Assembly (NCBI GenBank): GCA_021817945.1
Contig: JAKAFL010000006.1
Span: forward strand, 1-64,000
Direction of reading: 5' to 3'
DNA from: a bacterium
GTDB lineage: Bacteria > Verrucomicrobiota > Verrucomicrobiia > Limisphaerales > UBA11358
DNA: 64,000 nucleotides
Both the position numbers and the translations under genes were made by a program. Shown here one piece after another: positions 1 to 64,000 of the stretch. The notes beneath the pieces were generated by a model. That model was not told where the DNA came from. It worked only from the letters and a program-made list of their open reading frames with translations, and did not search any database. Each line of letters opens with the position of its first letter. Position 1 is the first letter of the stretch.

Positions 1-2
1 TT

Positions 3-86
3 GAACTGAAGAAAAACATTGAACGCAAACTCAAAAACTTCTTCACTGTCCTCGGTAACCTGAATCGTGAGGCAACGAACTCCTGA
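3..86 (+). CDS. C-terminal end of an unidentified gene (partial)
   Basis: An open frame enters from the left edge and ends at a TGA at 84-86, giving 27 residues that end in NREATNS. The tail is lysine-rich and looks helical (LKKNIERKLKNFF). It points towards the end of the dcw cluster, so the two transcription units converge here. Too little is left to name a family, and a chance open frame of this length cannot be excluded. Confidence 0.3.
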   Translation, partial: ELKKNIERKLKNFFTVLGNLNREATNS

Positions 87-276
87 CGGGCCCACCCCAA
101 AGTAACATTTAGCCGTGAGTCAACGCGGGGCGCAAACTCTATGAGTTTCCGCTCCAGCATCTTGCCGCAACTTGACCCTTTCCATTTCGCTTTCCGGGTT
201 CAATCCACCCCATTCGCGCAACGAATGATGACGACTTGAACAATAAAACCACGGGAATTTTGGGGTGGGGCTGTCC

Positions 277-1512
277 TCAATTAAGGGGTGCGCCCCGGCG
301 GAAGTAGGTGGGGACATCCAGATCCTCACCTTGATAAAGGGTGGGTTCACTTTTATCAAATCTGCTTTTGGCAACAATGTTAAGGGGTAATTGGCCCTGC
401 ACCTGCCTGCTTTTATTGCCCCTGCTTTTCAGGCTGGTTAAAATAGGTTCGGCAGCCTGCCTGGGTTCCAAAGTGACTGGGGTCTGGGTATTCTCCACTT
501 TGATGGCCGGGATCGCATCCCGCAGGCCATCCCGCGCATCCCGGGATGCAATCACGGTCAGGCAGAGTTGCCCCTTGCAGGCAGCATCCATGGCTGTGCC
601 CACGATCATTTTTTGGGCCGACTTGCTCCGCTTTTTGATTTCGTCCACGACCCGGTTCACCTCGGCCATGGTGAGGTCGCGCCCGGCTTTCAAGCTGACG
701 AGGACCCACCCGGCTTCATCCAGCGCGCGGCCTTCCTCCAGCATGGGATGGAGAAGAATTTTTTCAGCGAGGTCGCGGGAGCGCGCCGGGCCTGAGGCCT
801 CGGCAAAGGCAAAGGCGCATTCCGCATGGCTGCACGAAAGCAGCGCGCACAAGTCCTCAATGCGCACCGGCATGACGCCGGGTTGGGCGATCATTTGCCA
901 GACACCCCGCACGCCTTCACGGAGGAAACGGCTGGTCGCCTCGAAAATTTCCAGCACAGGGGTGTTTTCATCGGTCAACTTGAAAATTTTCTGGCTTGGC
1001 AGGCAGACCACGCCATCGGCTGATTCCCTTATGCTTTTGAGCGCGGCAAGGGCAAGTTGGGCGCGTTGATTGCCTTCGCAATCAAAGGGCAGAAGGACAA
1101 AAGCCAGGGCCAGCGCGCCGGATTCTTTTGCGGCGCGTGCGAGCACCGGCAGAATGCCGCTTGCAGCCCCGCCGCCGAGGCCGCCCACCAACAACACCAC
1201 CCTGGCACCGGCACAGGCAGCTTTCAGGGTGGCAAAATGTTCCTCAGCCAGCACGCGGCTGCGCTCCGGATCGCCGCCGGAACCCAGCCCGCGCAATAAT
1301 TTATTTTCCAGGTGAATCTTCACCGAGGCCCTGGAACCGGCCAGCGCAGACGCATCCGTATCCACCACGCCCAGGACGGAGGAATCAAATTCAGGGGATT
1401 CAAGGCCGTTCACAATGCCGCCACCGGCGCGTCCCACTCCAAAAATCCGGATTGCAGGAAGCGGGCTGCCATTGTTTCCGGGTTCCATTTTCAACAAATG
1501 CGGGGTTTCCAT
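277..1512 (-). CDS. ftsZ: Divergent FtsZ, cell division tubulin homologue
   Basis: FtsZ is the cytoplasmic GTPase that polymerises into the division ring. This 411-residue protein keeps the fold markers: a G-box-like GVGRAGGGIVNGL near residues 25-37, and a C-terminal peptide DVPTYFRRG (399-407) matching the tail by which FtsZ binds FtsA. Two catalytic elements are altered. The tubulin signature GGGTGTG reads GGGAASG (113-119). The T7 synergy loop, normally NxDxxD, reads PVRIED (215-220), so the Asn and first Asp are replaced by Pro and Arg. It lies at the end of the cluster directly after ftsA, the canonical position. I infer a real FtsZ whose GTP hydrolysis is probably weak or altered. The start at 1512 is the first ATG after ftsA; an internal Met at residue 9 is possible. 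Confidence 0.88.
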   Translation of the reverse strand: METPHLLKMEPGNNGSPLPAIRIFGVGRAGGGIVNGLESPEFDSSVLGVVDTDASALAGSRASVKIHLENKLLRGLGSGGDPERSRVLAEEHFATLKAACAGARVVLLVGGLGGGAASGILPVLARAAKESGALALAFVLLPFDCEGNQRAQLALAALKSIRESADGVVCLPSQKIFKLTDENTPVLEIFEATSRFLREGVRGVWQMIAQPGVMPVRIEDLCALLSCSHAECAFAFAEASGPARSRDLAEKILLHPMLEEGRALDEAGWVLVSLKAGRDLTMAEVNRVVDEIKKRSKSAQKMIVGTAMDAACKGQLCLTVIASRDARDGLRDAIPAIKVENTQTPVTLEPRQAAEPILTSLKSRGNKSRQVQGQLPLNIVAKSRFDKSEPTLYQGEDLDVPTYFRRGAPLN

Positions 1513-1532
1513 GGTCGTGATGGGGGATGGGG

Positions 1533-2759
1533 TTAACTGCGTTGAAGCACTTTATTGAACATTTCGCGCACGAGGGTGATGCCGGTTTTTGAGGATTTTT
1601 TCGACGTGCGCTTGCTAAGAGAACCATATTTGACCAACCCGATGGCGGTGGCAAACTCCGGCTGCTCGAGCGCCGAGGTCAGGCCGCTGATGCCGGTGGT
1701 TTCGCCCTTGGATGCGCTCATTTGGAAGACATTTTCCGCGAGGGCCAGGATGCCCTCCACCCTGGAGGTGCCCCCGCACAAAAACACGCCGGCGCGTAAA
1801 AACCGGACCAGTCCCTGGCGCTCCAGGTCTGCCATCACCAACTCAAAAATCTCCTCCAGCCTCATGGACATGATGCTGTGCAAATTGTGAAGGCTCACCT
1901 GTTTGGTGGGAAGCCCGAATTCGCTGGAAAGAGAAATCATTTCATGGTTGTTGCCGGAGTTCTGCAGCGCAAACCCGTGGGATTTTTTCAACTGCTCAGC
2001 GCGGCTCAGCGGAATTTTTAATCCATAAGCCAGGTCGTTGGAGACATGGTCCCCTCCCACGGCCAGCACGCCGGTGTAACGGATGGCGCCATCCACGTAG
2101 GCCACATATTCCGTGGTTCCCCCCCCCACATCCACCATCAGCGCGCCCAGTTCCTTCTGTTCATGGTTCAGAACCGCCAGGGAGGAGGCCACTCCATTGA
2201 AAACGATTTCCTCCACATCAAGCTGGGTTTCGCGCACCAGCCGGATGGCATTTTGCAGGCGGGTGGACTGGCCGTGAACCACGTGCATCTCCACCTCCAG
2301 CCGCTGGCCCAGCATTCCCACGGGATTGGTCACCCCGGTCCGGCCATCCAGGTAGAAATGCTGCCTTATGGCGTGAATGAGTGAATGATCAGCCGGCAGG
2401 TTGATGGCTTTGGCGTTCTTGATGACATCCTGGACATCGTCCTCGGTAATTTCCCGGTCGGCAGAAACCACCGTATGAACGCCCCGGTTGGTGAAACTCC
2501 GCAAATGTCCGCCACTGACACCGAGAAAAACACTGCGGATTTCCACGTCGGCCATTTTTTCCGCCTCGTAAAGGGCGTTGCGGACGTCCTCCTCGGCCTG
2601 CTGGGCATTGGTGATTTCACCCTTGCGGACGCCGCGGGACCTGGCTTGTCCCACGCCAATGATGCTCAAGCCCCCTTGATGGTCCAATTCCCCCACCACC
2701 ACGCAGATTTTGGATGTTCCAATCTCAATGCCGGCTATGATTTTATTTTCTTCAAACAT
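1533..2759 (-). CDS. ftsA: Cell division protein FtsA
   Basis: FtsA is the actin-like ATPase that tethers FtsZ filaments to the membrane. The protein has 408 residues and starts MFEENKIIAGIEIGTSK, with the phosphate-1 loop GIEIGTSK near the N terminus. The motif ALMVDVGGGTTEYV marks phosphate-2, and AGVFLCGGTSRVEGI the adenosine site. The SHS2 (1C) region typical of FtsA is present as ADVEIRSVFLGVSGGHL. A strong ribosome binding site (GGAGG) lies just upstream of the ATG at 2759, which decides the start over an upstream in-frame Met. The start overlaps the end of ftsQ by 8 bp, which indicates translational coupling. Confidence 0.96.
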   Translation of the reverse strand: MFEENKIIAGIEIGTSKICVVVGELDHQGGLSIIGVGQARSRGVRKGEITNAQQAEEDVRNALYEAEKMADVEIRSVFLGVSGGHLRSFTNRGVHTVVSADREITEDDVQDVIKNAKAINLPADHSLIHAIRQHFYLDGRTGVTNPVGMLGQRLEVEMHVVHGQSTRLQNAIRLVRETQLDVEEIVFNGVASSLAVLNHEQKELGALMVDVGGGTTEYVAYVDGAIRYTGVLAVGGDHVSNDLAYGLKIPLSRAEQLKKSHGFALQNSGNNHEMISLSSEFGLPTKQVSLHNLHSIMSMRLEEIFELVMADLERQGLVRFLRAGVFLCGGTSRVEGILALAENVFQMSASKGETTGISGLTSALEQPEFATAIGLVKYGSLSKRTSKKSSKTGITLVREMFNKVLQRS

Positions 2760-3744
2760 TTTTCCTCCTGTAGTTGGTGGGTTTGGTGGTTTTAAGGCGT
2801 TTAAATTCCCTGGCCGGGGAGGTTGGAATGGCCGGAACGGCATCCAGTGTGACCCAGTTCACGGGCACGTCATTTTCCAGGGCCAGATCAATTCTGGCAA
2901 TGGTTTTACCCCGCTGAAATCCCCAATCATAAATGGCGCGCCATCTCCTCAAGGCTTGTTCGGGATCATCAAGACCGAAGACAACCTGTCCGCCCTGGCC
3001 GGTGGTCACATGGATCACTCCGGGGCCTGAGACGTCCATTTGCCGCAGGTCCTCCAAGCCGGACATGGGGGATCGTTTAAAGAGCGTGATCAAGCGGAGT
3101 GCAGCCTGCAATTGGGGTGAATCCAGGCGCCTGCCAGGAACCAGTTCCGCCAGATTGGTCCATACGATCACCGGCAGACTATTGTCCAAGCCCAGCAAGG
3201 GAACATTGTTATCAGCACCATTCAACGGCTGCATGACATGACCCTGGGCGTCCAGCTCATACACCATCATGGAAACGCCATTATTGCCATCCAGATGGGG
3301 CACGTCCACCTGGGCCAGGGGCGTCCGTTCATGCACCCTGATGCGCAGGGTCTGTGGCAGGATGCGCTCCACGGAGACAGTGTCCAGCATGGAAACCAAT
3401 TCAAGATTGCGCTGCACGCCAACCAGGTCCAAGCCAATGAGGTTTTGCCCAAGACGCACACCGGACCACCGACGCAACTGATCCAGGGGTATGGTCCCAT
3501 CCGTTTGGACATCAATCCGCTCAATGGCAAAATCCGCGTTATGATAAACAAATTGGTCCAGCAACGCTTCACCGGCCCGCCAAAGCAAGTAAAGGCCAAA
3601 GACGGTTCCAAAAACGACGCCTGCCGCCAGGGCCAGCAACCTGTTGCGCGCCTCCCGAAGCGGGCCGGACCGCATCTTGACGTCCAGCACGTTAGTCCTG
3701 ACCTGGCGTCCGCTCCGGTTGTTTTTTTTGCGATTAAACCACAT
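2752..3744 (-). CDS. ftsQ: Cell division protein FtsQ/DivIB
   Basis: FtsQ is a single-pass membrane protein that links early and late divisome components. The 330-residue product has a basic cytoplasmic N terminus (MWFNRKKNNRSGRQ), one membrane segment around residues 35-58 (LLALAAGVVFGTVFGLYLLW), and then a POTRA domain beginning FAIERIDVQTDGTIP with the pattern LRRWSGVRLGQNL. A beta-domain region follows. I chose the ATG at 3744 because the reading frame upstream overlaps ddl and does not look like FtsQ. It overlaps ddl by 11 bp and ftsA by 8 bp, giving the order ddl-ftsQ-ftsA-ftsZ seen in many dcw clusters. Confidence 0.93.
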   Translation of the reverse strand: MWFNRKKNNRSGRQVRTNVLDVKMRSGPLREARNRLLALAAGVVFGTVFGLYLLWRAGEALLDQFVYHNADFAIERIDVQTDGTIPLDQLRRWSGVRLGQNLIGLDLVGVQRNLELVSMLDTVSVERILPQTLRIRVHERTPLAQVDVPHLDGNNGVSMMVYELDAQGHVMQPLNGADNNVPLLGLDNSLPVIVWTNLAELVPGRRLDSPQLQAALRLITLFKRSPMSGLEDLRQMDVSGPGVIHVTTGQGGQVVFGLDDPEQALRRWRAIYDWGFQRGKTIARIDLALENDVPVNWVTLDAVPAIPTSPAREFKRLKTTKPTNYRRKNV

Positions 3745-4651
3745 GGCGACCTCCCCGGCGCAGGGCCAGTTCCACCATGCGCTGGCACAACGCGGCATAA
3801 CCCAGGCCTGCAGCCGCAGCGGCCTTGGGTAGAAGACTGGTTTCCGTCATGCCCGGCAAGGTGTTCACCTCCAACACCACTGGCGCACCATCCGCAGCCA
3901 CCATGACATCCACCCGGGCATAATCCCGGCAACCCACCGCATGGTAGGCGCCCAAGGCGGCATCCTGAATGCGCTTGGTGGCATCCGGGCCAAAATCGGC
4001 CGGGCAAAAATAATCCGTGGCACCGGGCGTATATTTATTTTTATAATCCAAGGGTCCCTTTTTGGGGCGAACCTCGACCACGGGCAGGGCTTGACCATCC
4101 AGGATTCCCACCGTGGTTTCGCGCCCCACCACTTTTTCCTCCACCAAAGCCTCGGAATCATGCCGCAACGATTCCTCCAGAGCACGGCCCAAGTCTTCCT
4201 CCTGCTCAATGAACTGGAGGCCCACGCTGGAACCCTGGCGGCAAGGCTTGGCCACCAGGGGCACATGAAAACCGGGAGGCAAAACCGGGCAGACACCTGA
4301 CACCTTGAAAAAGCGGGCCGTGGGCACCCCCGCCCGCATGCACGCCTCCTTGGCCAAAACCTTGTCAAAAGCCACACGGCTGGCTTGAGCCCCGCTTCCC
4401 GTGTAAAGCACTCCCTGCCGGTCCAGGATTCCTTGAACCGTTCCATCCTCGCCGTAGGTTCCATGCAGGGCCAGAAAAACCACGTCCGTTCCTGCGGGCA
4501 AAGCCCACGCAGGATTGGCGGGATCCACCAGGTCCACCCGATGGCCCAGTTTTTTGAGCGCGCCAGCCACGGCTGCCCCGGAACGAAGCGAAACCTCGCG
4601 CTCCGCACTGGCGCCGCCCGACATCACCGCAATGTTCCAAAAACCACTCAT
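3734..4651 (-). CDS. ddl: D-alanine--D-alanine ligase
   Basis: Ddl joins two D-alanines with ATP to make the dipeptide that MurF adds to the peptidoglycan precursor. The 305-residue protein begins with the usual NIAVMSGGASAEREVSLRSG motif and has the loop LHGTYGEDGTVQGIL. It ends its catalytic part with LEVNTLPGMTETSLLPKAA, which carries the metal-binding Glu/Asn and the serine loop. Length is typical of the family (about 300-320). It follows the toxin gene immediately: the toxin stop is at 4652 and this start is at 4651 on the other side of one base, reading away from it. Confidence 0.96.
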   Translation of the reverse strand: MSGFWNIAVMSGGASAEREVSLRSGAAVAGALKKLGHRVDLVDPANPAWALPAGTDVVFLALHGTYGEDGTVQGILDRQGVLYTGSGAQASRVAFDKVLAKEACMRAGVPTARFFKVSGVCPVLPPGFHVPLVAKPCRQGSSVGLQFIEQEEDLGRALEESLRHDSEALVEEKVVGRETTVGILDGQALPVVEVRPKKGPLDYKNKYTPGATDYFCPADFGPDATKRIQDAALGAYHAVGCRDYARVDVMVAADGAPVVLEVNTLPGMTETSLLPKAAAAAGLGYAALCQRMVELALRRGGRHVV

Positions 4652-5059
4652 TTAATGATTCAAAACAAACTTTGCAGGGTTCACGGCGATGCGCGGGAAG
4701 GCCTTTAACACTTCCTCATCCCAAGTCACAAGAGTCAACCCCAGGTCCTGTGCCAGGGCCACGTATTCGCACTCAAACCCGCCGCAACCGGAACGCGCCG
4801 CCATCTCCAGAACCTTGCCGGACAAAACCTGATATTCCCGGCCCGCCACCAATTCTTCCGCCACTTCCATGGCCCTCAAACCATCCGCCGCCGTCATGCC
4901 TTCCCTATGCATGCACTTCACCAATATCTGGCGCATCTCGGAGCGCCAGACCACCGGTGCGGCCCATGCGCCATCCCGCCGCAGCACCGCCTCCGCCCCG
5001 CCCACCCTGTCATTGCGAAGAGCCAGGCTGGCAATCAGGCTGGTGTCAGCGACGATCAC
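4652..5059 (-). CDS. PIN-domain toxin (VapC/FitB-type)
   Basis: Likely an RNase toxin of a type II toxin-antitoxin pair. The product starts VIVADTSLIASLALRND, giving the first PIN acidic residue (Asp in ADTS). It continues with Glu in WRSEMRQIL and ends with an acidic cluster in LVTWDEEVL, consistent with a four-acid Mg site. I choose a GTG start at 5059 because homology begins at that valine; the frame continues upstream without resembling PIN proteins. It overlaps the antitoxin gene by 14 bp, as expected for a coupled pair. The pair sits between murB and ddl, which is an unusual place for such a module. Confidence 0.85.
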   Translation of the reverse strand: MIVADTSLIASLALRNDRVGGAEAVLRRDGAWAAPVVWRSEMRQILVKCMHREGMTAADGLRAMEVAEELVAGREYQVLSGKVLEMAARSGCGGFECEYVALAQDLGLTLVTWDEEVLKAFPRIAVNPAKFVLNH

Positions 5060-5291
5060 GGCCCTCCCGAATGAGCCGGTCCAGGCGCGCCGACGAAGTG
5101 CGAAACTGCATGGTCTCGCGCATCCCGCCCGTTCGCTCCAGCAGAGCGGCCGCGTCCAGGGGCTGACTGCGAACGCTGGATTCAAGCACGGCGATTGCTT
5201 CCGTGTTCAGGCTGCGTCCATGGCGGGCGGCCCGCTTTTTCAGGGCCTGGTGCGCCGCCTTGGAAAGTCCCTTGATCGTGATGGAGATCAT
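5046..5291 (-). CDS. Ribbon-helix-helix antitoxin (FitA/Arc-type)
   Basis: An 81-residue protein beginning MISITIKGLSKAAHQALK. The N-terminal strand followed by KKRAARHGRSLNTEAIAVLE matches FitA/VapB-like ribbon-helix-helix antitoxins, which bind DNA through the strand and neutralise the PIN toxin through the C-terminal tail. The tail here is arginine-rich (RTSSARLDRLIREGRDRR). I prefer the ATG at 5291 over one six codons upstream because the family motif starts there. Together with the following PIN gene it forms a complete module. The pair probably regulates its own transcription, but no operator was identified. Confidence 0.82.
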   Translation of the reverse strand: MISITIKGLSKAAHQALKKRAARHGRSLNTEAIAVLESSVRSQPLDAAALLERTGGMRETMQFRTSSARLDRLIREGRDRR

Positions 5292-5329
5292 GGAAAAACC
5301 ATAACGCAACCATTTTGGAAGTCAATGAA

Positions 5330-6271
5330 TTAAGGCTCCAAAATCTCGATTTCCGGCTGCAACTCCAGGGCGCGGGCCTCGCGCACGCGCTCCCGGAGCA
5401 GGCCAATCAATTCCAACACGTCCCGCGCGGTGGCTCCGCCCTCATTGATGATGAAGTTGCCGTGTTCGCGGGACACCAGCGCGCCGCCCACACGCAGGCC
5501 TTTCAAGCCCAATTCATCTATAATTTTTCCGGCCGAACCCTGGGCCGGGTTTTTGAAAGCGCAGCCGGCGCTGGGGGCGGCGGGCTGGCTGGCCCAGCGT
5601 TTGCGGCTGTGCTCCAGCATGCGCTGGCCGATGGCTTCCGGCGAATCCGGATGACCCGTGAAAATACATTCCAGGGCAATTTGCCCCCTCAATCCCTCGC
5701 AATGCCTGTAGCCAATCTCCAAATCCGCCGGTTTGCGGATGACTGCGTTTCCATGAAAGTCCATGGACCGGATTTGCTCCACCCGATCCCAGGTGGCGGA
5801 GCCCATGGCGCCGGCATTCATGCGCAGCGCCCCGCCCACGCTTCCAGGGATGCCCTCCAGGAATTCCAAACCCGCCAAACCATGACGCCGGGCGGTCACT
5901 GCCACGGTTTTGAGCCGCGCACCCGCCCCGCACACCAGCCGCCCATCCTTCCATTCCACCCGTTCAAACACCGGCGATTTCAAGCTCACGATAACGCCGC
6001 GGAAACCTTCATCCTGCACCAGGAGGTTGGATCCCCTGCCTAAGATGAAGAGTCGGGCCTTTTCCTCCCGGCAAAAGGCCAGGACTTGAACCAGGCTGGC
6101 TTCGTCCGCCGGCTCCACATAGAGATCCGCCGGTCCACCCACGCGCAAGGTGGTATGGCGGGCCATGGGTTCCATGGCCCGGACTGCGGTGCCTGGCGTC
6201 ACATGGGGGGCCAGTTTGGCGGCAGCCATGGTCGGGTCTGCCAGGACACTCCATTCAGAAGAAGTTTTCAT
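5330..6271 (-). CDS. murB: UDP-N-acetylenolpyruvoylglucosamine reductase MurB
   Basis: MurB reduces UDP-GlcNAc-enolpyruvate to UDP-MurNAc using FAD and NADPH in the cytoplasm. The 313-residue protein shows the FAD-binding pattern TTLRVGGPADLYVEP and FILGRGSNLLVQDEGFRG, then FLEGIPGSVGGALRMNAGAMG. The active-site segment reads PSAGCAFKNP; many MurBs have Ser in the place of this Cys as proton donor. The length and absence of the extra Y-loop fit a type II MurB. Its start overlaps the stop of murG (ATGA), so the two are translationally coupled. murC, often next to murB, is not here. Confidence 0.95.
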   Translation of the reverse strand: MKTSSEWSVLADPTMAAAKLAPHVTPGTAVRAMEPMARHTTLRVGGPADLYVEPADEASLVQVLAFCREEKARLFILGRGSNLLVQDEGFRGVIVSLKSPVFERVEWKDGRLVCGAGARLKTVAVTARRHGLAGLEFLEGIPGSVGGALRMNAGAMGSATWDRVEQIRSMDFHGNAVIRKPADLEIGYRHCEGLRGQIALECIFTGHPDSPEAIGQRMLEHSRKRWASQPAAPSAGCAFKNPAQGSAGKIIDELGLKGLRVGGALVSREHGNFIINEGGATARDVLELIGLLRERVREARALELQPEIEILEP

Positions 6272-7458
6272 GAGTGCCCCGCCTCCGTCCTTTTTGAAAC
6301 GGGCTGAAAACTGCCCAAATCACGGGAAGGCTCCAAAGTGGCGCCAAGCTTTTGCAAAATGAGGTCGGCAATGCAACGGGCGGCGTCTGGGGCATGCCAG
6401 CCCGCCAGAACCTCCTGCATTGGCGTCCTCAGGCGCTCGTTTTCCATCAGGTCAACCAGCAACGGAGCCACGACTACAGGCGTTGCACAGCGCTGCTCAA
6501 TCATCAAAGCGGCTCCATTTCGGGCAAAAACGGCTGCATTGGCGCATTGGTGATTGTCTGCCGCCTCGGGGAAAGGTACGAGCAAAGCGGGCAAACGGCA
6601 GCAGGCGATCTCTGCCAGGGACGAAGCTCCGGCCCGACTCACACAGGCATCCGCACTGCCCAGCGCCAGATCCATCTCCGCCAGAAAAGGTTTGACCGTG
6701 GCGGCCATGCTCAAGGATTTGTAGGCCGCTTTCACCCGATCCACGTCCCTGGGGCCGGTTAGGTGCAACCATTGCCAGTTCCTGTCCTTCAAATGGGGCA
6801 ACACATCCAGGATCACCTGATTCAATCCCATTGCACCCTGACTCCCCCCCACCACCAGCAGGACGGGCTTTTCGGGATCCAATCCCAGGCAGGTGCGGCA
6901 ACGGGCAGCATCCTTTTTATTCGTGGCCACAGACTTGAAGGAAAAGGATTCACGCACTGGAGTGCCGGTGAAGGTTGTTTGCCGGGCGCTCAAATGGGCG
7001 GCGGTTTCAGAAAAACCAACAAAAGCCTCCCTGACCAATCGAGCCAGAAGCCGGTTTGCTCGTCCGGGAATGACATTGGATTCGTGAAGGAAGGCCGGGG
7101 TGCCGGCCAGACGGGCCGCCACCACCGGGGGCGCACTGGTAAACCCGCCCATGGCCAGGACTGCCTGGGGGCGCTGCCTTTTGAACAAAGCCCTCGCCCG
7201 AAAAAAGGAACGCGCAAATCCGGTCAAAAACGAGAGGTAATTCCTGTTTTGAAGACCCACCACCGGCAAAGTGTGAATGAGCATCCCATCCAGGTTCTCA
7301 ACGGCTTTTTGATCCACTTCCTTGGGTGAAACCAGAAGCATCACCCTGGCCCCAAGGCTGCGCAACTGGCCCGCCACGGCCACTCCCGGATACAAATGTC
7401 CGCCAGTTCCGCCGCAGGCAATGGCAATCAATGGGCTCCTTTCCCCGGTAGCCTTCAT
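6268..7458 (-). CDS. murG: UDP-GlcNAc:lipid I transferase MurG
   Basis: MurG adds GlcNAc to lipid I at the inner face of the membrane to form lipid II. The 396-residue GT28-type protein has the N-terminal glycine-rich loop IACGGTGGHLYPGVAVA, the second loop VVGGSQGAMGLNQ, and the nucleotide-sugar site CVSRAGASSLAEIA near the C terminus. It is about 30-40 residues longer than the E. coli enzyme, mainly in the C-terminal tail (EPSRDLGSFQPVSKRTEAGHS). The start overlaps the ftsW stop by 4 bp and its own stop overlaps murB, so ftsW-murG-murB form one coupled block. Confidence 0.95.
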   Translation of the reverse strand: MKATGERSPLIAIACGGTGGHLYPGVAVAGQLRSLGARVMLLVSPKEVDQKAVENLDGMLIHTLPVVGLQNRNYLSFLTGFARSFFRARALFKRQRPQAVLAMGGFTSAPPVVAARLAGTPAFLHESNVIPGRANRLLARLVREAFVGFSETAAHLSARQTTFTGTPVRESFSFKSVATNKKDAARCRTCLGLDPEKPVLLVVGGSQGAMGLNQVILDVLPHLKDRNWQWLHLTGPRDVDRVKAAYKSLSMAATVKPFLAEMDLALGSADACVSRAGASSLAEIACCRLPALLVPFPEAADNHQCANAAVFARNGAALMIEQRCATPVVVAPLLVDLMENERLRTPMQEVLAGWHAPDAARCIADLILQKLGATLEPSRDLGSFQPVSKRTEAGHS

Positions 7459-8612
7459 GCACCGCTGGCCGCAAAAGGATTCCTTTGACGCGGCCGGGTT
7501 TCCTCAACAAAAACCTCCTCGGCGGAAACCTCCTGTCTGGCAGCCCTCCGCGCCACCCCGAACAGCAAGCCCACGCAGGCCAGCATGGCCAGGAGGTTGG
7601 ATCCCCCGTAGCTGATGAAAGGCAGCGGCAATCCCTTGTTAGGCAAAGCGCTGGTGACCACGCCAATATTGATCCAAGCCTGGAGGGAAATGAGCAGAGT
7701 CACCCCGGTGGCCACCATGGTCCCGAACAGGTCCTCCGCATGCAATGCAATGTAAATGCCGCAAACCAGGATCACCACAAAAGCCAGCACCACCAGCAGG
7801 GTCGCCACCAAACCCAACTCCTCGCCAATAATAGAAAAAATAAAATCCGTGTGGTGTTCAGGCACAAACCCCAGTTTCTGCCTTCCATTGCCCAGCCCCA
7901 GCCCGGTCCATCCTCCCGATCCCAAAGCGATCATTGCCTGATAAGCCTGGTACCCCACCCCTTCCTTGTGGTTCTCCATGTCCAACCAGCTAAAAATGCG
8001 CCTCATGCGCATGGGATCATGCAAAATGGAAAAGGCCAGCCCCGCAATGGCGATCAACCCGGGCGGTATGAGCAGCCTCAAGGGAACACCTGCTATGAGC
8101 AACATGCTCACACCCACGACAGCCAGCAGCACGGTGGTGCCCCGATCCGGCTCGCGAAAAATCAATGCCAGCATGGAACCCAAAATCAAGACCGGCACCA
8201 TCAACCCCCATTTGAACTGGTTCAGGTGGCGCTGAAACCGGTCGCAATACCAGGCCAGAACCAGGACCAACGCAAGTTTGCCCATCTCGGAAGGTTGCAA
8301 ACGCATGCCCGGCAAAATAAACCAGCGATGGGCACCATTGATTTTCTTGGTAAGACCATGCGGCAGGGGGAGAAGAACGAGGACCAACAAGACCAGGGCC
8401 GCGCCAAACATCGGCCACGCCACTTTCTTGAGGGTGGGGCCATCCGCAGAAGCCGCCACCACGCACAAAACCAGGCCCATCACGCTCCAGATCAACTGGG
8501 ATTTGAGGTACTGAGCCCCGACCTGCGTCATGCTTGAGCTATAGAGCATGACCAACCCCAGCCCCAGGAGGGCAGCCACACAAAAGGCCAGGGTGGTGAC
8601 GGCAAATTTCAT
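7455..8612 (-). CDS. ftsW: Septal peptidoglycan polymerase FtsW
   Basis: FtsW is the SEDS-family glycosyltransferase that polymerises lipid II at the septum with its partner FtsI. The 385-residue protein starts MKFAVTTLAF and is strongly hydrophobic with about ten membrane segments. It contains the SEDS signature region LPGMRLQPSEMGKLALVL and ends with the conserved LPLPFISYGGSNLLAMLACVG. I chose the ATG at 8612 because the upstream in-frame extension is not hydrophobic and overlaps the preceding gene's terminus. A hydrophilic tail (QEVSAEEVFVEETRPRQRNP) would lie in the cytoplasm. Confidence 0.95.
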   Translation of the reverse strand: MKFAVTTLAFCVAALLGLGLVMLYSSSMTQVGAQYLKSQLIWSVMGLVLCVVAASADGPTLKKVAWPMFGAALVLLVLVLLPLPHGLTKKINGAHRWFILPGMRLQPSEMGKLALVLVLAWYCDRFQRHLNQFKWGLMVPVLILGSMLALIFREPDRGTTVLLAVVGVSMLLIAGVPLRLLIPPGLIAIAGLAFSILHDPMRMRRIFSWLDMENHKEGVGYQAYQAMIALGSGGWTGLGLGNGRQKLGFVPEHHTDFIFSIIGEELGLVATLLVVLAFVVILVCGIYIALHAEDLFGTMVATGVTLLISLQAWINIGVVTSALPNKGLPLPFISYGGSNLLAMLACVGLLFGVARRAARQEVSAEEVFVEETRPRQRNPFAASGA

Positions 8613-8662
8613 TGACAGAAATCGGCCGGCCGGGGAAGCCCCGGCCAGCCGCACAAGTCTGC

Positions 8663-9523
8663 TCAGTTGGCACCAGGCGCGCCCGTGGCTGGAGCCGGGG
8701 CGGGGGCTGGAATCACTGGCTGGCTGGCTACGGGAGCCGGGGCCTGAGGCGCGGGCTGCTCCACCGGAGCGGCGGAAGCTGTCGCCTCGGCATGACCCGG
8801 AATCTTCAGCTTCTGGCCCACTTTAATGCGGGTGGTGGACAGGCCGTTGGCCGATTCAATGCCCTTCACAGTGGTGCCGAAACGTTTGGCAATACGGTGC
8901 AGGGTGTCACCGGACTTGACGGTATAGGTGGTTTCCGACCCGCTATCCGCCGTCGAGGCGTCAGGCGAGGCAGAGGATCCAACGGTGGCGCTGCCGCCGC
9001 CCGGTATGACCAGTTTTTGCTTCACTTTGAGCCGGCGCGGATTCACGCCAGGATTTGCAGCTTCCAAAGCCTTGAGTGAAACTCCGTTTTTGCGGGCGAT
9101 TTTGCCAAGGGTGTCCCCGGCCACGACCACATACTCGGACCCGCTCGACTCGGGAGCTTGGGGAACTTCAGCCGGGGTTTGAACCGGCGCCGGCAGGGGC
9201 GCAGGAGTGTTGGCGACCACCGGGGCCGGGGGTGGCAGGTTGGTGTCAGCCACCGGAGCCACGGGCGTGCCATTGGTATCCCCCGCCATTCCGGGAGTTC
9301 CATTGGTGTCCGTCTGGATTGCCGGCGGATTCGTGTCCTGATCAGTGGATGGGGCGTTGGAATCGGGGGCGTTGTCCCGTTTGCATCCCTGAATGAGCAT
9401 GGCCACCAATGCGGCCACACCCACCACCATCACACACGAAACTCCAACCTTTAAATTGGATCGGCGTCTCATTTGCTGGTCAAGCAGCGAGCCTTTGGGA
9501 ACAAACGGATTTGGATTACTCAT
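8663..9523 (-). CDS. Membrane-anchored protein with two LysM domains
   Basis: A 286-residue protein with a membrane segment near residues 26-45 followed by a cysteine (LIQGC), so it could be an inner-membrane anchor or a lipoprotein. A long Pro/Asp/Asn-rich linker follows. Two LysM domains come next: YVVVAGDTLGKIARKNGVS (about 130-175) and YTVKSGDTLHRIAKRFGTT (about 199-243), each ending in the typical KVxQKLxIPG. The C terminus is Ala/Pro-rich. LysM domains bind GlcNAc-containing peptidoglycan, so the protein likely sits on the periplasmic wall. It occupies the mraY-ftsW interval where murD is usually found. No enzymatic domain is visible. Confidence 0.88.
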   Translation of the reverse strand: MSNPNPFVPKGSLLDQQMRRRSNLKVGVSCVMVVGVAALVAMLIQGCKRDNAPDSNAPSTDQDTNPPAIQTDTNGTPGMAGDTNGTPVAPVADTNLPPPAPVVANTPAPLPAPVQTPAEVPQAPESSGSEYVVVAGDTLGKIARKNGVSLKALEAANPGVNPRRLKVKQKLVIPGGGSATVGSSASPDASTADSGSETTYTVKSGDTLHRIAKRFGTTVKGIESANGLSTTRIKVGQKLKIPGHAEATASAAPVEQPAPQAPAPVASQPVIPAPAPAPATGAPGAN

Positions 9524-9826
9524 GGTCTTTGGCGCAATAGCGTCCTTTCTTCGAGGTGGTTGTTGAATGATGATGTGGATTGCTGCGCCCCGAAATTTTC
9601 CCTCGAAAAATTTCGTGTCGCGTTAAATTCAATAGGTTTTTCAATGGTACGAAAGCCACAGTCTGAACCGCTGGCGGATGAAAAGCCCGACGCTGTCCTG
9701 GACCGGCTACCCGCCAATGCCCTCCGCGTCGAATCCTGGGGCAATGCTACCAGCGCACCCCGTCCTGCGCAAGCATCAATGCAGATTACAGCCATGTTTT
9801 CAAGGTTTTTCATTGCCACGAGTGTT
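9524..9826 (-). other. Gap in dcw cluster at the usual murD position
   Basis: About 300 bp between mraY and the LysM gene. A minus-strand frame starting MKNLENMAVI at 9813 stays open for nearly the whole interval. Its first 20 residues faintly recall the start of MurD, but the expected GxGxSG nucleotide loop is absent and the rest shows no family pattern. It may be a decayed remnant or simply non-coding; I do not call a gene. Confidence 0.3.
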
Positions 9827-11011
9827 TCACCTTAGTTTCAGGGCCGCCAGCGCCATCAGGGCGCACAGCAGGCACAGGATGTAAAAACGCATCACGACCT
9901 GGGATTCATACCAGCCTTTTTTCTCAAAATGATGGTGGATGGGCGCCATCAAAAACAGTCGCCGCCCCGTGCCCGTTTTCCAGCGGGTCAGCTTGAACCA
10001 TCCTTTCTGCAACAGGACCGACAAGGCCTCCGCGACAAAAACCCCCCCCGCGATCACCAGCACAAAAGGCTGGTGGATGAGCACCGCCACAATTCCAAAT
10101 GCACCTCCCAGGGCAAGAGACCCGGTGTCGCCCATGAAAACCTGGGCTGGATGGCAGTTGTACCACAAAAAACCCAGGCCCGCCCCCAGCAAACCCGCGC
10201 AAAACACCGTCAATTCACCAGCGCCCGCCACATAGGGGATTTGCAGATACTCCGCCGCCTTGCTGTTTCCGGCCAGATAGGTGTAAAAAAGGAAAACAAA
10301 ACCCACGATCAGCGTGCAGCCTATGGCCAGTCCATCCAGTCCATCGGTGAGATTGACCGCATTGGAGCTTCCGACAATGGCCAGCAGGACCACCGCAAGA
10401 CCCACCGCGAGGCCAACGTGAATGGGAGTCTTGTAGCAGGGAAGCATCAGGACGGAAACCAAATTACTTTCCACGGGATGCCGGCTGCCGGCCAGGCGCA
10501 ATTCGCTCCTTGCCGGCAGGTTCCAAAGATAAAACCCCACAAATGCAGCCAGCAAAAACTGGACGATTAATTTCACGCGCGGGGGGGTGCCCCCGCCGCT
10601 TTGCTGGATGATTTTGGCGTAATCATCGTAAAACCCGAGACCAGCCAGCACCAGCACCGATAGCAGGGTCAATTCCACCAGCGCATTCCATTGTGCCCAT
10701 AGCATGGTTGAAATGAGCAGGGCCAGAACGATCAACAACCCCCCCATTGTGGGGACGCCGCGTTTGCTCAAAACGCGGGCCGATAATCCACCCGCCGCCT
10801 CGGCCTTGTCCTCGTATTCCTGGCCAAACTTCAATTGCTTGAGCCAGCGGATAAGCCAGGGGCCCAGCCACCAGCATAATAAAAGGGCGGTGATGGCACA
10901 CCCGGCGCTCCTCACGGTGATGTAGCGAAACAGGCGCAGGAAGGAGAGCCGGGATTCCCATTCGGTCCCGTGCGACCAGTCCAGCAACCATTGGCTCAAC
11001 AAATAAAACAT
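9827..11011 (-). CDS. mraY: Phospho-N-acetylmuramoyl-pentapeptide transferase MraY
   Basis: MraY transfers phospho-MurNAc-pentapeptide to undecaprenyl phosphate, forming lipid I. The 394-residue integral membrane protein has about ten membrane segments and the family motifs: KRGVPTMGGLLIVLALL near residue 83, the acidic pair in GFYDDYAKI, NAVNLTDGLDGLAIGC, FMGDTGSLALGG, and the C-terminal PIHHHFEKKGWYESQVVMRF. A roughly 25-residue insertion after PARSELRLAG makes it slightly longer than the 360-residue enzymes. It follows murF with 6 bp between them. No murE or murD lies on either side. Confidence 0.96.
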   Translation of the reverse strand: MFYLLSQWLLDWSHGTEWESRLSFLRLFRYITVRSAGCAITALLLCWWLGPWLIRWLKQLKFGQEYEDKAEAAGGLSARVLSKRGVPTMGGLLIVLALLISTMLWAQWNALVELTLLSVLVLAGLGFYDDYAKIIQQSGGGTPPRVKLIVQFLLAAFVGFYLWNLPARSELRLAGSRHPVESNLVSVLMLPCYKTPIHVGLAVGLAVVLLAIVGSSNAVNLTDGLDGLAIGCTLIVGFVFLFYTYLAGNSKAAEYLQIPYVAGAGELTVFCAGLLGAGLGFLWYNCHPAQVFMGDTGSLALGGAFGIVAVLIHQPFVLVIAGGVFVAEALSVLLQKGWFKLTRWKTGTGRRLFLMAPIHHHFEKKGWYESQVVMRFYILCLLCALMALAALKLR

Positions 11012-11017
11012 GACGAC

Positions 11018-12406
11018 TTAATTTCTTCCCGTCCTGAGGCTTTCCGCTATGCGTTCCAACCTTGCCGCGCGGGAGGCTTTGAGCAGCACCACATCCCCGG
11101 GTTTCAGAAAACCGCGAACGGCTGCCACGGCAGATTCCACGTCTGAAAATTCCATCACTCGCCCGAGGCCCGCAGCCCGCGCTGCCTGCGCTGTGTCTGC
11201 CGCCATCCGACCCACGGCAAACAACTGGCCTATTCCCAAGAGGGCCGCATGGCGACCCACTTCGGCATGGGCCAGCGCACTTTGCGTCCCCTGCTCCGCC
11301 ATGTCCCCAAGCACCGCCACGCGCCGACCCTGAAAGGGCAGCTCGCATAGGGTGTCCAAGGCGGCAATCATCGAGTCTGTATTGGCATTGTAGGCATCAT
11401 CCAGCACCCGGATGCCATGGGCTTCCCAGTACTCCATGCGCATCCGCGGCGGCGTGCAGGAGCCCAGGCCCCGGGCCATATCAGCATATTTTAGACCAAG
11501 ATTCCCGGCGACGGCAATGGCCAGTGCCGCATTCCAGACCTGGTGTTTACCCAGTAAATTCAACCTATACTCCCCATTGCATGATTCCATGGGTCCGGTC
11601 ATGCGGAAAGTGGCTCCCCCCTTGTCCAGCCGTACCCGGGATACCCGCCATTCGTTGGCACGCCCCAACCCAACCCGAACCACGCGGGCTTGGCTGCGCC
11701 CTGCCAGCCGGTCCGCAGTCTCGGCATCCCCATTTAAAAATAAAACCCCGCCTGATGGCAGCAATTCGGCCAGCCACCCCTCCTCTTTCAACACCCCCTC
11801 CAAATCTCCAAAATGTTCCAGATGCTCGCGGCCTATGTTGGTAATGATCCCCATGCGCGGAGACGCCATCCGCACCAGGGGCTCGATCTCGCCGGGATGA
11901 TTCGTGCCCACCTCCAGGACTGCGGCGCGGTGTCCCGCATCCAGGCGCATCAGGGTCAATGGCACGCCTATGTCATTGTTGAAGCTCTCCTCACTCCATA
12001 GCGTGGGCATGACCTGCCGGAGCATTGAGGCCAGCAATTCCTTGGTGGTGGTTTTGCCGTTGGACCCACCCACGGCAACGATCGGCACATCAAAATCCCG
12101 GCGGTAGGCCGCCGCCAGCCGACCCAGCATTTTTCGAGTATCATCCACCGCCAGCACGGCGCAACCAGACCCCGGCGCGGGTGACGGTTCCCTGCCCCGC
12201 TCCACCACCACTGCGGAAGCTTTGTAAATCACTTCAGGCAAATAATCGTGCGCATCGTGCTTTTCCCCGCGCAGGGCCACGAAAAGATCACCCTCACGCA
12301 CCCGGCGCGAGTCCGTGCAAACATTGGCCACGCAGGCTTCCGGCTGGCCGGAGATCAACTCCGCCCCGCCAGCCTCCGCCACATATTTGAGGGTTCTGGA
12401 TTCCAC
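11018..12406 (-). CDS. murF: UDP-MurNAc-tripeptide--D-Ala-D-Ala ligase MurF
   Basis: MurF adds the D-Ala-D-Ala made by Ddl to UDP-MurNAc-tripeptide, completing the cytoplasmic precursor. The 462-residue protein has the MurF N-terminal domain (CTDSRRVREGDLFVALRG), the ATP loop VGGSNGKTTTKE, the segment FNNDIGVPLTLMRL, and the LEVGTNHPGEI and NIGREHLEHFG motifs. The C-terminal domain contains LDDAYNANTDSMIAAL, which is diagnostic of MurF. It is the only Mur ligase in the cluster. The gene follows ftsI after 32 bp, so no murE is present in its standard place. Confidence 0.96.
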   Translation of the reverse strand: MESRTLKYVAEAGGAELISGQPEACVANVCTDSRRVREGDLFVALRGEKHDAHDYLPEVIYKASAVVVERGREPSPAPGSGCAVLAVDDTRKMLGRLAAAYRRDFDVPIVAVGGSNGKTTTKELLASMLRQVMPTLWSEESFNNDIGVPLTLMRLDAGHRAAVLEVGTNHPGEIEPLVRMASPRMGIITNIGREHLEHFGDLEGVLKEEGWLAELLPSGGVLFLNGDAETADRLAGRSQARVVRVGLGRANEWRVSRVRLDKGGATFRMTGPMESCNGEYRLNLLGKHQVWNAALAIAVAGNLGLKYADMARGLGSCTPPRMRMEYWEAHGIRVLDDAYNANTDSMIAALDTLCELPFQGRRVAVLGDMAEQGTQSALAHAEVGRHAALLGIGQLFAVGRMAADTAQAARAAGLGRVMEFSDVESAVAAVRGFLKPGDVVLLKASRAARLERIAESLRTGRN

Positions 12407-12438
12407 AGTTATTTCAAATTCGTACTCTCAGCCCACGG

Positions 12439-14334
12439 TCAAGGATTGAACCGGTGCGATAAATGGGATTCCGCCACCAAGGGTTCCCGATTGGTCATTC
12501 GTTCCGGGTCCGGGGGAATGTTAAAATAACTGGCACAATGCTCGGCCACATCCTTGAACACAGGCCCGCACACCTTGCCCCCGTAATAGCCCTCCTGAGG
12601 CTCATCCATCACGATGGATATGCAAAGCTGGGGGTCATCGGCAGGGAAAAACCCGATGAATGAGGAGAAGTATTTCCCGGGCACATAAGCCCCATGCTCA
12701 GCCTTTTGGGCCGTGCCAGTCTTGCCTGCCACCACATAATCCGCCATGGCCGCCCCCTCTGCCGTTCCATCCTTGGTCACCACGGTTTTCAAAGCCTCGA
12801 TCATTTGCCGGCAGGTCGCATCCCCCACCACCTGCCGGATGCGCGATGGCAGATACTGCTGCACCAACGCTTGATCATGCCGTTGAATGCGGTTGATGAT
12901 CATGGGGTGCATCAGCCAGCCATGGTTTGCAATGGCGCACATGGCCATGACCATTTGCAACCGTGTCACCGCCACTCCATGCCCCATGGGAATCTGGACG
13001 ATGGAAACCTTGCTCCAGTCCCGCACCGGATATAAAAACCCCCTGGCCTCCCCGGGCAGGGTGATATCTGTGCGCTGCCCAAACCCGTAATTCCAGGCAA
13101 AATTGTACAAGTCCTGGGCGCCCAGCCGCAGGCCGATTTTTGCAGCCCCAATGTTGGAGGATTTGGTAATGATGCCTTCCGTGGTCAAAATGCCAAAAGG
13201 TTCGTGATCGTGCAGCACCCTTCCCGCGTAGGCAAAATGCCCGTGCTCACAATCAAACGTGTCCGTCAGCCGCACCACCCCCTTCTCCAAGGCCCCGGAT
13301 ACCACCACGATTTTAAAAGTGGACCCAGGCTCCATCACGTCGGTGATCAGGCGGTTTCGGGTCTCCGCCGAAATAGTTGACAGGTTGTTCGGATCAAAGT
13401 TGGGCATCGAAGCCATGGCAAGAATTTCGCCCGTGGACGGACGCACCACAATGCCAGTCACGCTTTTGGGATGATGATCCGCCATGGCGCGTTGAAGGGC
13501 ATTCTCCAGGAACAACTGCACCCCGGAATCCAGGGTCAGAGCCACATCCAACCCGTCCTCTGCTGGAACGTCCTCATCCCTCAGCGAAACCAATTCACGC
13601 TGGGCACGGTCAATTTCAGTGACCCTCCAGCCTGGAACCCCGGTGAGGGTGGCATTCATGGTCTGCTCGATCCCGTCCTTGCCGATAAGCTGGCTCACGT
13701 CGTGGTCCTGAAATTGTTGGTCTTCCATTCCACAAAAGCCCAAAACCTGGCCGGCAAGCGCCCCATTGGGGTAATTACGCCGTTGTTGGGTTTCCGCAAA
13801 TATGGCGCTTTCCCGGATCCATTGATATCGTTGGCGATCCTGTCGGGATAGCTTGGAGAATGGCGCTCCAAAATCCAGGTTGGTCATGGCGGCATGGATT
13901 TGCTGCCATGTTTCCTCCGAAACACCCTGGGCCAGGCGCACGTAGTGAACTTCATTGGTCACCATGCGGCCTTGGGCGTCACGACCCACGGTTCGTGCGG
14001 GTGAGAGTTTTTGTTTTAAAATCTCGAATGGCACCGGCAGGTATCCCTGCAGTTCATGAGCCACCACCGGAGCCATGTCGCCGATCAGGGAGGGGTCTGC
14101 ACAAACGGTGCGCACTTCCACCGTGATGGCCATCGGCGAATTATTGATGTCCACAATATCCCCGCGCCTTGGCGCCTCCCAATAAGCGCGATGCGTGTTG
14201 GCATCCGCAAGCCGTGACAACTCCTCGTGCCGGCAAGCCTGCAACTGCACCAGCCGCATGGCCAACCCCACAAATGCGAGGCTGAACAGCACCACAGTCA
14301 TCCACGCACGGTTGTTTTTTGAATTCCAGTTCAT
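12439..14334 (-). CDS. ftsI: Septal transpeptidase FtsI (class B PBP)
   Basis: FtsI cross-links septal peptidoglycan in the periplasm, working with FtsW. The 631-residue protein has an N-terminal membrane anchor (AWMTVVLFSLAFVGLAMRLVQL), a class B dimerisation domain (PRRGDIVDINNSPMAITV), and a transpeptidase domain. The serine motif is STFK in EPGSTFKIVVV, followed by SSN in TKSSNIGAAKIG and KTGT in VAGKTGTAQKAEHG. No PASTA domain is visible at the C terminus. The start, with MNWNSKNNRAW before the membrane segment, fits this family. It lies directly after the FtsL-like gene. Confidence 0.95.
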   Translation of the reverse strand: MNWNSKNNRAWMTVVLFSLAFVGLAMRLVQLQACRHEELSRLADANTHRAYWEAPRRGDIVDINNSPMAITVEVRTVCADPSLIGDMAPVVAHELQGYLPVPFEILKQKLSPARTVGRDAQGRMVTNEVHYVRLAQGVSEETWQQIHAAMTNLDFGAPFSKLSRQDRQRYQWIRESAIFAETQQRRNYPNGALAGQVLGFCGMEDQQFQDHDVSQLIGKDGIEQTMNATLTGVPGWRVTEIDRAQRELVSLRDEDVPAEDGLDVALTLDSGVQLFLENALQRAMADHHPKSVTGIVVRPSTGEILAMASMPNFDPNNLSTISAETRNRLITDVMEPGSTFKIVVVSGALEKGVVRLTDTFDCEHGHFAYAGRVLHDHEPFGILTTEGIITKSSNIGAAKIGLRLGAQDLYNFAWNYGFGQRTDITLPGEARGFLYPVRDWSKVSIVQIPMGHGVAVTRLQMVMAMCAIANHGWLMHPMIINRIQRHDQALVQQYLPSRIRQVVGDATCRQMIEALKTVVTKDGTAEGAAMADYVVAGKTGTAQKAEHGAYVPGKYFSSFIGFFPADDPQLCISIVMDEPQEGYYGGKVCGPVFKDVAEHCASYFNIPPDPERMTNREPLVAESHLSHRFNP

Positions 14335-14401
14335 TTACCCGGGGCCGTCCGCCCGTGGCGATCGGTTCCTCTCCGACAGCGTCACGAGCGGCGGCCCAAA
14401 A

Positions 14402-14779
14402 TCAATTCCCCACCCCGGTCTTGCCAGCCGCACGGCCAGCCCATTGCCGTCCGCCTGGCGGCAACACTCCCGGATTCGGTATCCACACCACCTGGTCAGG
14501 CTGCACCGGTCCCAAGTCCAGCTTCAGTTGGGTCACACGCTCGGCAATCATTTTTTGAGACGCCAGCAGGTATTCCTGGTCCCGCAGCGCTTCATTGTCC
14601 TCCCGCAACTGATCCAGCTTTTTTTCATGGTCTGATATTTGCCGCCCCAGGTTGAAAATCTGGTTTTTCTGCCAGACGTAAAAAACCGCCAGCGTGCAAA
14701 TAAAAGTGCAAATCAAAAAGACCTTGATGACAGGTCCCAGCGCCAGGTTGGCCGTTTTTTTTGTCCGCAGCTTTGGCAT
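14402..14779 (-). CDS. FtsL-like small divisome membrane protein
   Basis: A 125-residue single-pass membrane protein in the usual ftsL position between rsmH and ftsI. A short basic cytoplasmic tail (MPKLRTKKTANLAL) is followed by one membrane segment (IKVFLICTFICTLAVFYVW, about residues 17-36). A periplasmic coiled coil then runs from about residue 40 to 75 (LGRQISDHEKKLDQLREDNE). This architecture is that of FtsL/FtsB proteins, which connect FtsQ to FtsWI. FtsL sequences are poorly conserved, so the call rests on position and topology. The Pro/Gly-rich C terminus is not typical. Confidence 0.78.
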   Translation of the reverse strand: MPKLRTKKTANLALGPVIKVFLICTFICTLAVFYVWQKNQIFNLGRQISDHEKKLDQLREDNEALRDQEYLLASQKMIAERVTQLKLDLGPVQPDQVVWIPNPGVLPPGGRQWAGRAAGKTGVGN

Positions 14780-14811
14780 GTTTATCTAGTCTTTTCAGTT
14801 TATTCCACAAT

Positions 14812-15765
14812 TTAAGCCCCGGTTGAATCGCCACCGGTTTTTTCCAGAACCCGCAACTGGGCGCTTCGCGCTCGCGGGTTGTCCTGCAATTCCGCCTCGC
14901 CAGGCAGGATGGCCTTGCGCTCCACCCACCGCAGTTCCGGGGTCACCGGAATCCGCAACTCAGGCACATCCACGTCCCCTTCAAAGCGATAATCGCGGCA
15001 GCGATCCCGTCCAAAATCCTTCACCACGCGGTCCTCCAGCGAGTGGAAGGTGATCACAGCCAGACGTCCGCCCGGACGCAACAGGCCGGCCAATAAACCC
15101 AGACCCCGCCGCAATGAACCCAATTCATCATTCACCGCCAGGCGCAAACCTTGAAACACCCGGGTGGCTGGATGGGATTTGCGGCCCCTCCGCGGACTTA
15201 CCCGCTCCACCAAGCCAGCCAGTTGCAAGGTGCTCCGAATGGGCCGCACCAACCGCTCCCGCACCAAGGCCCGCGCCAAGCGCCGCGAGTCCCGCTCGCC
15301 ACCCAGTTCCCAAAAAATCGCCGCCAACCGCTCCTCGCTCTCCTGATTCACCAGGTCAGCCGCAGTGAGCGCCTGCCGGTCATCCATCCGCATGTCCAAT
15401 GGCCCGTCCGCCTGAAAACTAAATCCGCGCTCCCCCCGGTCAAGCTGCGGCGAACTCACTCCCAAGTCCAACAACACCCCGTCGCATGTCCCGGGTGGTA
15501 CCCAGCCCGCCAAATCTTCAAAATTACCGCGCCTTATCTCAAACCGGCCCGCAAAATTCTGCTCCAACCGCCTTTGCGCCGCCTCAACCGCGTCGCCATC
15601 GCGATCGCACCCATACAGCCATCCAGTCGGCGAACTCGCGGCCAGCATTTGCTCCGCGTGACCAGCTCCACCGAGCGTCCCGTCTGCGTAGCGCCCGCCC
15701 GGGCCCGGCTTCAACGCGGCCAGAACCTCCGCCATCAGCACCGGCTTGTGTGTAAACGCGTGCAC
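14812..15765 (-). CDS. rsmH: 16S rRNA (cytosine(1402)-N4)-methyltransferase
   Basis: RsmH (MraW) methylates N4 of C1402 in 16S rRNA using S-adenosylmethionine. The 317-residue protein opens with HKPVLMAEVLAALKPGPGG and the SAM loop YADGTLGGAGHAEQML. It also has LLDLGVSSPQLDRGERGFSF, PLDMRMD and AVITFHSLEDRVVK, all characteristic of the family. It ends RSAQLRVLEKT, also typical. It lies second to third in the dcw cluster after mraZ, although here one unknown gene separates the two. Confidence 0.97.
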   Translation of the reverse strand: MHAFTHKPVLMAEVLAALKPGPGGRYADGTLGGAGHAEQMLAASSPTGWLYGCDRDGDAVEAAQRRLEQNFAGRFEIRRGNFEDLAGWVPPGTCDGVLLDLGVSSPQLDRGERGFSFQADGPLDMRMDDRQALTAADLVNQESEERLAAIFWELGGERDSRRLARALVRERLVRPIRSTLQLAGLVERVSPRRGRKSHPATRVFQGLRLAVNDELGSLRRGLGLLAGLLRPGGRLAVITFHSLEDRVVKDFGRDRCRDYRFEGDVDVPELRIPVTPELRWVERKAILPGEAELQDNPRARSAQLRVLEKTGGDSTGA

Positions 15766-15780
15766 TGCGCATTGGTCGCC

Positions 15781-16308
15781 TTAAACGATTTCCACCCGCC
15801 TCTCCCCAAGCATTTCCAACTCCACATTCTCCATCCGACGCCCCCGCCCGGATACCAGGTCCGGCAGTTCCATCGGCATCAATGACCTCGATTTCACCGG
15901 CACCATCTCCACGTCCGCGTCCAAAAGGTCATTCTGTATTACTTTGACCGCCTGAAGCGACAATTCCTCCTGCACCGGCCTGGAAACCTGCACCGGCGCC
16001 GGTTGCGGTCCACGAAATGGATTCAGGCGTTCAGCCCAAACCCGCACCCCGGTTTTAGAACCGCCTCTTTCAGGCACATGGGATGACCGCACAGAGGCCC
16101 CAGAAGCCGGAACGGCTTTTTCAACCTTTCCAACCGGCGGCGCCACGGCAGATATCTCCTGCTGTGCAACTCCCGCAGCCTTGACCAAAAACGGATTGCG
16201 GTCTGTGTTGAATTTCGGGAGGTGATACCTTTTGTTCTCGCGATAGCAAACCTCACCACGCCCACTCAAAAAACTTCTCCCCACTGCCAGCCATTTTCCA
16301 AGATTCAT
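15781..16308 (-). CDS. Conserved-looking protein of unknown function in dcw cluster
   Basis: A 175-residue protein lying between mraZ and rsmH, which are usually adjacent, with only 14-16 bp on either side. That spacing makes it part of the transcription unit. The N terminus (MNLGKWLAVGRSFLSGRGEV then YRENKRYHLPKFNTDRNPF) looks structured. The middle is Pro/Val/Ala-rich and probably disordered (PVSRPVQEEL region), and the last 50 residues are rich in acidic and hydrophobic residues (ADVEMVPVKSRSLMPMELPDL). No membrane segment, signal peptide or known domain is visible. I do not recognise it. A role in expression or in division is only suggested by location. Confidence 0.75.
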   Translation of the reverse strand: MNLGKWLAVGRSFLSGRGEVCYRENKRYHLPKFNTDRNPFLVKAAGVAQQEISAVAPPVGKVEKAVPASGASVRSSHVPERGGSKTGVRVWAERLNPFRGPQPAPVQVSRPVQEELSLQAVKVIQNDLLDADVEMVPVKSRSLMPMELPDLVSGRGRRMENVELEMLGERRVEIV

Positions 16309-16322
16309 AGTTTTCTCCGAGG

Positions 16323-16775
16323 TTATTCCATCAATTCAAAGGCCTTCGGTGACAACATCGCATCGAGAGCCTCCACTTGTTCATAGCGGTTGGGGCTCCA
16401 GATCTCAAACCGGTCAATCATGCCCACCAGCACCGCTTCGTTTTTAATCCCGGCCGCCGCCGCCATGTCGTCTGGCAGACAGATTCGACCGCTCTTGTCC
16501 AAGGCCACCTGCACCGATTTGCTGCCTACAAACCGCTTCAAAATGCCCTTGGCCGGATCCCCATTCGGCATGGCATCAATATCCGCCGCCAGTTTTGCCA
16601 TCCGGTCCGCAGGCAATACCCTCAAACATGTCCCCGCCTGGTGCTTGGGCCAAATCATCAGCGTCAACTCCACCCCCTCTTCCTCAGGCCGCCATTTGGC
16701 CGGTATTTGAACACGACGCTTCTCATCAACCCCATGCCGGAAGGTTGAATTGTAGTAAATCGTCGCCGCACTCAT
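16323..16775 (-). CDS. mraZ: Transcriptional regulator MraZ
   Basis: MraZ is a ring-forming DNA-binding protein with two AbrB-like halves that controls the dcw operon. The 150-residue product starts MSAATIYYNSTFRHGVDEKRR. The first half contains HGVDEKRRVQIPAKWR and the second VALDKSGRICLPDDMAAAAG, the duplicated DxxGR-type motif of the family, although the first copy reads DEKRR. It ends in the usual FEIWSPNRYE. The ATG at 16775 is preferred over one three codons earlier because homology begins there. Its own operator boxes lie immediately upstream, which suggests autoregulation. Confidence 0.94.
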   Translation of the reverse strand: MSAATIYYNSTFRHGVDEKRRVQIPAKWRPEEEGVELTLMIWPKHQAGTCLRVLPADRMAKLAADIDAMPNGDPAKGILKRFVGSKSVQVALDKSGRICLPDDMAAAAGIKNEAVLVGMIDRFEIWSPNRYEQVEALDAMLSPKAFELME

Positions 16776-16809
16776 GTTATCCACCGGGTTTTTAAAACTG
16801 GGTTTTTAC

Positions 16810-16853
16810 CCCACAACGACCCATTTTTACCCATTTTAACCCACTTTAGTCAA
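16810..16853 (-). promoter_or_regulatory. MraZ operator (four TGGG boxes) with overlapping promoter
   Basis: On the minus strand four TGGG boxes lie at exact 10-bp spacing (plus-strand CCCA at 16810, 16820, 16830 and 16840), 35-70 bp before mraZ. TGGG-type direct repeats of about 10 bp are the known MraZ binding site. A TTGACT -35 element (16848-16853) lies directly upstream. A TAAAAA -10 candidate falls inside the boxes at 18-bp spacing, so bound MraZ would block RNA polymerase. Operator identity is well supported; the exact promoter is inferred. Confidence 0.85.
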
Positions 16854-16978
16854 TAGAAAACTCACCCTTTTTAGCACATTTATTGGAAAGTTATTCACAA
16901 TCCATCAGTTCCCGTCTCTTCAACTGCAGTTTTGTCTTCAGCATTGTCTTTGCCCCCCTCAAACCTTTAGGTTCTGGC

Positions 16979-18052
16979 ATGCGTACGGCTGATTTCTCGT
17001 TTCCCTTGCCTCCCGACCTTATTGCACAGGTCCCCGCCGCACGCCGTGATCTCTCCCGGCTCCTGGTTCTTCATCGCCAATCCGGCTCGTTGGATCATCG
17101 CCATTTTCAGGATTTTCCCGGCTATTTGAATGCCGGCGATGTGCTGGTGGTGAACAATTCAAAGGTCATTCCTGCACGGCTCAAGGGTCGAAATGAGCGA
17201 ACAAACGGTCATTTTGAGGTGTTTCTTCTGGAGGAATTCATCAAAAACCAATGGTGGTGCATGGTCCGCCCCGGAAAAAGAGCGCCGGTGGGCGCCCGCA
17301 TCCAACTTCTCACCCGGTCTGGGGAGCCTTCCCCCATTTCCGGTTTGGTTTCACAGGTGAATGAATCGGGTCATCGTCTTTTGGAATGGTCCGGAGTGCC
17401 GGATCTGGGAGCGGTTTTGGATGAATATGGATCTATTCCCCTGCCGCCCTACATTAACCGTCCGGAAGTTCGCGAGGAGGATTCCGAGCGTTATCAAACG
17501 GTCTATGCGGGGCCTCCGGGATCCGTGGCAGCACCCACGGCGGGGCTTCATTTCACACCGGAATTACTGGGCCAAATTCAGGCCAGGGGCGTCTCTATCT
17601 GTCAGGTCACATTGCATGTGGGCGCCGGCACTTTTCTGCCGGTCAAGACGGACTTGGTTGCAGACCACACCATGCATTCGGAACGTTTTGAAATAGGCCC
17701 GGAGACGGCGGAAACCATCGCCCGCGCGAAGCATTCCGGGAAAAAGGTGGTTGCGGTGGGCACCACCGTCACCCGCGCCCTGGAGGCTTGCGCCCGGGAA
17801 AATCAGGGCCAAGTATGCGCTTTCAAGGGAACAACGCGGATTTTTTTATACCCGCCAGCCAATTTCCACGTGGTGGACGCGCTCCTTACCAATTTTCATC
17901 TTCCTGAATCCACCCTGCTCATGCTGGCAAGCGCCTTTGCCGCGCCCGGGCATTCTGATCATGGGAGAGAATGCATGCTTTTCGCCTACGCTGAGGCGGT
18001 AAAACAGGGCTACAGGTTTTTCAGCTATGGCGATGCCATGCTTATTTTATGA
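16979..18052 (+). CDS. queA: tRNA preQ1(34) S-adenosylmethionine ribosyltransferase
   Basis: QueA transfers and isomerises the ribosyl group of SAM onto preQ1 in tRNA, forming epoxyqueuosine. The 357-residue protein starts MRTADFSFPLPPDLIAQVPA and shows RDLSRLLVLHR, VLVVNNSKVIPARLKG, the catalytic-region motif YQTVYAGPPGSVAAPTAGLHFT, VTLHVGAGTFLPV, and LLTNFHLPESTLLMLASAFA. The start at 16979 matches the family; the frame is open 96 bp upstream but without homology. It is divergent from mraZ. Its stop overlaps the next start (ATGA), so the pair is coupled. folE2, needed for the same queuosine precursor pathway, is 7 kb away. Confidence 0.96.
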   Translation: MRTADFSFPLPPDLIAQVPAARRDLSRLLVLHRQSGSLDHRHFQDFPGYLNAGDVLVVNNSKVIPARLKGRNERTNGHFEVFLLEEFIKNQWWCMVRPGKRAPVGARIQLLTRSGEPSPISGLVSQVNESGHRLLEWSGVPDLGAVLDEYGSIPLPPYINRPEVREEDSERYQTVYAGPPGSVAAPTAGLHFTPELLGQIQARGVSICQVTLHVGAGTFLPVKTDLVADHTMHSERFEIGPETAETIARAKHSGKKVVAVGTTVTRALEACARENQGQVCAFKGTTRIFLYPPANFHVVDALLTNFHLPESTLLMLASAFAAPGHSDHGRECMLFAYAEAVKQGYRFFSYGDAMLIL

Positions 18053-18768
18053 TCCAAACGCCCCATTCAAAAACCGGGACCAGGCCACAGGTGATTTTGA
18101 ACATGGCAATGACGGCGGATGGCAAGACAGCATCTGCGAACCGCCAGATTCATGCCTTTGGAAGTTCCCGCGACCAGCGCCACCTCTATAAACTCCGTTC
18201 CACGGCGGACGCCATCCTCTGTGGATCCCGCACGGTGGAAATTTCCCGGGCGCTTTTGGACAATGGCGGAAATTGTTTCACCCGGGCCCGAATCTCCCGG
18301 GGTCTTGCCGCCCACCCGCTAAGGATCATTGTTTCCGGCAGTGGATCCATCAACCCGGGGGCGCCAATATTCCAACATTCCTTCTCACCCATTTTATTGA
18401 TCACCACCCGCAGGATATCCGGGGCTAAAAAGCGTGTCTTGTCCCCGCTTTTTGAGGGGATGTTTATTTCCCCCGGGTCCAATCTGGATTTTCATGCGGC
18501 TTTCCGCTGGCTGCGGGACAAGTGGAAAGTTCGCCGGATGGTTTGTGAAGGCGGGGCCGAGTTGAATGCGGCGCTTTTTGCCAGTGACCTGGTGGATGAA
18601 TTGCACCTGACGATTTGCCCTCTTATCATGGGAGGCAACCAGGCGTCCACGATTGCGGATGGCAAAAACGGCTTCACGCTGGAACAGGCCAAACTGTTCA
18701 AAATGACATCCTGCAGGGCCGTTGGAGAGGAGTTATTCACAACCTACACCAGGCTTCCTTCAGACTGA
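18049..18768 (+). CDS. RibD C-terminal-type reductase
   Basis: A 239-residue dihydrofolate-reductase-fold protein of the RibD C-terminal family. In riboflavin synthesis this domain reduces the ribosyl group of the pyrimidine intermediate with NADPH. Motifs visible are VILNMAMTADGKTASANRQI, the nucleotide-binding stretch RSTADAILCGSRTVE, and MVCEGGAELNAALFASDLVDELHLTICPLIMGG. There is no deaminase domain, so it is a stand-alone reductase. It may work in riboflavin synthesis with a separate deaminase or in a related pteridine-type reduction. It is coupled to queA by a 4-bp overlap. Confidence 0.85.
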   Translation: MIQTPHSKTGTRPQVILNMAMTADGKTASANRQIHAFGSSRDQRHLYKLRSTADAILCGSRTVEISRALLDNGGNCFTRARISRGLAAHPLRIIVSGSGSINPGAPIFQHSFSPILLITTRRISGAKKRVLSPLFEGMFISPGSNLDFHAAFRWLRDKWKVRRMVCEGGAELNAALFASDLVDELHLTICPLIMGGNQASTIADGKNGFTLEQAKLFKMTSCRAVGEELFTTYTRLPSD

Positions 18769-18799
18769 TTTTCGGATGGATTCCCCAGCGGGCCCTAAA

Positions 18800-19705
18800 T
18801 CAGTTGATCACCGCCTGGCCCCGGCAATCCCAGTTGATGTCCGGACGACCCGGATCATGCCCCGCAGCCACCGTCGCACCTGATGGCAGCACGGCTGTGC
18901 CATCAGAAACCACATAATTGTATTTATAATAAGACACGTGGCCATCGCTAAAGGTGATGTTTCCGCCGCTGTTATGACGCGAGGAAAACCGGGTGGTGTA
19001 GCCGTGGGGCGTGGCCAGGGTGATTTGGTTTCCGGAATCCCCATAATAGGGAGTTTCCACCGACCGGTCGCGGACATCTGAAAAAAGCACAAAAGCGGAG
19101 GGATTGACCACCATTTGAGATTTTAAAACGGTGACGTACTGGTCAATGTTCAGATTCGCCAGCGCCTTGGAATTCATGCAATAGGAAAACAACGGGCGCA
19201 CGCCCGGGATCATGTCGTATTTGTCCGTTCCAGCCTGGCCGTCAATGGCCGCAATGCCCTGCGAAATGGCCATTGGGCAGTTAAAAATGGAATGGGCCAC
19301 GTAAAAAATAGTGGGTGAATAAGCCCATGTGTAAAGCGGCTTGTTGCCAACATAAGACGGAAGGGCGTTGAACCAGACATCGTCCCCCTCTGGCGGTGTA
19401 TGATTATGATAGGTTGGAATGGAAAGCCATGCCGGGTTATCCTGGTCCACAGAACCAGCGTAGGAATCTTGATAGCGAGGATAGGGAAACACCTGGTTGT
19501 TGTCGTCTATGTACATGTTATCCGCCAGACCCCACTGCCGCATGTTGCTGATGCATCCGGCTTCCTGGGCTCGCGCCTTTGCGCGGCTCAAGGCAGGCAG
19601 CAGCATTGCAGCGAGTATGGCAATGATGGCTATCACCACCAATAGTTCAATCAGCGTGAAACCGTTAGACCTTTTAAAAATGCCTTTGTTGGACTTGATA
19701 TTCAT
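18800..19705 (-). CDS. Type II secretion-like pseudopilin with DG-type C terminus
   Basis: A 301-residue protein with a class III prepilin leader: basic [15 protein letters not shown] cut before [20 protein letters not shown], the hydrophobic helix that anchors the pilin. The remainder is a large exported domain with a Trp/Tyr-rich beta region ending [14 protein letters not shown]. That end resembles the H-x9-DG-type tail of the large pseudopilin families found in Verrucomicrobia and Planctomycetes. I chose the ATG at 19705, since the leader begins there. The gene stands alone, convergent with the RibD-type gene. These proteins occur in many copies per genome and their functions are mostly unknown. 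Confidence 0.87.
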
Positions 19706-20180
19706 AGATTTGTTTTTCCTCGCACAGCGCGGTGGACTCTGGTTCGGCGCCCCCCAACCACTTGAAACAAGTATCAAATGCCCATGTTACGCTTATAAGG
19801 AGATGAGGTCACATGCTTGAAACATATCTTCCGCCAGGATGATGAGTTAAAGCTTTCACAATTTCTGGGGACATGTTCAAAACCATTGTTTTTATTGACT
19901 GTTTTGACATTTTCTAAAATGTCCGGTTCGCTTGCCATTTGGTCCTTCTCCAAACGGACGGGCGGGCTGCTCAATAATTTTTTATTTCTTTCCATTTTGC
20001 TTTTTCACCTGGCCTGGTTTCAAACCGGGCGGCTGGAGCCAGGCTGTCCAATTTACAAGATCGTAACTATTACGGCACGGAATAGCCGCATTTACATTTT
20101 AGATTAGTTGTTCCAAGTGGATTTAAATCCAAGTTACAACCAATAAGTTCAATAAACATCGAAACATCCAACCGTTCCAA
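19706..20180. other. Intergenic region between divergent genes
   Basis: This stretch of 475 bp separates the divergent pseudopilin gene and the large secreted-protein gene and must hold both promoters. It is AT-richer than its surroundings. Short open frames on both strands show no recognisable family, no start signal and no sensible composition. I see no RNA gene or repeat. Confidence 0.5.
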
Positions 20181-23100
20181 ATGAAACAAAACATTCTTTT
20201 AACCATGGCGGCCTGTGCCACGCTCGGGCTGGCATCTGCCGGGGCCCAGGAAACAATCACTTCCTGGACCTTTGACAACTTGCCCGTGGCTCTGAATACC
20301 GCGCCCTCGCCTTCCACCGGTCTTGGTTCTGCCAGCGCCTTGGGAATGAGCAACACCTACGACGGCACCAACAGCGTCAGCGACCCGGCCATTGTGAGCC
20401 TTTCCGGCAGTTCCACAGGCGCGGCGGGTCCCAATGCCTGGCAGATTGTTGCAGGCAGCAGCATCAACGGCGACCACGGCAGCGGCTGGTCCACCAACGC
20501 CCCCATCGGCTCGCAAGGCGCGGCATTCAGCGCCAGCACCCTGGGCTATTATAAGATCACCGCCTCGTTCGATGTTTATGCCACCGCCAATGCCGAGGCC
20601 AATCTCCAGGTGCAATACACCACCGATGGCAAGAACTTTCAAAACGCCAACATCATTTCCGCCGGTTCGGGCATGATTGTGACCAATTCCAACCCTGCGG
20701 ATGCCGCCACCGTTCAAGGCACCTACATCCACCTTGTTCAAGGATGGAATAATGGCATCAAAATCAATCTCACCGGCTTGTCCGCAGTGGATAACAACCC
20801 CCAATTTGCCCTGCGTCTGGTGAATGCCTCCACCGGAACAGACGACGTGGACACCACGGGGGCGGTGTATTCCAATATCTCCGGGAGCTGGACATTCGAC
20901 AACGTCTCAATCCAAGGCGGATCCATGGATACGATTGCGGATTGGACTTTTAACAGCGAATTGAACGACGGCACTGTTTACACGAACACGTTTCCCGATA
21001 TCGGAGGCACCCAGGCAGGCGAAGGGTACAGCATGGGCTTTAATAATAACTATGTTTACAGCTCCGGCACCGGCAGCGTTGACCAGTCCGACATTACAGC
21101 CACCGGTGGAAGCTCCACTGGCCCGGCATCCCCCAACGCCTGGCGCGTGCGTGGAGGCCCGCCCGGAAACCCCAGCTATGGATATAACACTGCCGCGCCC
21201 ATAGGCACACAAGGCACTGAGTACGATGTCAACACGTCCGGCTACACCAATATCATCGTTAATTTTGACGTCTATTTCACCTCCGCCGCCGAGGCCAACA
21301 TCTGCGTTCTTTACACCACCGATGGCTGGGCCACCACCAATGTGGCTCAAAACCTGGCTTACGGATCGAACGCCTCTCTTATCCAAACCAACAGTTCCAG
21401 CCCAAATACCGTGGCGGGAACCTATTTTCACAACAGCAAGGGCCAGGGCTTTTACAATAACATGGTGGTGGATTTCACCGGCAACCACGCGGTGGAAAAC
21501 AATCCTCTTTTCGGCTTCCGTGTTGTCAATGCCTCCACCGGACCAGACTGCGTGAATTACACCGGTGCCATCTATAACAATAACTCCGGCAACTGGCGCT
21601 TTGACAATGTCACCGTGAGCGGCACCGCCGGCAACACTCCCCCGGCTCTCGCCCTGGATCCGACCGCCACCGTGGATGGACCCTTCACCAACACCTTCAC
21701 AGACTCGCTGCAATGGCGCACCAACATCAACGCAGTCTATGTGAACGGACTCCTGCTCACCAACATTGCCTACACCACCAACATTCCCGGACAACTGGTT
21801 TTCACCCCCGCCCTTTCGGCGCTCCTCCAATCCAGCGGACTGAAAAGCCTGGTCATCACGGCCCGGGGTTATGGTTCTGCCAAGGTTTCCCAGCCGCTCG
21901 GGGCTGGCGTGGCGGCAAAGCTTGCCTTGATTAATCCTGTCTCCGGTCCATCCGCCAGCGGCGGCACCTTGGTTTCCAACCCCTTCTTCCTTGTGTCTGA
22001 CCAGTACGGAAACGGCACCACCAATCCATACAATTCGGTCTCCATCACCGCTTCGGTGGGCGGAGGCGGAGCTTGGACCCTGGGTGGGGACCTCACGCAG
22101 CCATCCGCAAACGGACTCATCCAGTTCACCAACCTGACCGCCACCCTCCAGGGCTCATCGGCCATTTCAAATGCCTACATTTCCTTTGCCATAACCGGTT
22201 ATCCCCCGCTGGCCGCCACCAATTCAGCCCCGTTCACCATCGGGTCCGCCCCGGTCCCATTCACCCCGGGCAACTTGGCGGTCTTGCGGGTTGATTCCAC
22301 CTCAGCCAACACCACGTTCAGCATTGTTGAGCTTGATCCTTCCACGGTTGCGCAACCCGCCCCCGTAAACATTGTCCCCGTTCCAGCCACGGGAACCAAC
22401 GCCTTGCGCATGTCCAATTCCGGTTCCACCGGACGCCTGGCGCTGAGTGACGACGGCACCCTTCTCTGCTTTGGCGCCTTTGTGGACGATAGCGCGGCAA
22501 CTCCGGATGAAACGTTAAATCTCACTCGCGCAGCGGCAGGTATGAGCTACACCAATGGCGTCGCCTTTGGCATAACCTACACTTCCGTTTCCTACGGCGG
22601 CAGCCAGGCCCGCGCAGCCTGCATCCTCGGTGATGGCAGCGGAAACTGGATCGCGGACGACAAGGGCGGCCTCTATGAGGGCAATATCGTCCAGGGGAAT
22701 ATCACCGCGCCAAATCTGAACGCCTACAACAACGTCTCAGTCAAGTCCTTTGGTGGAACCCCGTATATTGAAACGCAAAAAGCCGTGGCCGGCCAGAATA
22801 TACCCGTGGTTTACGCTCTCGGACTTGATCCCAGCACCGGTCTCTACGATGTCACCTTTGCCAACAACCTTGGCACAGATGGAAATGCGTCCGATTTCTA
22901 CCTGGTCTCCACCAACAACGGTAGCACCTATGACATCCTCTACGTTTGCGACCAAAACTCAAACACCCAGGGCGTGATCCGGAAGTACTCCTGGCTGAAC
23001 GGTGCTTGGGCCAATAGCGGCACCTACACCAACACCACCAGCGTGGATGGCATGTTTGCCGCCACCAACGGGCTGGGTGGCGCATACATCTTCTACACCA

Positions 23101-23783
23101 CCGGCAGCGGAGGTGTCTCTGGAAACTCCGTCATCCGCTTGAACGATGCTGCTGGATGGAACCAAAACATCTCCATCACCTCCAGCAACTTGATCTACAC
23201 CACCCCTGCTGGAACCTCGCTCAAAGGCCTGACCTTTGTGCCCCAAAAGCCGGGCACGGCCAAACCTGTGTTGGCGCCTGTTTTGATTCCCCAAGCCAAA
23301 GCAACCGTTGGCAGCTCCTTTGCCGTGACCACCTCCCCGGTGGACCCCGCATGGCAGTCCGCCATCACCTCCATCACTGTCAATGGCACAGTGTTGCCCT
23401 CCAACGCCTATGACGCCTCGCAGGCGGGACAAATCGCCTTCACCCCCGCCAACGCCGCCGTCCTTCAGGGAACCGGCATGAAAAACATCGTTGTGAATTC
23501 AGCCGGCTACAGCCAGTCGGCCGTTTTCCAGCTTATCTCCCAAATCCCCAATCCCGTCTTGGGATCGGCCACATTGACTTCCGGCGGGCTGACCTTTGGG
23601 TTCATCAGCACGTCTGGCCTGACCTTCTCGGTTCATGCCACCAACAACTTGGAAGCCCCGCTCAACACCTGGCCCGTTGTGGGCAGCGCGGTGGAAAATC
23701 CGCCAGGCTCAGGTCACTTCCAATTCACCGACTCCAAACCGGCCACCAACACAACCGAGTTCTATCGCATCAGCCAGCCTTGA
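20181..23783 (+). CDS. Large secreted beta-rich protein with internal duplication
   Basis: A 1200-residue exported protein with a signal peptide (MKQNILLTMAACATLGLASAGAQ). Residues about 24-245 and 250-485 are two copies of the same domain, each starting TI..WTF and containing GSSTG-ASPNAW, APIGTQG or APIGSQG, and an AEANxxVxYTTDG segment. A domain with VNGLLLTNIAYTTNIPGQLVFTP (about 500-590) recurs near residues 1030-1115 (VNGTVLPSNAYDASQAGQIAFTP). The middle, about 690-1020, is a repetitive beta region that may be a propeller. The last 70 residues end TEFYRISQP, a tail shared with three other proteins in this window. No catalytic motif is recognised. Role unknown; cell surface or extracellular. 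Confidence 0.85.
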   Translation: MKQNILLTMAACATLGLASAGAQETITSWTFDNLPVALNTAPSPSTGLGSASALGMSNTYDGTNSVSDPAIVSLSGSSTGAAGPNAWQIVAGSSINGDHGSGWSTNAPIGSQGAAFSASTLGYYKITASFDVYATANAEANLQVQYTTDGKNFQNANIISAGSGMIVTNSNPADAATVQGTYIHLVQGWNNGIKINLTGLSAVDNNPQFALRLVNASTGTDDVDTTGAVYSNISGSWTFDNVSIQGGSMDTIADWTFNSELNDGTVYTNTFPDIGGTQAGEGYSMGFNNNYVYSSGTGSVDQSDITATGGSSTGPASPNAWRVRGGPPGNPSYGYNTAAPIGTQGTEYDVNTSGYTNIIVNFDVYFTSAAEANICVLYTTDGWATTNVAQNLAYGSNASLIQTNSSSPNTVAGTYFHNSKGQGFYNNMVVDFTGNHAVENNPLFGFRVVNASTGPDCVNYTGAIYNNNSGNWRFDNVTVSGTAGNTPPALALDPTATVDGPFTNTFTDSLQWRTNINAVYVNGLLLTNIAYTTNIPGQLVFTPALSALLQSSGLKSLVITARGYGSAKVSQPLGAGVAAKLALINPVSGPSASGGTLVSNPFFLVSDQYGNGTTNPYNSVSITASVGGGGAWTLGGDLTQPSANGLIQFTNLTATLQGSSAISNAYISFAITGYPPLAATNSAPFTIGSAPVPFTPGNLAVLRVDSTSANTTFSIVELDPSTVAQPAPVNIVPVPATGTNALRMSNSGSTGRLALSDDGTLLCFGAFVDDSAATPDETLNLTRAAAGMSYTNGVAFGITYTSVSYGGSQARAACILGDGSGNWIADDKGGLYEGNIVQGNITAPNLNAYNNVSVKSFGGTPYIETQKAVAGQNIPVVYALGLDPSTGLYDVTFANNLGTDGNASDFYLVSTNNGSTYDILYVCDQNSNTQGVIRKYSWLNGAWANSGTYTNTTSVDGMFAATNGLGGAYIFYTTGSGGVSGNSVIRLNDAAGWNQNISITSSNLIYTTPAGTSLKGLTFVPQKPGTAKPVLAPVLIPQAKATVGSSFAVTTSPVDPAWQSAITSITVNGTVLPSNAYDASQAGQIAFTPANAAVLQGTGMKNIVVNSAGYSQSAVFQLISQIPNPVLGSATLTSGGLTFGFISTSGLTFSVHATNNLEAPLNTWPVVGSAVENPPGSGHFQFTDSKPATNTTEFYRISQP

Positions 23784-23820
23784 TCTGGAGTGTCTGCCTG
23801 GTTTGCCAGGCTTAAGCAAG

Positions 23821-23852
23821 GGGCGGGTTTCAACAGGAAACCCGCCCTTTTT
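23821..23852 (+). terminator. Rho-independent terminator
   Basis: An 11-bp perfect stem (GGGCGGGTTTC at 23821-23831 with GAAACCCGCCC at 23837-23847), a 5-base loop and a run of T at 23848-23852. It lies 38 bp after the stop of the secreted-protein gene and would end its transcription. Confidence 0.9.
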
Positions 23853-23883
23853 CATTTTATCGCACCGGCCACCGGCCCCTTTT

Positions 23884-25032
23884 TTAAGGATCAAACTGAA
23901 AGGATGCCAAAACCGGGCGGTGATCCGATGCCAAACCCCATCCTTCAACCCGGGGAATAAAGGTGTCTCCCGGCAGCCAATGCCGCTTCAAGGCGGGGCT
24001 TAATAAAATGTAATCTATCCGCGAATAGGTGTCATCCACCCCATAAAAATGCGTCCAAGCCACGGTCCGGGGCGGACGATGCCCATCATGCGGACCGGAC
24101 CCATCATCCAGCTTTTCAGCAGGCCGGGTATCCCAAAGGCGATTCTTTCCCCGTCCCACCACCACCTTTGTGGAAGCCGAATCAGGCACGTCATTCATAT
24201 CACCCGCCACCACAAGGTTGGCCAGGGGATCGGCGCGCAAATGATCATCCACGACCCTCCTTAATAGTTTCGCCTCTTCATATCGCAGGTCTGCCTCGTC
24301 TGCCTCGGTCACCGGACGCCTCGATTTCAAATGGACCCCTATCACGGTAAGGCGGAAGTCTGGAGCAACCGCAATGTCATCATCTAAAAATCCACGGCTG
24401 ACCTGAAACCTCCGGCCATCGAGAAGAAAAAATTCCTTTGTGTGCGGATGTCTTGCCACAATGGGAAACCGGCTCAACAAGGACACGTGGATGTTTGTAT
24501 CGTAGCCTTCAACCCAGTCCCAGTAAGGCAGCTTGAGGCCGCTCAAGGCCAGCCCGGCCTGCAACTCCTTCAGGGCATGGGGAGTGCCCATTTCCTCAAG
24601 CACCAGGACATCTGGCGCCATGCTCAAGATGGACTCCCGAACCTTGGCCCTGGCCATGTCAGACTTGATCTCCTTTCGTGATTCGGTCGGCACATCGAGG
24701 TAGGTTTCCACATTAAAAGCCGCCAGCCGAAACTCAGCAGTCCGTGTGGAGGGATTTTCGATCCTCAAACCGTGCACCATAGGGTTGGTAAGCGGTCCAG
24801 CGTCGGCAACATTAGCCGCATCTGGGTCCATCGTGCCAGCCCACGCACTTTCCAGCCCTGTCAGTATCCAAAAGAAAATCAAAAACCGGCTCAGAGCCTG
24901 TCCGAAAAGTGGGAAGGGTGCTGCGGCTGGGGATTTTGGCCTTGGGCGAGGTGGAGCCGTCGGCGAATCCCCGTGGCGGGAATCAATGAAACTATTTATT
25001 CTCCGGTGCATTCCTCCCAAGCATACCTTCAC
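23884..25032 (-). CDS. Exported endonuclease/exonuclease/phosphatase-family protein
   Basis: A 382-residue protein of the DNase I-like fold. The motifs are RLAAFNVETYLDVP (first metal-site Asn), VLVLEEMG (Glu), LTVIGVHLKSR, LVVAGDMNDVPDS (Asp and Asn), YSRIDYILLSP and ASDHRPVLASF (catalytic Asp-His). This set is complete. A hydrophobic segment (LSRFLIFFWILTGLESAWA) after about 47 residues suggests export, so the true start may be an internal Met; the listed start is the most upstream. The substrate cannot be told from sequence: nucleic acid, phospholipid head group or inositol phosphate are all possible. It is divergent from folE2. Confidence 0.86.
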   Translation of the reverse strand: MKVCLGGMHRRINSFIDSRHGDSPTAPPRPRPKSPAAAPFPLFGQALSRFLIFFWILTGLESAWAGTMDPDAANVADAGPLTNPMVHGLRIENPSTRTAEFRLAAFNVETYLDVPTESRKEIKSDMARAKVRESILSMAPDVLVLEEMGTPHALKELQAGLALSGLKLPYWDWVEGYDTNIHVSLLSRFPIVARHPHTKEFFLLDGRRFQVSRGFLDDDIAVAPDFRLTVIGVHLKSRRPVTEADEADLRYEEAKLLRRVVDDHLRADPLANLVVAGDMNDVPDSASTKVVVGRGKNRLWDTRPAEKLDDGSGPHDGHRPPRTVAWTHFYGVDDTYSRIDYILLSPALKRHWLPGDTFIPRVEGWGLASDHRPVLASFQFDP

Positions 25033-25143
25033 CCATCAGGACTGGCCAGCTTCCGCTCGACCCGCAACCCGTCCATATCCACTTTTTACTTCCGGCCCAA
25101 AGTCAGCGCTTTGCCACATGGCACAAACGTGGTATTTTGCGCC

Positions 25144-25944
25144 ATGTCAAAATCCGTCAAACGACAGGGTACGGTCCTGGATGACAAACAGAGCGAGCGC
25201 GACACCCGGGAGCTGCGCATTGATAAAGTGGGCGTCCGCGGCCTGAAATTTCCCATACAGGTTCGCGATAAAACCGGCAGCATACAAAACACCGTGGCTA
25301 CTTTGGGCATGTTCGTGGATCTTCCCAAGGAATTCAAGGGCACCCACATGAGCCGTTTTTTGGAGGTGCTCAATGCTCATGGCAGCGTCATCCACGTGGA
25401 AAATATTTCCGACATTCTCCATTCGCTGCAAAAAAAGCTCCATGCGTCCACATCCCACCTGGAAATTGAGTTTCCCTATTTCATGTCCAAAATCTCCCCG
25501 GTTTCCCGCCAGACCAGCCTGATGGATTATACGGCCCGGTTTGACGCCGCCGCCTGCGGCCCGGACATGGATTTTGTCCTCACCGTCCGCGCCAATGTCA
25601 CCACCCTCTGCCCCTGTTCCAAGGCCATTGCCAGGTATGGAGCTCATAACCAGCGCGGGGAAGTCTCCGTATCCATCCGCTTTCTCAAGATTGTATGGAT
25701 TGAGGACCTGATCCGGATCATCGAAAAATCCGCAAGCTCGGAGCTTTACTCCCTGCTCAAGCGTCAGGATGAAAAAGCCGTGACGGAGCGGGCGTACGAA
25801 AATCCTGTGTTTGTGGAGGACCTGGTGCGGAACGTGGCCTTGGGGCTGAATGCCGATAAACGCGTGACCTGGTACAAGGTTCAGGCTGAAAACTTTGAAA
25901 GCATCCATAACCACAATGCCTATGCCTGCATCGAAAAAGGCTGA
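25144..25944 (+). CDS. folE2: GTP cyclohydrolase FolE2 (type IB)
   Basis: FolE2 converts GTP to dihydroneopterin triphosphate, the first step to folate and queuosine. The 266-residue protein has the FolE2 signatures VATLGMFVDLPKEFKGTHMSR, TLCPCSKAIARYGAHNQRG (metal-binding Cys) and PVFVEDLVRNVALGL. The ATG at 25144 gives the usual length; the frame is open further upstream but without homology. FolE2 enzymes use metals other than zinc and often replace the zinc enzyme FolE under zinc limitation. No zinc-regulator site was recognised upstream. With queA in the window, it suggests a queuosine pathway in this organism. Confidence 0.94.
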   Translation: MSKSVKRQGTVLDDKQSERDTRELRIDKVGVRGLKFPIQVRDKTGSIQNTVATLGMFVDLPKEFKGTHMSRFLEVLNAHGSVIHVENISDILHSLQKKLHASTSHLEIEFPYFMSKISPVSRQTSLMDYTARFDAAACGPDMDFVLTVRANVTTLCPCSKAIARYGAHNQRGEVSVSIRFLKIVWIEDLIRIIEKSASSELYSLLKRQDEKAVTERAYENPVFVEDLVRNVALGLNADKRVTWYKVQAENFESIHNHNAYACIEKG

Positions 25945-26110
25945 CGGTTTGCCTGAAATGCCTTCCCGCCATGGGGTTTCGCCCTTGGGGGATGCCAAAC
26001 CGGGAGCTTCAAAAAAACTGAAAATTTTAGTGGCATTCCCTCCCACCTCTGATACATTCCCGCGCTCTAGATGATCCGGAAAAGACTCCGGTACCAATTT
26101 AATTACTGCT

Positions 26111-26704
26111 GTGAGCATCAAGAAAAACGACATGAAAAAAGGGCCTGCCCGCGTCAAAGCTCCTGGGTCCGCCACTTCCGCTGCCATTTTGGGGCGGCCT
26201 ACGGCCAAAACCAACGTGCTTTCTGGTGATGCCCGCAAAGTCAAACCAGAGTGGCAGGGGTTTTATCAGAACCTTCTGGATCTCCGGGAGCAACTCATCC
26301 ACCAGATGAGCGGCTTGGCCAAGGAATCAGCCCAGGAAATGCCCGGTTACAGCCTCCACATGGCCGACTCCGGCACTGACAATTTTGACCGGGATTTTGC
26401 CCTCAGCCTTCTTTCTGCCGACCAGGATTCGGTTTACGAAATCGAGGAGGCCTTGAAACGAATTGAAAAAAAGACCTACGGGATTTGTGAGTTGACAGGC
26501 AAAAACATCCCCAAATCCCGTCTGGAGGCCATTCCTTGGGCCCGTTTCACCGTAGAAGCCCAGGCCCAGCTTGAAAAAGACGGCGCACTTAAGTCCCGCC
26601 GCCTCGGGGCTTTGGGCACCGTGGACTCGGCCGGGATCACCGAAACTGATTCTGAAGAGGATGAGCAGGCGGAAGACCAAAAGCCCTCCAAGGAAAAGGA
26701 ATAA
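26111..26704 (+). CDS. DksA/TraR-like protein with an incomplete zinc finger
   Basis: A 197-residue protein with the DksA/TraR layout: an N-terminal helical region (FYQNLLDLREQLIHQMSGLA), acidic residues in ADSGTDNFDRDFALSLLS at the coiled-coil tip, and the C-terminal segment EALKRIEKKTYGICELTGKNIPKSRLEAIPWARFTVEAQ. The four-Cys zinc site is reduced to one Cys (GICELTGKNI), so zinc is probably not bound. An acidic tail (SEEDEQAEDQKPSKEKE) follows. DksA proteins bind RNA polymerase through its secondary channel and act with ppGpp. The start is GTG at 26111; an ATG seven codons later (26132) is an alternative. It is followed by two ribosomal protein genes. Confidence 0.83.
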   Translation: MSIKKNDMKKGPARVKAPGSATSAAILGRPTAKTNVLSGDARKVKPEWQGFYQNLLDLREQLIHQMSGLAKESAQEMPGYSLHMADSGTDNFDRDFALSLLSADQDSVYEIEEALKRIEKKTYGICELTGKNIPKSRLEAIPWARFTVEAQAQLEKDGALKSRRLGALGTVDSAGITETDSEEDEQAEDQKPSKEKE

Positions 26705-26753
26705 GGAATAATCCGGTTTTTAACATTTAAAATAGAACCAACCCATCCATCTT

Positions 26754-26921
26754 ATGCCACGGGAAACCATTACAATCGAATGCACCGAAGCACGCAAGGA
26801 AGGCAAATCGCCCTCCCGCTACACCACCAGTCGCAACAAAAAATTGCAGACTGAAAAGCTTGAGGTCAAAAAATACAACCCTGCCCTTCGGCGTCACACT
26901 GTTCACAAGGAAATTAAGTAA
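26754..26921 (+). CDS. rpmG: Ribosomal protein bL33
   Basis: A 55-residue protein, [20 protein letters not shown] followed by [20 protein letters not shown] and [15 protein letters not shown]. This is a clear match to bacterial L33, which sits near the E site of the large subunit. Only one Cys is present, so this is the zinc-independent form. It lies 49 bp after the DksA-like gene and 23 bp before rpsR, and the three probably share a transcript. Confidence 0.96.
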
Positions 26922-26944
26922 CCCCTCCCCCAACCCACTTTTTT

Positions 26945-27199
26945 ATGCCCCGCAAGACAAACACGGACAAGGACAAGCGCGGTAAACGCCGCCCAACAGA
27001 AAATCGCACCCCGCGCCCCAAGCCCAAGATTGATTTCACCGTGGATGCGCTCGATTTCAAGAATACCAACCTCCTGCGACAATACGTCACAGACCAAGGA
27101 CGCATCTTGCCCCGCAAATATACCGGCATGCCGGCCCACTACCAAAGGCGCCTCACCAAGGCCATCAAGCGTGCTCGCCAGATGCTCCTAATGAAATAG
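26945..27199 (+). CDS. rpsR: Ribosomal protein bS18
   Basis: An 84-residue basic protein. A Lys/Arg-rich N-terminal extension is followed by the S18 core IDFTVDALDFKNTNLLRQYV, then GRILPRKYTGMPAHYQRRLT and KAIKRARQMLLM. S18 binds 16S rRNA with S6 in the platform of the small subunit. Length and motifs are typical. It follows rpmG closely. Confidence 0.96.
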   Translation: MPRKTNTDKDKRGKRRPTENRTPRPKPKIDFTVDALDFKNTNLLRQYVTDQGRILPRKYTGMPAHYQRRLTKAIKRARQMLLMK

Positions 27200-27558
27200 G
27201 CACTGGGTGTGCAGGACCCGGTGGTGTTTTTGACCACCCCTGCCGCCCTGATCCCGCCGCAAAGGGTGTACAGCATGCAGAGCGTGGTATCAGGAAAAAA
27301 ACCCAGCCACGCTTAAAAGTTGGCCCTTGGCCGTCCATGGGCAACTTCCAGAGGAGAGCAGGATCCATAATTTCGCTTGCCTGTATTACCCACCTCCATC
27401 CGCCACATCCCCATTCAAAGTTCCAAGAACTGCACCCAGAACATTGTTTGAGGCCAGAGGATCGAGGTTTGAGAGGGAACTTAACCCTGCTCCGCCAGTC
27501 GCATACCACCCAACTGGCTCTTTTTCAACCCGCCCACCGCTTGGTGAAACCGTCCGGT
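27200..27558. other. Intergenic region after rpsR
   Basis: Convergent interval of 359 bp. A short hairpin (GGTGGT at 27220-27225 with ACCACC at 27233-27238) lies just after rpsR but has no T-run. Open frames here lack start signals and family patterns. I see nothing else. Confidence 0.45.
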
Positions 27559-27750
27559 TCAGACCAATTCTTCGGCCAACCAGTCTCCTAAATGCAGGTA
27601 TTCCTTGATTTTCCGGCGTTCATACCGGTTTTTGTGGGATTTTTTCGGAACCAATTCCGTTTTGCGAAACGGATGTTTTGGATTGCGTACAGCCTCATTG
27701 ATCACTTCCATTGTTTTTGTCATGGCTTTTTTCCTTTCATCCAACTTCAA
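27559..27750 (-). CDS. Small basic protein of unknown function
   Basis: A 63-residue, strongly basic protein (start could also be the Met at residue 10). The core AVRNPKHPFRKTELVPKKSH then KNRYERRKIKEYLHLGDWL looks RNA-binding. The pattern NP-x-HPFR followed by a KK-rich stretch and YxRRK loosely recalls ribosome-rescue factors of the ArfA type, but this is a weak resemblance and not an identification. It stands alone, with long intergenic stretches on both sides. Composition and the well-formed C terminus favour a real gene. Confidence 0.6.
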   Translation of the reverse strand: MKLDERKKAMTKTMEVINEAVRNPKHPFRKTELVPKKSHKNRYERRKIKEYLHLGDWLAEELV

Positions 27751-28143
27751 TCACGTTTACAGCCTAAACAATGCCAAACGAACTCCGCTGACATCTAATT
27801 GTCACAAATTTTTAACGCACTGTCAATCCCGACCACGATAATAAGACGCTACCTCATCCTCGTTTGTTCAAATTTGTTTCCAAGCGCCGGTTTTTTTGGG
27901 GTTTCCCCTTGTTTTTCACCCAAAAAAGAGGAGGCAAACGGACCACCTGTCGTTGAAATTGCATACAAACGTTTCAATTTCTTCTCGAAGCTGTTCAATC
28001 TCCAAACAAGGGGTGAATGGCCAAAAGGGCTTGATAGGAGCTTTTGCGGTTCAACGACTGGCTTGGTTTAGCCAACTTGGCTCAAAAAAGACTCCTTTGG
28101 ACAATTCTCACCGGCCCCGGCTGGGGCCATGCCTCCTGTTGGC
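27751..28143. other. Intergenic region with paired hairpins after prmA
   Basis: No gene is recognised in about 390 bp. Two adjacent inverted repeats lie at the end of prmA: GGCCCC/GGGGCC (28113-28128) and GCCTCCTG/CAGGAGGC (28131-28152, overlapping the last codons of prmA). They may end the rph operon transcript, although neither is followed by a T-run on the minus strand. The AT-rich part at 27780-27900 probably holds the promoter of the small basic protein. Confidence 0.45.
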
Positions 28144-29067
28144 TCAGGAGGCTCTTTGAAAAGATCCGGACCGCCATTCTTTTTCGGTTCGCGCCCGGAC
28201 ACATTTCCAACCCAGCGATTCAAAAGATTCAACCACTTGGGGGAACTCCGACCGCAGGATGCCCGCCAGGACCAAAGCGCCCGTTTCTAAGGCCTGCGCC
28301 ACGATTTTTTCACGTGAAGCCATCAACAGATTGGCCATGAGATTGGCGCAAACCACGTCATATTTGCGCCGGGGGGGCACGCTTAAAGCCTCTACATTGG
28401 CCCGTCGGAACCTGACCTTTCCCTCCACTCCATTCAAAACCGCGTTTTCCCGTGCTACTTTCACCGCCACGGGATCGAAATCCAGTCCTTCCACGTGGGT
28501 ATAATCCAGTTTTACAGCAGCCAGAGCCAGGATACCCGTGCCGGTGCCAATATCCAGCAGGGAGCTGCCACCGCCAGGCACCCGCCGGGCGACAACTTCA
28601 GAAAGGCAGAATCCCGTCGTGGGATGCTGGCCTGTGCCAAAGCTCAAGCCGGGATCCAAGATCACCTCAGCCTGCCCGCGCCGGGGTTTGCGATGGGACC
28701 AGGTCGGCTTGACCAGCAAAACATCTCCCACCGTGAATGCAGGAAAATGTTTTTTCCACGATTCTCTCCAGTCCTCCCGTTTCACCCGTTTGATCTGCAC
28801 GCGGCCAAGTCCGGTTTTCAAGCCGCAGCGCTGAATCTGGCCAATCTCATCCCTCACCTTTTCTGCCAAAATTCTTCCAAAGGGCTTGCTGGCATAAACA
28901 GTCACCCGGCTGCAACCATTTTCCAAATCCCGATAAACAGCGACCGCCAGACCCGTTAGGGCGCCCAATCCCGCCGCCATGGCGTCTTCGGCTTCCCATG
29001 ATGTCTCCACGCACAGGCTCCAGAGCCCGCCCGGCAAATTGCCCCGGTTCTGTTTGCCAGGTCTCAT
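28144..29067 (-). CDS. prmA: Ribosomal protein L11 methyltransferase PrmA
   Basis: PrmA trimethylates ribosomal protein L11 using SAM. The 307-residue protein has the N-terminal domain (LWSLCVETSWEAEDAMAAGL), WKKHFPAFTVGDVLLVKPTW, the family motif DPGLSFGTGQHPTTGFCL, and the SAM site LLDIGTGTGILALAAVKL. NLMANLLMASREKI completes the catalytic domain. The start overlaps the stop of the phosphatase gene (ATGA), so it is the last gene of the coupled operon rph-phosphatase-prmA. Confidence 0.94.
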   Translation of the reverse strand: MRPGKQNRGNLPGGLWSLCVETSWEAEDAMAAGLGALTGLAVAVYRDLENGCSRVTVYASKPFGRILAEKVRDEIGQIQRCGLKTGLGRVQIKRVKREDWRESWKKHFPAFTVGDVLLVKPTWSHRKPRRGQAEVILDPGLSFGTGQHPTTGFCLSEVVARRVPGGGSSLLDIGTGTGILALAAVKLDYTHVEGLDFDPVAVKVARENAVLNGVEGKVRFRRANVEALSVPPRRKYDVVCANLMANLLMASREKIVAQALETGALVLAGILRSEFPQVVESFESLGWKCVRARTEKEWRSGSFQRAS

Positions 29068-29759
29068 CCCACCAAGTCACGCCAGGGCGTGAAGTTCAAG
29101 AGTTCAATTTCCGCCATGTGCTCGTGCAGAGCCACTTGCGTTACGCTGGCATATTCAATGTCAAAATGATTGGTCTTGGGCAGGGGCAGGTCCAGCAATA
29201 ACGCCAGCATCATCCGGATCACCCCGCCATGGCAGAAAATAGCCACGTTTTGTGAAGAATGGTTCTGAATGATCTGCCTTAAACACGGTTCCACCCTGCT
29301 GCGAAACATGGCGCCGCTCTCGCCATGGGGAATCCCATGGCGTTCAATCTGGTCCAGCCAGTCATGAGCGGCAAATCCGAATTGATCCTCAACCTCCTTC
29401 CAACCCAGGCCGCTCCAGTCCCCAAAATCAATCTCCCTCAACCCCTCCAGGATCGTCACCGGCCCTTTCCAGGCCTTTCCAGTGGGAGCCAGCGTTTGTC
29501 GGACTCTTTTCATGGGGCTGGCATAAATGGCATCCAGCGTTTTGCCGCGCAAATACTCGGCCAGCTTCAAGCTTTGCCTCCGTCCCGATGCGGACAGGTT
29601 CATGTCAATTCTACCGCCAAACTTCCGGTGGTATTTTTTCTCCACTTCGCCATGGCGCACCATCAGGAGCCGTGTCACCGCTGGAGAGATTCCCGGAAAA
29701 ATTCCATGCCGCCGGGCACCCTTCGCTGCCCCTGCCCGGCCCCGCTTTGACCGAATCAC
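29064..29759 (-). CDS. Histidine phosphatase family protein
   Basis: A 231-residue protein of the phosphoglycerate mutase/histidine phosphatase superfamily. The catalytic motif is LLMVRHGEVEKKY (RHG), with LNLSASGRRQ-type segment NLSASGRRQSLKLAEYL, ASPMKRVRQT, LREIDFGDWSGLGWKEVE (proton donor region) and FCHGGVIRMML (second catalytic His). This pattern is closest to the CobC/GpmB-like branch. The substrate is not certain; alpha-ribazole phosphate or a sugar phosphate is possible. It starts with GTG overlapping the rph stop and ends overlapping prmA. Confidence 0.88.
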   Translation of the reverse strand: MIRSKRGRAGAAKGARRHGIFPGISPAVTRLLMVRHGEVEKKYHRKFGGRIDMNLSASGRRQSLKLAEYLRGKTLDAIYASPMKRVRQTLAPTGKAWKGPVTILEGLREIDFGDWSGLGWKEVEDQFGFAAHDWLDQIERHGIPHGESGAMFRSRVEPCLRQIIQNHSSQNVAIFCHGGVIRMMLALLLDLPLPKTNHFDIEYASVTQVALHEHMAEIELLNFTPWRDLVG

Positions 29760-30517
29760 GGGGTTGCCTCCGAGAGCGCCAACGCCTGCCCTTTGAGCAG
29801 TTCCTGTATCCCCTTTTTACCCAACTCCAACATCACTGCCAGCTCCCCTTCCGTGAAAGTGGACTCTTCGCCGCTTCCCTGCATTTCCACAAATTCTCCC
29901 CGTCCATTCATCACCAGGTTCATGTCCACGGAGGCAGCCGCATCCTCCTCATAACACAAATCCAGCAGCACCGCCCCACGCACCACTCCCACGCTCACCG
30001 CTGCCACCGCTTCCCTGACGGGATTTTCCGCCAGTTTGCCCTGATGCATCAGTTTGCGCACTGCCAGCATAAGCGCCACGTAGGACCCCGTGATCGCCGC
30101 CGTCCGGGTGCCCCCATCGGCCTGCAATACATCACAATCCACGCATACCGTCCGCGACCCCAACTTCTCCAAATCCACCACGGCACGGATGGACCTGCCA
30201 ACCAAGCGCTGGATTTCAGACGACCTTCCATCCAGTTTGCCTTTTGAAATGTCCCGCTGCTTTCGTTCCAGCGTGGCGTAGGGAAGCATGGAATATTCCG
30301 CCGTCAACCAGCCTCCGCTCACCTTTTGCTCCTTCATCCACCGCGGCACGGTTTCTTCCACCATCACCCCGCAAATCACACGCGTGTTGCCCCACTCAAT
30401 CAGGGTCGAACCCGTGGCATGCGGCGCAATGTGATTTTGAAATTTTAAACCGCGCAACTGCCCCGCCGCGCGGCCATCCGACCGAATTTCTCCCGGCTGA
30501 TTGCTCTGAAAAGACAT
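29756..30517 (-). CDS. rph: Ribonuclease PH
   Basis: RNase PH removes 3' tails of tRNA precursors by phosphorolysis in the cytoplasm. The 253-residue protein has GSTLIEWGNTRVICGVMVEE, SGGWLTAEYSMLPYATLERK, DGRSSEIQRLVGRSIRAVVD, VDCDVLQADGGTRTAAITGS, and the C-terminal LCYEEDAAASVDMNLVMNG. These match the core of the family throughout. It is first in the operon with the histidine phosphatase and prmA. Confidence 0.96.
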   Translation of the reverse strand: MSFQSNQPGEIRSDGRAAGQLRGLKFQNHIAPHATGSTLIEWGNTRVICGVMVEETVPRWMKEQKVSGGWLTAEYSMLPYATLERKQRDISKGKLDGRSSEIQRLVGRSIRAVVDLEKLGSRTVCVDCDVLQADGGTRTAAITGSYVALMLAVRKLMHQGKLAENPVREAVAAVSVGVVRGAVLLDLCYEEDAAASVDMNLVMNGRGEFVEMQGSGEESTFTEGELAVMLELGKKGIQELLKGQALALSEATP

Positions 30518-30655
30518 GACGCCAGCCTAGTTCCTCGACAACGCCGGGTCAAAATGGATTTTCACCAAAAATTGTTCTGCGCCTGTGCTGGGTTTTGATC
30601 TTTGGACATGTCCGGCCGTACAGGTGATGCTCCTCCAGCCATGACCCAGGCTTAC

Positions 30656-30787
30656 AACCGCCAATGAACGCCAATGAACGCTAACCCTGTAAAAAACCAC
30701 CAAGATGTCCGGTCTCGGATGAAGCTGTGGTGCTTTTCCCTGCCGCAATAGCAACCAATCCTTTCCCATTCGCGTCCATTCACGGTT
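30656..30787. repeat. Small element bounded by decayed inverted repeats
   Basis: The interval 30518-31047 holds no recognised gene. Within it AACCGCCAATGAACGCCAAT (from 30656, with a second 10-bp unit CCAATGAACG) is matched in inverted orientation by CATTCGCGTCCATTCACGGT ending near 30787. Read on the same strand, both follow AACCG-NN-AATG-R-ACGC-S-AATG. This resembles a short miniature repeat element. The sequence between the ends shows no gene. No target duplication is evident. Confidence 0.45.
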
Positions 30788-31047
30788 AAATTTACAATCC
30801 CCTTAAAAACTTTTTGAAGCAGCCTTTCCTCTTGATGACATCAACCGGGAACCTGCCCGGTTGAAACATATCCCGCATGGACATCCGGCCATGATGCATT
30901 TGAGGTCGGCACCGGGACCATTGGCCCAAGGCGCACAAACACCTGCCAATCAATCGCTGGTATTCTGACAATCTTCCATCCAGCAGGCTTTTGGACGCCA
31001 ACAGAGGATTTGCGTTTCTTTCCCCAAAACCGCAGGCTGGCTTCCCA

Positions 31048-31767
31048 ATGAAATTTCCGGGCGCCATCACCTCCGCCAGGCTCGACCAATCCTGCCCCGG
31101 CGCCAGGCCCAACGAATGGGCCATTCTACTCCATGGCTTGTGCAGGTCCAACCGGTCCATGGCTCCAATGGCCGCAGCGCTGGAAAGCGCCGGATACAGG
31201 GTCTTGAACATCCAGTATCCTTCCCGGTCCGCCTCCATTGACATTCTGAGCGAGGGCGCCATTGGACCGGCGGTGCGCGATTGCTGCCAAAATGGGGCGG
31301 AAAAAATCCATTTCGTCACACATTCACTGGGCGGGATTCTGGCGCGCAGTTTTTTATCCAGACACACTCTTCCCCAACCCGGACGCATCATTATGTTGGG
31401 CCCGCCCAACCAGGGCAGTGAAATCGTGGACAAGCTGGGCCTCTGGCGACTCTTCAAAATGATCAACGGCCCGGCCGGAACCGAGTTGGGTACCGGCGGG
31501 GATTCCACGCCAAACCGGCTTGGCCCGGCTCATTTTTGTGTTGGAATCATCGCTGGCAATCGTTCCATCAACTGGATCAACAGCCTTCTGATTCCCGGAC
31601 CCAACGACGGCAAGGTTTCAGTCGAGCGCACCCGGCTTGCTGGCATGGCAGATCACCTTGTCATCCCATGCGCCCACCCCTTCCTCATTCGTCACCCCGC
31701 CGCCATCCGCCAAACCCTTTTTTTCTGGCCAATGGCCGTTTTCATCATTCGCAGAGCCCCATTTTGA
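31048..31767 (+). CDS. Alpha/beta-hydrolase, lipase-like
   Basis: A 239-residue hydrolase. The oxyanion segment is WAILLHGLCRSNRSM, the nucleophile elbow is FVTHSLGGILARSFL (Ser in THSLGG), the acid is probably Asp in PGPNDGKVSVERT, and the His is in IPCAHPFLIRHP. This layout matches small lipase/PGAP1-like esterases. I took the ATG at 31048; the frame is open further upstream with a possible TTG at 30991. No clear signal peptide is seen, so the location is uncertain. It has no operon partner. Confidence 0.82.
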   Translation: MKFPGAITSARLDQSCPGARPNEWAILLHGLCRSNRSMAPMAAALESAGYRVLNIQYPSRSASIDILSEGAIGPAVRDCCQNGAEKIHFVTHSLGGILARSFLSRHTLPQPGRIIMLGPPNQGSEIVDKLGLWRLFKMINGPAGTELGTGGDSTPNRLGPAHFCVGIIAGNRSINWINSLLIPGPNDGKVSVERTRLAGMADHLVIPCAHPFLIRHPAAIRQTLFFWPMAVFIIRRAPF

Positions 31768-32031
31768 CCCAAACCCGCCGACGAACCATGCCACCGGGTC
31801 ATTTTAACCCTTCCCAATTTCAAGTGCATGGCAGGCGGCCTCAGGAATGAGGCATTTGTGAGATGGCTTGCGGAGCTGCTGCTCAAAAGAAGCGCGGCTG
31901 GAGGTTTCAGGCAGGATTTAAACAGATGTGGGGGCGTTTGCGGACTTGGAAAATCCATGTCACACCCAATTCCTAATTTTTAAGAAAACCCGCTGGAAAT
32001 TGCTGAAATCCGCTGTATGCGAAGAGAAAAA

Positions 32032-32109
32032 TGGTCGGGGTGGGGAGATTCGAACTCCCGACCTCTTGCACCCCAAGCAAGCGCGCTAGCCAGGCTACGC
32101 TACACCCCG
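32032..32109 (-). tRNA. tRNA-Pro (anticodon GGG)
   Basis: A full cloverleaf on the minus strand. The acceptor arm is CGGGGTG/CACCCCG with discriminator A and an encoded CCA end. The anticodon stem CTTGC/GCAAG encloses the loop TTGGGGT, so the anticodon is GGG, reading CCC and CCU proline codons. The T arm is GGGAG-TTCGAAT-CTCCC. All stems pair. Confidence 0.97.
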
Positions 32110-32425
32110 ACACATTAAATTTTGTGCGATTGAACACACCCAGACCGCCTGATTGAAGCGGTCATGCTATTCCATGCGGGATAACGCGCTGGATCGAAAG
32201 CATTTTGCGCAAACGGCGCCCGGTAAAAATCCAGGATTTAAAATCGCCTGCTGCATGGGTTCCCGGCCACGCTCAATCGGGAGAAAATTATGCCTGAACT
32301 TTCTCTCACGGCAAGCTCATTCGAAACTTCATTCAAGGCATGTTACATCGAATTGACTTGAAATCGGGGGCACCTATTTTTCCAAAGTCATTTTTTCTGA
32401 TGTCCTGGCTGATGACATCAGAATG
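32110..32425. other. Intergenic region between tRNA-Pro and SDR gene
   Basis: This interval of 316 bp is AT-rich near 32270-32400 and carries no recognisable gene, hairpin terminator or repeat. It lies downstream of the SDR operon and upstream of the minus-strand tRNA gene, so it may hold the tRNA promoter. Confidence 0.45.
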
Positions 32426-33199
32426 TCAAAGCCCGGGACTGCCCTGCATGATGCCGCCATCGGCAAAGACAGTTGTCGCAGTCATGTAGCTGGACCCATC
32501 ACCAGCCAGAAACGCGACCAGGCTGGCGATTTCCTCCGGTTTGGCCATGCGCCCCAGCGGGATGGCATTATTCAACCGCTGCAAAAGAGTCGGATCCTGC
32601 ATGGTGCCAAGATTGATGGGCGTGGCCACGGCACCCGGTCCCACTCCTACGACCAGGATGTTGTGAGGGGCCAGTTCCACGCCTGCGGTTCGGGTCAACA
32701 TCCGCATGCCGCCCTTGGAAAGGCAATAGGCCGTGTTGCCGGGCATGGGCCAATCTTCATGAACTGATGAAATGTTGATGATGCGCCCGCCGCCGCCCTG
32801 CTTGATCATTTGCTGCGCGGCGAGTTGGGTGCCAAAAAAGGCGCTCTTGAGGTTGATATCCATCACCTTTTCATATTGCGCCTCGGTGGTGTTGAGGATG
32901 GAGGTGCGGGTTTCGATGCCGGCATTATTGACCATGATATCCACGCGTCCGAATTCTTTCACGGCGGCGGCAAAGAGGCTTTGCAACTCGGCCACCTGGC
33001 TCACATCCGCCTTCACGCCAATGGCGCAATCGCCCAGGGCATGAACCTGCCTTTCCAGTTCCTCGGTGGCCTCGGGATGTGCGACATAATCAATGACAAT
33101 GTTTGCACCCTGTCGCGCCAGTTCCAAAACGATGGCCATGCCGATTCCGCTATTGCCACCGGTGACGATGGCGACCTTGCCTTTCAGATTCATGTTCAA
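32426..33199 (-). CDS. Short-chain dehydrogenase/reductase (glucose dehydrogenase-like)
   Basis: A 257-residue NAD(P)-dependent SDR. It has the cofactor loop VAIVTGGNSGIGMAIVLEL, the VNNAG motif in IMVNNAGIETRTS, INISSVHEDWPMPGNTAYCL and the catalytic pair Y and K in YCLSKGG. The C terminus AGDGSSYMTATTVFADGG is typical of the glucose 1-dehydrogenase-like group. It is the last gene of an operon that begins with a GMC oxidoreductase and includes an MFS transporter, which points to uptake and oxidation of a sugar or sugar alcohol. The substrate is not known. Confidence 0.9.
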   Translation of the reverse strand: MNMNLKGKVAIVTGGNSGIGMAIVLELARQGANIVIDYVAHPEATEELERQVHALGDCAIGVKADVSQVAELQSLFAAAVKEFGRVDIMVNNAGIETRTSILNTTEAQYEKVMDINLKSAFFGTQLAAQQMIKQGGGGRIINISSVHEDWPMPGNTAYCLSKGGMRMLTRTAGVELAPHNILVVGVGPGAVATPINLGTMQDPTLLQRLNNAIPLGRMAKPEEIASLVAFLAGDGSSYMTATTVFADGGIMQGSPGL

Positions 33200-33223
33200 C
33201 TCCTTTTTAGACGTTTCAATTGG

Positions 33224-34450
33224 TTAGTTAAAATCAAACCCGGTCCGAGCCTGCCCGGCGCGGCTCTTCCGCGTAATGGTGAAGGATAACACGCACATGG
33301 CGAGCGCGGCAACTGTTGTTCCGCCATAGATGGAGCTTAGGTCGAATCCTGCTTGTGACTGCAGGGGTCCCACCCCGAAGGCGGCCAGGCCGTAGCCGGT
33401 TTCGTAAAAGGCAATGAGGCCGCCGGCCACGGATGCGGAAATGGCGGCCAATTGCGCCTGTCCGAAACTGATCACGAGCGGCAGCAGCGCGGAGCAGCCG
33501 AATCCCGCCAGGGCGAAGGCCAGCAACCCGGTGATGGGGCTGGACGCCGGGGCGCAGGCGCTGGCGAGCAAGGCGGCCGCCACCACAACCGGCAAAATCC
33601 TGAAAACCATGGCCTCGGGCAGCCATTTTTCAACCACGGCAAAAAAGATTCTGCCCAGGGTGACCATGCTCCAAAAAAGCGTCAAAACAATTGAGGACAG
33701 GGCTTTGTCCGAATGAAAATGCTGGTTCAGATACAGAGACGCCCAGTTGCCATTCATGGCCTCGCACACCCCATAAAGAAGAGAGAATGCGGCAAACAAC
33801 CAGAAGCGGGTGGGAATAACGGCATGGGTGCCGGCATTTGGATGGGGCGCGCGGATGGGCGCCATGGATTCCCCGCTTATCAGGGACGATTTTGCGGCGG
33901 CGAGAAACAGCACCGCCATGAGCAGCCCCGCAAGTGCCGGCAAACCCCACCCTATTCCCAAACCGATGCAAATTGCGGTGAAAACCGGAGCCAACGAAGT
34001 TCCCAAACCCAGCGATGCGTTCAAGGCCAGCACGGCCTTGTCCGCTTTTTGGGGAAAAAATGCGGAAGCGAAAGTGTTCAGCGCAGGCACGGCAAAGCCG
34101 AATCCAACCCCCATGCAAGCAGTGGACAGGAGAAGTATTCCATAGGCCGCCGCATGGCGGCGCATCACAAAAAAACTCAGGACGAAAAGCGCCATGGCAG
34201 CCAGATTCGCCAGCAGGCCAAGCAAAAGGATGTTTTTTGTTCCAAGCCGCCTGCGAAGGCCCGCGCCCGCCAGCGACGCCGCGGTGGCCAGCACGGTCTG
34301 CGGCAAAAACAAGGCCCCATATTCCGTGCTGCTCAGTGCGAAATCCGAAGGACTGGCAAACACGGCCGCCGCCGCCGGATAGGTGACCAAGCCGATCCCC
34401 TGCACGACGCCGGACAAATACACAATCGCTGTCTCGCTGCGGCTTGCCAT
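33224..34450 (-). CDS. MFS transporter
   Basis: A 408-residue membrane protein with about twelve membrane segments. The first half shows GLRRRLGTKNILLLGLLANLA, an MFS motif A-like loop between helices 2 and 3, and the two halves are separated by a hydrophilic stretch (SGESMAPIRAPHPNAGTHAV). The fold and size are those of the major facilitator superfamily, with a general resemblance to sugar porters. It is 1 bp from the GMC gene and 24 bp from the SDR gene, so the three are one operon. Confidence 0.88.
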   Translation of the reverse strand: MASRSETAIVYLSGVVQGIGLVTYPAAAAVFASPSDFALSSTEYGALFLPQTVLATAASLAGAGLRRRLGTKNILLLGLLANLAAMALFVLSFFVMRRHAAAYGILLLSTACMGVGFGFAVPALNTFASAFFPQKADKAVLALNASLGLGTSLAPVFTAICIGLGIGWGLPALAGLLMAVLFLAAAKSSLISGESMAPIRAPHPNAGTHAVIPTRFWLFAAFSLLYGVCEAMNGNWASLYLNQHFHSDKALSSIVLTLFWSMVTLGRIFFAVVEKWLPEAMVFRILPVVVAAALLASACAPASSPITGLLAFALAGFGCSALLPLVISFGQAQLAAISASVAGGLIAFYETGYGLAAFGVGPLQSQAGFDLSSIYGGTTVAALAMCVLSFTITRKSRAGQARTGFDFN

Positions 34451-34451
34451 T

Positions 34452-35996
34452 TTATTTCAAACGCTCCAGCAAGTGGTCCCCCACGCGCAACGCGTTGGCG
34501 ATGGCGGTAAGGGAGGGGTTTACCGCCCCAATGCTGGGGAAAAAACTGGTGTCCACCACGTAAAGATTGTCCACCTCATGCGCCCGGCAATGAATGTCCA
34601 GCACGGATGATTTGGGATCGCGGCCAAACCTGCAGGTGCCGGATTGATGTCCCACCCCGGCCACGGGAATGTGCTTGCCCAGGTAAACATTGTTGGGAAT
34701 GAGGTGCGGGTGCATGTCCAAATGTTCCAGCATGGATTGCAGTTTTTTTCGCAACCGGTTGACAGGCTCCAGGTTGGTGAACTCGTAATGCAGTTGGATT
34801 TCATTGCGGGAATTCAGCGTCACCCGGTTCTGCGGCAGCGGCAAATCCTCGCCGGTAAGCCAGAAATCCACGGCATGACGCGCCATCTGGTCCAGAGTCC
34901 AGCCCGGTGCGAATCCCGGCGCATCCCCCTGAAACATCGGCCCTTTGGATTTGCCAAGCATCTGGATATTGCCCAAGGGAAATTCCCAGTCCGGCGCGCC
35001 CCAATAAAAATCATTCACGGTCAGCGTCTTCTGGAAAACGGTTGTGTTTTCACGTCGAGACAAAGCCACAAGCGCCATGGCATTGTGAAACATATAATGG
35101 CGGCCCACCATGTCCGATCCGTTTGCCAGGCCCCGCGGATGCCTCTCGCTGGCGGACATCAGCAGCAGCCGCGCCGTGTTGGCTGCGCCGCATGAAACCA
35201 CGACAATATCAGCGGAAAATTCCTCCCGCTCGCCATTATGCTCTGCGATCACCTTTGAAATCTCCCTGCCGCTCGCGCTGGTCTCCAGTTTCTGCACCTG
35301 GCAATTGTGCAAAAGCGTGACATTGGGATGTTGCAGTGCCGGACGGACCGCGATGACCTCGGCATCCGCTTTGGCATGGACAAGGCAGGGAAAGCCGTCA
35401 CACGTGTCGCACCGGATGCAGCGGCTGCCAGGAGCATTGGCTTCATCCAGCAAAATGCCGGTCGGGGCGAAGGATGGGTGATAGCCCGCCCGTTTCAGGC
35501 CGTCGGCAAGCTCCTGGATGCGAGGCTCATGGCTTATGGGAGGAAAGGGGTAAGGCGCGCTGGCAGGCGGATCGGTTGGGTCATCCCCGCGCTGTCCATG
35601 CACGTTGTAGAGTTTTTCCGCCTGGGTATAATAGGGTTCAAGTTCATCGTAGCGAATCGGCCAGTCTGGAGTTATGCCATCCGCAGTCCGGTGCGCTTCG
35701 AAATCCCCCCTGCGCAACCGAAACAAGGCAGCCCCATACATTTTAGTGGCGCCCCCAACGAAATAATGAGATCCAGGCTGGAAGGGCTTTTGGTCGTTGT
35801 CATACCACGTGTCCTTGGACACATAACGATTCTTCACAAACACCTCCGTGGCGTCCCAGTTTTGCTTTTCACGCGATAAAAAGCCGCCCCTCTCGATGAG
35901 CAGAATTCTTTTGCCGGACGGTGCCAGCTTGAGAGCGAGAGTTCCTCCGCCCGCTCCGCTCCCTATGATAATCACGTCAAAATGGTTCGCGCTCAT
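34452..35996 (-). CDS. GMC-family FAD oxidoreductase
   Basis: A 514-residue flavoprotein of the glucose-methanol-choline family. The FAD loop is DVIIIGSGAGGGTLALKLA, followed by ILLIERGG and HYFVGGATKMYGAALFRLR. The C-terminal motif is GVGHQSGTCRFGRDPKSSVL with VDTSFFPSIGAVNPSLTAIA, which carries the catalytic His/Asn region. The segment RCIRCDTCDGFPCLVHAKAD is Cys-rich and is found in a subset of GMC proteins. The start at 35996 is set by the FAD motif. Likely oxidises a sugar or alcohol together with the SDR of the same operon. Confidence 0.92.
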   Translation of the reverse strand: MSANHFDVIIIGSGAGGGTLALKLAPSGKRILLIERGGFLSREKQNWDATEVFVKNRYVSKDTWYDNDQKPFQPGSHYFVGGATKMYGAALFRLRRGDFEAHRTADGITPDWPIRYDELEPYYTQAEKLYNVHGQRGDDPTDPPASAPYPFPPISHEPRIQELADGLKRAGYHPSFAPTGILLDEANAPGSRCIRCDTCDGFPCLVHAKADAEVIAVRPALQHPNVTLLHNCQVQKLETSASGREISKVIAEHNGEREEFSADIVVVSCGAANTARLLLMSASERHPRGLANGSDMVGRHYMFHNAMALVALSRRENTTVFQKTLTVNDFYWGAPDWEFPLGNIQMLGKSKGPMFQGDAPGFAPGWTLDQMARHAVDFWLTGEDLPLPQNRVTLNSRNEIQLHYEFTNLEPVNRLRKKLQSMLEHLDMHPHLIPNNVYLGKHIPVAGVGHQSGTCRFGRDPKSSVLDIHCRAHEVDNLYVVDTSFFPSIGAVNPSLTAIANALRVGDHLLERLK

Positions 35997-36289
35997 AAAC
36001 TTAAATGGAAGGCCATGGATTTTTCCAAAGCCCCAAGAATTTGAAGGCCCGACCCATGCCTGCCGACTGACCCTGAATGGCAAGCTGAGGCCGCCTCCTC
36101 TATCATTACTGCTCTAATGCTCCCCTGTGACCTGATCATCGTTCAAACGCTGGATAGTCGCAAGCTTGGAGTAAATTTTCTCCACTCGCCGACCATCTCA
36201 CTTTTTCATGGGACTTTCCACCTCTGATTTTCTCCTGCTTGCTTTTTCCACCTGTTTTGGGGCCAGCTACACCAAGAAGGCGAGTTTTA
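35997..36289. other. Region between GMC operon and the distal end of the CRISPR array
   Basis: Holds the promoter of the GMC operon. It has no gene. A TTTTTCCAC sequence ending at 36251 lies one spacer length (38 bp) before the degenerate last repeat and could be the trace of an even older repeat, but the rest does not match. Confidence 0.4.
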
Positions 36290-39200
36290 GTCTCCAATGC
36301 CTTTAGCCCTCATCGGTTTTTTTCACATGAAACGAAAGAATGGTATCAGAAAGGAAAACTTCTGTCTCCAATGCCTTTCGGCTTCTTCGGGTTTTTCCAC
36401 GCGTTTAGATGGCAAAGGATTTCTATGCGTTAATGATAAGTCTCCAATGCCTTTCGGCTTCTTCGGGTTTTTCCACATATTTGCGGGGATTTCGCAAATC
36501 CGGCGTCTTCAGAGGTCTCCAATGCCTTTCGGCTTCTTCGGGTTTTTCCGGCGCGCTGTGGTGGGAATCAAAAAAAACTTCCTCCCCGTCTCCAATGCCT
36601 TTCGGCTTCTTCGGGTTTTTCCCCGCGCGGAAAGCGCACTGTACATCCTTGGCAAACGTCTCCAATGCCTTTCGGCTTCTTCGGGTTTTTCCCCGGTGCT
36701 ACCGAACCGGGATTGCTTTCACAGTGGTGGAGTCTCCAATGCCTTTCGGCTTCTTCGGGTTTTTCCCCTTCCCTCGGGTTCAATAAGGTACGGATTAGCG
36801 AGATAAAGTCTCCAATGCCTTTCGGCTTCTTCGGGTTTTTCCCCGTGTTGGTCCGTTGACGAAAGCGGTAAAGTTGTCACTACGTCTCCAATGCCTTTCG
36901 GCTTCTTCGGGTTTTTCCCCAAGTCGCTACGGAGCGTAAAACGTTGCTCGTTGATTCCGGTCTCCAATGCCTTTCGGCTTCTTCGGGTTTTTCCCCAAAG
37001 TCCGCATTAGCGAGATTAATCGCATCGCTCAATGTCTCCAATGCCTTTCGGCTTCTTCGGGTTTTTCCCCAACATTTCCGTGACCCAGCCCGTCGAGGAC
37101 ATTGTCGTCTCCAATGCCTTTCGGCTTCTTCGGGTTTTTCCCCGGTTGTGCATCACGATCGGTACATTCTTTGTCGTTTAGTCTCCAATGCCTTTCGGCT
37201 TCTTCGGGTTTTTCCCCAAAATATTTGCCCAACGGAACCTTCAGAGGTCGTTGTTGCGTCTCCAATGCCTTTCGGCTTCTTCGGGTTTTTCCCCACAAAG
37301 CCTCCCCAAAGGGGAGGCCGTTCAACAAAAAGTCTCCAATGCCTTTCGGCTTCTTCGGGTTTTTCCCCGGTTGCCGCAGCCGCTTACCGCGTTTCTCGTA
37401 CTGCGCCGTCTCCAATGCCTTTCGGCTTCTTCGGGTTTTTCCCCGAAACTGGTGACCGAAGAACTCTCTAACCTAGGTTTTAAGTCTCCAATGCCTTTCG
37501 GCTTCTTCGGGTTTTTCCCCAAAAAGAACTACCTACAGTTCCGGCACTACCGTAGCGTCTCCAATGCCTTTCGGCTTCTTCGGGTTTTTCCCCAGTTCTC
37601 ACGGGTCAAGACAGTGGATGGCGAGGCCGCGTCTCCAATGCCTTTCGGCTTCTTCGGGTTTTTCCCCTCTGCCTTAGGTTTTAACAAGGTCAGAATTTCG
37701 GAAATGTCTCCAATGCCTTTCGGCTTCTTCGGGTTTTTCCCCTGGGCGACGACAAATTTTCATGCGTATACAGGCACACCGTGTCTCCAATGCCTTTCGG
37801 CTTCTTCGGGTTTTTCCCCAACGAAATCGTGTTAAATAAGATTCCTATCTGAATATGGCGTCTCCAATGCCTTTCGGCTTCTTCGGGTTTTTCCCCAGCG
37901 GGCTTTTGGCTCCAACGTCCCATGAAGCGACGTCTCCAATGCCTTTCGGCTTCTTCGGGTTTTTCCCCGGCAAAGGAGGAAGCAAACATTATGCGTGAGC
38001 CAAACCAAGTCTCCAATGCCTTTCGGCTTCTTCGGGTTTTTCCCCATCCTCTCTTACGGATAAGCATTTCATCCCTCCGTAAAGTCTCCAATGCCTTTCG
38101 GCTTCTTCGGGTTTTTCCCCTTCCGCAACGGTGAAACACCTCGAAACCCTCACTCATGTCTCCAATGCCTTTCGGCTTCTTCGGGTTTTTCCCCAAAGAC
38201 GGGGCAATTCAACCAGCAACTGGATCTCCAGCTGTCTCCAATGCCTTTCGGCTTCTTCGGGTTTTTCCCCTGGTAACTGAGGAGCTGACATCCCTAGGCT
38301 TTAACAAAGTGTCTCCAATGCCTTTCGGCTTCATCGGGTTTTTCCACCAAGGCCAGAGAAATAGAAGGCCAAATATGAAAGCCAGTCTCCAATGCCTTTC
38401 GGCTTCATCGGGTTTTTCCACGGCGTGTCCTTCGCCAAACTCTCCATTAAAAAGCTGAAGTCTCCAATGCCTTTCGGCTTCATCGGGTTTTTCCACACCA
38501 GCAAATGGCTCTCCTTCTCTCCCTGATGAAGGGTCTCCAATGCCTTTCGGCTTCATCGGGTTTTTCCACGGCCTGACACTAGCGAGCCGCAAGTTATCAC
38601 CAAGGAGTCTCCAATGCCTTTCGGCTTCATCGGGTTTTTCCACTCTCTATTAAAAAGCTCAAGCCACGGAAACAGAAAAAATCGTCTCCAATGCCTTTCG
38701 GCTTCATCGGGTTTTTCCACGACGGATCTGCGCAAGAGCAGTGCGACAGCCAAGTATATGTCTCCAATGCCTTTCGGCTTCATCGGGTTTTTCCACCCGC
38801 TGGACACCGTGACGACCAAAGACCGTTTCCTGCTGGTCTCCAATGCCTTTCGGCTTCATCGGGTTTTTCCACTGGCTGGGTGTGAATCAACACCGCATAA
38901 GCACTAGGGTGGTCTCCAATGCCTTTCGGCTTCATCGGGTTTTTCCACACCCGTCAAAAACCAAACGGATCAAGCCTGTATTTAATGGTCTCCAATGCCT
39001 TTCGGCTTCATCGGGTTTTTCCACTTGACGCGGGACCTCGTGCCTCCGCAACCCCAGCGCAAGTCTCCAATGCCTTTCGGCTTCATCGGGTTTTTCCACC
39101 GGACCTGTTTGGAATGTAGAGCTTACAAACCAGCAGAGTCTCCAATGCCTTTCGGCTTCATCGGGTTTTTCCACAATTAGGTTGGGGGTCGGACGTATTT

Positions 39201-39932
39201 GTGCTGCTTCCGAGTCTCCAATGCCTTTCGGCTTCATCGGGTTTTTCCACGTAAAGAGCTTGGTTCAAAACTCCATTCGTGAAATACCCAGTCTCCAATG
39301 CCTTTCGGCTTCATCGGGTTTTTCCACTGAGGCACGCAAAAAAGCTGGCCAAGATCGCGGCATCCGTCTCCAATGCCTTTCGGCTTCATCGGGTTTTTCC
39401 ACCAGGTCATCTGTGGTGGAGTCTGAGGAGCTCAAGGTGGAGTCTCCAATGCCTTTCGGCTTCATCGGGGTTTTCCACTCGGCATGGCCCTGGCGGAGCC
39501 ATCCCCAGACGAGGTGTGGTCTCCAATGCCTTTCGGCTTCATCGGGTTTTTCCACCCTGGAACTCCCTTCGTGCCTTGGAAATCATCGAGCCGTTGGTCT
39601 CCAATGCCTTTCGGCTTCATCGGGTTTTTCCACTCACACTACTTCCTAAAACCTATGAGCGAAGGATTGAGTCTCCAATGCCTTTCGGCTTCATCGGGTT
39701 TTTCCACAAAAAAACATATGACAAACTACAAAAGACACCAAGAGGTCTCCAATGCCTTTCGGCTTCATCGGGTTTTTCCACTAATCCGCAATTACGGGGG
39801 TGATGGATTCGGACAGAATGTCTCCAATGCCTTTCGGCTTCATCGGGTTTTTCCACACCACGGGGAGGAAACCAACTACATGGTTGTTCCAATCCGTCTC
39901 CAATGCCTTTCGGCTTCATCGGGTTTTTCCAC
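36290..39932 (-). CRISPR. CRISPR array, 49 repeats and 48 spacers (type III-B locus)
   Basis: The 37-bp repeat begins (plus strand) GTCTCCAATGCCTTTCGGCT and ends TTTTTCCAC. Spacers are 33-41 bp and all differ. The repeat at 36290-36326 is degenerate, which marks the old end, so the leader and youngest spacers are on the right, next to cas2. Transcription is therefore leftward. Read that way the repeat ends TTGGAGAC, like the ATTGAAAC-type 5' handle of type III crRNAs, and contains GCC-GAAA-GGC, a small hairpin. Repeats fall into blocks: 36364 and 36440 (CTTC, ending CCAC), 36515 (ending CCGG), 23 repeats from 36588 to 38270 (CTTC, ending CCCC) and 22 repeats from 38311 to 39932 (CATC, ending CCAC). 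One repeat at 39442 carries a T-to-G change. Confidence 0.99.
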
Positions 39933-40166
39933 CCCGGTCAAATAACCGGCTGATGTGGAAGGAGTTAAATTTATGACAGGATGAGAGGGCATGCAAGGTC
40001 GTTTTGGGAACATTGCCAGACCTTTTAAAAGTCGCTTGTTTAGCGAACATGTCTATGAAAGGCAAGGTTTTATGATTTAGGCAGGGACCCTCCTTGTTTT
40101 GGAGGATTTTAGGCCGAGACCTGAACTGGAGGGTTGTGTCTAAGATTTTGAATTTCTCGGATGGTA
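39933..40166 (-). promoter_or_regulatory. CRISPR leader
   Basis: The interval between cas2 and the youngest repeat. On the minus strand TTGCAT (39991-39996) and TAAATT (39968-39973) are spaced by 17 bp and would start transcription about 25-30 bp before the first repeat. A small inverted repeat, CCGGT/ACCGG (39934-39949), lies directly at the leader-repeat junction, where integration factors act in other systems. A second, CCTCC/GGAGG, is at 40089-40105. Leader identity is firm from array polarity; the promoter is a reasonable candidate. Confidence 0.75.
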
Positions 40167-40442
40167 TCATACGAGGTAACAAAGGCATTTCTCGCTGCAA
40201 ACCATGGTGCCGGCAGTCATGATCTCCTTGGCTGAGCGCGCATCAATCCGGTAAGCCACCAGCCGGTCCTCTTTTTCATTGATTGCATCGAGTAATCGCA
40301 GCCAAAAGTCGTCGAATTCCCCTTCATCCAAGCGGCACTCGAAGATGGAGTATTGCACGCGCACGCCATAATCCTCGCAAGTTTTTGCCACTCGGGCGAG
40401 GCGTTTGGGTTCGCTGATGTCGTAGGCAACGAGGGTTAGCAT
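40167..40442 (-). CDS. cas2: CRISPR adaptation endonuclease Cas2
   Basis: Cas2 forms the scaffold of the Cas1-Cas2 integrase that inserts new spacers. The 91-residue protein begins MLTLVAYDISEPKRLARVAK, with the conserved Asp in YDIS. It continues with CEDYGVRVQYSIFECRLDEGEFDDFW and ends VCSEKCLCYLV. The Met at 40442 is where family homology begins; the frame is open up to an ATG that overlaps the cas1 stop, so a longer form of about 114 residues is possible. It reads towards the leader and array. Confidence 0.95.
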   Translation of the reverse strand: MLTLVAYDISEPKRLARVAKTCEDYGVRVQYSIFECRLDEGEFDDFWLRLLDAINEKEDRLVAYRIDARSAKEIMTAGTMVCSEKCLCYLV

Positions 40443-40510
40443 TTGGTTAGCGCCGGGTGGCGACTTTTGATAGGGGACTTCTGGAAAGGCGTCATACCAC
40501 CAGGTATTCA

Positions 40511-41563
40511 TCAATTGATGAGGAAAGGTTCAAAGGCCTGGTCATCCGCCAGGGCGGCTTTGAACATGACGGCCTGGTTTTCGAGCTGCTGGCGGAGGGT
40601 GGTTCGGTGTCCGGCAGATTCGGAAAGGAATTGTCTTTCCATGCGGCGCTCGTATTGGAGGAAGAATTTTTTGCGTCCATCCTCGTTAAGATAAACGCCG
40701 CCGTTTTTTGGCTCGAAGTGGCTGGTGTTGAGGATTTGATGGCTGAAAAGGTCCAGAGCCAGAGCCTCCACCAGGACGGGACGAAACGGCTCCATCAGGT
40801 CCAGGGCAAGAGACCAGCGTCCATCCTCGGTGGCATGGAGGAGGCCCAGGGCTGGATCAAGTCCGTGGGCGTGGATGAAGGAGACCAACTCGGTGTAGAT
40901 GAGTGTGGAACCGAAAGAGATGCAGGCATTGACTGGATTCAGGGGCGGGCGCGTGCTGCGGCGTTCAAAGGGGAAAGTGTCAGGCAGAAAGGCGGCCCAA
41001 CATTGGAAATAACGCGCGGTGGAGGCTCCCTCGTAACCTCTTAATTCATCAATGGATTGAGCCGTTTTCAACGATGCAAAGAGGCTATCGAGCCAGGAGA
41101 GGGCGGCATCCAGCCCGCTGGCGGAGGAGCCTGGAACTTCAGCGTCGTTCTCCACCATGCCTGCTTTGCGCCCTGAGGCCAGCCTTTGCAGGATGCGGCG
41201 TTGATTGTATATTTTGGCCGTGATCAAGCGGCCTGTCATTTGAAGTGCGAACCTGGAGTCACGGGTCCGCTCATACTGCCGCAAGCGGGCCAGGCCATGA
41301 TGGTTCATGGCGGGGAGAAAACCCCCCAGAAACTGCCCGTTCCAGCCCAGATAATTCACGGGAATATTGCCCCGCAACAGGGCCGCCATGGCGGCTGATG
41401 TGATTTGCACCGACTCGGTCAAAATGAGACGGTCCAAGTCGCGCAGGGGGATTTCGCGGAGGACTTCATCGCGATCCTTTTCCGGGTTTCGGGCGATGAT
41501 TTCAAGCCTTTCACTTTTCAGGTGAATGCGGCAATCAGGCTGGTTGATACAGGCGGTGGGCAT
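40511..41563 (-). CDS. cas1: CRISPR adaptation integrase Cas1
   Basis: Cas1 is the metal-dependent integrase of spacer acquisition. In this 350-residue protein the N-terminal beta domain (CRIHLKSERLEIIA) is followed by the helical catalytic domain. The conserved active-site residues are visible: Glu178 in RGYEGASTARYFQ, His243 in GLDPALGLLHATEDG and Glu258 in LALDLMEPFRP. NACISFGSTLIYTEL is the usual helix before the His. Length is typical. It is a stand-alone Cas1, with no reverse transcriptase fusion, which is sometimes seen in type III systems. Coupled to cas2. Confidence 0.97.
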   Translation of the reverse strand: MPTACINQPDCRIHLKSERLEIIARNPEKDRDEVLREIPLRDLDRLILTESVQITSAAMAALLRGNIPVNYLGWNGQFLGGFLPAMNHHGLARLRQYERTRDSRFALQMTGRLITAKIYNQRRILQRLASGRKAGMVENDAEVPGSSASGLDAALSWLDSLFASLKTAQSIDELRGYEGASTARYFQCWAAFLPDTFPFERRSTRPPLNPVNACISFGSTLIYTELVSFIHAHGLDPALGLLHATEDGRWSLALDLMEPFRPVLVEALALDLFSHQILNTSHFEPKNGGVYLNEDGRKKFFLQYERRMERQFLSESAGHRTTLRQQLENQAVMFKAALADDQAFEPFLIN

Positions 41564-41650
41564 ATTATTGGTCTCTCCTGGCTCCCGTTAGCATTTTAAA
41601 CCCAATGAAGGAGGCCGCACTCTTGAGCATTGACCAGGCCGGAGCTTTAT

Positions 41651-41689
41651 GTGGAATAGTTTTGATCGTGGCGCCAGATTCATGGAGAC
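41651..41689 (+). repeat. CRISPR repeat-like sequence in the cas1-CARF interval
   Basis: A 39-bp stretch starting GTGGAATAG, with GAT in its middle, and ending CATGGAGAC matches the array repeat as transcribed (GTGGAAAAA ... GAT ... TTGGAGAC) at both ends and is 2 bp longer. It lies in the 186-bp gap between the CARF gene and cas1, in the opposite orientation to the array. A GTGGAATA/TATTCCAC inverted repeat (41651-41699) spans it. It could be a degenerate repeat or a regulatory mimic; chance is possible because the middle matches poorly. Confidence 0.35.
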
Positions 41690-41749
41690 ATTATTCCACG
41701 GGCGACGGGTTCTTTCCCGGCAAGAGACGTCCGCAGACGTGGCCCTGAG

Positions 41750-43021
41750 CTAAGGTTTGATGAAAATAAGCGGTGCCGGGATATCCAGCGAAAAACGTCC
41801 CCGCATGGGAAGGCACGACTCAAATACGGACGCATCGCCGCCCATGTCCTTGATTTTTTCCCGCAGGCTGGACAGGGAGCGGCGGATATCCTGGTCGCCA
41901 TCAGAATTGAACTTGAGGGTTTTAATCGAATCTGATTTACGCCAATCGGACCAATCATTGGCCGGAGCTTCAGCCATGAGCGCGTCGCGAAATTCATTCA
42001 ATGCCTCCAAAGCTTCGTTTTGCTTGGCAAAAGCCGGTTCGCCGTTCTTGGCGCGTGCGGCCAGAAAGAGCAGCAGGAGATGCTCCCGGGGGGCGAGCTT
42101 GAGACGGCTTCCATTGACATCAATTTCAGCCCGTGAGCGCTCGATGGTCAGGCGGATGGATTCGCTGAGGCGCTCGCGCACGCCGGCGCGGCAGGCCTCG
42201 ACCAGGCGCATGAAGCCGCCGGCCGGCCGGCCCAGTTCGCGTCTGAAAAGTTGGCGCAGGGGCACAAACGGAACGTCAGCCAATTCAAGCCGCGCGGTTT
42301 CGGGCCGGACTGGGGCGCCATCGCGAAGGCTCAGCGTGCCGCCGGGCTGCCCTGGAAAAAAGAATTCGCGGGTTTGGTCAAATGGTTCATTGACCAGGAC
42401 GTGGGTCAAACGGTCGCTGTCACGGCCAATCAGGGAAAAACAGGCATAAAGCAGGGCCCCCATGGTCTTGCGTCCGCCTGCGAGCGAGGCAATGACGGTC
42501 TTGTCAGGGTCCTCGACCAGACCGCGGAGTTGTTCAAGAATGAAAGTGGCAGCCGCTTCGTTATCGTCTGGGGAGCGGATGTCATCGAGTTCGGTGGTGC
42601 GGCCGGAATCACGGTTGGTGGTGGTAAAAACGCGCAGGTCATCCTGGGTGGAACCAAAACGGAGCCGTCCGCGCAGTGAATGACCTTCCGCACCCAGCGC
42701 GGCGCGGAGTGCGTCCCATGGGGATATTCCGCCAAACCGCGCAAGGGGCTTAAACAAACCATTCTCGATTTCCCGACGGCCAACCACCGTGGTCAAAACG
42801 ATGACCCGATGTGGAATGACAGGCTGCTCCCCACTCTCCTGGGAGGGATGAGCCAAAGCCCAAATGGTTTCAGTGAGGATGGCGGGCGACATGCCTGTGA
42901 CGGCGAGCAGGACGATTTCTGATGCCGAGCCAGAGGATTTGGCCAGCGTCAAGCTGGCTTTGGTTGCTTTTCCCGCAGGACAATGTTTGGATTTAGTCTT
43001 CCCAGTTTTCATCATTTCCAT
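41750..43021 (-). CDS. CARF-domain protein, NE0113 family
   Basis: A 423-residue protein whose N-terminal half is a CARF domain of the NE0113 (Cas_NE0113) type: IVLLAVTGMSPAILTETIWA near residue 35, and SLAGGRKTMGALLYACFSLI with RDSDRLTHVLV further on. CARF domains bind cyclic oligoadenylate; members of this family have been annotated as ring nucleases, which would degrade the signal and switch the response off. The C-terminal part (SLSSLREKIKDMGGDASVFE) looks like a winged helix and has no HEPN RxxxxH motif that I can see. The start is uncertain: Met codons at 43045, 43021 and 43012 are in frame. It lies between the Card1-like nuclease and cas1. Confidence 0.88.
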   Translation of the reverse strand: MEMMKTGKTKSKHCPAGKATKASLTLAKSSGSASEIVLLAVTGMSPAILTETIWALAHPSQESGEQPVIPHRVIVLTTVVGRREIENGLFKPLARFGGISPWDALRAALGAEGHSLRGRLRFGSTQDDLRVFTTTNRDSGRTTELDDIRSPDDNEAAATFILEQLRGLVEDPDKTVIASLAGGRKTMGALLYACFSLIGRDSDRLTHVLVNEPFDQTREFFFPGQPGGTLSLRDGAPVRPETARLELADVPFVPLRQLFRRELGRPAGGFMRLVEACRAGVRERLSESIRLTIERSRAEIDVNGSRLKLAPREHLLLLFLAARAKNGEPAFAKQNEALEALNEFRDALMAEAPANDWSDWRKSDSIKTLKFNSDGDQDIRRSLSSLREKIKDMGGDASVFESCLPMRGRFSLDIPAPLIFIKP

Positions 43022-43026
43022 AATTG

Positions 43027-43266
43027 TTATTCGAAGCCGGGCCATTGAAACGGGGCAATTTCCGGCAACGCCTCACTTCCAGCGATGTGCAATTGTGCCA
43101 TTTCGGCGACAAGTTTTTGTTCTCCTTCGGCGAGCGCAGCATTCAATGCCTTCCGTTCTTTATCGAAATCAGCGGTCCTTGCTCGCACAGCCGGTGAGAT
43201 ACGGCTTCGGTCAGCGGAATTTCTGCCCCGCATTTGGGACAGGTGAGTTTCGTGGCGTTTGTCATT
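43027..43266 (-). pseudogene. Frameshifted remnant of a DUF2130-family gene
   Basis: A frame from ATG at 43266 reads MTNATKLTCPKCGAEIPLTE then AVSHRLCEQ and then runs to a stop. The continuation is in another frame: ADFDKERKALNAALAEGEQK, ending at 43027. Joined, these form the zinc-ribbon start and first coiled-coil part of DUF2130 proteins, which are normally several hundred residues. Only about 75 residues remain, with a one-base frameshift near 43190 and the rest deleted. It sits inside the Cas operon between the two CARF genes. Confidence 0.65.
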
Positions 43267-43340
43267 TTGCAAGTTAATCAAAGTCCGCTTACCGGTGCCA
43301 GACGGCAGACGTCCGGGGATATCTGTGGCAAAATGAAGCC

Positions 43341-44531
43341 TTAGAGAACAGGCTTCATTTCGTTCAGGAAAGCGGCCACCATGACTGGCAATTCAGCGAG
43401 ATCATCACTCCATATCAGCTTTCCTCCGTAGTCAATGGCTTTTGCTTCCTGGCTGGCGATGATGGCGGAGGCGTTGGCAGCAGTGTAGTCGGCGCGATGC
43501 CGATGAAAATAGAGCATCCAACGTCCAAAGAGCCGGCCAATCCGCCTAGTTCGAGCATATTGTTCTTCGATTACATCCGCTAACTCATCGAGGTCAAGAT
43601 GGCTCTTGCATTCCAACACCAAAAAACGGCCTTCGTTGGCCACGGTTACGTCCAACTCTGCCACTCGCCCTTTGACTCCGGGATTCAACACCACATGCCA
43701 AGCCACATCATCCACGGCGCTCCGCTCCTTTATTTGAGACCAGACAAAAACTTCCAGATACGTGTTCTTGAGGAACGCTGCGTTTTGTTCTTGCGCGGTT
43801 TGGAGATGGAAGGGGTGCAGCAATGTTTTGTGGGAAAGAAAGAACTCACCATTGTTGGAACCTAGTTGGATCAAGTCTGCCTCCTGCAATGCTCTGAGAA
43901 ATTCTGGAGCGACGCCGCGAGGCCGATACGGTTTCCTGTCTGCACCTGCCAGGCGCAATATCTCGGTTCGTTCCCACGGACGGGCATCCATGATCAGCGT
44001 AGCAGCATTCACAAGCGACGGTGCGGGGGTGCAGCGCTTACGAAAAGACTCCAGCGTGTCGGCGTTTTCAACGGTGTGCCCGGCGGCTATGATATGAACT
44101 AGGACATTCAGGCCAAGCTTGGCCGTGTCAATCGGATCTGTTCGGATTAAATCATTTGCTGGCACCTCCCGCAACACTTCGCGCGCTGCCGTGTTTACAT
44201 ACAGCGCGGGAATCTGTAAGTCTTCCGCTAAACGACGTGCCGCATAACTCATAACCTTTGTTCCGCCTGTCCAGTTGATTTCGTAGGAGGTATCTGCTTT
44301 GGTTGCCTCTTGTATCGTATTCTTGCAGTCCGCCAAGTCATACGGCAGGACTGTAACCGGTTCGAGCACCTCGGCAGAACAGCCGGCCGCTTTCAACGCG
44401 AGGCCGAATGCGGCAGCTTGCGCTCCAGATTCCCGGCTGACGACTGGCAATACTCGGTCGGGGTGGGTTTGAAGCACGCCAATAACATTGGGCATGAGTT
44501 CGCCGCTTAAGAGACAGATTTGTGTTTTCAT
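43341..44531 (-). CDS. Card1/Can2-like cyclic oligoadenylate-activated nuclease
   Basis: A 396-residue CRISPR accessory effector of the DUF1887 type. The N-terminal CARF domain includes SYEINWTGGTKVMSYAARRL (TGGTK, residues 88-92). The C-terminal part is a PD-(D/E)xK nuclease with AELDVTVANEGRFLVLECKS, giving Asp294, Glu307 and Lys309 as the catalytic set. In Card1 and Can2, binding of cyclic tetra-adenylate to the CARF dimer activates cutting of single-stranded DNA, RNA or nicking of supercoiled DNA. All active-site residues are present, so it should be functional. It is 162 bp downstream of cmr1 in the same direction. Confidence 0.93.
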   Translation of the reverse strand: MKTQICLLSGELMPNVIGVLQTHPDRVLPVVSRESGAQAAAFGLALKAAGCSAEVLEPVTVLPYDLADCKNTIQEATKADTSYEINWTGGTKVMSYAARRLAEDLQIPALYVNTAAREVLREVPANDLIRTDPIDTAKLGLNVLVHIIAAGHTVENADTLESFRKRCTPAPSLVNAATLIMDARPWERTEILRLAGADRKPYRPRGVAPEFLRALQEADLIQLGSNNGEFFLSHKTLLHPFHLQTAQEQNAAFLKNTYLEVFVWSQIKERSAVDDVAWHVVLNPGVKGRVAELDVTVANEGRFLVLECKSHLDLDELADVIEEQYARTRRIGRLFGRWMLYFHRHRADYTAANASAIIASQEAKAIDYGGKLIWSDDLAELPVMVAAFLNEMKPVL

Positions 44532-44693
44532 TGTATTTCAAAATGTTTTTTTAGATTCGCGTTGGCGGAGCGGGATGCCCTTTTTTTTGGGGTGCCAGAT
44601 GAAATACCCTGGCGGATTTCAGCGCCAGTACCGAGACCGAGTCCTGCTTTGCCTGCTTGCTGATGAGTTGAAGGGCGAGGGGCATAGGGCATA

Positions 44694-45569
44694 TTACCCG
44701 AGACTGGATTGGAGAAGTAGTCTGCCAATCTCCGTTGGTTTCGATTTCACTGTTCCGTTAGCCAATCGTTCAATGGCTGTGCGCAAATGAACTCGGTTGT
44801 TGCCCGTGATATTCTGACGATCATCCCAGAGCGCCAGAATGCGATAGCCGTCTGCGAACCGGCGGACGGTGAGGCGCAACGGCGAGGTCTTGCGGGCCGG
44901 CGCAGGGTCTTGCGGCCCTTGGTGGACTGCACCGAGAGGGTAGTGCAAATCTGGCAGGGCCTCATGCGAGATTGTCTCGGTGATCACCCTGCGTCCCGTT
45001 TCAGCCTGCGGGAATACACGGTCGAGGATGTCAAACCTCAACGGCGCGTCCTTCAGCAAATCCGCGAGTTGCTTCCGGAATATCTCGACGTCCGTTGGTG
45101 CGTCGCTCCAATGAATGGCTCCGCCGCCACGGGTAGTTCGAAGACCGAGGGAGCCGGCGAGAAGCCAAGATTTCGTTGCGCGGTTGGCCAGTTTAATGTG
45201 AGCGTCCGACAAACCGCCAAGGCGCTCCGCAATGACAAGCGTGAATCGCGTGCCCGCTGGAAAGGCGCACTTCGGCGCATTCGGGGCGTAACGAGGGTCA
45301 TTTCCGGCCGGTTTGTGTGGAAGCGTTGGCGGAAACAGCGCAGGGTTTGGCCGCTGGGGAAGATCGGCCACCCGCACGACCAATTTGCTCGCCGTGGCTC
45401 CTCCGTGGACACCGCCGAAGACCGCCTTCTCGTCTGCGTAACTGCCGCCCAACGCGCGGAACCACCAATGCAGTTGACCGCGAATTGATGCGGGGCGGAT
45501 TTCTGGCAGATCGTCGTAGGCACCGCGGCTGAAGAGCGGCGTAATGAACTCGATTTGGTATCTGTTCAT
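44694..45569 (-). CDS. cmr1: Type III-B RAMP protein Cmr1
   Basis: Cmr1 caps the 3' end of the Cmr complex and helps recognise target RNA. In this 291-residue RAMP protein the N terminus has the signature YQIEFITPLFSRGAYDDLPE followed by IRPASIRGQLHWWFRALGG. The glycine-rich segment SWLLAGSLGLRTTRGGGAIH is a typical RAMP loop. It is somewhat short for the family. Its start overlaps the end of cmr6 by 4 bp. Cmr1 is placed after cmr6 here, at the end of the interference block. Confidence 0.92.
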   Translation of the reverse strand: MNRYQIEFITPLFSRGAYDDLPEIRPASIRGQLHWWFRALGGSYADEKAVFGGVHGGATASKLVVRVADLPQRPNPALFPPTLPHKPAGNDPRYAPNAPKCAFPAGTRFTLVIAERLGGLSDAHIKLANRATKSWLLAGSLGLRTTRGGGAIHWSDAPTDVEIFRKQLADLLKDAPLRFDILDRVFPQAETGRRVITETISHEALPDLHYPLGAVHQGPQDPAPARKTSPLRLTVRRFADGYRILALWDDRQNITGNNRVHLRTAIERLANGTVKSKPTEIGRLLLQSSLG

Positions 45570-46927
45570 GGTAGGGACACTCCGTGGGTTTTGGCGGCAG
45601 CCAGCAGCGCCTCAACCCTGGCTTTGTTTGCTGGCTTGTCGCTTTTCTTCCATCGCTTCCAAGTCTCTTTCCTTTCCGGTGAAAGGAGGGCCAGAAGAAG
45701 GCCCTTTTGCTCATCGTCAGAAAGGGACGCCATTTCTGAAACAGCTTTTGCAAAGGCTTCCTCGTTGAGTTTGGAGAACCGCTCGCGCGCAACCTGGGAT
45801 GGAGACAGAACGGCGATGCGTGCGGCTTCGGCGGCTTCTTTGGCTTTGGCTTCGTCCGCCTTTCTGGCCAGTTGCTCCGTTAGTTCCTTGGCTCGTCGCT
45901 CTTCCTCAACAATCTCATCAAGCACTTGCGGCTGCAGGCTGAACCAGCCGTAGCCGGACGCCGTCTTGGCTCCCAAACCTCGCACGGTGAGCGCGGATTC
46001 AAGCCATCGTCGAGCTGCTTCCAAGGTCTCGGTCTGGGCAAAAGCCCGATTAAACATCAGGCAGAAGGCAAATTGCCCGCCAACTTCCACGGCAGGAAAT
46101 GGATTGGGAAAGGGGCGCTCCTTAGAGAGGTCTTCCGGCAAACCGGTGCGATAATAGTCAGGATAGTGAACGTTGGTTAAGTCCACGACCACCTTTGCTT
46201 CGTTGACCGGATAGGCGGGAAGAAAGCAAACGAGGCCGCGCTTATTCTCCGGCCGGGAGCCCAAAAGATCACGGAATGGCTGCAGGTCTCCGTTGGCAAA
46301 ATCGTTGTCCACCGTGCCAAACACTGCGAGGAAGCGTTCAAACAGGTGCCGCCGGTTTTCACCTATGGATGCCTTAAGTTCCTCCAACGCGGCGTGACGG
46401 CAGACACCTTTGACAGCCGAGCCGGGGATAAATGGCATTCCAAACAGACGATCCAGGCTGATACCGGCGTTCTGGATCAGAGAGTCCGCCAAGTTGATGG
46501 CGAGACGGCCTTCGAGTTGGCCGATGGCGATGGCAGCTCGGCTGCCAAATGCGGAGCGGAACAAACTAATGAAGCGCCGGGTGTGCTTTGCACAGAGCCC
46601 GCTCAGTTCAGACCTTTCCACTCGGGTTGACGATAGAGAATCTGCGATTTCTGCTTCTGTCTTCAGGCGCTGTGCCTTCTCGGGATTCTTTTCCGCCAGA
46701 CGTTTCGCTTGGGATTTCCTGTCTTGGCCTTCGCGCGCAATCAGCGCCGCACCACCCTCACTAATGCGTAGGAGCGTCCAACGATGGGCATCATTTGCCC
46801 TGAGGCCGTCAAGCCCCCATTGCTTATGAAAGGCGAACTTCTCCAAGAGCAAACTGCGATTCTCGACCCGCTCCGCAAATGGGCCGATCACGCTGACCAA
46901 ATCGCCGGCGATGGGAATGCGTGCCAT
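45566..46927 (-). CDS. cmr6: Type III-B RAMP protein Cmr6 with C-terminal extension
   Basis: Cmr6 is a RAMP subunit near the 3' end of the crRNA. The RAMP core shows GMPFIPGSAVKGVCRHAALEEL (residues about 170-192) and the terminal glycine-rich loop TVRGLGAKTASGYGWFSL. The 453-residue product is longer than usual because about 110 residues follow: a charged coiled-coil stretch (VEEERRAKELTEQLARKADE) and a helical end with KETWKRWKKSDKPANKARVE. The start at 46927 follows the cmr5 stop by 2 bp and begins MARIPIAGDLVSVIGP; the frame is open 14 codons further upstream into cmr5. Confidence 0.9.
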   Translation of the reverse strand: MARIPIAGDLVSVIGPFAERVENRSLLLEKFAFHKQWGLDGLRANDAHRWTLLRISEGGAALIAREGQDRKSQAKRLAEKNPEKAQRLKTEAEIADSLSSTRVERSELSGLCAKHTRRFISLFRSAFGSRAAIAIGQLEGRLAINLADSLIQNAGISLDRLFGMPFIPGSAVKGVCRHAALEELKASIGENRRHLFERFLAVFGTVDNDFANGDLQPFRDLLGSRPENKRGLVCFLPAYPVNEAKVVVDLTNVHYPDYYRTGLPEDLSKERPFPNPFPAVEVGGQFAFCLMFNRAFAQTETLEAARRWLESALTVRGLGAKTASGYGWFSLQPQVLDEIVEEERRAKELTEQLARKADEAKAKEAAEAARIAVLSPSQVARERFSKLNEEAFAKAVSEMASLSDDEQKGLLLALLSPERKETWKRWKKSDKPANKARVEALLAAAKTHGVSLP

Positions 46928-46929
46928 GA

Positions 46930-47292
46930 TCAACCTTTCTTGGCGAAGCGCTTGGCAAAAGCCAGCCACGCCATCGCTTCTGCCGTGGCGAGTTTAAGGG
47001 TTTCACTTGTCGTGTCTTTTCGGGTGAGAAATTCCATCAACTTCGTTCGGTCGGTGCATCCTGCGTCCACAATGCCAACATCTTTGTCGGCGAGGTGTTG
47101 AGCGATTGCGTCGAATACCCGTCCCACGGCCTGCTGGTTGTCTGCGAACCCAAAAGCCATCACGGCAAGGAGTCCATGGTTGAGAACCTGGTGAGGCAGG
47201 TTCTTGATGACATCGCCTTGGTTCTGACCTGCCAGTGGCCTGGCAGAGAATGTGAACGCGTTGCGAGCCCTGATTTGTTGGAGGTTTTGCAT
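46930..47292 (-). CDS. cmr5: Type III-B small subunit Cmr5
   Basis: Cmr5 is the small alpha-helical subunit that forms the inner filament of the complex beside Cas10. The 120-residue protein begins MQNLQQIRARNAFTFSARPL and ends ATAEAMAWLAFAKRFAKKG, the typical Cmr5 closing helix (AxAxAWLxFxKRFA). VIKNLPHQVLNHGLLAVMAF is the usual central helix. It lies 15 bp after cmr4. Confidence 0.93.
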   Translation of the reverse strand: MQNLQQIRARNAFTFSARPLAGQNQGDVIKNLPHQVLNHGLLAVMAFGFADNQQAVGRVFDAIAQHLADKDVGIVDAGCTDRTKLMEFLTRKDTTSETLKLATAEAMAWLAFAKRFAKKG

Positions 47293-47307
47293 CGTTGTAT
47301 CCTTTCC

Positions 47308-48129
47308 TCAAGCGAGTTTAACCGTGCAGAAGCCAAGGCCGGCGGTGCCTTTACCTCCAAACTGGATGAGTTGCTCCGACGCCAGCGCGTCGAAAACCGC
47401 GTTTGAATCTCCGTTGACCTTGCGTGTCTCGGTCAACCCGCTGTAGAAGAGTGTTTCGCTGGGGACTGTTTCTTCATTGAACAGGCCACCCCCCTCCGCT
47501 GTACCGGTGTCGTCATCAATCCGAACATGCTGGTTGACCTGGCAGGCGTTCACCGCAAAGTGGGACAGGTCGCCGTCGGAGAGCAGGACGAAACGCCCCT
47601 CCGCGCCGGTTAGAACCGCATCGCCGAGCAAGGACTTAAATTTTTCCTCCCAATCCTTGGGAAATTCTCCGGCCACGCTGAACCGGTATTCTTCAAGGAC
47701 GACCGCACTCTTCCCAGGAACCACGATCTTGGAACAGGCGAGGCAGGTCATGTCCTTGGGGACAGCAGGCACTGAAAGTTTGAAGCCGGCATCTCGGGCA
47801 AAGCGTTGCAATGCGAGCGGCGAGGTTGCCAGGGCGAATGAACCTTTGGCGGAACGCACTGGGAAGAGCAGCAACCTAGCTTCTCCGAAAGAAATTTTTC
47901 CAGCGACAAAGTTCTCGCCATCGCCACCTTTGCCAAAGAGATCATCGAGTTTGTCGGGACCGATTGAACTCAGGTGGTCCCGCAGCACTCCTTTGAGGCT
48001 CGTACCGGGAATTACCGGAAAGCCCGTATGTCGTTCGCGGATGACGGGCTGGTCAATGGCGCCCACGCTGGCGCCAGCGCCGACGTGGAGCGGGGTTCTG
48101 GTGAAGATATAGAGCAGTTTTTGTTTCAT
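47308..48129 (-). CDS. cmr4: Type III-B backbone RNase subunit Cmr4
   Basis: Cmr4 forms the backbone filament and cuts target RNA every six nucleotides. The 273-residue RAMP protein starts MKQKLLYIFTRTPLHVGAGA. It keeps Asp26 (SVGAIDQPVIRERHTGFPVI), the residue known to be needed for target cleavage, and the loop PVIPGTSLKGVLRDHL. The closing RAMP loop is IQFGGKGTAGLGFCTVKL. Target slicing should therefore be intact. Confidence 0.95.
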   Translation of the reverse strand: MKQKLLYIFTRTPLHVGAGASVGAIDQPVIRERHTGFPVIPGTSLKGVLRDHLSSIGPDKLDDLFGKGGDGENFVAGKISFGEARLLLFPVRSAKGSFALATSPLALQRFARDAGFKLSVPAVPKDMTCLACSKIVVPGKSAVVLEEYRFSVAGEFPKDWEEKFKSLLGDAVLTGAEGRFVLLSDGDLSHFAVNACQVNQHVRIDDDTGTAEGGGLFNEETVPSETLFYSGLTETRKVNGDSNAVFDALASEQLIQFGGKGTAGLGFCTVKLA

Positions 48130-48167
48130 GGGTTTAATTTAATCTTTTTGTTTTTGGTTTGCGATTC

Positions 48168-49571
48168 TTAGGACGTCGCCGGACGTACCTCAAAGGGTTT
48201 CCATGTTCCGCAGACGCCCAAACCATAGCCTTTTTCTCCCAGTAGCGTGCTGCGGCGGTTTTTGATTTCCGAACCGGCGGTTGTGCCATGCCAATTAAGG
48301 GCATTGGCAAGGGCAACGGCTTGATCGGCGGAATCAGCCTCGAAATAATAAACCGCCCCGGCGGCCACGGCCAGATGGGTGGATTTGGCGCCGCCTTGGG
48401 GGGATTGCTGCGGGTCGGACAGGTTGGCGGGGTTGGGCAGCGCCCAGCCGGTGACCACCAACGGTTTGGGCACAACGGCCGCCACCAGACGTGCGGCGAT
48501 GACTTGACCGGGCGAACCTCCCTTGCGTTTGGCTTTTTTGACGCCGACACCTGCCGTCAAGAGGACTTCGCCTTTTTCAGGATAAATCCAATTGGGCAGC
48601 CATCCGCCGGGATGGGCATTTTGGGGCGAGCCATCTTTTTTTGTGGCTGAAATTTTTGGCCAGACGGCGGGTGAGAGCAAAACCCATTTCACGGCAAATT
48701 TGCCATTGGGGAGGGCGATGAAATCGGCTGTGTTGGAGAGGCCCTGCGGCAGGGGAAGGGGATTTGTTTCCTTCAATTCCGCCGTGCAAATCCGCTGCTG
48801 TCCACCCACCACAATGTGAGCTGGATGGCCGTTGATGAGTGCCTTGACAAGATCGTTTCCATGCGTGGGGTGGTTAAAATCCTTGTCCTCCGCCTTGGCC
48901 AGCAGGCCCAGTCGAAACCCCTCGCGCAGGCGAAGGTAAAGGGCGGAATAAATCTTGCCCTCAGCGGCTCCTTGACCGGCAGTTTGCGTGTCGGAGTCAA
49001 TGGTGATTCCAATGCTGGCTTCCTTATCGCCAATCATTCCATCGGTCAAAAAATGGTTGGGGGAATTGGAATCGTCCTTCAACGCCGTTTCACTAAGATA
49101 GGCCAGGAAAGCCTCCGCTGAAAACCAGGATGGCAAATCCGCCTCCTTTTCAGGCGGGCAGGAGTTGGCCACTGCATATTGGAGAGGCGAAGGGAGACTG
49201 CTGGCTGACCAGAGGTCCTGCTGGCCCAGCGATGAGGATAAAACTGGAAAAAAGGTCGGGTTGACGGAGCCCTTTGCCTGGGCATCTTTGGGTCTGGGAA
49301 AAAACCACCGCCCCGTGGCGTCCACGGGAAAGGGTCCTGCAGTGAGGAGGGAGCCGAAAATGCGGCTGCGCTCATTGGAATATTTTCCGCTTTTTCCACG
49401 GCGATGGAGGTGAACGCCACTGAAGCCCGCACGGTGCAGGGCGGCGTGGAGGGCGTGGTTGGTGACATCGGGGAGGGGCCAGGCTGCGGAATGGCCGGCC
49501 AGGGAACCGGTCATGGGTCGGCCATCGCGAAAAAACAGGACATCCACTGGATTGAGGAGCAATGCGTTCAT
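48168..49571 (-). CDS. cmr3: Type III-B RAMP protein Cmr3
   Basis: Cmr3 binds the 5' handle of the crRNA and pairs with Cas10. The 467-residue protein starts MNALLLNPVDVLFFRDGRPM, matching the DxxFFRDxRP signature of Cmr3, and continues WPLPDVTNHALHAALHRAGF. The long middle part and WALPNPANLSDPQQSPQGGA region resemble the second RAMP fold. The C terminus (STLLGEKGYGLGVCGTW) has the glycine-rich loop. It follows cas10 by 8 bp. Confidence 0.94.
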   Translation of the reverse strand: MNALLLNPVDVLFFRDGRPMTGSLAGHSAAWPLPDVTNHALHAALHRAGFSGVHLHRRGKSGKYSNERSRIFGSLLTAGPFPVDATGRWFFPRPKDAQAKGSVNPTFFPVLSSSLGQQDLWSASSLPSPLQYAVANSCPPEKEADLPSWFSAEAFLAYLSETALKDDSNSPNHFLTDGMIGDKEASIGITIDSDTQTAGQGAAEGKIYSALYLRLREGFRLGLLAKAEDKDFNHPTHGNDLVKALINGHPAHIVVGGQQRICTAELKETNPLPLPQGLSNTADFIALPNGKFAVKWVLLSPAVWPKISATKKDGSPQNAHPGGWLPNWIYPEKGEVLLTAGVGVKKAKRKGGSPGQVIAARLVAAVVPKPLVVTGWALPNPANLSDPQQSPQGGAKSTHLAVAAGAVYYFEADSADQAVALANALNWHGTTAGSEIKNRRSTLLGEKGYGLGVCGTWKPFEVRPATS

Positions 49572-49579
49572 GGATTGGA

Positions 49580-52372
49580 TTAACTTTGGGAAACGTTAGT
49601 GGAATCAACCTTGTTGCGGCTTGCAAATGCGACTGATTGCATGAGGCCGATAAGGCCAATGAGCCGGTTCTGGGTTGTATGGAGGTTTTTTAGATATTTC
49701 TCCGCATTTTGAGAGATTGTTTCGCCCTCGGAAGCGGTCCAAGATTTTCCCCGCTGCCTGTTCAGCGCCACCCTCAATTCTTGCAGGATGATTTCAATGG
49801 CATTTTGATCAAAATCGGCATGCGGTTTCATCCGCGCGGTGCCAGCCTGCCGTGCGATATATGGCTCTAACAAATCCACGACTCGATGGGGGAATTTTGC
49901 GGAGAGAACATCCTCCTTTAAAGCCGACAAGATTGCGTCGTGAAGGTCCAGACCACCGGAATCCCACCGGCAACCCCATTCCAGAATTTCCCCACTGCGT
50001 TTAAAAAGTGTCACCGCAACGGCACTGCGGCCTAGGCCGCCTTTTTCGTCGGGCCGCTTGGCGCGTTTCTCCGCCGATTGCGCCTTCCGCACCACGTCCT
50101 GCAGTGGAGATTTGAAATGCGCCATGGCGATGCCCACGGAACAGTCCGCAGCGGGTCCTGGAACAAGGAAAGGGATGGGACGGCCTTTCCCGTTATCATC
50201 CTTCCACGATTCTGTTGAAAGGAAGCCTGGAGCTGGGGATTCAAAGAGAATTTCCCCTTTAGGCCCCAGCGCTTTTTGTCCGGTGAAAGCGCATCGCAAG
50301 GATCTGGCGCAGGCGAGCGCATAATCCGCAGGAAGCAGGGCGAGGACATCATCGCCGCCGGCGTAAATGAGGCGGCCATCGAAAGACTCGACGATTATGC
50401 GGGAGCAGCGGAGTGCAAAATTGCTCAGGGCCTCGCTGAATTGCAGGTGGTATGCAGGGGATAGCGCGCGTTTGGCAGAATTGAACCCAATGAATTCCTG
50501 CCTTTCAAAATAAGCCCTTGCCCCATGGCGCTCGACGCCCGAGCCATCGCAATAATCAGCCAACTGGCCGGCGAATTTCGGGTTTTTTTCCCCGCTAATC
50601 CACTTGCCGATTTCATCCCCGTCGAGTGCGAGGACGGCAAAATATTTTTCGGCATCGTTCTGGTCTTCCACATCATCCGCCATTTGATCGTCGTGGAATT
50701 TAGCATCTTTTGCATCTTCTCCTTCAGGATCATGGGCAGCAATGCCGCGAGTGTTGGACATTTTCTGCAATTCAAGGCTCCACTCAGGTTTCAAATAGGC
50801 GAGGTCCCAGAGGCGCTTGACCAGGGTGACCGCCCCCAGCCAGTCGTCTTTTTTGAATCTTGATTTCCATTGTTCCCCGAGATTTTGACAGCGTTCCATC
50901 CATATTTTGCCGCCCGCCACTGCCTCGTCCCGCCCATTCAGGGAGTCCTTGTTGTTGCCCGCGCCAGCACTCCATCCACCTTCAGCCCAGGCATTGAAAT
51001 CTCTTGTCTGGCGGACGGCATCCAACTGCCATGAGTTGAAAGCGAGAATGACGGACCAACCGAGGCCGATGTTATTGAGCTGATTTTTGGGGCCATCTTT
51101 GCCGCCAACATAGTAACGCCCATCGCGATGTTCATTCCGCATGTGTTCTTCTGCCATCCGCTTCACAGCCAAGACGCGATCACGCGCCAAAGCGACAGGC
51201 ATTTGGGGATCAAAACCCTTAACCAAAGCAATGGCCTGATCCAGGGATTCCGGCCAGGGAGTGGCTTGCCATGAGATATTCAGAAAGGAAGCCACCTGGG
51301 CATTGAACCGTTGCTCGCGAACCGTTCGCTGGATGGCGCCTTCATCGGCTGTGAGGTTCTGTTGCGTGCCTGGGAGAACTTGGGAATCGCAAAAACTCCA
51401 GACTTTTTCGGCAATGCGGCCCCATTCCTGTCGGACGGCTTTTTCCACAATTTCAGCCAGTCGAGCAGCCTGGCTGGCGGGCACGACCGCGAGGAAAACG
51501 TTTGGCAGGTTTGGCGTTTGCAATCCTTTTTTGAATTGCGGATCCTCATTCAGTGAATCCCATGCGGATTTGCCACCAATGGTTGCCTTTTTCCAAAGGT
51601 CATCCCGCCAGTGAAGGTCAAAAAGCGGCTGGCCGCAGAGATTGGGGAAGATGACGGCATCGGGTCCAATTTCCACCGAGAGGGCTTTCAAGCCGGCCGC
51701 CATCAGCCAGGACAGGAGGTAGCTGCCGCTCCACAAGTCCCGAATGCTTCTGGCGGTGGCTATGAAATCCTGCACGGGTCCAAGTTGGAACTTCAGGAAT
51801 GCCGGATGAAACTTGCCATCGCAGACACAACCGGCGATTGCTGAGGTGACCTGCATGTGAGTCCAGATGGAATGGTCAGGGATGCGGGTATCCGCAGGAA
51901 GGAAGGAAAGCCTGTAATCTTTTTCGGATGCACGCTTGGACCAAAGACGCCAATGGGCAAAAAACCGGGCGCGCCAGCGCTCAGTGTCATCTTTAAGGGC
52001 AGCAAGAGAGGCTTCATCCTGGACTGGTTGAACGGTTTCCTCGCCCTCCATGGCTTGTTCCACGGATTTAAATTCGGCATGGAATTCGAGTTTCTCACCG
52101 CATAGCGGATGGAGAAAGGCATTGCGAATGCCATCGAACGCACAATGCAGACCGGAGGCTTGCGAACTCGGAAAAGGCAGGCGATCCGCAGCCGCAGCTA
52201 GGTGATCGGCATTTTTAAAATAAGCGCCGATTTCCGCGTCCACGAATCCAGCCTGGCGGAATGCAGCATCGGAGCGCTCGCCGTGAGTGCGGATGTCCAG
52301 GCATTTGCTCGGCGGATCATGAAGAAATGCTGCGAGCTTGGTTTTCCAGAAATTCGTGGATGGCAAATTCAT
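49580..52372 (-). CDS. cmr2: Cas10/Cmr2, signal-synthesising large subunit
   Basis: Cas10 (Cmr2) is the large subunit that, on binding target RNA, makes cyclic oligoadenylates. The 930-residue protein starts MNLPSTNFWKTKLAAFLHDP. The N-terminal HD-type motif is FLHDPPSKCLDIRTHGERS, so the HD site may be present. The two palm domains include VLALDGDEIGKWISGEK (about residue 580) and YAGGDDVLALLPADYALA with an intact GGDD at about 671-674. The zinc-finger and D4 helical parts follow. The start at 52372 is where family homology begins; upstream codons (MECRLSGASGNV) do not resemble Cas10. It is first in the Cmr operon. Confidence 0.96.
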   Translation of the reverse strand: MNLPSTNFWKTKLAAFLHDPPSKCLDIRTHGERSDAAFRQAGFVDAEIGAYFKNADHLAAAADRLPFPSSQASGLHCAFDGIRNAFLHPLCGEKLEFHAEFKSVEQAMEGEETVQPVQDEASLAALKDDTERWRARFFAHWRLWSKRASEKDYRLSFLPADTRIPDHSIWTHMQVTSAIAGCVCDGKFHPAFLKFQLGPVQDFIATARSIRDLWSGSYLLSWLMAAGLKALSVEIGPDAVIFPNLCGQPLFDLHWRDDLWKKATIGGKSAWDSLNEDPQFKKGLQTPNLPNVFLAVVPASQAARLAEIVEKAVRQEWGRIAEKVWSFCDSQVLPGTQQNLTADEGAIQRTVREQRFNAQVASFLNISWQATPWPESLDQAIALVKGFDPQMPVALARDRVLAVKRMAEEHMRNEHRDGRYYVGGKDGPKNQLNNIGLGWSVILAFNSWQLDAVRQTRDFNAWAEGGWSAGAGNNKDSLNGRDEAVAGGKIWMERCQNLGEQWKSRFKKDDWLGAVTLVKRLWDLAYLKPEWSLELQKMSNTRGIAAHDPEGEDAKDAKFHDDQMADDVEDQNDAEKYFAVLALDGDEIGKWISGEKNPKFAGQLADYCDGSGVERHGARAYFERQEFIGFNSAKRALSPAYHLQFSEALSNFALRCSRIIVESFDGRLIYAGGDDVLALLPADYALACARSLRCAFTGQKALGPKGEILFESPAPGFLSTESWKDDNGKGRPIPFLVPGPAADCSVGIAMAHFKSPLQDVVRKAQSAEKRAKRPDEKGGLGRSAVAVTLFKRSGEILEWGCRWDSGGLDLHDAILSALKEDVLSAKFPHRVVDLLEPYIARQAGTARMKPHADFDQNAIEIILQELRVALNRQRGKSWTASEGETISQNAEKYLKNLHTTQNRLIGLIGLMQSVAFASRNKVDSTNVSQS

Positions 52373-52789
52373 AAATGTGTTTTCAGCTTTTTCCGCATCT
52401 TTTTCACATCCGAACCCTAACCCTTTCGCCAATAGGCCGCCATCACGCAGACGTCTGCGGACGTTCCCTGAAGCCCCGGACAGGCGACACTCCAAATTTT
52501 GAATGCGGGAGTTTTACTGGCTGCAGGACCGGTTTCCAAGTTAAAAAATGATCATTTCCCGGAAATTTTAATCCAGGGGGTATGACATTTACGGTCCCTT
52601 CCCCAATTATTTTTTTGACGAAAAAACATCCGCTGTTTTAGCTGGCGAGCGGGCTTCCAAGCCTTCTTCAAACGGCCAGGCGGCAACCTTTGGACCGTGC
52701 CGGCCCTGCCTGCAACCCTTGGGAATATTTTTGAAAGCGTTCGACTTGGGGGCGGGGTTTTGAGAGGCTTGGTTTCATCATTTATTGAC
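52373..52789. other. Divergent promoter region between cas10 and isomerase gene
   Basis: This 417-bp interval must contain the promoter of the Cas operon (minus) and that of the isomerase gene (plus). A TTGACG at 52615-52620 with TTAGCT 17 bp on is a weak plus-strand candidate. A palindrome GCAGACGTCTGC and an overlapping 14-bp inverted repeat (52451-52464) lie 80-95 bp before cas10. The same 14-bp sequence recurs at 41727-41740. No gene is seen. Confidence 0.45.
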
Positions 52790-54217
52790 ATGGCAACAAA
52801 ATTTTGCGCGGGTTTGTTTGGCATTGGCTTGGACACTTATTGGCCGCAGTTTTCGGGCTTGAAGCAACGGTTAGTCCGCGCCCTGGCCCAGGTGGAACAG
52901 CGGCTGAAACGTCCGGGTGTGGAGATCGTGAACCTGGGCCTGGTGGATTCCGTGGATAAAGCGTTTGCCGCAGGCCATCAGTTCAGGGCCTCAGACGTGG
53001 ATATTCTTTTTCTGCATGTCACAACCTATGCGCTGTCATCCACCGTCCTGCCGGTGGTGCAGCGGGCCAAATGCCCGGTGATCATCCTGAATCTTTCGCC
53101 GGGGCCAGCCATGGATTACGCGGCTTTCAACGGGATGCGGGATCGGCAGGCGCAAACAGGTGAATGGCTGGCGTGGTGCGCGGCCTGTCCTGTGCCGGAA
53201 ATTGCCAATGTCTTCAAGCGGGCGGGGATTCCGTTTCATCAAGTGACGGGCATGATTGATGATGATCCCGCATGCTGGGATGAGGCGGGGTCCTGGCTGG
53301 AAGCGGCGCGCGTGGCCAATGTGATGTTTCACAACCGGCTGGGGCTGATGGGTCATTATTACGGAGGCATGCTGGATATATATTCGGACACAACACTCCA
53401 ATGTGCCACTTTTGGCGGTCACATGGAAATCCTGGAGGTGGATGAACTGGCGGCCCTGCGCAGGGAGGTGACTGCGGCACAAATTGCAAAGCGGCTGGGG
53501 CGCTTTAGAGTGGCGTTTGCCATCCAGCCGGACTGTCCGCAGCAGGCGCTTGCCAGCGCCGCCAGGACTTCCGTGGCTCTGGATCGCCTGGTGCGGCTGC
53601 ATGGGCTGGGTTCGATGGCTTATTATTATAAAGGCACGGGCGTGCCGGAAAATGAGGAGGCCATCAGCTCGATCATCCTGGGCAATTCGCTGCTGACAGC
53701 GCGGGGTGTTCCGGTGGCGGGGGAGTATGAGATCAAGAATGTTCAGGCCATGAAAATCTTGGACACGCTGGGTGCCGGGGGGTCGTTCACGGAATATTAT
53801 GCAATGGACTTCAAGGATGACGTGGTGCTGATGGGTCATGACGGGCCTGGCCACCTCCGAATTGCCCAGGGCAAAACGAAAGTACGCCCGCTGAAGGTTT
53901 ACCACGGCAAGGTAGGCCGGGGTTTATCCGTGGAAATGTCGGTGAAGCACGGGCCGGTGACGCTGTTATCAGTGGTTGAGACCGGCGAGGGCAGGCTGCG
54001 GTTTCTGACGGCGCAGGGTCAATCGGTTCCCGGCCCGATCCTGGAAATAGGCAACACGAACAGCCGCTATCGTTTTGCCTCGGGGGCGCGGAAGTTTGTG
54101 AATGACTGGAATGCCCAAGGGCCTGCGCACCATTGTGCCGTGGGCGTGGGTCACGTGGCGGATGTCATCGAAAAAATAGGTAAGCTACTGGGGGTGGAAA
54201 CGGTACGGGTCGGCTGA
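52790..54217 (+). CDS. L-arabinose isomerase-like protein
   Basis: A 475-residue protein of the L-fucose/L-arabinose isomerase superfamily. These enzymes interconvert aldoses and ketoses with a metal held by Glu and His residues. Visible segments are FGIGLDTYWPQFSGLKQRLV at the start, LGLMGHYYGGMLDIYSDTTL, and near residue 345 LGAGGSFTEYYAMDFKDDVV followed by LMGHDGPGHL. These correspond to the metal-site region of AraA. The ATG at 52790 is preferred to an upstream one. No kinase or epimerase of arabinose use is adjacent, so the actual sugar is unknown. Confidence 0.82.
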   Translation: MATKFCAGLFGIGLDTYWPQFSGLKQRLVRALAQVEQRLKRPGVEIVNLGLVDSVDKAFAAGHQFRASDVDILFLHVTTYALSSTVLPVVQRAKCPVIILNLSPGPAMDYAAFNGMRDRQAQTGEWLAWCAACPVPEIANVFKRAGIPFHQVTGMIDDDPACWDEAGSWLEAARVANVMFHNRLGLMGHYYGGMLDIYSDTTLQCATFGGHMEILEVDELAALRREVTAAQIAKRLGRFRVAFAIQPDCPQQALASAARTSVALDRLVRLHGLGSMAYYYKGTGVPENEEAISSIILGNSLLTARGVPVAGEYEIKNVQAMKILDTLGAGGSFTEYYAMDFKDDVVLMGHDGPGHLRIAQGKTKVRPLKVYHGKVGRGLSVEMSVKHGPVTLLSVVETGEGRLRFLTAQGQSVPGPILEIGNTNSRYRFASGARKFVNDWNAQGPAHHCAVGVGHVADVIEKIGKLLGVETVRVG

Positions 54218-54445
54218 AAGACTACTTCAGAATGGGGGGGCTACGGCGTGTCTTTTGTGTTCAATCCTCCTTGACTCTTGTGGGGCGGCGGAGACCCCAC
54301 TCCCTGCCCCCCCCGCGCTCCACTGGCGGGGAGAGGATAAAAAGCGGTGGGTTTGATATGGGTTTTCTATCAATATTTCGCCACTACGAGGTTGGAGGCT
54401 GAAGTCTGCCCCGGAGTTTCAAGTTTCAATTCGAAAAATATTTTA

Positions 54446-54474
54446 TTGACATTTAAATTAATCTGACTTATAAC
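54446..54474 (+). promoter_or_regulatory. Sigma-70-type promoter for the large secreted protein
   Basis: A perfect -35 TTGACA (54446-54451), a 17-bp AT-rich spacer and -10 TATAAC (54469-54474) lie about 105 bp before the next start. The rest of the gap 54218-54578 contains two GC-rich inverted repeats (near 54280 and 54315) that may end transcription of the isomerase gene. No gene is seen. Confidence 0.8.
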
Positions 54475-54578
54475 CTTTCCAGGCATAGACGCCAGTCGGA
54501 AAGGAACCAACCCAAGAGCCAGCCATGGTTCTGCCTTGCCTGACTTCGTTTTATCCCATTAACCATAAAAGAAGTCCT

Positions 54579-57500
54579 ATGCACCATGCTACTTCCGCCT
54601 TGGAAGCCGCAGCTTCCCTGCTGCGCCGCAGTTTGAACATTTTCCTTTTACTTGGAATTTTAGCCGCTCCATCTGCCAGGGCGGGGCTGACGGTGGATAT
54701 ACACCTGTACCACGACAATATTGGCTACCTTTTTTACCCCTATCTGAATGCAACCACCAACCTGCCGGGGTTTCCCGACGGGAATTACCAGATTGTCTCG
54801 CCGCAAATACCGACCAACGGCTCGCAGCTTCAATACAAGGCAACGAACAATACTATCAGCGAAGTGGGTGGCGGCGGGAATTATTACTACGATTTTAACT
54901 CATTCATCTTCGCCATCACGAACGGCCAATGGTCCATCTGGGTGACGAATTCGACCTCGACCAACCAATACCCATTTACCGTGAACGTGGCCGGGGTGAC
55001 GAGCACCGAGTTTGGCGCGCCGGCGCTGGCAGTGGTGCCTACCAATGGATCGGTCTATGTGGCAAACCAGCCCTTGTTTCAGTGGGCAGGTCCGACGAAT
55101 TGGGTCGGGGGTCTGAATGTGAACGACAGTTATGTGGATACGAATGGGAATTACTACGGCCAAGCCAGTGCAAGCCTGTCGCCGACACAGACCCTGTGGG
55201 CGTGCCCGGTGACACTGCCAAATGGAACCAATGATTTCAATATTGATTACGTCAGCAATGTCACTGCGCAAATCATTGCTTCCGTGCCACTTAACAATGG
55301 GACACCGATTTCTGCATGGACCAACACGGCCACGCTAGAGAGTTACTACGACTCCTTGTTCACGGTGGGAGCAATGACCAACGTCTCTTATTTTGGGGGG
55401 CACACCAACGTGGCCCATTACACGTTTGACAACAGCGGCTACCTGGGCCAGGACAGTTCCGGCAACGGCAACGACCTGAATGGCGGAAGCGTTTGGGGAG
55501 GGCCGCCGAACTACACGTTTAGCACGAATGCGGAGGTTGGCGGCGGGGCCGCCCAATTTTTTGGTAACAGCAGCATGACACTGAACGGCCAGTCCCTGAC
55601 CAACATGGACGCAGTGCTGGCGGGTAGCTTCACTTTTTCCGCCTGGGTAAAAACCACCAATTCCACCGGCAATGACACCGATGATGCCGTGAACGGCGCG
55701 AGCATTTTCTGGGCCTACGACGACCACAACAACACGAACGACGCCATTCCACTGGCGATCACGGGCAGCAAGGCGGCATTCAGCATCCGCGACAACCTGG
55801 GCAACACAACCACGATCCACTCGCTGACGAGCGTGAATGACGGGAACTATCACCTGATCACCACGACCCGTGACCAGGGGAGCGGAATAATGACACTGTA
55901 TGTAGATGGCAATTTAGAAGCGACAACCAACGCCACAACCCAACCGCTGGACGGCAACAACTACTATCTGTCCGTAGGCGGAAACGCCATATCCAGTTAC
56001 ACCGGCTTGTTGGACGACTTGCAGGTATATTCCGGCGCGCTGGAGCCTGGAGATGTGACGAACCTCTACAACAACCCCGGCTCCACAGTGACAAACGTTG
56101 CCGGTTTAGTCCAGAATTTCAACTTGGCGCTGGGCTCAACAAACTTGAATTGGAGCACCAGCGGCGATGCTGTCTGGCTGTTTGAAAACACCAATACTTA
56201 TAATGGGGCAACGGAGGCGATGCAAAGCGGCGGCGTGATCAACACACAATCCTCGACGCTTTCCTTGACGATCACGGGTCCAGGGACGATCAGCTTCAAC
56301 TGGTCGAGCATTGCCAATGACACCAACGGGGGATTTGATTACCAATTTGGAGTGGATGGCGCTGACACAGCAGATATTTACGGGGACAGTGCCTGGGCAA
56401 CGGCAGGTCCGTTTCAAATACCCTCTGGCACCCACACGCTGACCTGGACGACTTATGCCAACGGTGACACAGACCCGACGGAGGCAGGTTATCTTGAGCA
56501 GGTCAATTTGAATAACGTTTTCAATATCGCTACCAGTGACAGTCCAACAAATGGCGCGGCGCCGTTGAAGGTCAAATTCACTTCCGCAGCAACGGACACT
56601 TTGGGCAATGCCATTACGAACTGGAACTGGAATTTTGGCGACGGATCATCCAGCGCGCTGCAAAACCCCACGCACACCTACGCGGGGATAGCGACCTACA
56701 CACCAAGCCTGACGGTAATAAATGCCCTTGGCGAGACACCCAAGACGACTGGATTACAGCCGGTAGCCGCTTTGCCCTCGATCAAGGTCACGGCCAACCC
56801 GACGGTTGGCAAAGCGCCTTTGACAGTCCAATTCAAATCGCCGTCATCGGACAGCAGCGGCGTGAGCATTGTGCAATGGAACTGGAATTTTGGCGACGGG
56901 ACCGGCAGTTCCGCGCAAAACCCGTCGCACACGTACACGAACGTGGCCTCGTACAAGCCGATTTTGATAACTCTGAACGGGAGCGGGGAGACGCCGGTGA
57001 CAATCGGCCCCGGAGTGATCACAGCCACGCTGCACACGAACGCGGCGAAGGATCTGCCAGGCTCGGCGCTGGGCTTCACCTACAATGGATTTGGCAACAC
57101 AAAGGGGCTGCAATTCATGGGCAATGCCACCAGCATCACCAATGGGGACGGGGCGGTCCTGGAACTGACGCCGCCGGCATACTGGCAGGCAGGCGCAGTG
57201 TGGAGCGCGGCGCCCATTCCATTTGGGCCAAATGCGGGATTCAGCACTTTTTTCACCTTCCGTTTGAGCAACCCCGGAGGAAACGTGGATGTTGACGGGG
57301 TGCAAGGCGCGGATGGCATAGCCTTTCTGATTCAATCCGGCGGCTACCAGCTTGGGGCGGCGGGCGGCGGCATAGGTTATGAAGGCATCACGAACAGCCT
57401 GGCAGTGGAGTTTGACACGTGGGACAATTTTGGCCAATTCGGCCCCCCGGGGGAAATCAACGGCAACCATGTGGCGGTGAACCTGGACGGCATTCCCAAC

Positions 57501-58631
57501 GACCCGGTGGCCGTGCCAATCACCAATGCCTTGAACAACGGGAACATCTGGTATGCGTGGATTGATTACGAAGGCGTTTCGCAGGATCTGGAGGTGCGAG
57601 TTTCCGAAATTCCGGTCCGCCCGCTGGCTCCCACACTGGAGGTCTCGGTGGACCTGCCCGGTCTGCTGGGCGGCACCAACGCTTTTGTGGGCTTCACCGC
57701 CGGCACCGGGGACGCCTACAACGAACAAAATATTCTTTCGTGGAAATTCTCAGCGCTGCCCACGACGCGGTTTACCGGCACTTTCAACGCCACGAACCTG
57801 CCCCCCGGATTGAAGATTGACAAGGGCCTGGTGATGGTCCGGCACATTTACGCGGTGTCCGGTGTAAAGTACACGAATTACTCGTACGTCCCCATCAACA
57901 TCGTCTCAAACTTGAATGCGCAGATCGCCTTTGAATCCGGGATAGCGGAGCTGAACCCCGCAAACGCGCTTCCCAACCCGAACGCGATTGACCTGGCGAT
58001 CAGCAACAATGCTTATGCATTGGACTCGTTTGATACTTTTCAATATGCGATGCTGGCCAGCTACACCAACTCCGGTTCTGGAGGCGAAGGGGCGGTGATT
58101 AATTATGACAACCCGGACTATATCAACTTTGCGCCCTACTATGCCAACTTGGGTTTTCCTCCGTTCAACATGACCGAGCAAAGCTACACAACACTGCAGG
58201 ACCAGGTGGCAGCCAATCCGCCGCCGGGGCTTTTTCCGCCACCAGACCTTTCCCAACTACAGATCAACGACCCCGCCAATCCCGGCCCGGGCGATCCACA
58301 ATGGATCTCCATGCAGGGTGATGGCAGCGTGCAGGGGGACGGGGTGAGCTACAGCCTGGGCACTTTTCTGGGCACGGTCACGGTCCGGCAGCAGATTGTG
58401 TACAGCCCGCCCGGACCCATCGCAATCGCATCTCCGCGCAACGACGGCGCCAATTTCCTGTTTGATTTCAGCACGGTTTCAAATCAAACCTACACCGTCT
58501 GGTCCAGCACAAGCCTTTCCGGTACAAACTGGGGCAGTTACACCAATCTGACCGGCGACGGATATTTCCAGGAAATTTCAATCCCGATAACCAACGCACA
58601 GCAAAATTATTACCGTCTGAGTTCCCCTTAA
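54579..58631 (+). CDS. Giant secreted protein with LamG-like, PKD and lectin-like domains
   Basis: A 1350-residue exported protein with a signal peptide (LLRRSLNIFLLLGILAAPSARA). In order: an N-terminal domain of about 250 residues (ITNGQWSIWVTNSTSTNQYP), a LamG-like jelly roll (about 280-490, HYTFDNSGYLGQDSSGNGND), a second beta-sandwich (LSLTITGPGTISFNWSS), two PKD domains (NWNWNFGDGSSSALQNPTHT and WNWNFGDGTGSSAQNPSHTY), and a legume-lectin-like domain (VDGVQGADGIAFLIQ and NSLAVEFDTWDN). A shared 65-residue tail ends YYRLSSP. It probably binds carbohydrate at the cell surface. Start at 54579; an in-frame ATG exists at 54525. It is a paralogue of the next gene. Confidence 0.86.
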   Translation: MHHATSALEAAASLLRRSLNIFLLLGILAAPSARAGLTVDIHLYHDNIGYLFYPYLNATTNLPGFPDGNYQIVSPQIPTNGSQLQYKATNNTISEVGGGGNYYYDFNSFIFAITNGQWSIWVTNSTSTNQYPFTVNVAGVTSTEFGAPALAVVPTNGSVYVANQPLFQWAGPTNWVGGLNVNDSYVDTNGNYYGQASASLSPTQTLWACPVTLPNGTNDFNIDYVSNVTAQIIASVPLNNGTPISAWTNTATLESYYDSLFTVGAMTNVSYFGGHTNVAHYTFDNSGYLGQDSSGNGNDLNGGSVWGGPPNYTFSTNAEVGGGAAQFFGNSSMTLNGQSLTNMDAVLAGSFTFSAWVKTTNSTGNDTDDAVNGASIFWAYDDHNNTNDAIPLAITGSKAAFSIRDNLGNTTTIHSLTSVNDGNYHLITTTRDQGSGIMTLYVDGNLEATTNATTQPLDGNNYYLSVGGNAISSYTGLLDDLQVYSGALEPGDVTNLYNNPGSTVTNVAGLVQNFNLALGSTNLNWSTSGDAVWLFENTNTYNGATEAMQSGGVINTQSSTLSLTITGPGTISFNWSSIANDTNGGFDYQFGVDGADTADIYGDSAWATAGPFQIPSGTHTLTWTTYANGDTDPTEAGYLEQVNLNNVFNIATSDSPTNGAAPLKVKFTSAATDTLGNAITNWNWNFGDGSSSALQNPTHTYAGIATYTPSLTVINALGETPKTTGLQPVAALPSIKVTANPTVGKAPLTVQFKSPSSDSSGVSIVQWNWNFGDGTGSSAQNPSHTYTNVASYKPILITLNGSGETPVTIGPGVITATLHTNAAKDLPGSALGFTYNGFGNTKGLQFMGNATSITNGDGAVLELTPPAYWQAGAVWSAAPIPFGPNAGFSTFFTFRLSNPGGNVDVDGVQGADGIAFLIQSGGYQLGAAGGGIGYEGITNSLAVEFDTWDNFGQFGPPGEINGNHVAVNLDGIPNDPVAVPITNALNNGNIWYAWIDYEGVSQDLEVRVSEIPVRPLAPTLEVSVDLPGLLGGTNAFVGFTAGTGDAYNEQNILSWKFSALPTTRFTGTFNATNLPPGLKIDKGLVMVRHIYAVSGVKYTNYSYVPINIVSNLNAQIAFESGIAELNPANALPNPNAIDLAISNNAYALDSFDTFQYAMLASYTNSGSGGEGAVINYDNPDYINFAPYYANLGFPPFNMTEQSYTTLQDQVAANPPPGLFPPPDLSQLQINDPANPGPGDPQWISMQGDGSVQGDGVSYSLGTFLGTVTVRQQIVYSPPGPIAIASPRNDGANFLFDFSTVSNQTYTVWSSTSLSGTNWGSYTNLTGDGYFQEISIPITNAQQNYYRLSSP

Positions 58632-58682
58632 ACCGGCGAACTGACGGGGCAACCGGCTTAATTACAACGGCCCCTATTTAAA

Positions 58683-61433
58683 ATGAAATCCCTGCCCCAT
58701 GCCCTCAATCACCGCAGGATGCTGGCGCTCTTGGTTTCGTTCATGGCACTTTTTGCCGCCGGGTCTGTCCACGCCGGGTTGACGATGGAGGTGGACCTGA
58801 ATCGCGGCAACTACCAGGGTTCACAATCCTACGGGTTTGGTTGCACCCTGAACACGAACAGCACGCCGCCTAATGTTTCCTTCGGCGATTACTTCGTGGT
58901 TTCACCGGGCTGGCCCACCAACGCCAATGCCGCAGCCTACTTGTTTCATTTTGACAGCAACGGGTTTAACCAGGTCAGCGCCAACAACAACGGCTTCAGC
59001 CTGTTCGACTCGACCAATTTCAGCGACTCGTTCATTCAAAACATCACGAACGGACAGTGGTCCATCTTCGTCACCAATGCCACCACCACCAATGTCTATT
59101 TTTTTACCGTAACGGCCAATATTGGCAGCAATGCCATCCCACTCGTTTCGATTATTTATCCGCCTAACAACGCCCTGAACATCACGAACCAGCCGACGTA
59201 TCTCTGGCAAAGTCCGACCAACTACGACGAGCAGGTTCTGTACACCCCCATCTCCAGCTACGTTTTGCCGGTCACGCAGCAGGGTTTCTCCGGGGACACG
59301 CTGCCTGCGGGAACCAACAACATCACGGTGGATACTTATTACCTGTCTTCCGCCGGTGTGGTTAGTTCAGTGCCAACCAACAGTGCCGGAAGCCCGATTT
59401 CCGGCTGGGTTTCCACCTGGCATGTCTGGGACTATGCCAACGTTCAATTCACGGTCGGCAGTCCATCGGCTGATTTCAACAGCGACCTTGGCACCACCAA
59501 TTTGCCGTGGGCGACGATGGGTGACAACGCGTGGCTCACCGAGACGACCAACACCTACAACAATGCCCCAACAGCCGACCAAAGTGGCAGCGTGACCAAC
59601 AGCCAGGCTTCGACCCTTTCGGTGGTCGTCACCGGGCCGGGAACCCTGACGTATGACTGGTCAACCATGGCCAACGGCAGCTTCAGCCTGGAGTTTGATG
59701 TGGATGGCAACTACTCGAATAATATCACCGGCAACACCGCTTGGTATCAGGACGGGCCTTACGCCATCGGCCCGGGCCAGCACACCCTGAGCTGGACAGC
59801 TTATGCGAATGGCGATACCGATCCAACCGAAGAGGGCTTCCTGGACGAGGTGAGTTATGTGGCTTCGCCAATAACCACCCTCACGGTCACCGCTTCGCCG
59901 CAGTCCGGACCGGTGCCGCTGGCCGTGCAATTCACCAGCCCCGCCGTGGATAGCAACGGCAACACCGTGACCAATTGGAACTGGACTTTTGGCGACGGCA
60001 GCACCAGCACGGCGCAAAGTCCGCTTCATATTTACACCAATGCCGGCTCTTATTTTCCCAGCCTCACCGCATATAGCGCCTATGGATCAATTCCTTTGTC
60101 CGTGAACGGCCCGGGCACGATTACCGTCACACCACCGCCGCCGCCGACCGGTAACTGGACGACCACCGGTTCGATTCTGAATAGTGAGCGCTATGCATTT
60201 CCCCTGACGGTCCTGCCGAATGGGCAGGTTCTTGCCTCCGGCGGCCAGGCCGTCTTCCAATTGTATTCCTACGCCGAATCGGACCTTTATGATCCTGTAC
60301 GCGGCGTCTGGCAAACAACGGGATATTTAAACACCCAACGGCAGTGGCACACCGCGACTTTGCTGACCAATGGCTTGGTGCTGGCGGCCGGCGGGGCGAC
60401 CGCTGGATCCGGCGGAGGGCCACTTTCCAGTTGTGAAATTTACAGCCAAGGGACGGGGCTCTGGACCAATACCAGCCCCATGAGTTTCGCCCGGTATTTG
60501 CACACCGCAACCATGCTTACGAACGGGTTGGTGTTGGTGACTGGCGGAGTTAGTAATTCCGCTCCACTGGCAAGTTCAGAACTTTACAACCCATCCTCAG
60601 GAACGTGGACCAGAACTGGCAACTTAAATACGCCAAGGTTTTCCGCTGCAGCCTTCCTTCTAACCAATGGCACTGTGCTCGTCGTGGGCGGCCAGGGCAT
60701 CAATTCAGCCATCTTGTCGAGCGCGGAAATTTACAACCCAGCCACCGGGCTTTGGCGCTATACCGCCAACCCCATGCTCGCGGGTCAATACCTGCCGACC
60801 AGCACTTTGCTTCCAGATGGCCGGGTATTGGTTGCAGGCGGCAGCACCAATGGAACCTCGGTGAGCGGCTTTTCGGAAATATATGACCCGGCGAGCGACA
60901 ATTGGAGCCAGACCGGGTTCATGACCACTCCGCGAGAGGCTGCAGGGTCCGTGTTGCTCAAAAACGGCGTCGTATTGGTTGCTGGAGGCGATGATGGAAC
61001 GAGTGGAAATGATCTTACAAATGCGGAGTTATTTGTCCCGGCGACAGGAATTTGGACCGTGACTGGTGCCATGAAGGAAGCCCGCAGCGGATCATTTCCC
61101 ATGATTCTCCTTTCCACCGGACAGGCCCTCGCCACCGGAGGTTTTCCCGCCAATAATGACCTGTCCACGGGCACGGCGGAACTTTACACCACACAAGAGC
61201 CGCTCATCAGCATCCTCAATCCCACCAAAATAGCTGGAGGCGCATTTGAATTCTTTTTTACCAACACGCCCAATGCGGGTTCGACTGTTTTTTCGACAAC
61301 GAACATGGGGCTGTCCCTTGCAAATTGGACAATATTGGGCAGCGCCACGGAAGTTTCGCCCGGCCGATTTGAGTTCACCGACCCACGAGCCACGAATAAT
61401 TCAAGACGCTTTTACCGCGTCCGCTCGCCTTAG
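58683..61433 (+). CDS. Large secreted protein with PKD domain and kelch repeats
   Basis: A 916-residue exported protein (signal peptide MLALLVSFMALFAAGSVHA). The first about 390 residues are paralogous to the preceding protein: both have ITNGQWSIxVTN, GPGTxxxxWS and YANGDTDPTE segments. One PKD domain follows (NWNWTFGDGSTSTAQSPLHI). Residues about 490-830 hold six or so kelch-type repeats, each with a pattern such as RYLHTATMLTNGLVLVTGG and SSAEIYNPATGLW, which form a beta propeller like that of galactose oxidase. No oxidase active site was recognised. The tail ends RRFYRVRSP. It lies 51 bp after the preceding gene in the same direction. Confidence 0.87.
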   Translation: MKSLPHALNHRRMLALLVSFMALFAAGSVHAGLTMEVDLNRGNYQGSQSYGFGCTLNTNSTPPNVSFGDYFVVSPGWPTNANAAAYLFHFDSNGFNQVSANNNGFSLFDSTNFSDSFIQNITNGQWSIFVTNATTTNVYFFTVTANIGSNAIPLVSIIYPPNNALNITNQPTYLWQSPTNYDEQVLYTPISSYVLPVTQQGFSGDTLPAGTNNITVDTYYLSSAGVVSSVPTNSAGSPISGWVSTWHVWDYANVQFTVGSPSADFNSDLGTTNLPWATMGDNAWLTETTNTYNNAPTADQSGSVTNSQASTLSVVVTGPGTLTYDWSTMANGSFSLEFDVDGNYSNNITGNTAWYQDGPYAIGPGQHTLSWTAYANGDTDPTEEGFLDEVSYVASPITTLTVTASPQSGPVPLAVQFTSPAVDSNGNTVTNWNWTFGDGSTSTAQSPLHIYTNAGSYFPSLTAYSAYGSIPLSVNGPGTITVTPPPPPTGNWTTTGSILNSERYAFPLTVLPNGQVLASGGQAVFQLYSYAESDLYDPVRGVWQTTGYLNTQRQWHTATLLTNGLVLAAGGATAGSGGGPLSSCEIYSQGTGLWTNTSPMSFARYLHTATMLTNGLVLVTGGVSNSAPLASSELYNPSSGTWTRTGNLNTPRFSAAAFLLTNGTVLVVGGQGINSAILSSAEIYNPATGLWRYTANPMLAGQYLPTSTLLPDGRVLVAGGSTNGTSVSGFSEIYDPASDNWSQTGFMTTPREAAGSVLLKNGVVLVAGGDDGTSGNDLTNAELFVPATGIWTVTGAMKEARSGSFPMILLSTGQALATGGFPANNDLSTGTAELYTTQEPLISILNPTKIAGGAFEFFFTNTPNAGSTVFSTTNMGLSLANWTILGSATEVSPGRFEFTDPRATNNSRRFYRVRSP

Positions 61434-61468
61434 GGACTTTTTTAAAATTGGGTGGCGGCTGCCTGAGC

Positions 61469-61948
61469 TCATATTTTCCACACTTCAGCAGGCCGGGCGG
61501 CGGCGTGGATAAATTTTTCTCTTATTTGACGGGGAAGCGCCGGTGTGGCACCCGGTTGGGTGCAAACAAAACCGGCGACTTCAGCGGCGGCGGCGTGCAG
61601 GGCATCCAGGTCCATGTCGGCCAGGAGACCCATGACCAGAGTGGCGGTAAATGAATCTCCTGCCCCAACGGTATCCACCACGCGCACGGGCGCGGGGGGC
61701 TGGTGGGACCATCTTCCATTTTCGAACAGGATGCTCCCAAGAGGTCCGCGAGTCAAAGCAACCAACCGTGAACCAAATGTCATGGCCAGCCTTTCCATTT
61801 GCTGTTCCATGTTTTTTCCCAGTTGAAACATTGAGTTCAGAATGGCCAACTCACTGTCATTGAGCACACACTCCAGTTTGTTTGGATTGCCTTGTGCGGG
61901 CAGTAGAAAAATGTCCGGCAATCCATGCATGCCAATTGCAGATCCCAC
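61469..61948 (-). pseudogene. Truncated PfkB-family sugar kinase
   Basis: The C-terminal 135 residues of a PfkB (fructokinase/ribokinase) protein: LNDSELAILNSMFQLGKNME, LVALTRGPLGSILFENGRWS, and the signature VVDTVGAGDSFTATLVMGLL with the catalytic Asp. The N-terminal half, about 170-180 residues with the sugar-binding site, is missing. Homology begins near 61876, and only 60 bp separate the frame from the next gene. It is therefore a 5'-deleted remnant. Its neighbour is a levanase-like protein, so it was probably a fructokinase. Confidence 0.82.
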
Positions 61949-62010
61949 CCTGAGGCGTCAACGCAGAGAATCTGGAATAACCAGTCAGTTCTGGGACCCA
62001 TCTTTCAAAC

Positions 62011-64000
62011 TCATTGAAAAATAATCCGATAAAAGCCAGAGGCATTGGTCAGATGGGAAATATTTGAATCTAAAAATCCATCCGTTTCGTTGGAACCTGG
62101 CAATGCGGCAACAGTTTGCCAGATGTCATCTAGGCTCGGTTCCCATTGAACTAAAAGATTGTTTTCCGCCGCACCGTTCCATTGGAAACTAAGACCCTTT
62201 GGGCCGACAGACATGTTTTTAATTTGCGGATGATCATCAATGGATCGAATACGGCCAATCCGCCACGTATCCGGCACAACACCGCTGGTGATTTGAACTT
62301 CATCAATGAAACCAAGAAAAGTCTCGGGGTTGGCATTCACCGGATAGGCGTTGCGTCCAATAAACATGTTTCCATTATCCTCCACCGGCAAAGGAAGAAA
62401 TCCTGATGAACAATTGTTTGTGGCATCGGCTTGCGTTCCATCCTGATTGACAATGGTCAGGCGCATTTGACCAGCAACGCCGCTTAACGTGTCAAAAACG
62501 GCCAGCAGATAATGCCATTGGCCGTCGGCATAATTTGCCCCGGTCAAATCCACGGCATTTGTCTTTCCAATCGCGCTGTTGGCCATGGCAAACCGCACCC
62601 CTCCCGGCACCACTTCGTTTATATCAATCCCATAACGAAATACCTGCCCGGTGTCTGTCCCCTGCGAAATCAATTCCATGATTCCGCTTCCGCTCCGGTT
62701 ACCGTCCGTCTTGAAGAATAGTTGAATCGAGAACGGGCCTGCAAAGTCCATTTCGTCTCCATACTGGTCTTGGGGAAAAAACAAAGCACCGTCCACATTG
62801 GAGATGGCCCCGGCATTGTAGGAAAAAATCCCGCCGTTGTGGCCATTCACAAACATGGATGCAGGAGCAACGTTTGTGCTTAATGTCACCGGGCCACCAG
62901 GCAGGCCATTAAACGTTATCAAATCATCAATCTCTGGGGGCAATTTTCCAGTGGTAAAAATTCCCTGGCCGCTATTTGTGTCTGAATCGGCCACGCCGAC
63001 AAAAGTCGAGGCGCCGGCATTGTTCGGCGCGCTGATCTGCGACTCCATCTGCCAGAAGGACACTTTGTAAGGTCCGCGCACCGTCAATGGCGCGACGCTA
63101 CTGGTCACTGAACCGGCGGCGTTACTCACAACCAACTCATAGTTCACATTGGTTGACGGAACCGCAGCAACCGACAACGTGCTGTTGGTTGCGTTGGAAA
63201 TCGCCTGGCCGTTATTGTACCACTGATAAAAGAAGGGAACGGTAGATCCCGTAGCCGTGACACTGAAGGTGGCGGGACTGCCGACATTCACCGTTGCCGC
63301 CGGACCGGGTTGGCTGCTGATGAATGGCGGCGCAGCAGGCCACGCGGAAGCCAAATTGTAAAGACTCAGGGAGAGCAACTGCGCGCCGCTGCCATTTGCC
63401 GCGAGACTGATGGGCTGCCGTCCCGCCAACGGCATTGTACTCATCGGCATGTAAACCAAGCCATTGTTGGCGAAAATCTCCAAAAAACCGCGATCAACAA
63501 GGATCTGCAGCGTGATGATGCCATTGATCGGTATCAAAGCATTCGTGATGCCCTCGCAGGACAATTGCTGGGCCTGGCAATTATAAGTTACCTGCACGCC
63601 GTCGAGGGTAAATGTAACGCCAGCAGCAACGCCGGGTTGAAACTGCGCATCGATCTCGAACGCCTCGCCAGTCACCCCGGCCAGCACGTTACTGCCGTTG
63701 GCCAAAGGCTGGGAGGGCCATGTGTTCGTGCCCGTTCGCAGGGCCGCCAGTTCATTGACGGGGTTGACAAACATCAGCGGGGTCGAGCCGGTCGTTTCCA
63801 AAGTCAGTTGAACGGGGAAATCCATTCCCCCGTTGAAAGGCATGCCAGGGTAGTTACCCGTGCTGTTGGCTATCAGGATGCGCCGCCCATCGGATGCGGG
63901 CATGTTGTTAAACGTTTGTCCGGCGGCGAAGCTGTTGCCGCGACGAATGCTGAATGGACCGTATTGGGCGGTAAACGCATCGCCGTCAAACAGCCCCACG
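62011..64000 (-). CDS. GH32 levanase-like secreted protein, C-terminal part
   Basis: A 662-residue fragment; the start lies beyond the right edge. The first about 220 residues are the end of a GH32 catalytic domain and its beta sandwich: STGNYPGMPFNGGMDFPVQL, TLETTGSTPLMFVNPVNELA and VDRGFLEIFANNGLVYMPMS. GH32 enzymes hydrolyse fructans or sucrose. An immunoglobulin-like domain follows (FYQWYNNGQAISNATNSTLS), then a LamG-like domain of about 270 residues (DEMDFAGPFSIQLFFKTDGN), then a tail ending ASGFYRIIFQ shared with other secreted proteins here. The catalytic Asp/Glu residues are outside the window. Likely extracellular. Confidence 0.88.
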   Translation of the reverse strand, partial: VGLFDGDAFTAQYGPFSIRRGNSFAAGQTFNNMPASDGRRILIANSTGNYPGMPFNGGMDFPVQLTLETTGSTPLMFVNPVNELAALRTGTNTWPSQPLANGSNVLAGVTGEAFEIDAQFQPGVAAGVTFTLDGVQVTYNCQAQQLSCEGITNALIPINGIITLQILVDRGFLEIFANNGLVYMPMSTMPLAGRQPISLAANGSGAQLLSLSLYNLASAWPAAPPFISSQPGPAATVNVGSPATFSVTATGSTVPFFYQWYNNGQAISNATNSTLSVAAVPSTNVNYELVVSNAAGSVTSSVAPLTVRGPYKVSFWQMESQISAPNNAGASTFVGVADSDTNSGQGIFTTGKLPPEIDDLITFNGLPGGPVTLSTNVAPASMFVNGHNGGIFSYNAGAISNVDGALFFPQDQYGDEMDFAGPFSIQLFFKTDGNRSGSGIMELISQGTDTGQVFRYGIDINEVVPGGVRFAMANSAIGKTNAVDLTGANYADGQWHYLLAVFDTLSGVAGQMRLTIVNQDGTQADATNNCSSGFLPLPVEDNGNMFIGRNAYPVNANPETFLGFIDEVQITSGVVPDTWRIGRIRSIDDHPQIKNMSVGPKGLSFQWNGAAENNLLVQWEPSLDDIWQTVAALPGSNETDGFLDSNISHLTNASGFYRIIFQ

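Follow-up and report, generated by a model that had tools for sequence, protein, structure and literature searches.

Five of the 48 spacers of a CRISPR array in a member of the Limisphaerales (Verrucomicrobiota) encode, on the plus strand, overlapping pieces of a single peptide. The array belongs to a type III-B (Cmr) system and lies in a 64,000-nucleotide stretch of contig JAKAFL010000006.1 (assembly GCA_021817945.1), here called the window. Table 1 gives the coordinates. New in this work are same-orientation, peptide-sharing spacer pairs in this array and 23 related loci taken together.

Results

Five spacers encode one conserved peptide

The initial annotation had listed the five spacers that form this tile, and both their coordinates and their plus-strand translations held up. 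The supported peptide is KLVTEEL(S/T)(N/S/A)LGFNKVRISEINRIAQ. Residues that need repeat bases were excluded as evidence. The C that ended the annotated NRIAQC is therefore dropped, as it consists of one spacer base plus GT from the repeat; likewise, the M at the end of spacer 37668 (AT plus a repeat G) is no evidence for a tile residue. The final K of spacers 36769 and 37445 is AA plus a repeat G and is compatible with the N found elsewhere.

We scored all spacer pairs by ungapped BLOSUM62 comparison of plus frames against six frames. The two top peptide scores, 50 and 41, both fell within the tile. Base shuffling of the array, repeated 150 times, gave best scores of 30 on average and 40 at most. 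Linking spacers at scores of at least 29 yields a largest component of five, but shuffles also reach five (mean 1.6), and the size of this component adds nothing on its own.

Codons were compared in eight of the ten tile pairs; the remaining two, with fewer than three codons in common, were left out. The 56 comparisons yielded 14 differences at codon position 1, 5 at position 2, and 34 at position 3. Among the 41 codons that differed, 34 changes were synonymous and seven non-synonymous, counted over eight overlapping comparisons that share spacers and hence are non-independent. The decisive codons came from spacers 36769 and 37668, in which Ser is AGC or TCG and Arg is CGG or AGA. Because these codons differ at positions other than the third and yet encode the same residue, plus is the coding strand of the tile. 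The counts bear out the earlier proposal that the differences are biased to third positions, with the spacers derived from diverged homologues under selection for the protein, and the codon pattern shows that a real conserved protein lies behind the tile.

Two further overlaps, of two spacers each, likewise agree in orientation and read in frame on the plus strand. Spacers 38422 and 38644 have SIKKL in common, and spacers 38195 and 38497 have PA[T/N]GSP in common. Their DNA pair scores, 15 and 14 respectively, compare with best pairs of 11-13 in six shuffles, and their peptide scores are no higher than those of shuffles; both overlaps are weaker than the five-spacer tile. One other spacer, 38873, was considered as a sixth and more distant member of the tile; its score was matched in seven of 60 shuffles.

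Table 1. Features of the CRISPR array and the adjoining cas operon, in window coordinates
Feature	Position	Strand	Peptide or remark
CRISPR array	36290..39932	-	49 repeats of 37 nt, 48 spacers of 33-41 nt; leftward transcription probable
Tile spacer	36769..36807	+	SLGFNKVRISEI (+ AA)
Tile spacer	36997..37033	+	KVRISEINRIAQ (+ T)
Tile spacer	37445..37483	+	KLVTEELSNLGF (+ AA)
Tile spacer	37668..37705	+	SALGFNKVRISE (+ AT)
Tile spacer	38271..38310	+	VTEELTSLGFNK (+ GT)
Third overlap, member 1	38195..38233	+	KDGAIQPATGSPA
Second overlap, member 1	38422..38459	+	GVSFAKLSIKKL
Third overlap, member 2	38497..38532	+	PANGSPSLPDE
Second overlap, member 2	38644..38683	+	SIKKLKPRKQKK; shared codons differ synonymously
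Candidate sixth tile member	38873..38911	+	WLGVNQHRISTRV; more distant, not significant
Probable leader side, 200-base flank	39933..40132		such flanks common to related arrays, weakly with this array
cas2	40167..40514	-	TIGR01573
cas1	40511..41563	-	350 residues; no reverse transcriptase model matched
CARF protein	41750..43045	-	NE0113 family (ring-nuclease/Csx1-like)
Card1-like CARF nuclease	43341..44531	-	PF23400 and PF09002
cmr1	44694..45569	-	
cmr6	45566..46969	-	
cmr5	46930..47292	-	
cmr4	47308..48129	-	
cmr3	48168..49571	-	
cas10/cmr2	49580..52495	-	

The array adjoins a Cmr operon and is probably transcribed leftward

Cas10/Cmr2 is encoded together with Cmr1, 3, 4, 5, and 6, and the array and cas1-cas2 adjoin this operon, as in type III-B. 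Rightward of the array the order is cas2, cas1, the two CARF genes, cmr1, 6, 5, 4, 3, and cas10, all on the minus strand. This gene content is the same as in type III-B Cmr systems with a Card1-type effector. The Cas6 family PF10040, the one Cas6 model used, had no match in the host genome (94.7% complete); we noticed nothing unusual in the gene content otherwise.

We compared the flanks of related arrays after orienting each by its repeat. Flanks on the right, the cas2 side here, were common to arrays: 19 of them had a mean local score of 15.4, and this array reached 27 at best. Those on the left were not, with a mean of 11.0 over 13 flanks and a top score of 14 for this array. Five differences make the leftmost repeat degenerate. 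Since right flanks are shared, the left repeat is degenerate, and cas2 and cas1 lie on the right, the leader would be at the right, on the cas2 side, and the array transcribed leftward, as the initial annotation had proposed. Read leftward, the repeat folds into a GCC-GAAA-GGC hairpin (z of -3.16, versus -1.25 for the other strand). With leftward transcription and a tile that codes on the plus strand, the tile crRNAs would be antisense to the mRNA; this part of the annotation is likewise supported, through the codon-based coding strand and the probable orientation of the array.

Peptide-sharing spacers recur in large related arrays

Close Cas1 matches (E<=1e-60) were present in 35 of 320 genomes of the order, the host included in both counts. 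We took 40 stretches around related loci, with the regions of two genomes (G021 and G059) in duplicate. From these we obtained 23 further loci with 549 spacers, after removing from 561 the seven of an unrelated system (L167) and five duplicates (L162). At one locus (L200) the repeat consensus is short (25 nt), so that its four spacers carry some repeat bases; it contributes no pair.

Across the 24 loci, 57 within-array pairs had a peptide score of at least 40, and 52 of these were in the same orientation and five in opposite orientations. Two shuffles of the whole spacer set gave 0 and 1 pairs at that score. This array supplies two of the 57. A number of pairs consist of adjacent spacers whose DNA is nearly identical, and these may stem from one event. 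Among pairs with at least three DNA differences, 31 were in the same orientation and one was opposite; 26 of the 31 scored better on the plus strand and five on the minus strand, and 19 of 23 diverged clusters scored higher on plus. A strong orientation bias toward transcripts, of the type described for Thermus, is thus present among the overlapping spacers of the 24 loci taken together.

Pairs were seen at every one of the six loci that have 35 spacers or more, one of which (L230) has a single pair of near-identical neighbours, and at one of the 18 smaller loci (L199, one pair). The 17 of 23 other loci that lack a pair have at most 20 spacers each. The array at L217:11-12651, in a related genome, is richer than that of the window, with 164 spacers and 30 same-orientation within-array peptide pairs; five of its spacers fall on one peptide around AQTMCPECW. 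Between arrays, 11 pairs scored at least 36 and none reached 40; two shuffles gave eight and seven pairs of at least 36 in all. The five-spacer tile itself was absent among the 549 related spacers.

The tile peptide is absent from the collections searched

In its own genome the tile peptide had five matches, all inside the array. We found no match by tblastn against phages and plasmids, none for back-translated tile patterns in IMG/VR viral contigs or in GTDB genome contigs, and none in Pfam, PHROGs, or PDB. Among 5.8 billion proteins the tile matched P0001 only, by its length and contig an open frame of this array, and 15 further protein candidates gave nothing at E<=10. Between them, the three protein searches, run with X-padded queries (lengths 124, 382, and 801), covered proteins of about 68 to 1,400 residues in the case of the main tile.

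Several candidates were inspected and set aside. The pattern LVTEELxxLGF occurred at three loci in viral contigs, two of them short, unconvincing open frames and one a Leviviricetes replicase. A relaxed pattern matched three different and apparently unrelated proteins in genome contigs. Among 294 related genomes, three weak tile matches outside the array were rejected on inspection.

The DNA of the array gave either no match to phages and plasmids or weak ones (three in one search; E of about 1 or worse) that we take as chance, and further searches of the same kind gave none at E<=0.1. For the first 7,900 bases of L217 there were twenty weak matches, the best at E of 0.7. Tiles from related arrays had no match in phages and plasmids, nor did the one pattern searched in viral contigs. 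Against the relatives, one search with related-array tiles matched 50 of 292 genomes at E<=0.5 (best outside G068, 0.01) and another matched two of 292; these matches are the genomes' own arrays and weak ones.

The initial annotation had proposed that the spacers come from the same coding site in one family of mobile elements. Repeated sampling of one coding site stands; the attribution to a mobile-element family gained no support, as the peptide is in no collection searched. The annotation had also counted occurrence of the peptide in no protein family as evidence against its reading. So far the peptide has been found in none, which we do not take as a refutation because the codon pattern shows a real conserved protein.

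Reverse transcriptases in the host and its relatives

The host genome (94.7% complete) had no RVT_1 (PF00078) match at E<=0.001. Cas1 was matched there by one protein, of 350 residues and without a reverse transcriptase (RT), and with this single RT model we found no RT fused to or adjoining Cas1 at the host locus, as occurs in RT-Cas1 type III systems. Among six related genomes with pairs, G068, G061, G144, and G118 lack an RVT_1 match; seven pairs come from G144, whose genome is one contig and 97% complete. The other two, G163 and G223, have RVT_1 matches, as do 14 of the 20 genomes tested. At L230:3305-6056 (G223), a 660-residue open frame with YADD and an RVT_1 match overlaps the start of cas1 in another frame; this locus is an RT-linked relative of the host's RT-less system.

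Discussion

On balance we think it likely that the Cmr system sampled the members of a single family of invaders, probably DNA phages, and that selection kept the guides that bind transcripts. Ordinary Cas1-Cas2 would have taken spacers on separate occasions from several diverged members of that family (up to five), and acquisition itself may be strand-indifferent. Guides that pair with invader mRNA, and that act where blocking the transcript saves the cell, would be kept; the protective target could be a limited region that is early or essential, or a genome that is small. The record left would be a same-strand, synonymously diverged tile of one conserved peptide. Each crRNA would guide Cmr to the mRNA, and Cas10 would then signal to the Card1-like effector. 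The array would thereby trace how one invader protein evolved under purifying selection, and this suggests that guides against a single coding site are retained by a type III-B system even as the site diverges synonymously.

The size of the target can be gauged from the tile. When 48 uniform spacers were simulated, all assumed to come from one family, a pile of five within 40 nt arose with a probability of 0.40 when the target was 2 kb long, falling to 0.13 at 3 kb, 0.03 at 5 kb, and 0.001 at 10 kb. The spacers look like a sample from a few kilobases, an effective target that would suit a very small genome as well as a narrow protective region of the kind seen in Thermus. Where the initial annotation had the array repeatedly loaded against the same site, repeated sampling is upheld, but targeting at acquisition is not required, given how readily a 2-3 kb target yields the pile.

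Several observations count against sampling of one DNA-phage family followed by selection. Overlaps tie in just nine of the 48 spacers of the array. When near-identical pairs are included, the 38 same-orientation clusters, found at seven of 24 loci, split into 22 on the plus strand, nine on the minus strand, and seven undecided. Two genomes whose arrays have pairs, G163 and G223, carry RVT_1 matches. Finally, a conserved DNA-phage protein would be expected among 5.8 billion proteins or in IMG/VR, and the tile's absence there weighs on the same side.

A broader conjecture, which we offer tentatively and regard as doubtful, is that the large type III-B arrays of the order are memories of unsampled invaders, either RNA phages or hyperdiverse small-genome phages, whose proteins are conserved and whose codons are saturated. 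Comparing the spacers of an array with one another at the protein level would then be enough to rebuild pieces of these proteins without any viral sequence.

That the sources are specifically RNA phages outside the known ones seems unlikely, and acquisition would need an RT in trans or one since lost. Several features fit such sources. RNA phages have high mutation rates, expected to lead to saturated synonymous divergence, and genomes of a few kilobases, the effective target length seen here; they are not in DNA collections, and the peptide is missing from the DNA-based collections searched. At one related locus, L230, an RT open frame with YADD lies directly before cas1. The tile weakly resembles, in one case, the region after YGDD of a Leviviricetes replicase, but the resemblance ends after LGF, and the host, G068, G061, G144, and G118 have no RVT_1 match. 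We compared the spacers with an RNA-phage set of 12 deposited genomes and 84 IMG/VR loci, of which 94 of 96 loci were used; 80 of the 94 were the best of at least 600 as ranked by one replicase alignment, so that other lineages are thinly covered. For this array, scores of at least 42 were reached by two of 98 plus frames, none of 90 minus frames, and two of 821 shuffled frames. For all 597 spacers (48 own and 549 related), by contrast, mean best scores were 30.68 on plus, 30.81 on minus, and 30.71 when shuffled, and scores of at least 40 came from 21 of 1235 plus, 21 of 1186 minus, and 19 of 2200 shuffled frames, a slight excess over shuffles that is equal on both strands. These comparisons appear to weaken the idea, with the proviso that 12-residue peptides have little power. 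Several replicase-like matches in 14 loci had seemed to favour RNA phages and were weakened by the larger tests. A tile match in L122 that began at the start of an open frame could not be placed by 57 aligned maturation proteins and was treated as noise.

It is quite unlikely that a single invader genome supplied all five pieces, from diverged copies of a repeated domain or of a multigene family. Such copies would also be on the same strand and synonymously diverged at one site, but the arrangement would have to recur independently for many peptides, given the number of clusters and loci involved. A preference of the adaptation machinery itself for the site, an acquisition hot spot with no later selection, we judge very unlikely. 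It would account for a pile of five that is improbable when a target of at least 10 kb is sampled uniformly. However, the five spacers start at five offsets within about 40 nt and their synonymous sites are strongly diverged, so that they share little by way of a DNA motif, and a strand bias is what selection is expected to leave, the cause to which it is attributed in the parts of the Thermus report drawn on here (PMC7515739). Chance similarity or an artefact of repeat bases is next to impossible: some end residues do derive from repeat bases, but the tile is carried by spacer-only codons, and only one of 150 shuffled arrays had any pair of at least 40, with none above 40.

Both the Cmr system and the selection principle are already known. 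As set out in the portions of PMC7515739 cited, unselected spacers in the type III system of Thermus thermophilus come from both strands, and selection produces a strong strand bias together with a narrow early-region bias; a 6.6 kb terminal repeat coincides with the early region that is favoured, and selection is given as the cause of the bias. The host's system is like that of Thermus in combining RT-less type III adaptation with a bias to transcript-complementary spacers, and in its narrow favoured region, a bias put down there to the selection of protective spacers (PMC7515739). Unlike the known laboratory phages of that work, the invader here is visible through peptide conservation alone. 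In a large survey, type III spacers favoured the mRNA-binding orientation, on average 65% by target mapping (PMC8482600, in the part relied on here), and this orientation is favoured here too. Against that 65%, 52 of 57 within-array pairs agree in orientation, which would need a bias of about 95% if spacers were independent.

The RT-linked type III-B arrays of Arthrospira offer another parallel: the sections of PMC5513706 relied on here describe spacer sources absent from DNA and RNA viromes, and the sources of the type III-B spacers in the window were likewise not found. Unlike in Arthrospira, as described in those sections, no RT was matched here, and some spacers overlap at the protein level. 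We found no report of protein-level spacer overlap within type III arrays in the open-access literature, which is weak evidence of absence. Comparison of an array's spacers with one another yields an orientation bias and conserved target peptides without any known target, and it could help in seeking new phages in metagenomes or metatranscriptomes.

Repeat variants along the array

The array's repeat was absent from the other 194 of 195 genomes with up to three mismatches allowed. Within the array, the repeat type switches at 38311: repeats to the right are mostly TTCATCGGG...CCAC and those to the left TTCTTCGGG...CCCC, with CCAC endings reappearing near the far left. All five tile spacers lie to the left of the switch, and the third overlap (38195/38497) straddles it. 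Elsewhere in the array, one spacer (37295-37331) contains the perfect inverted repeat GCCTCCCCAAAGGGGAGGC.
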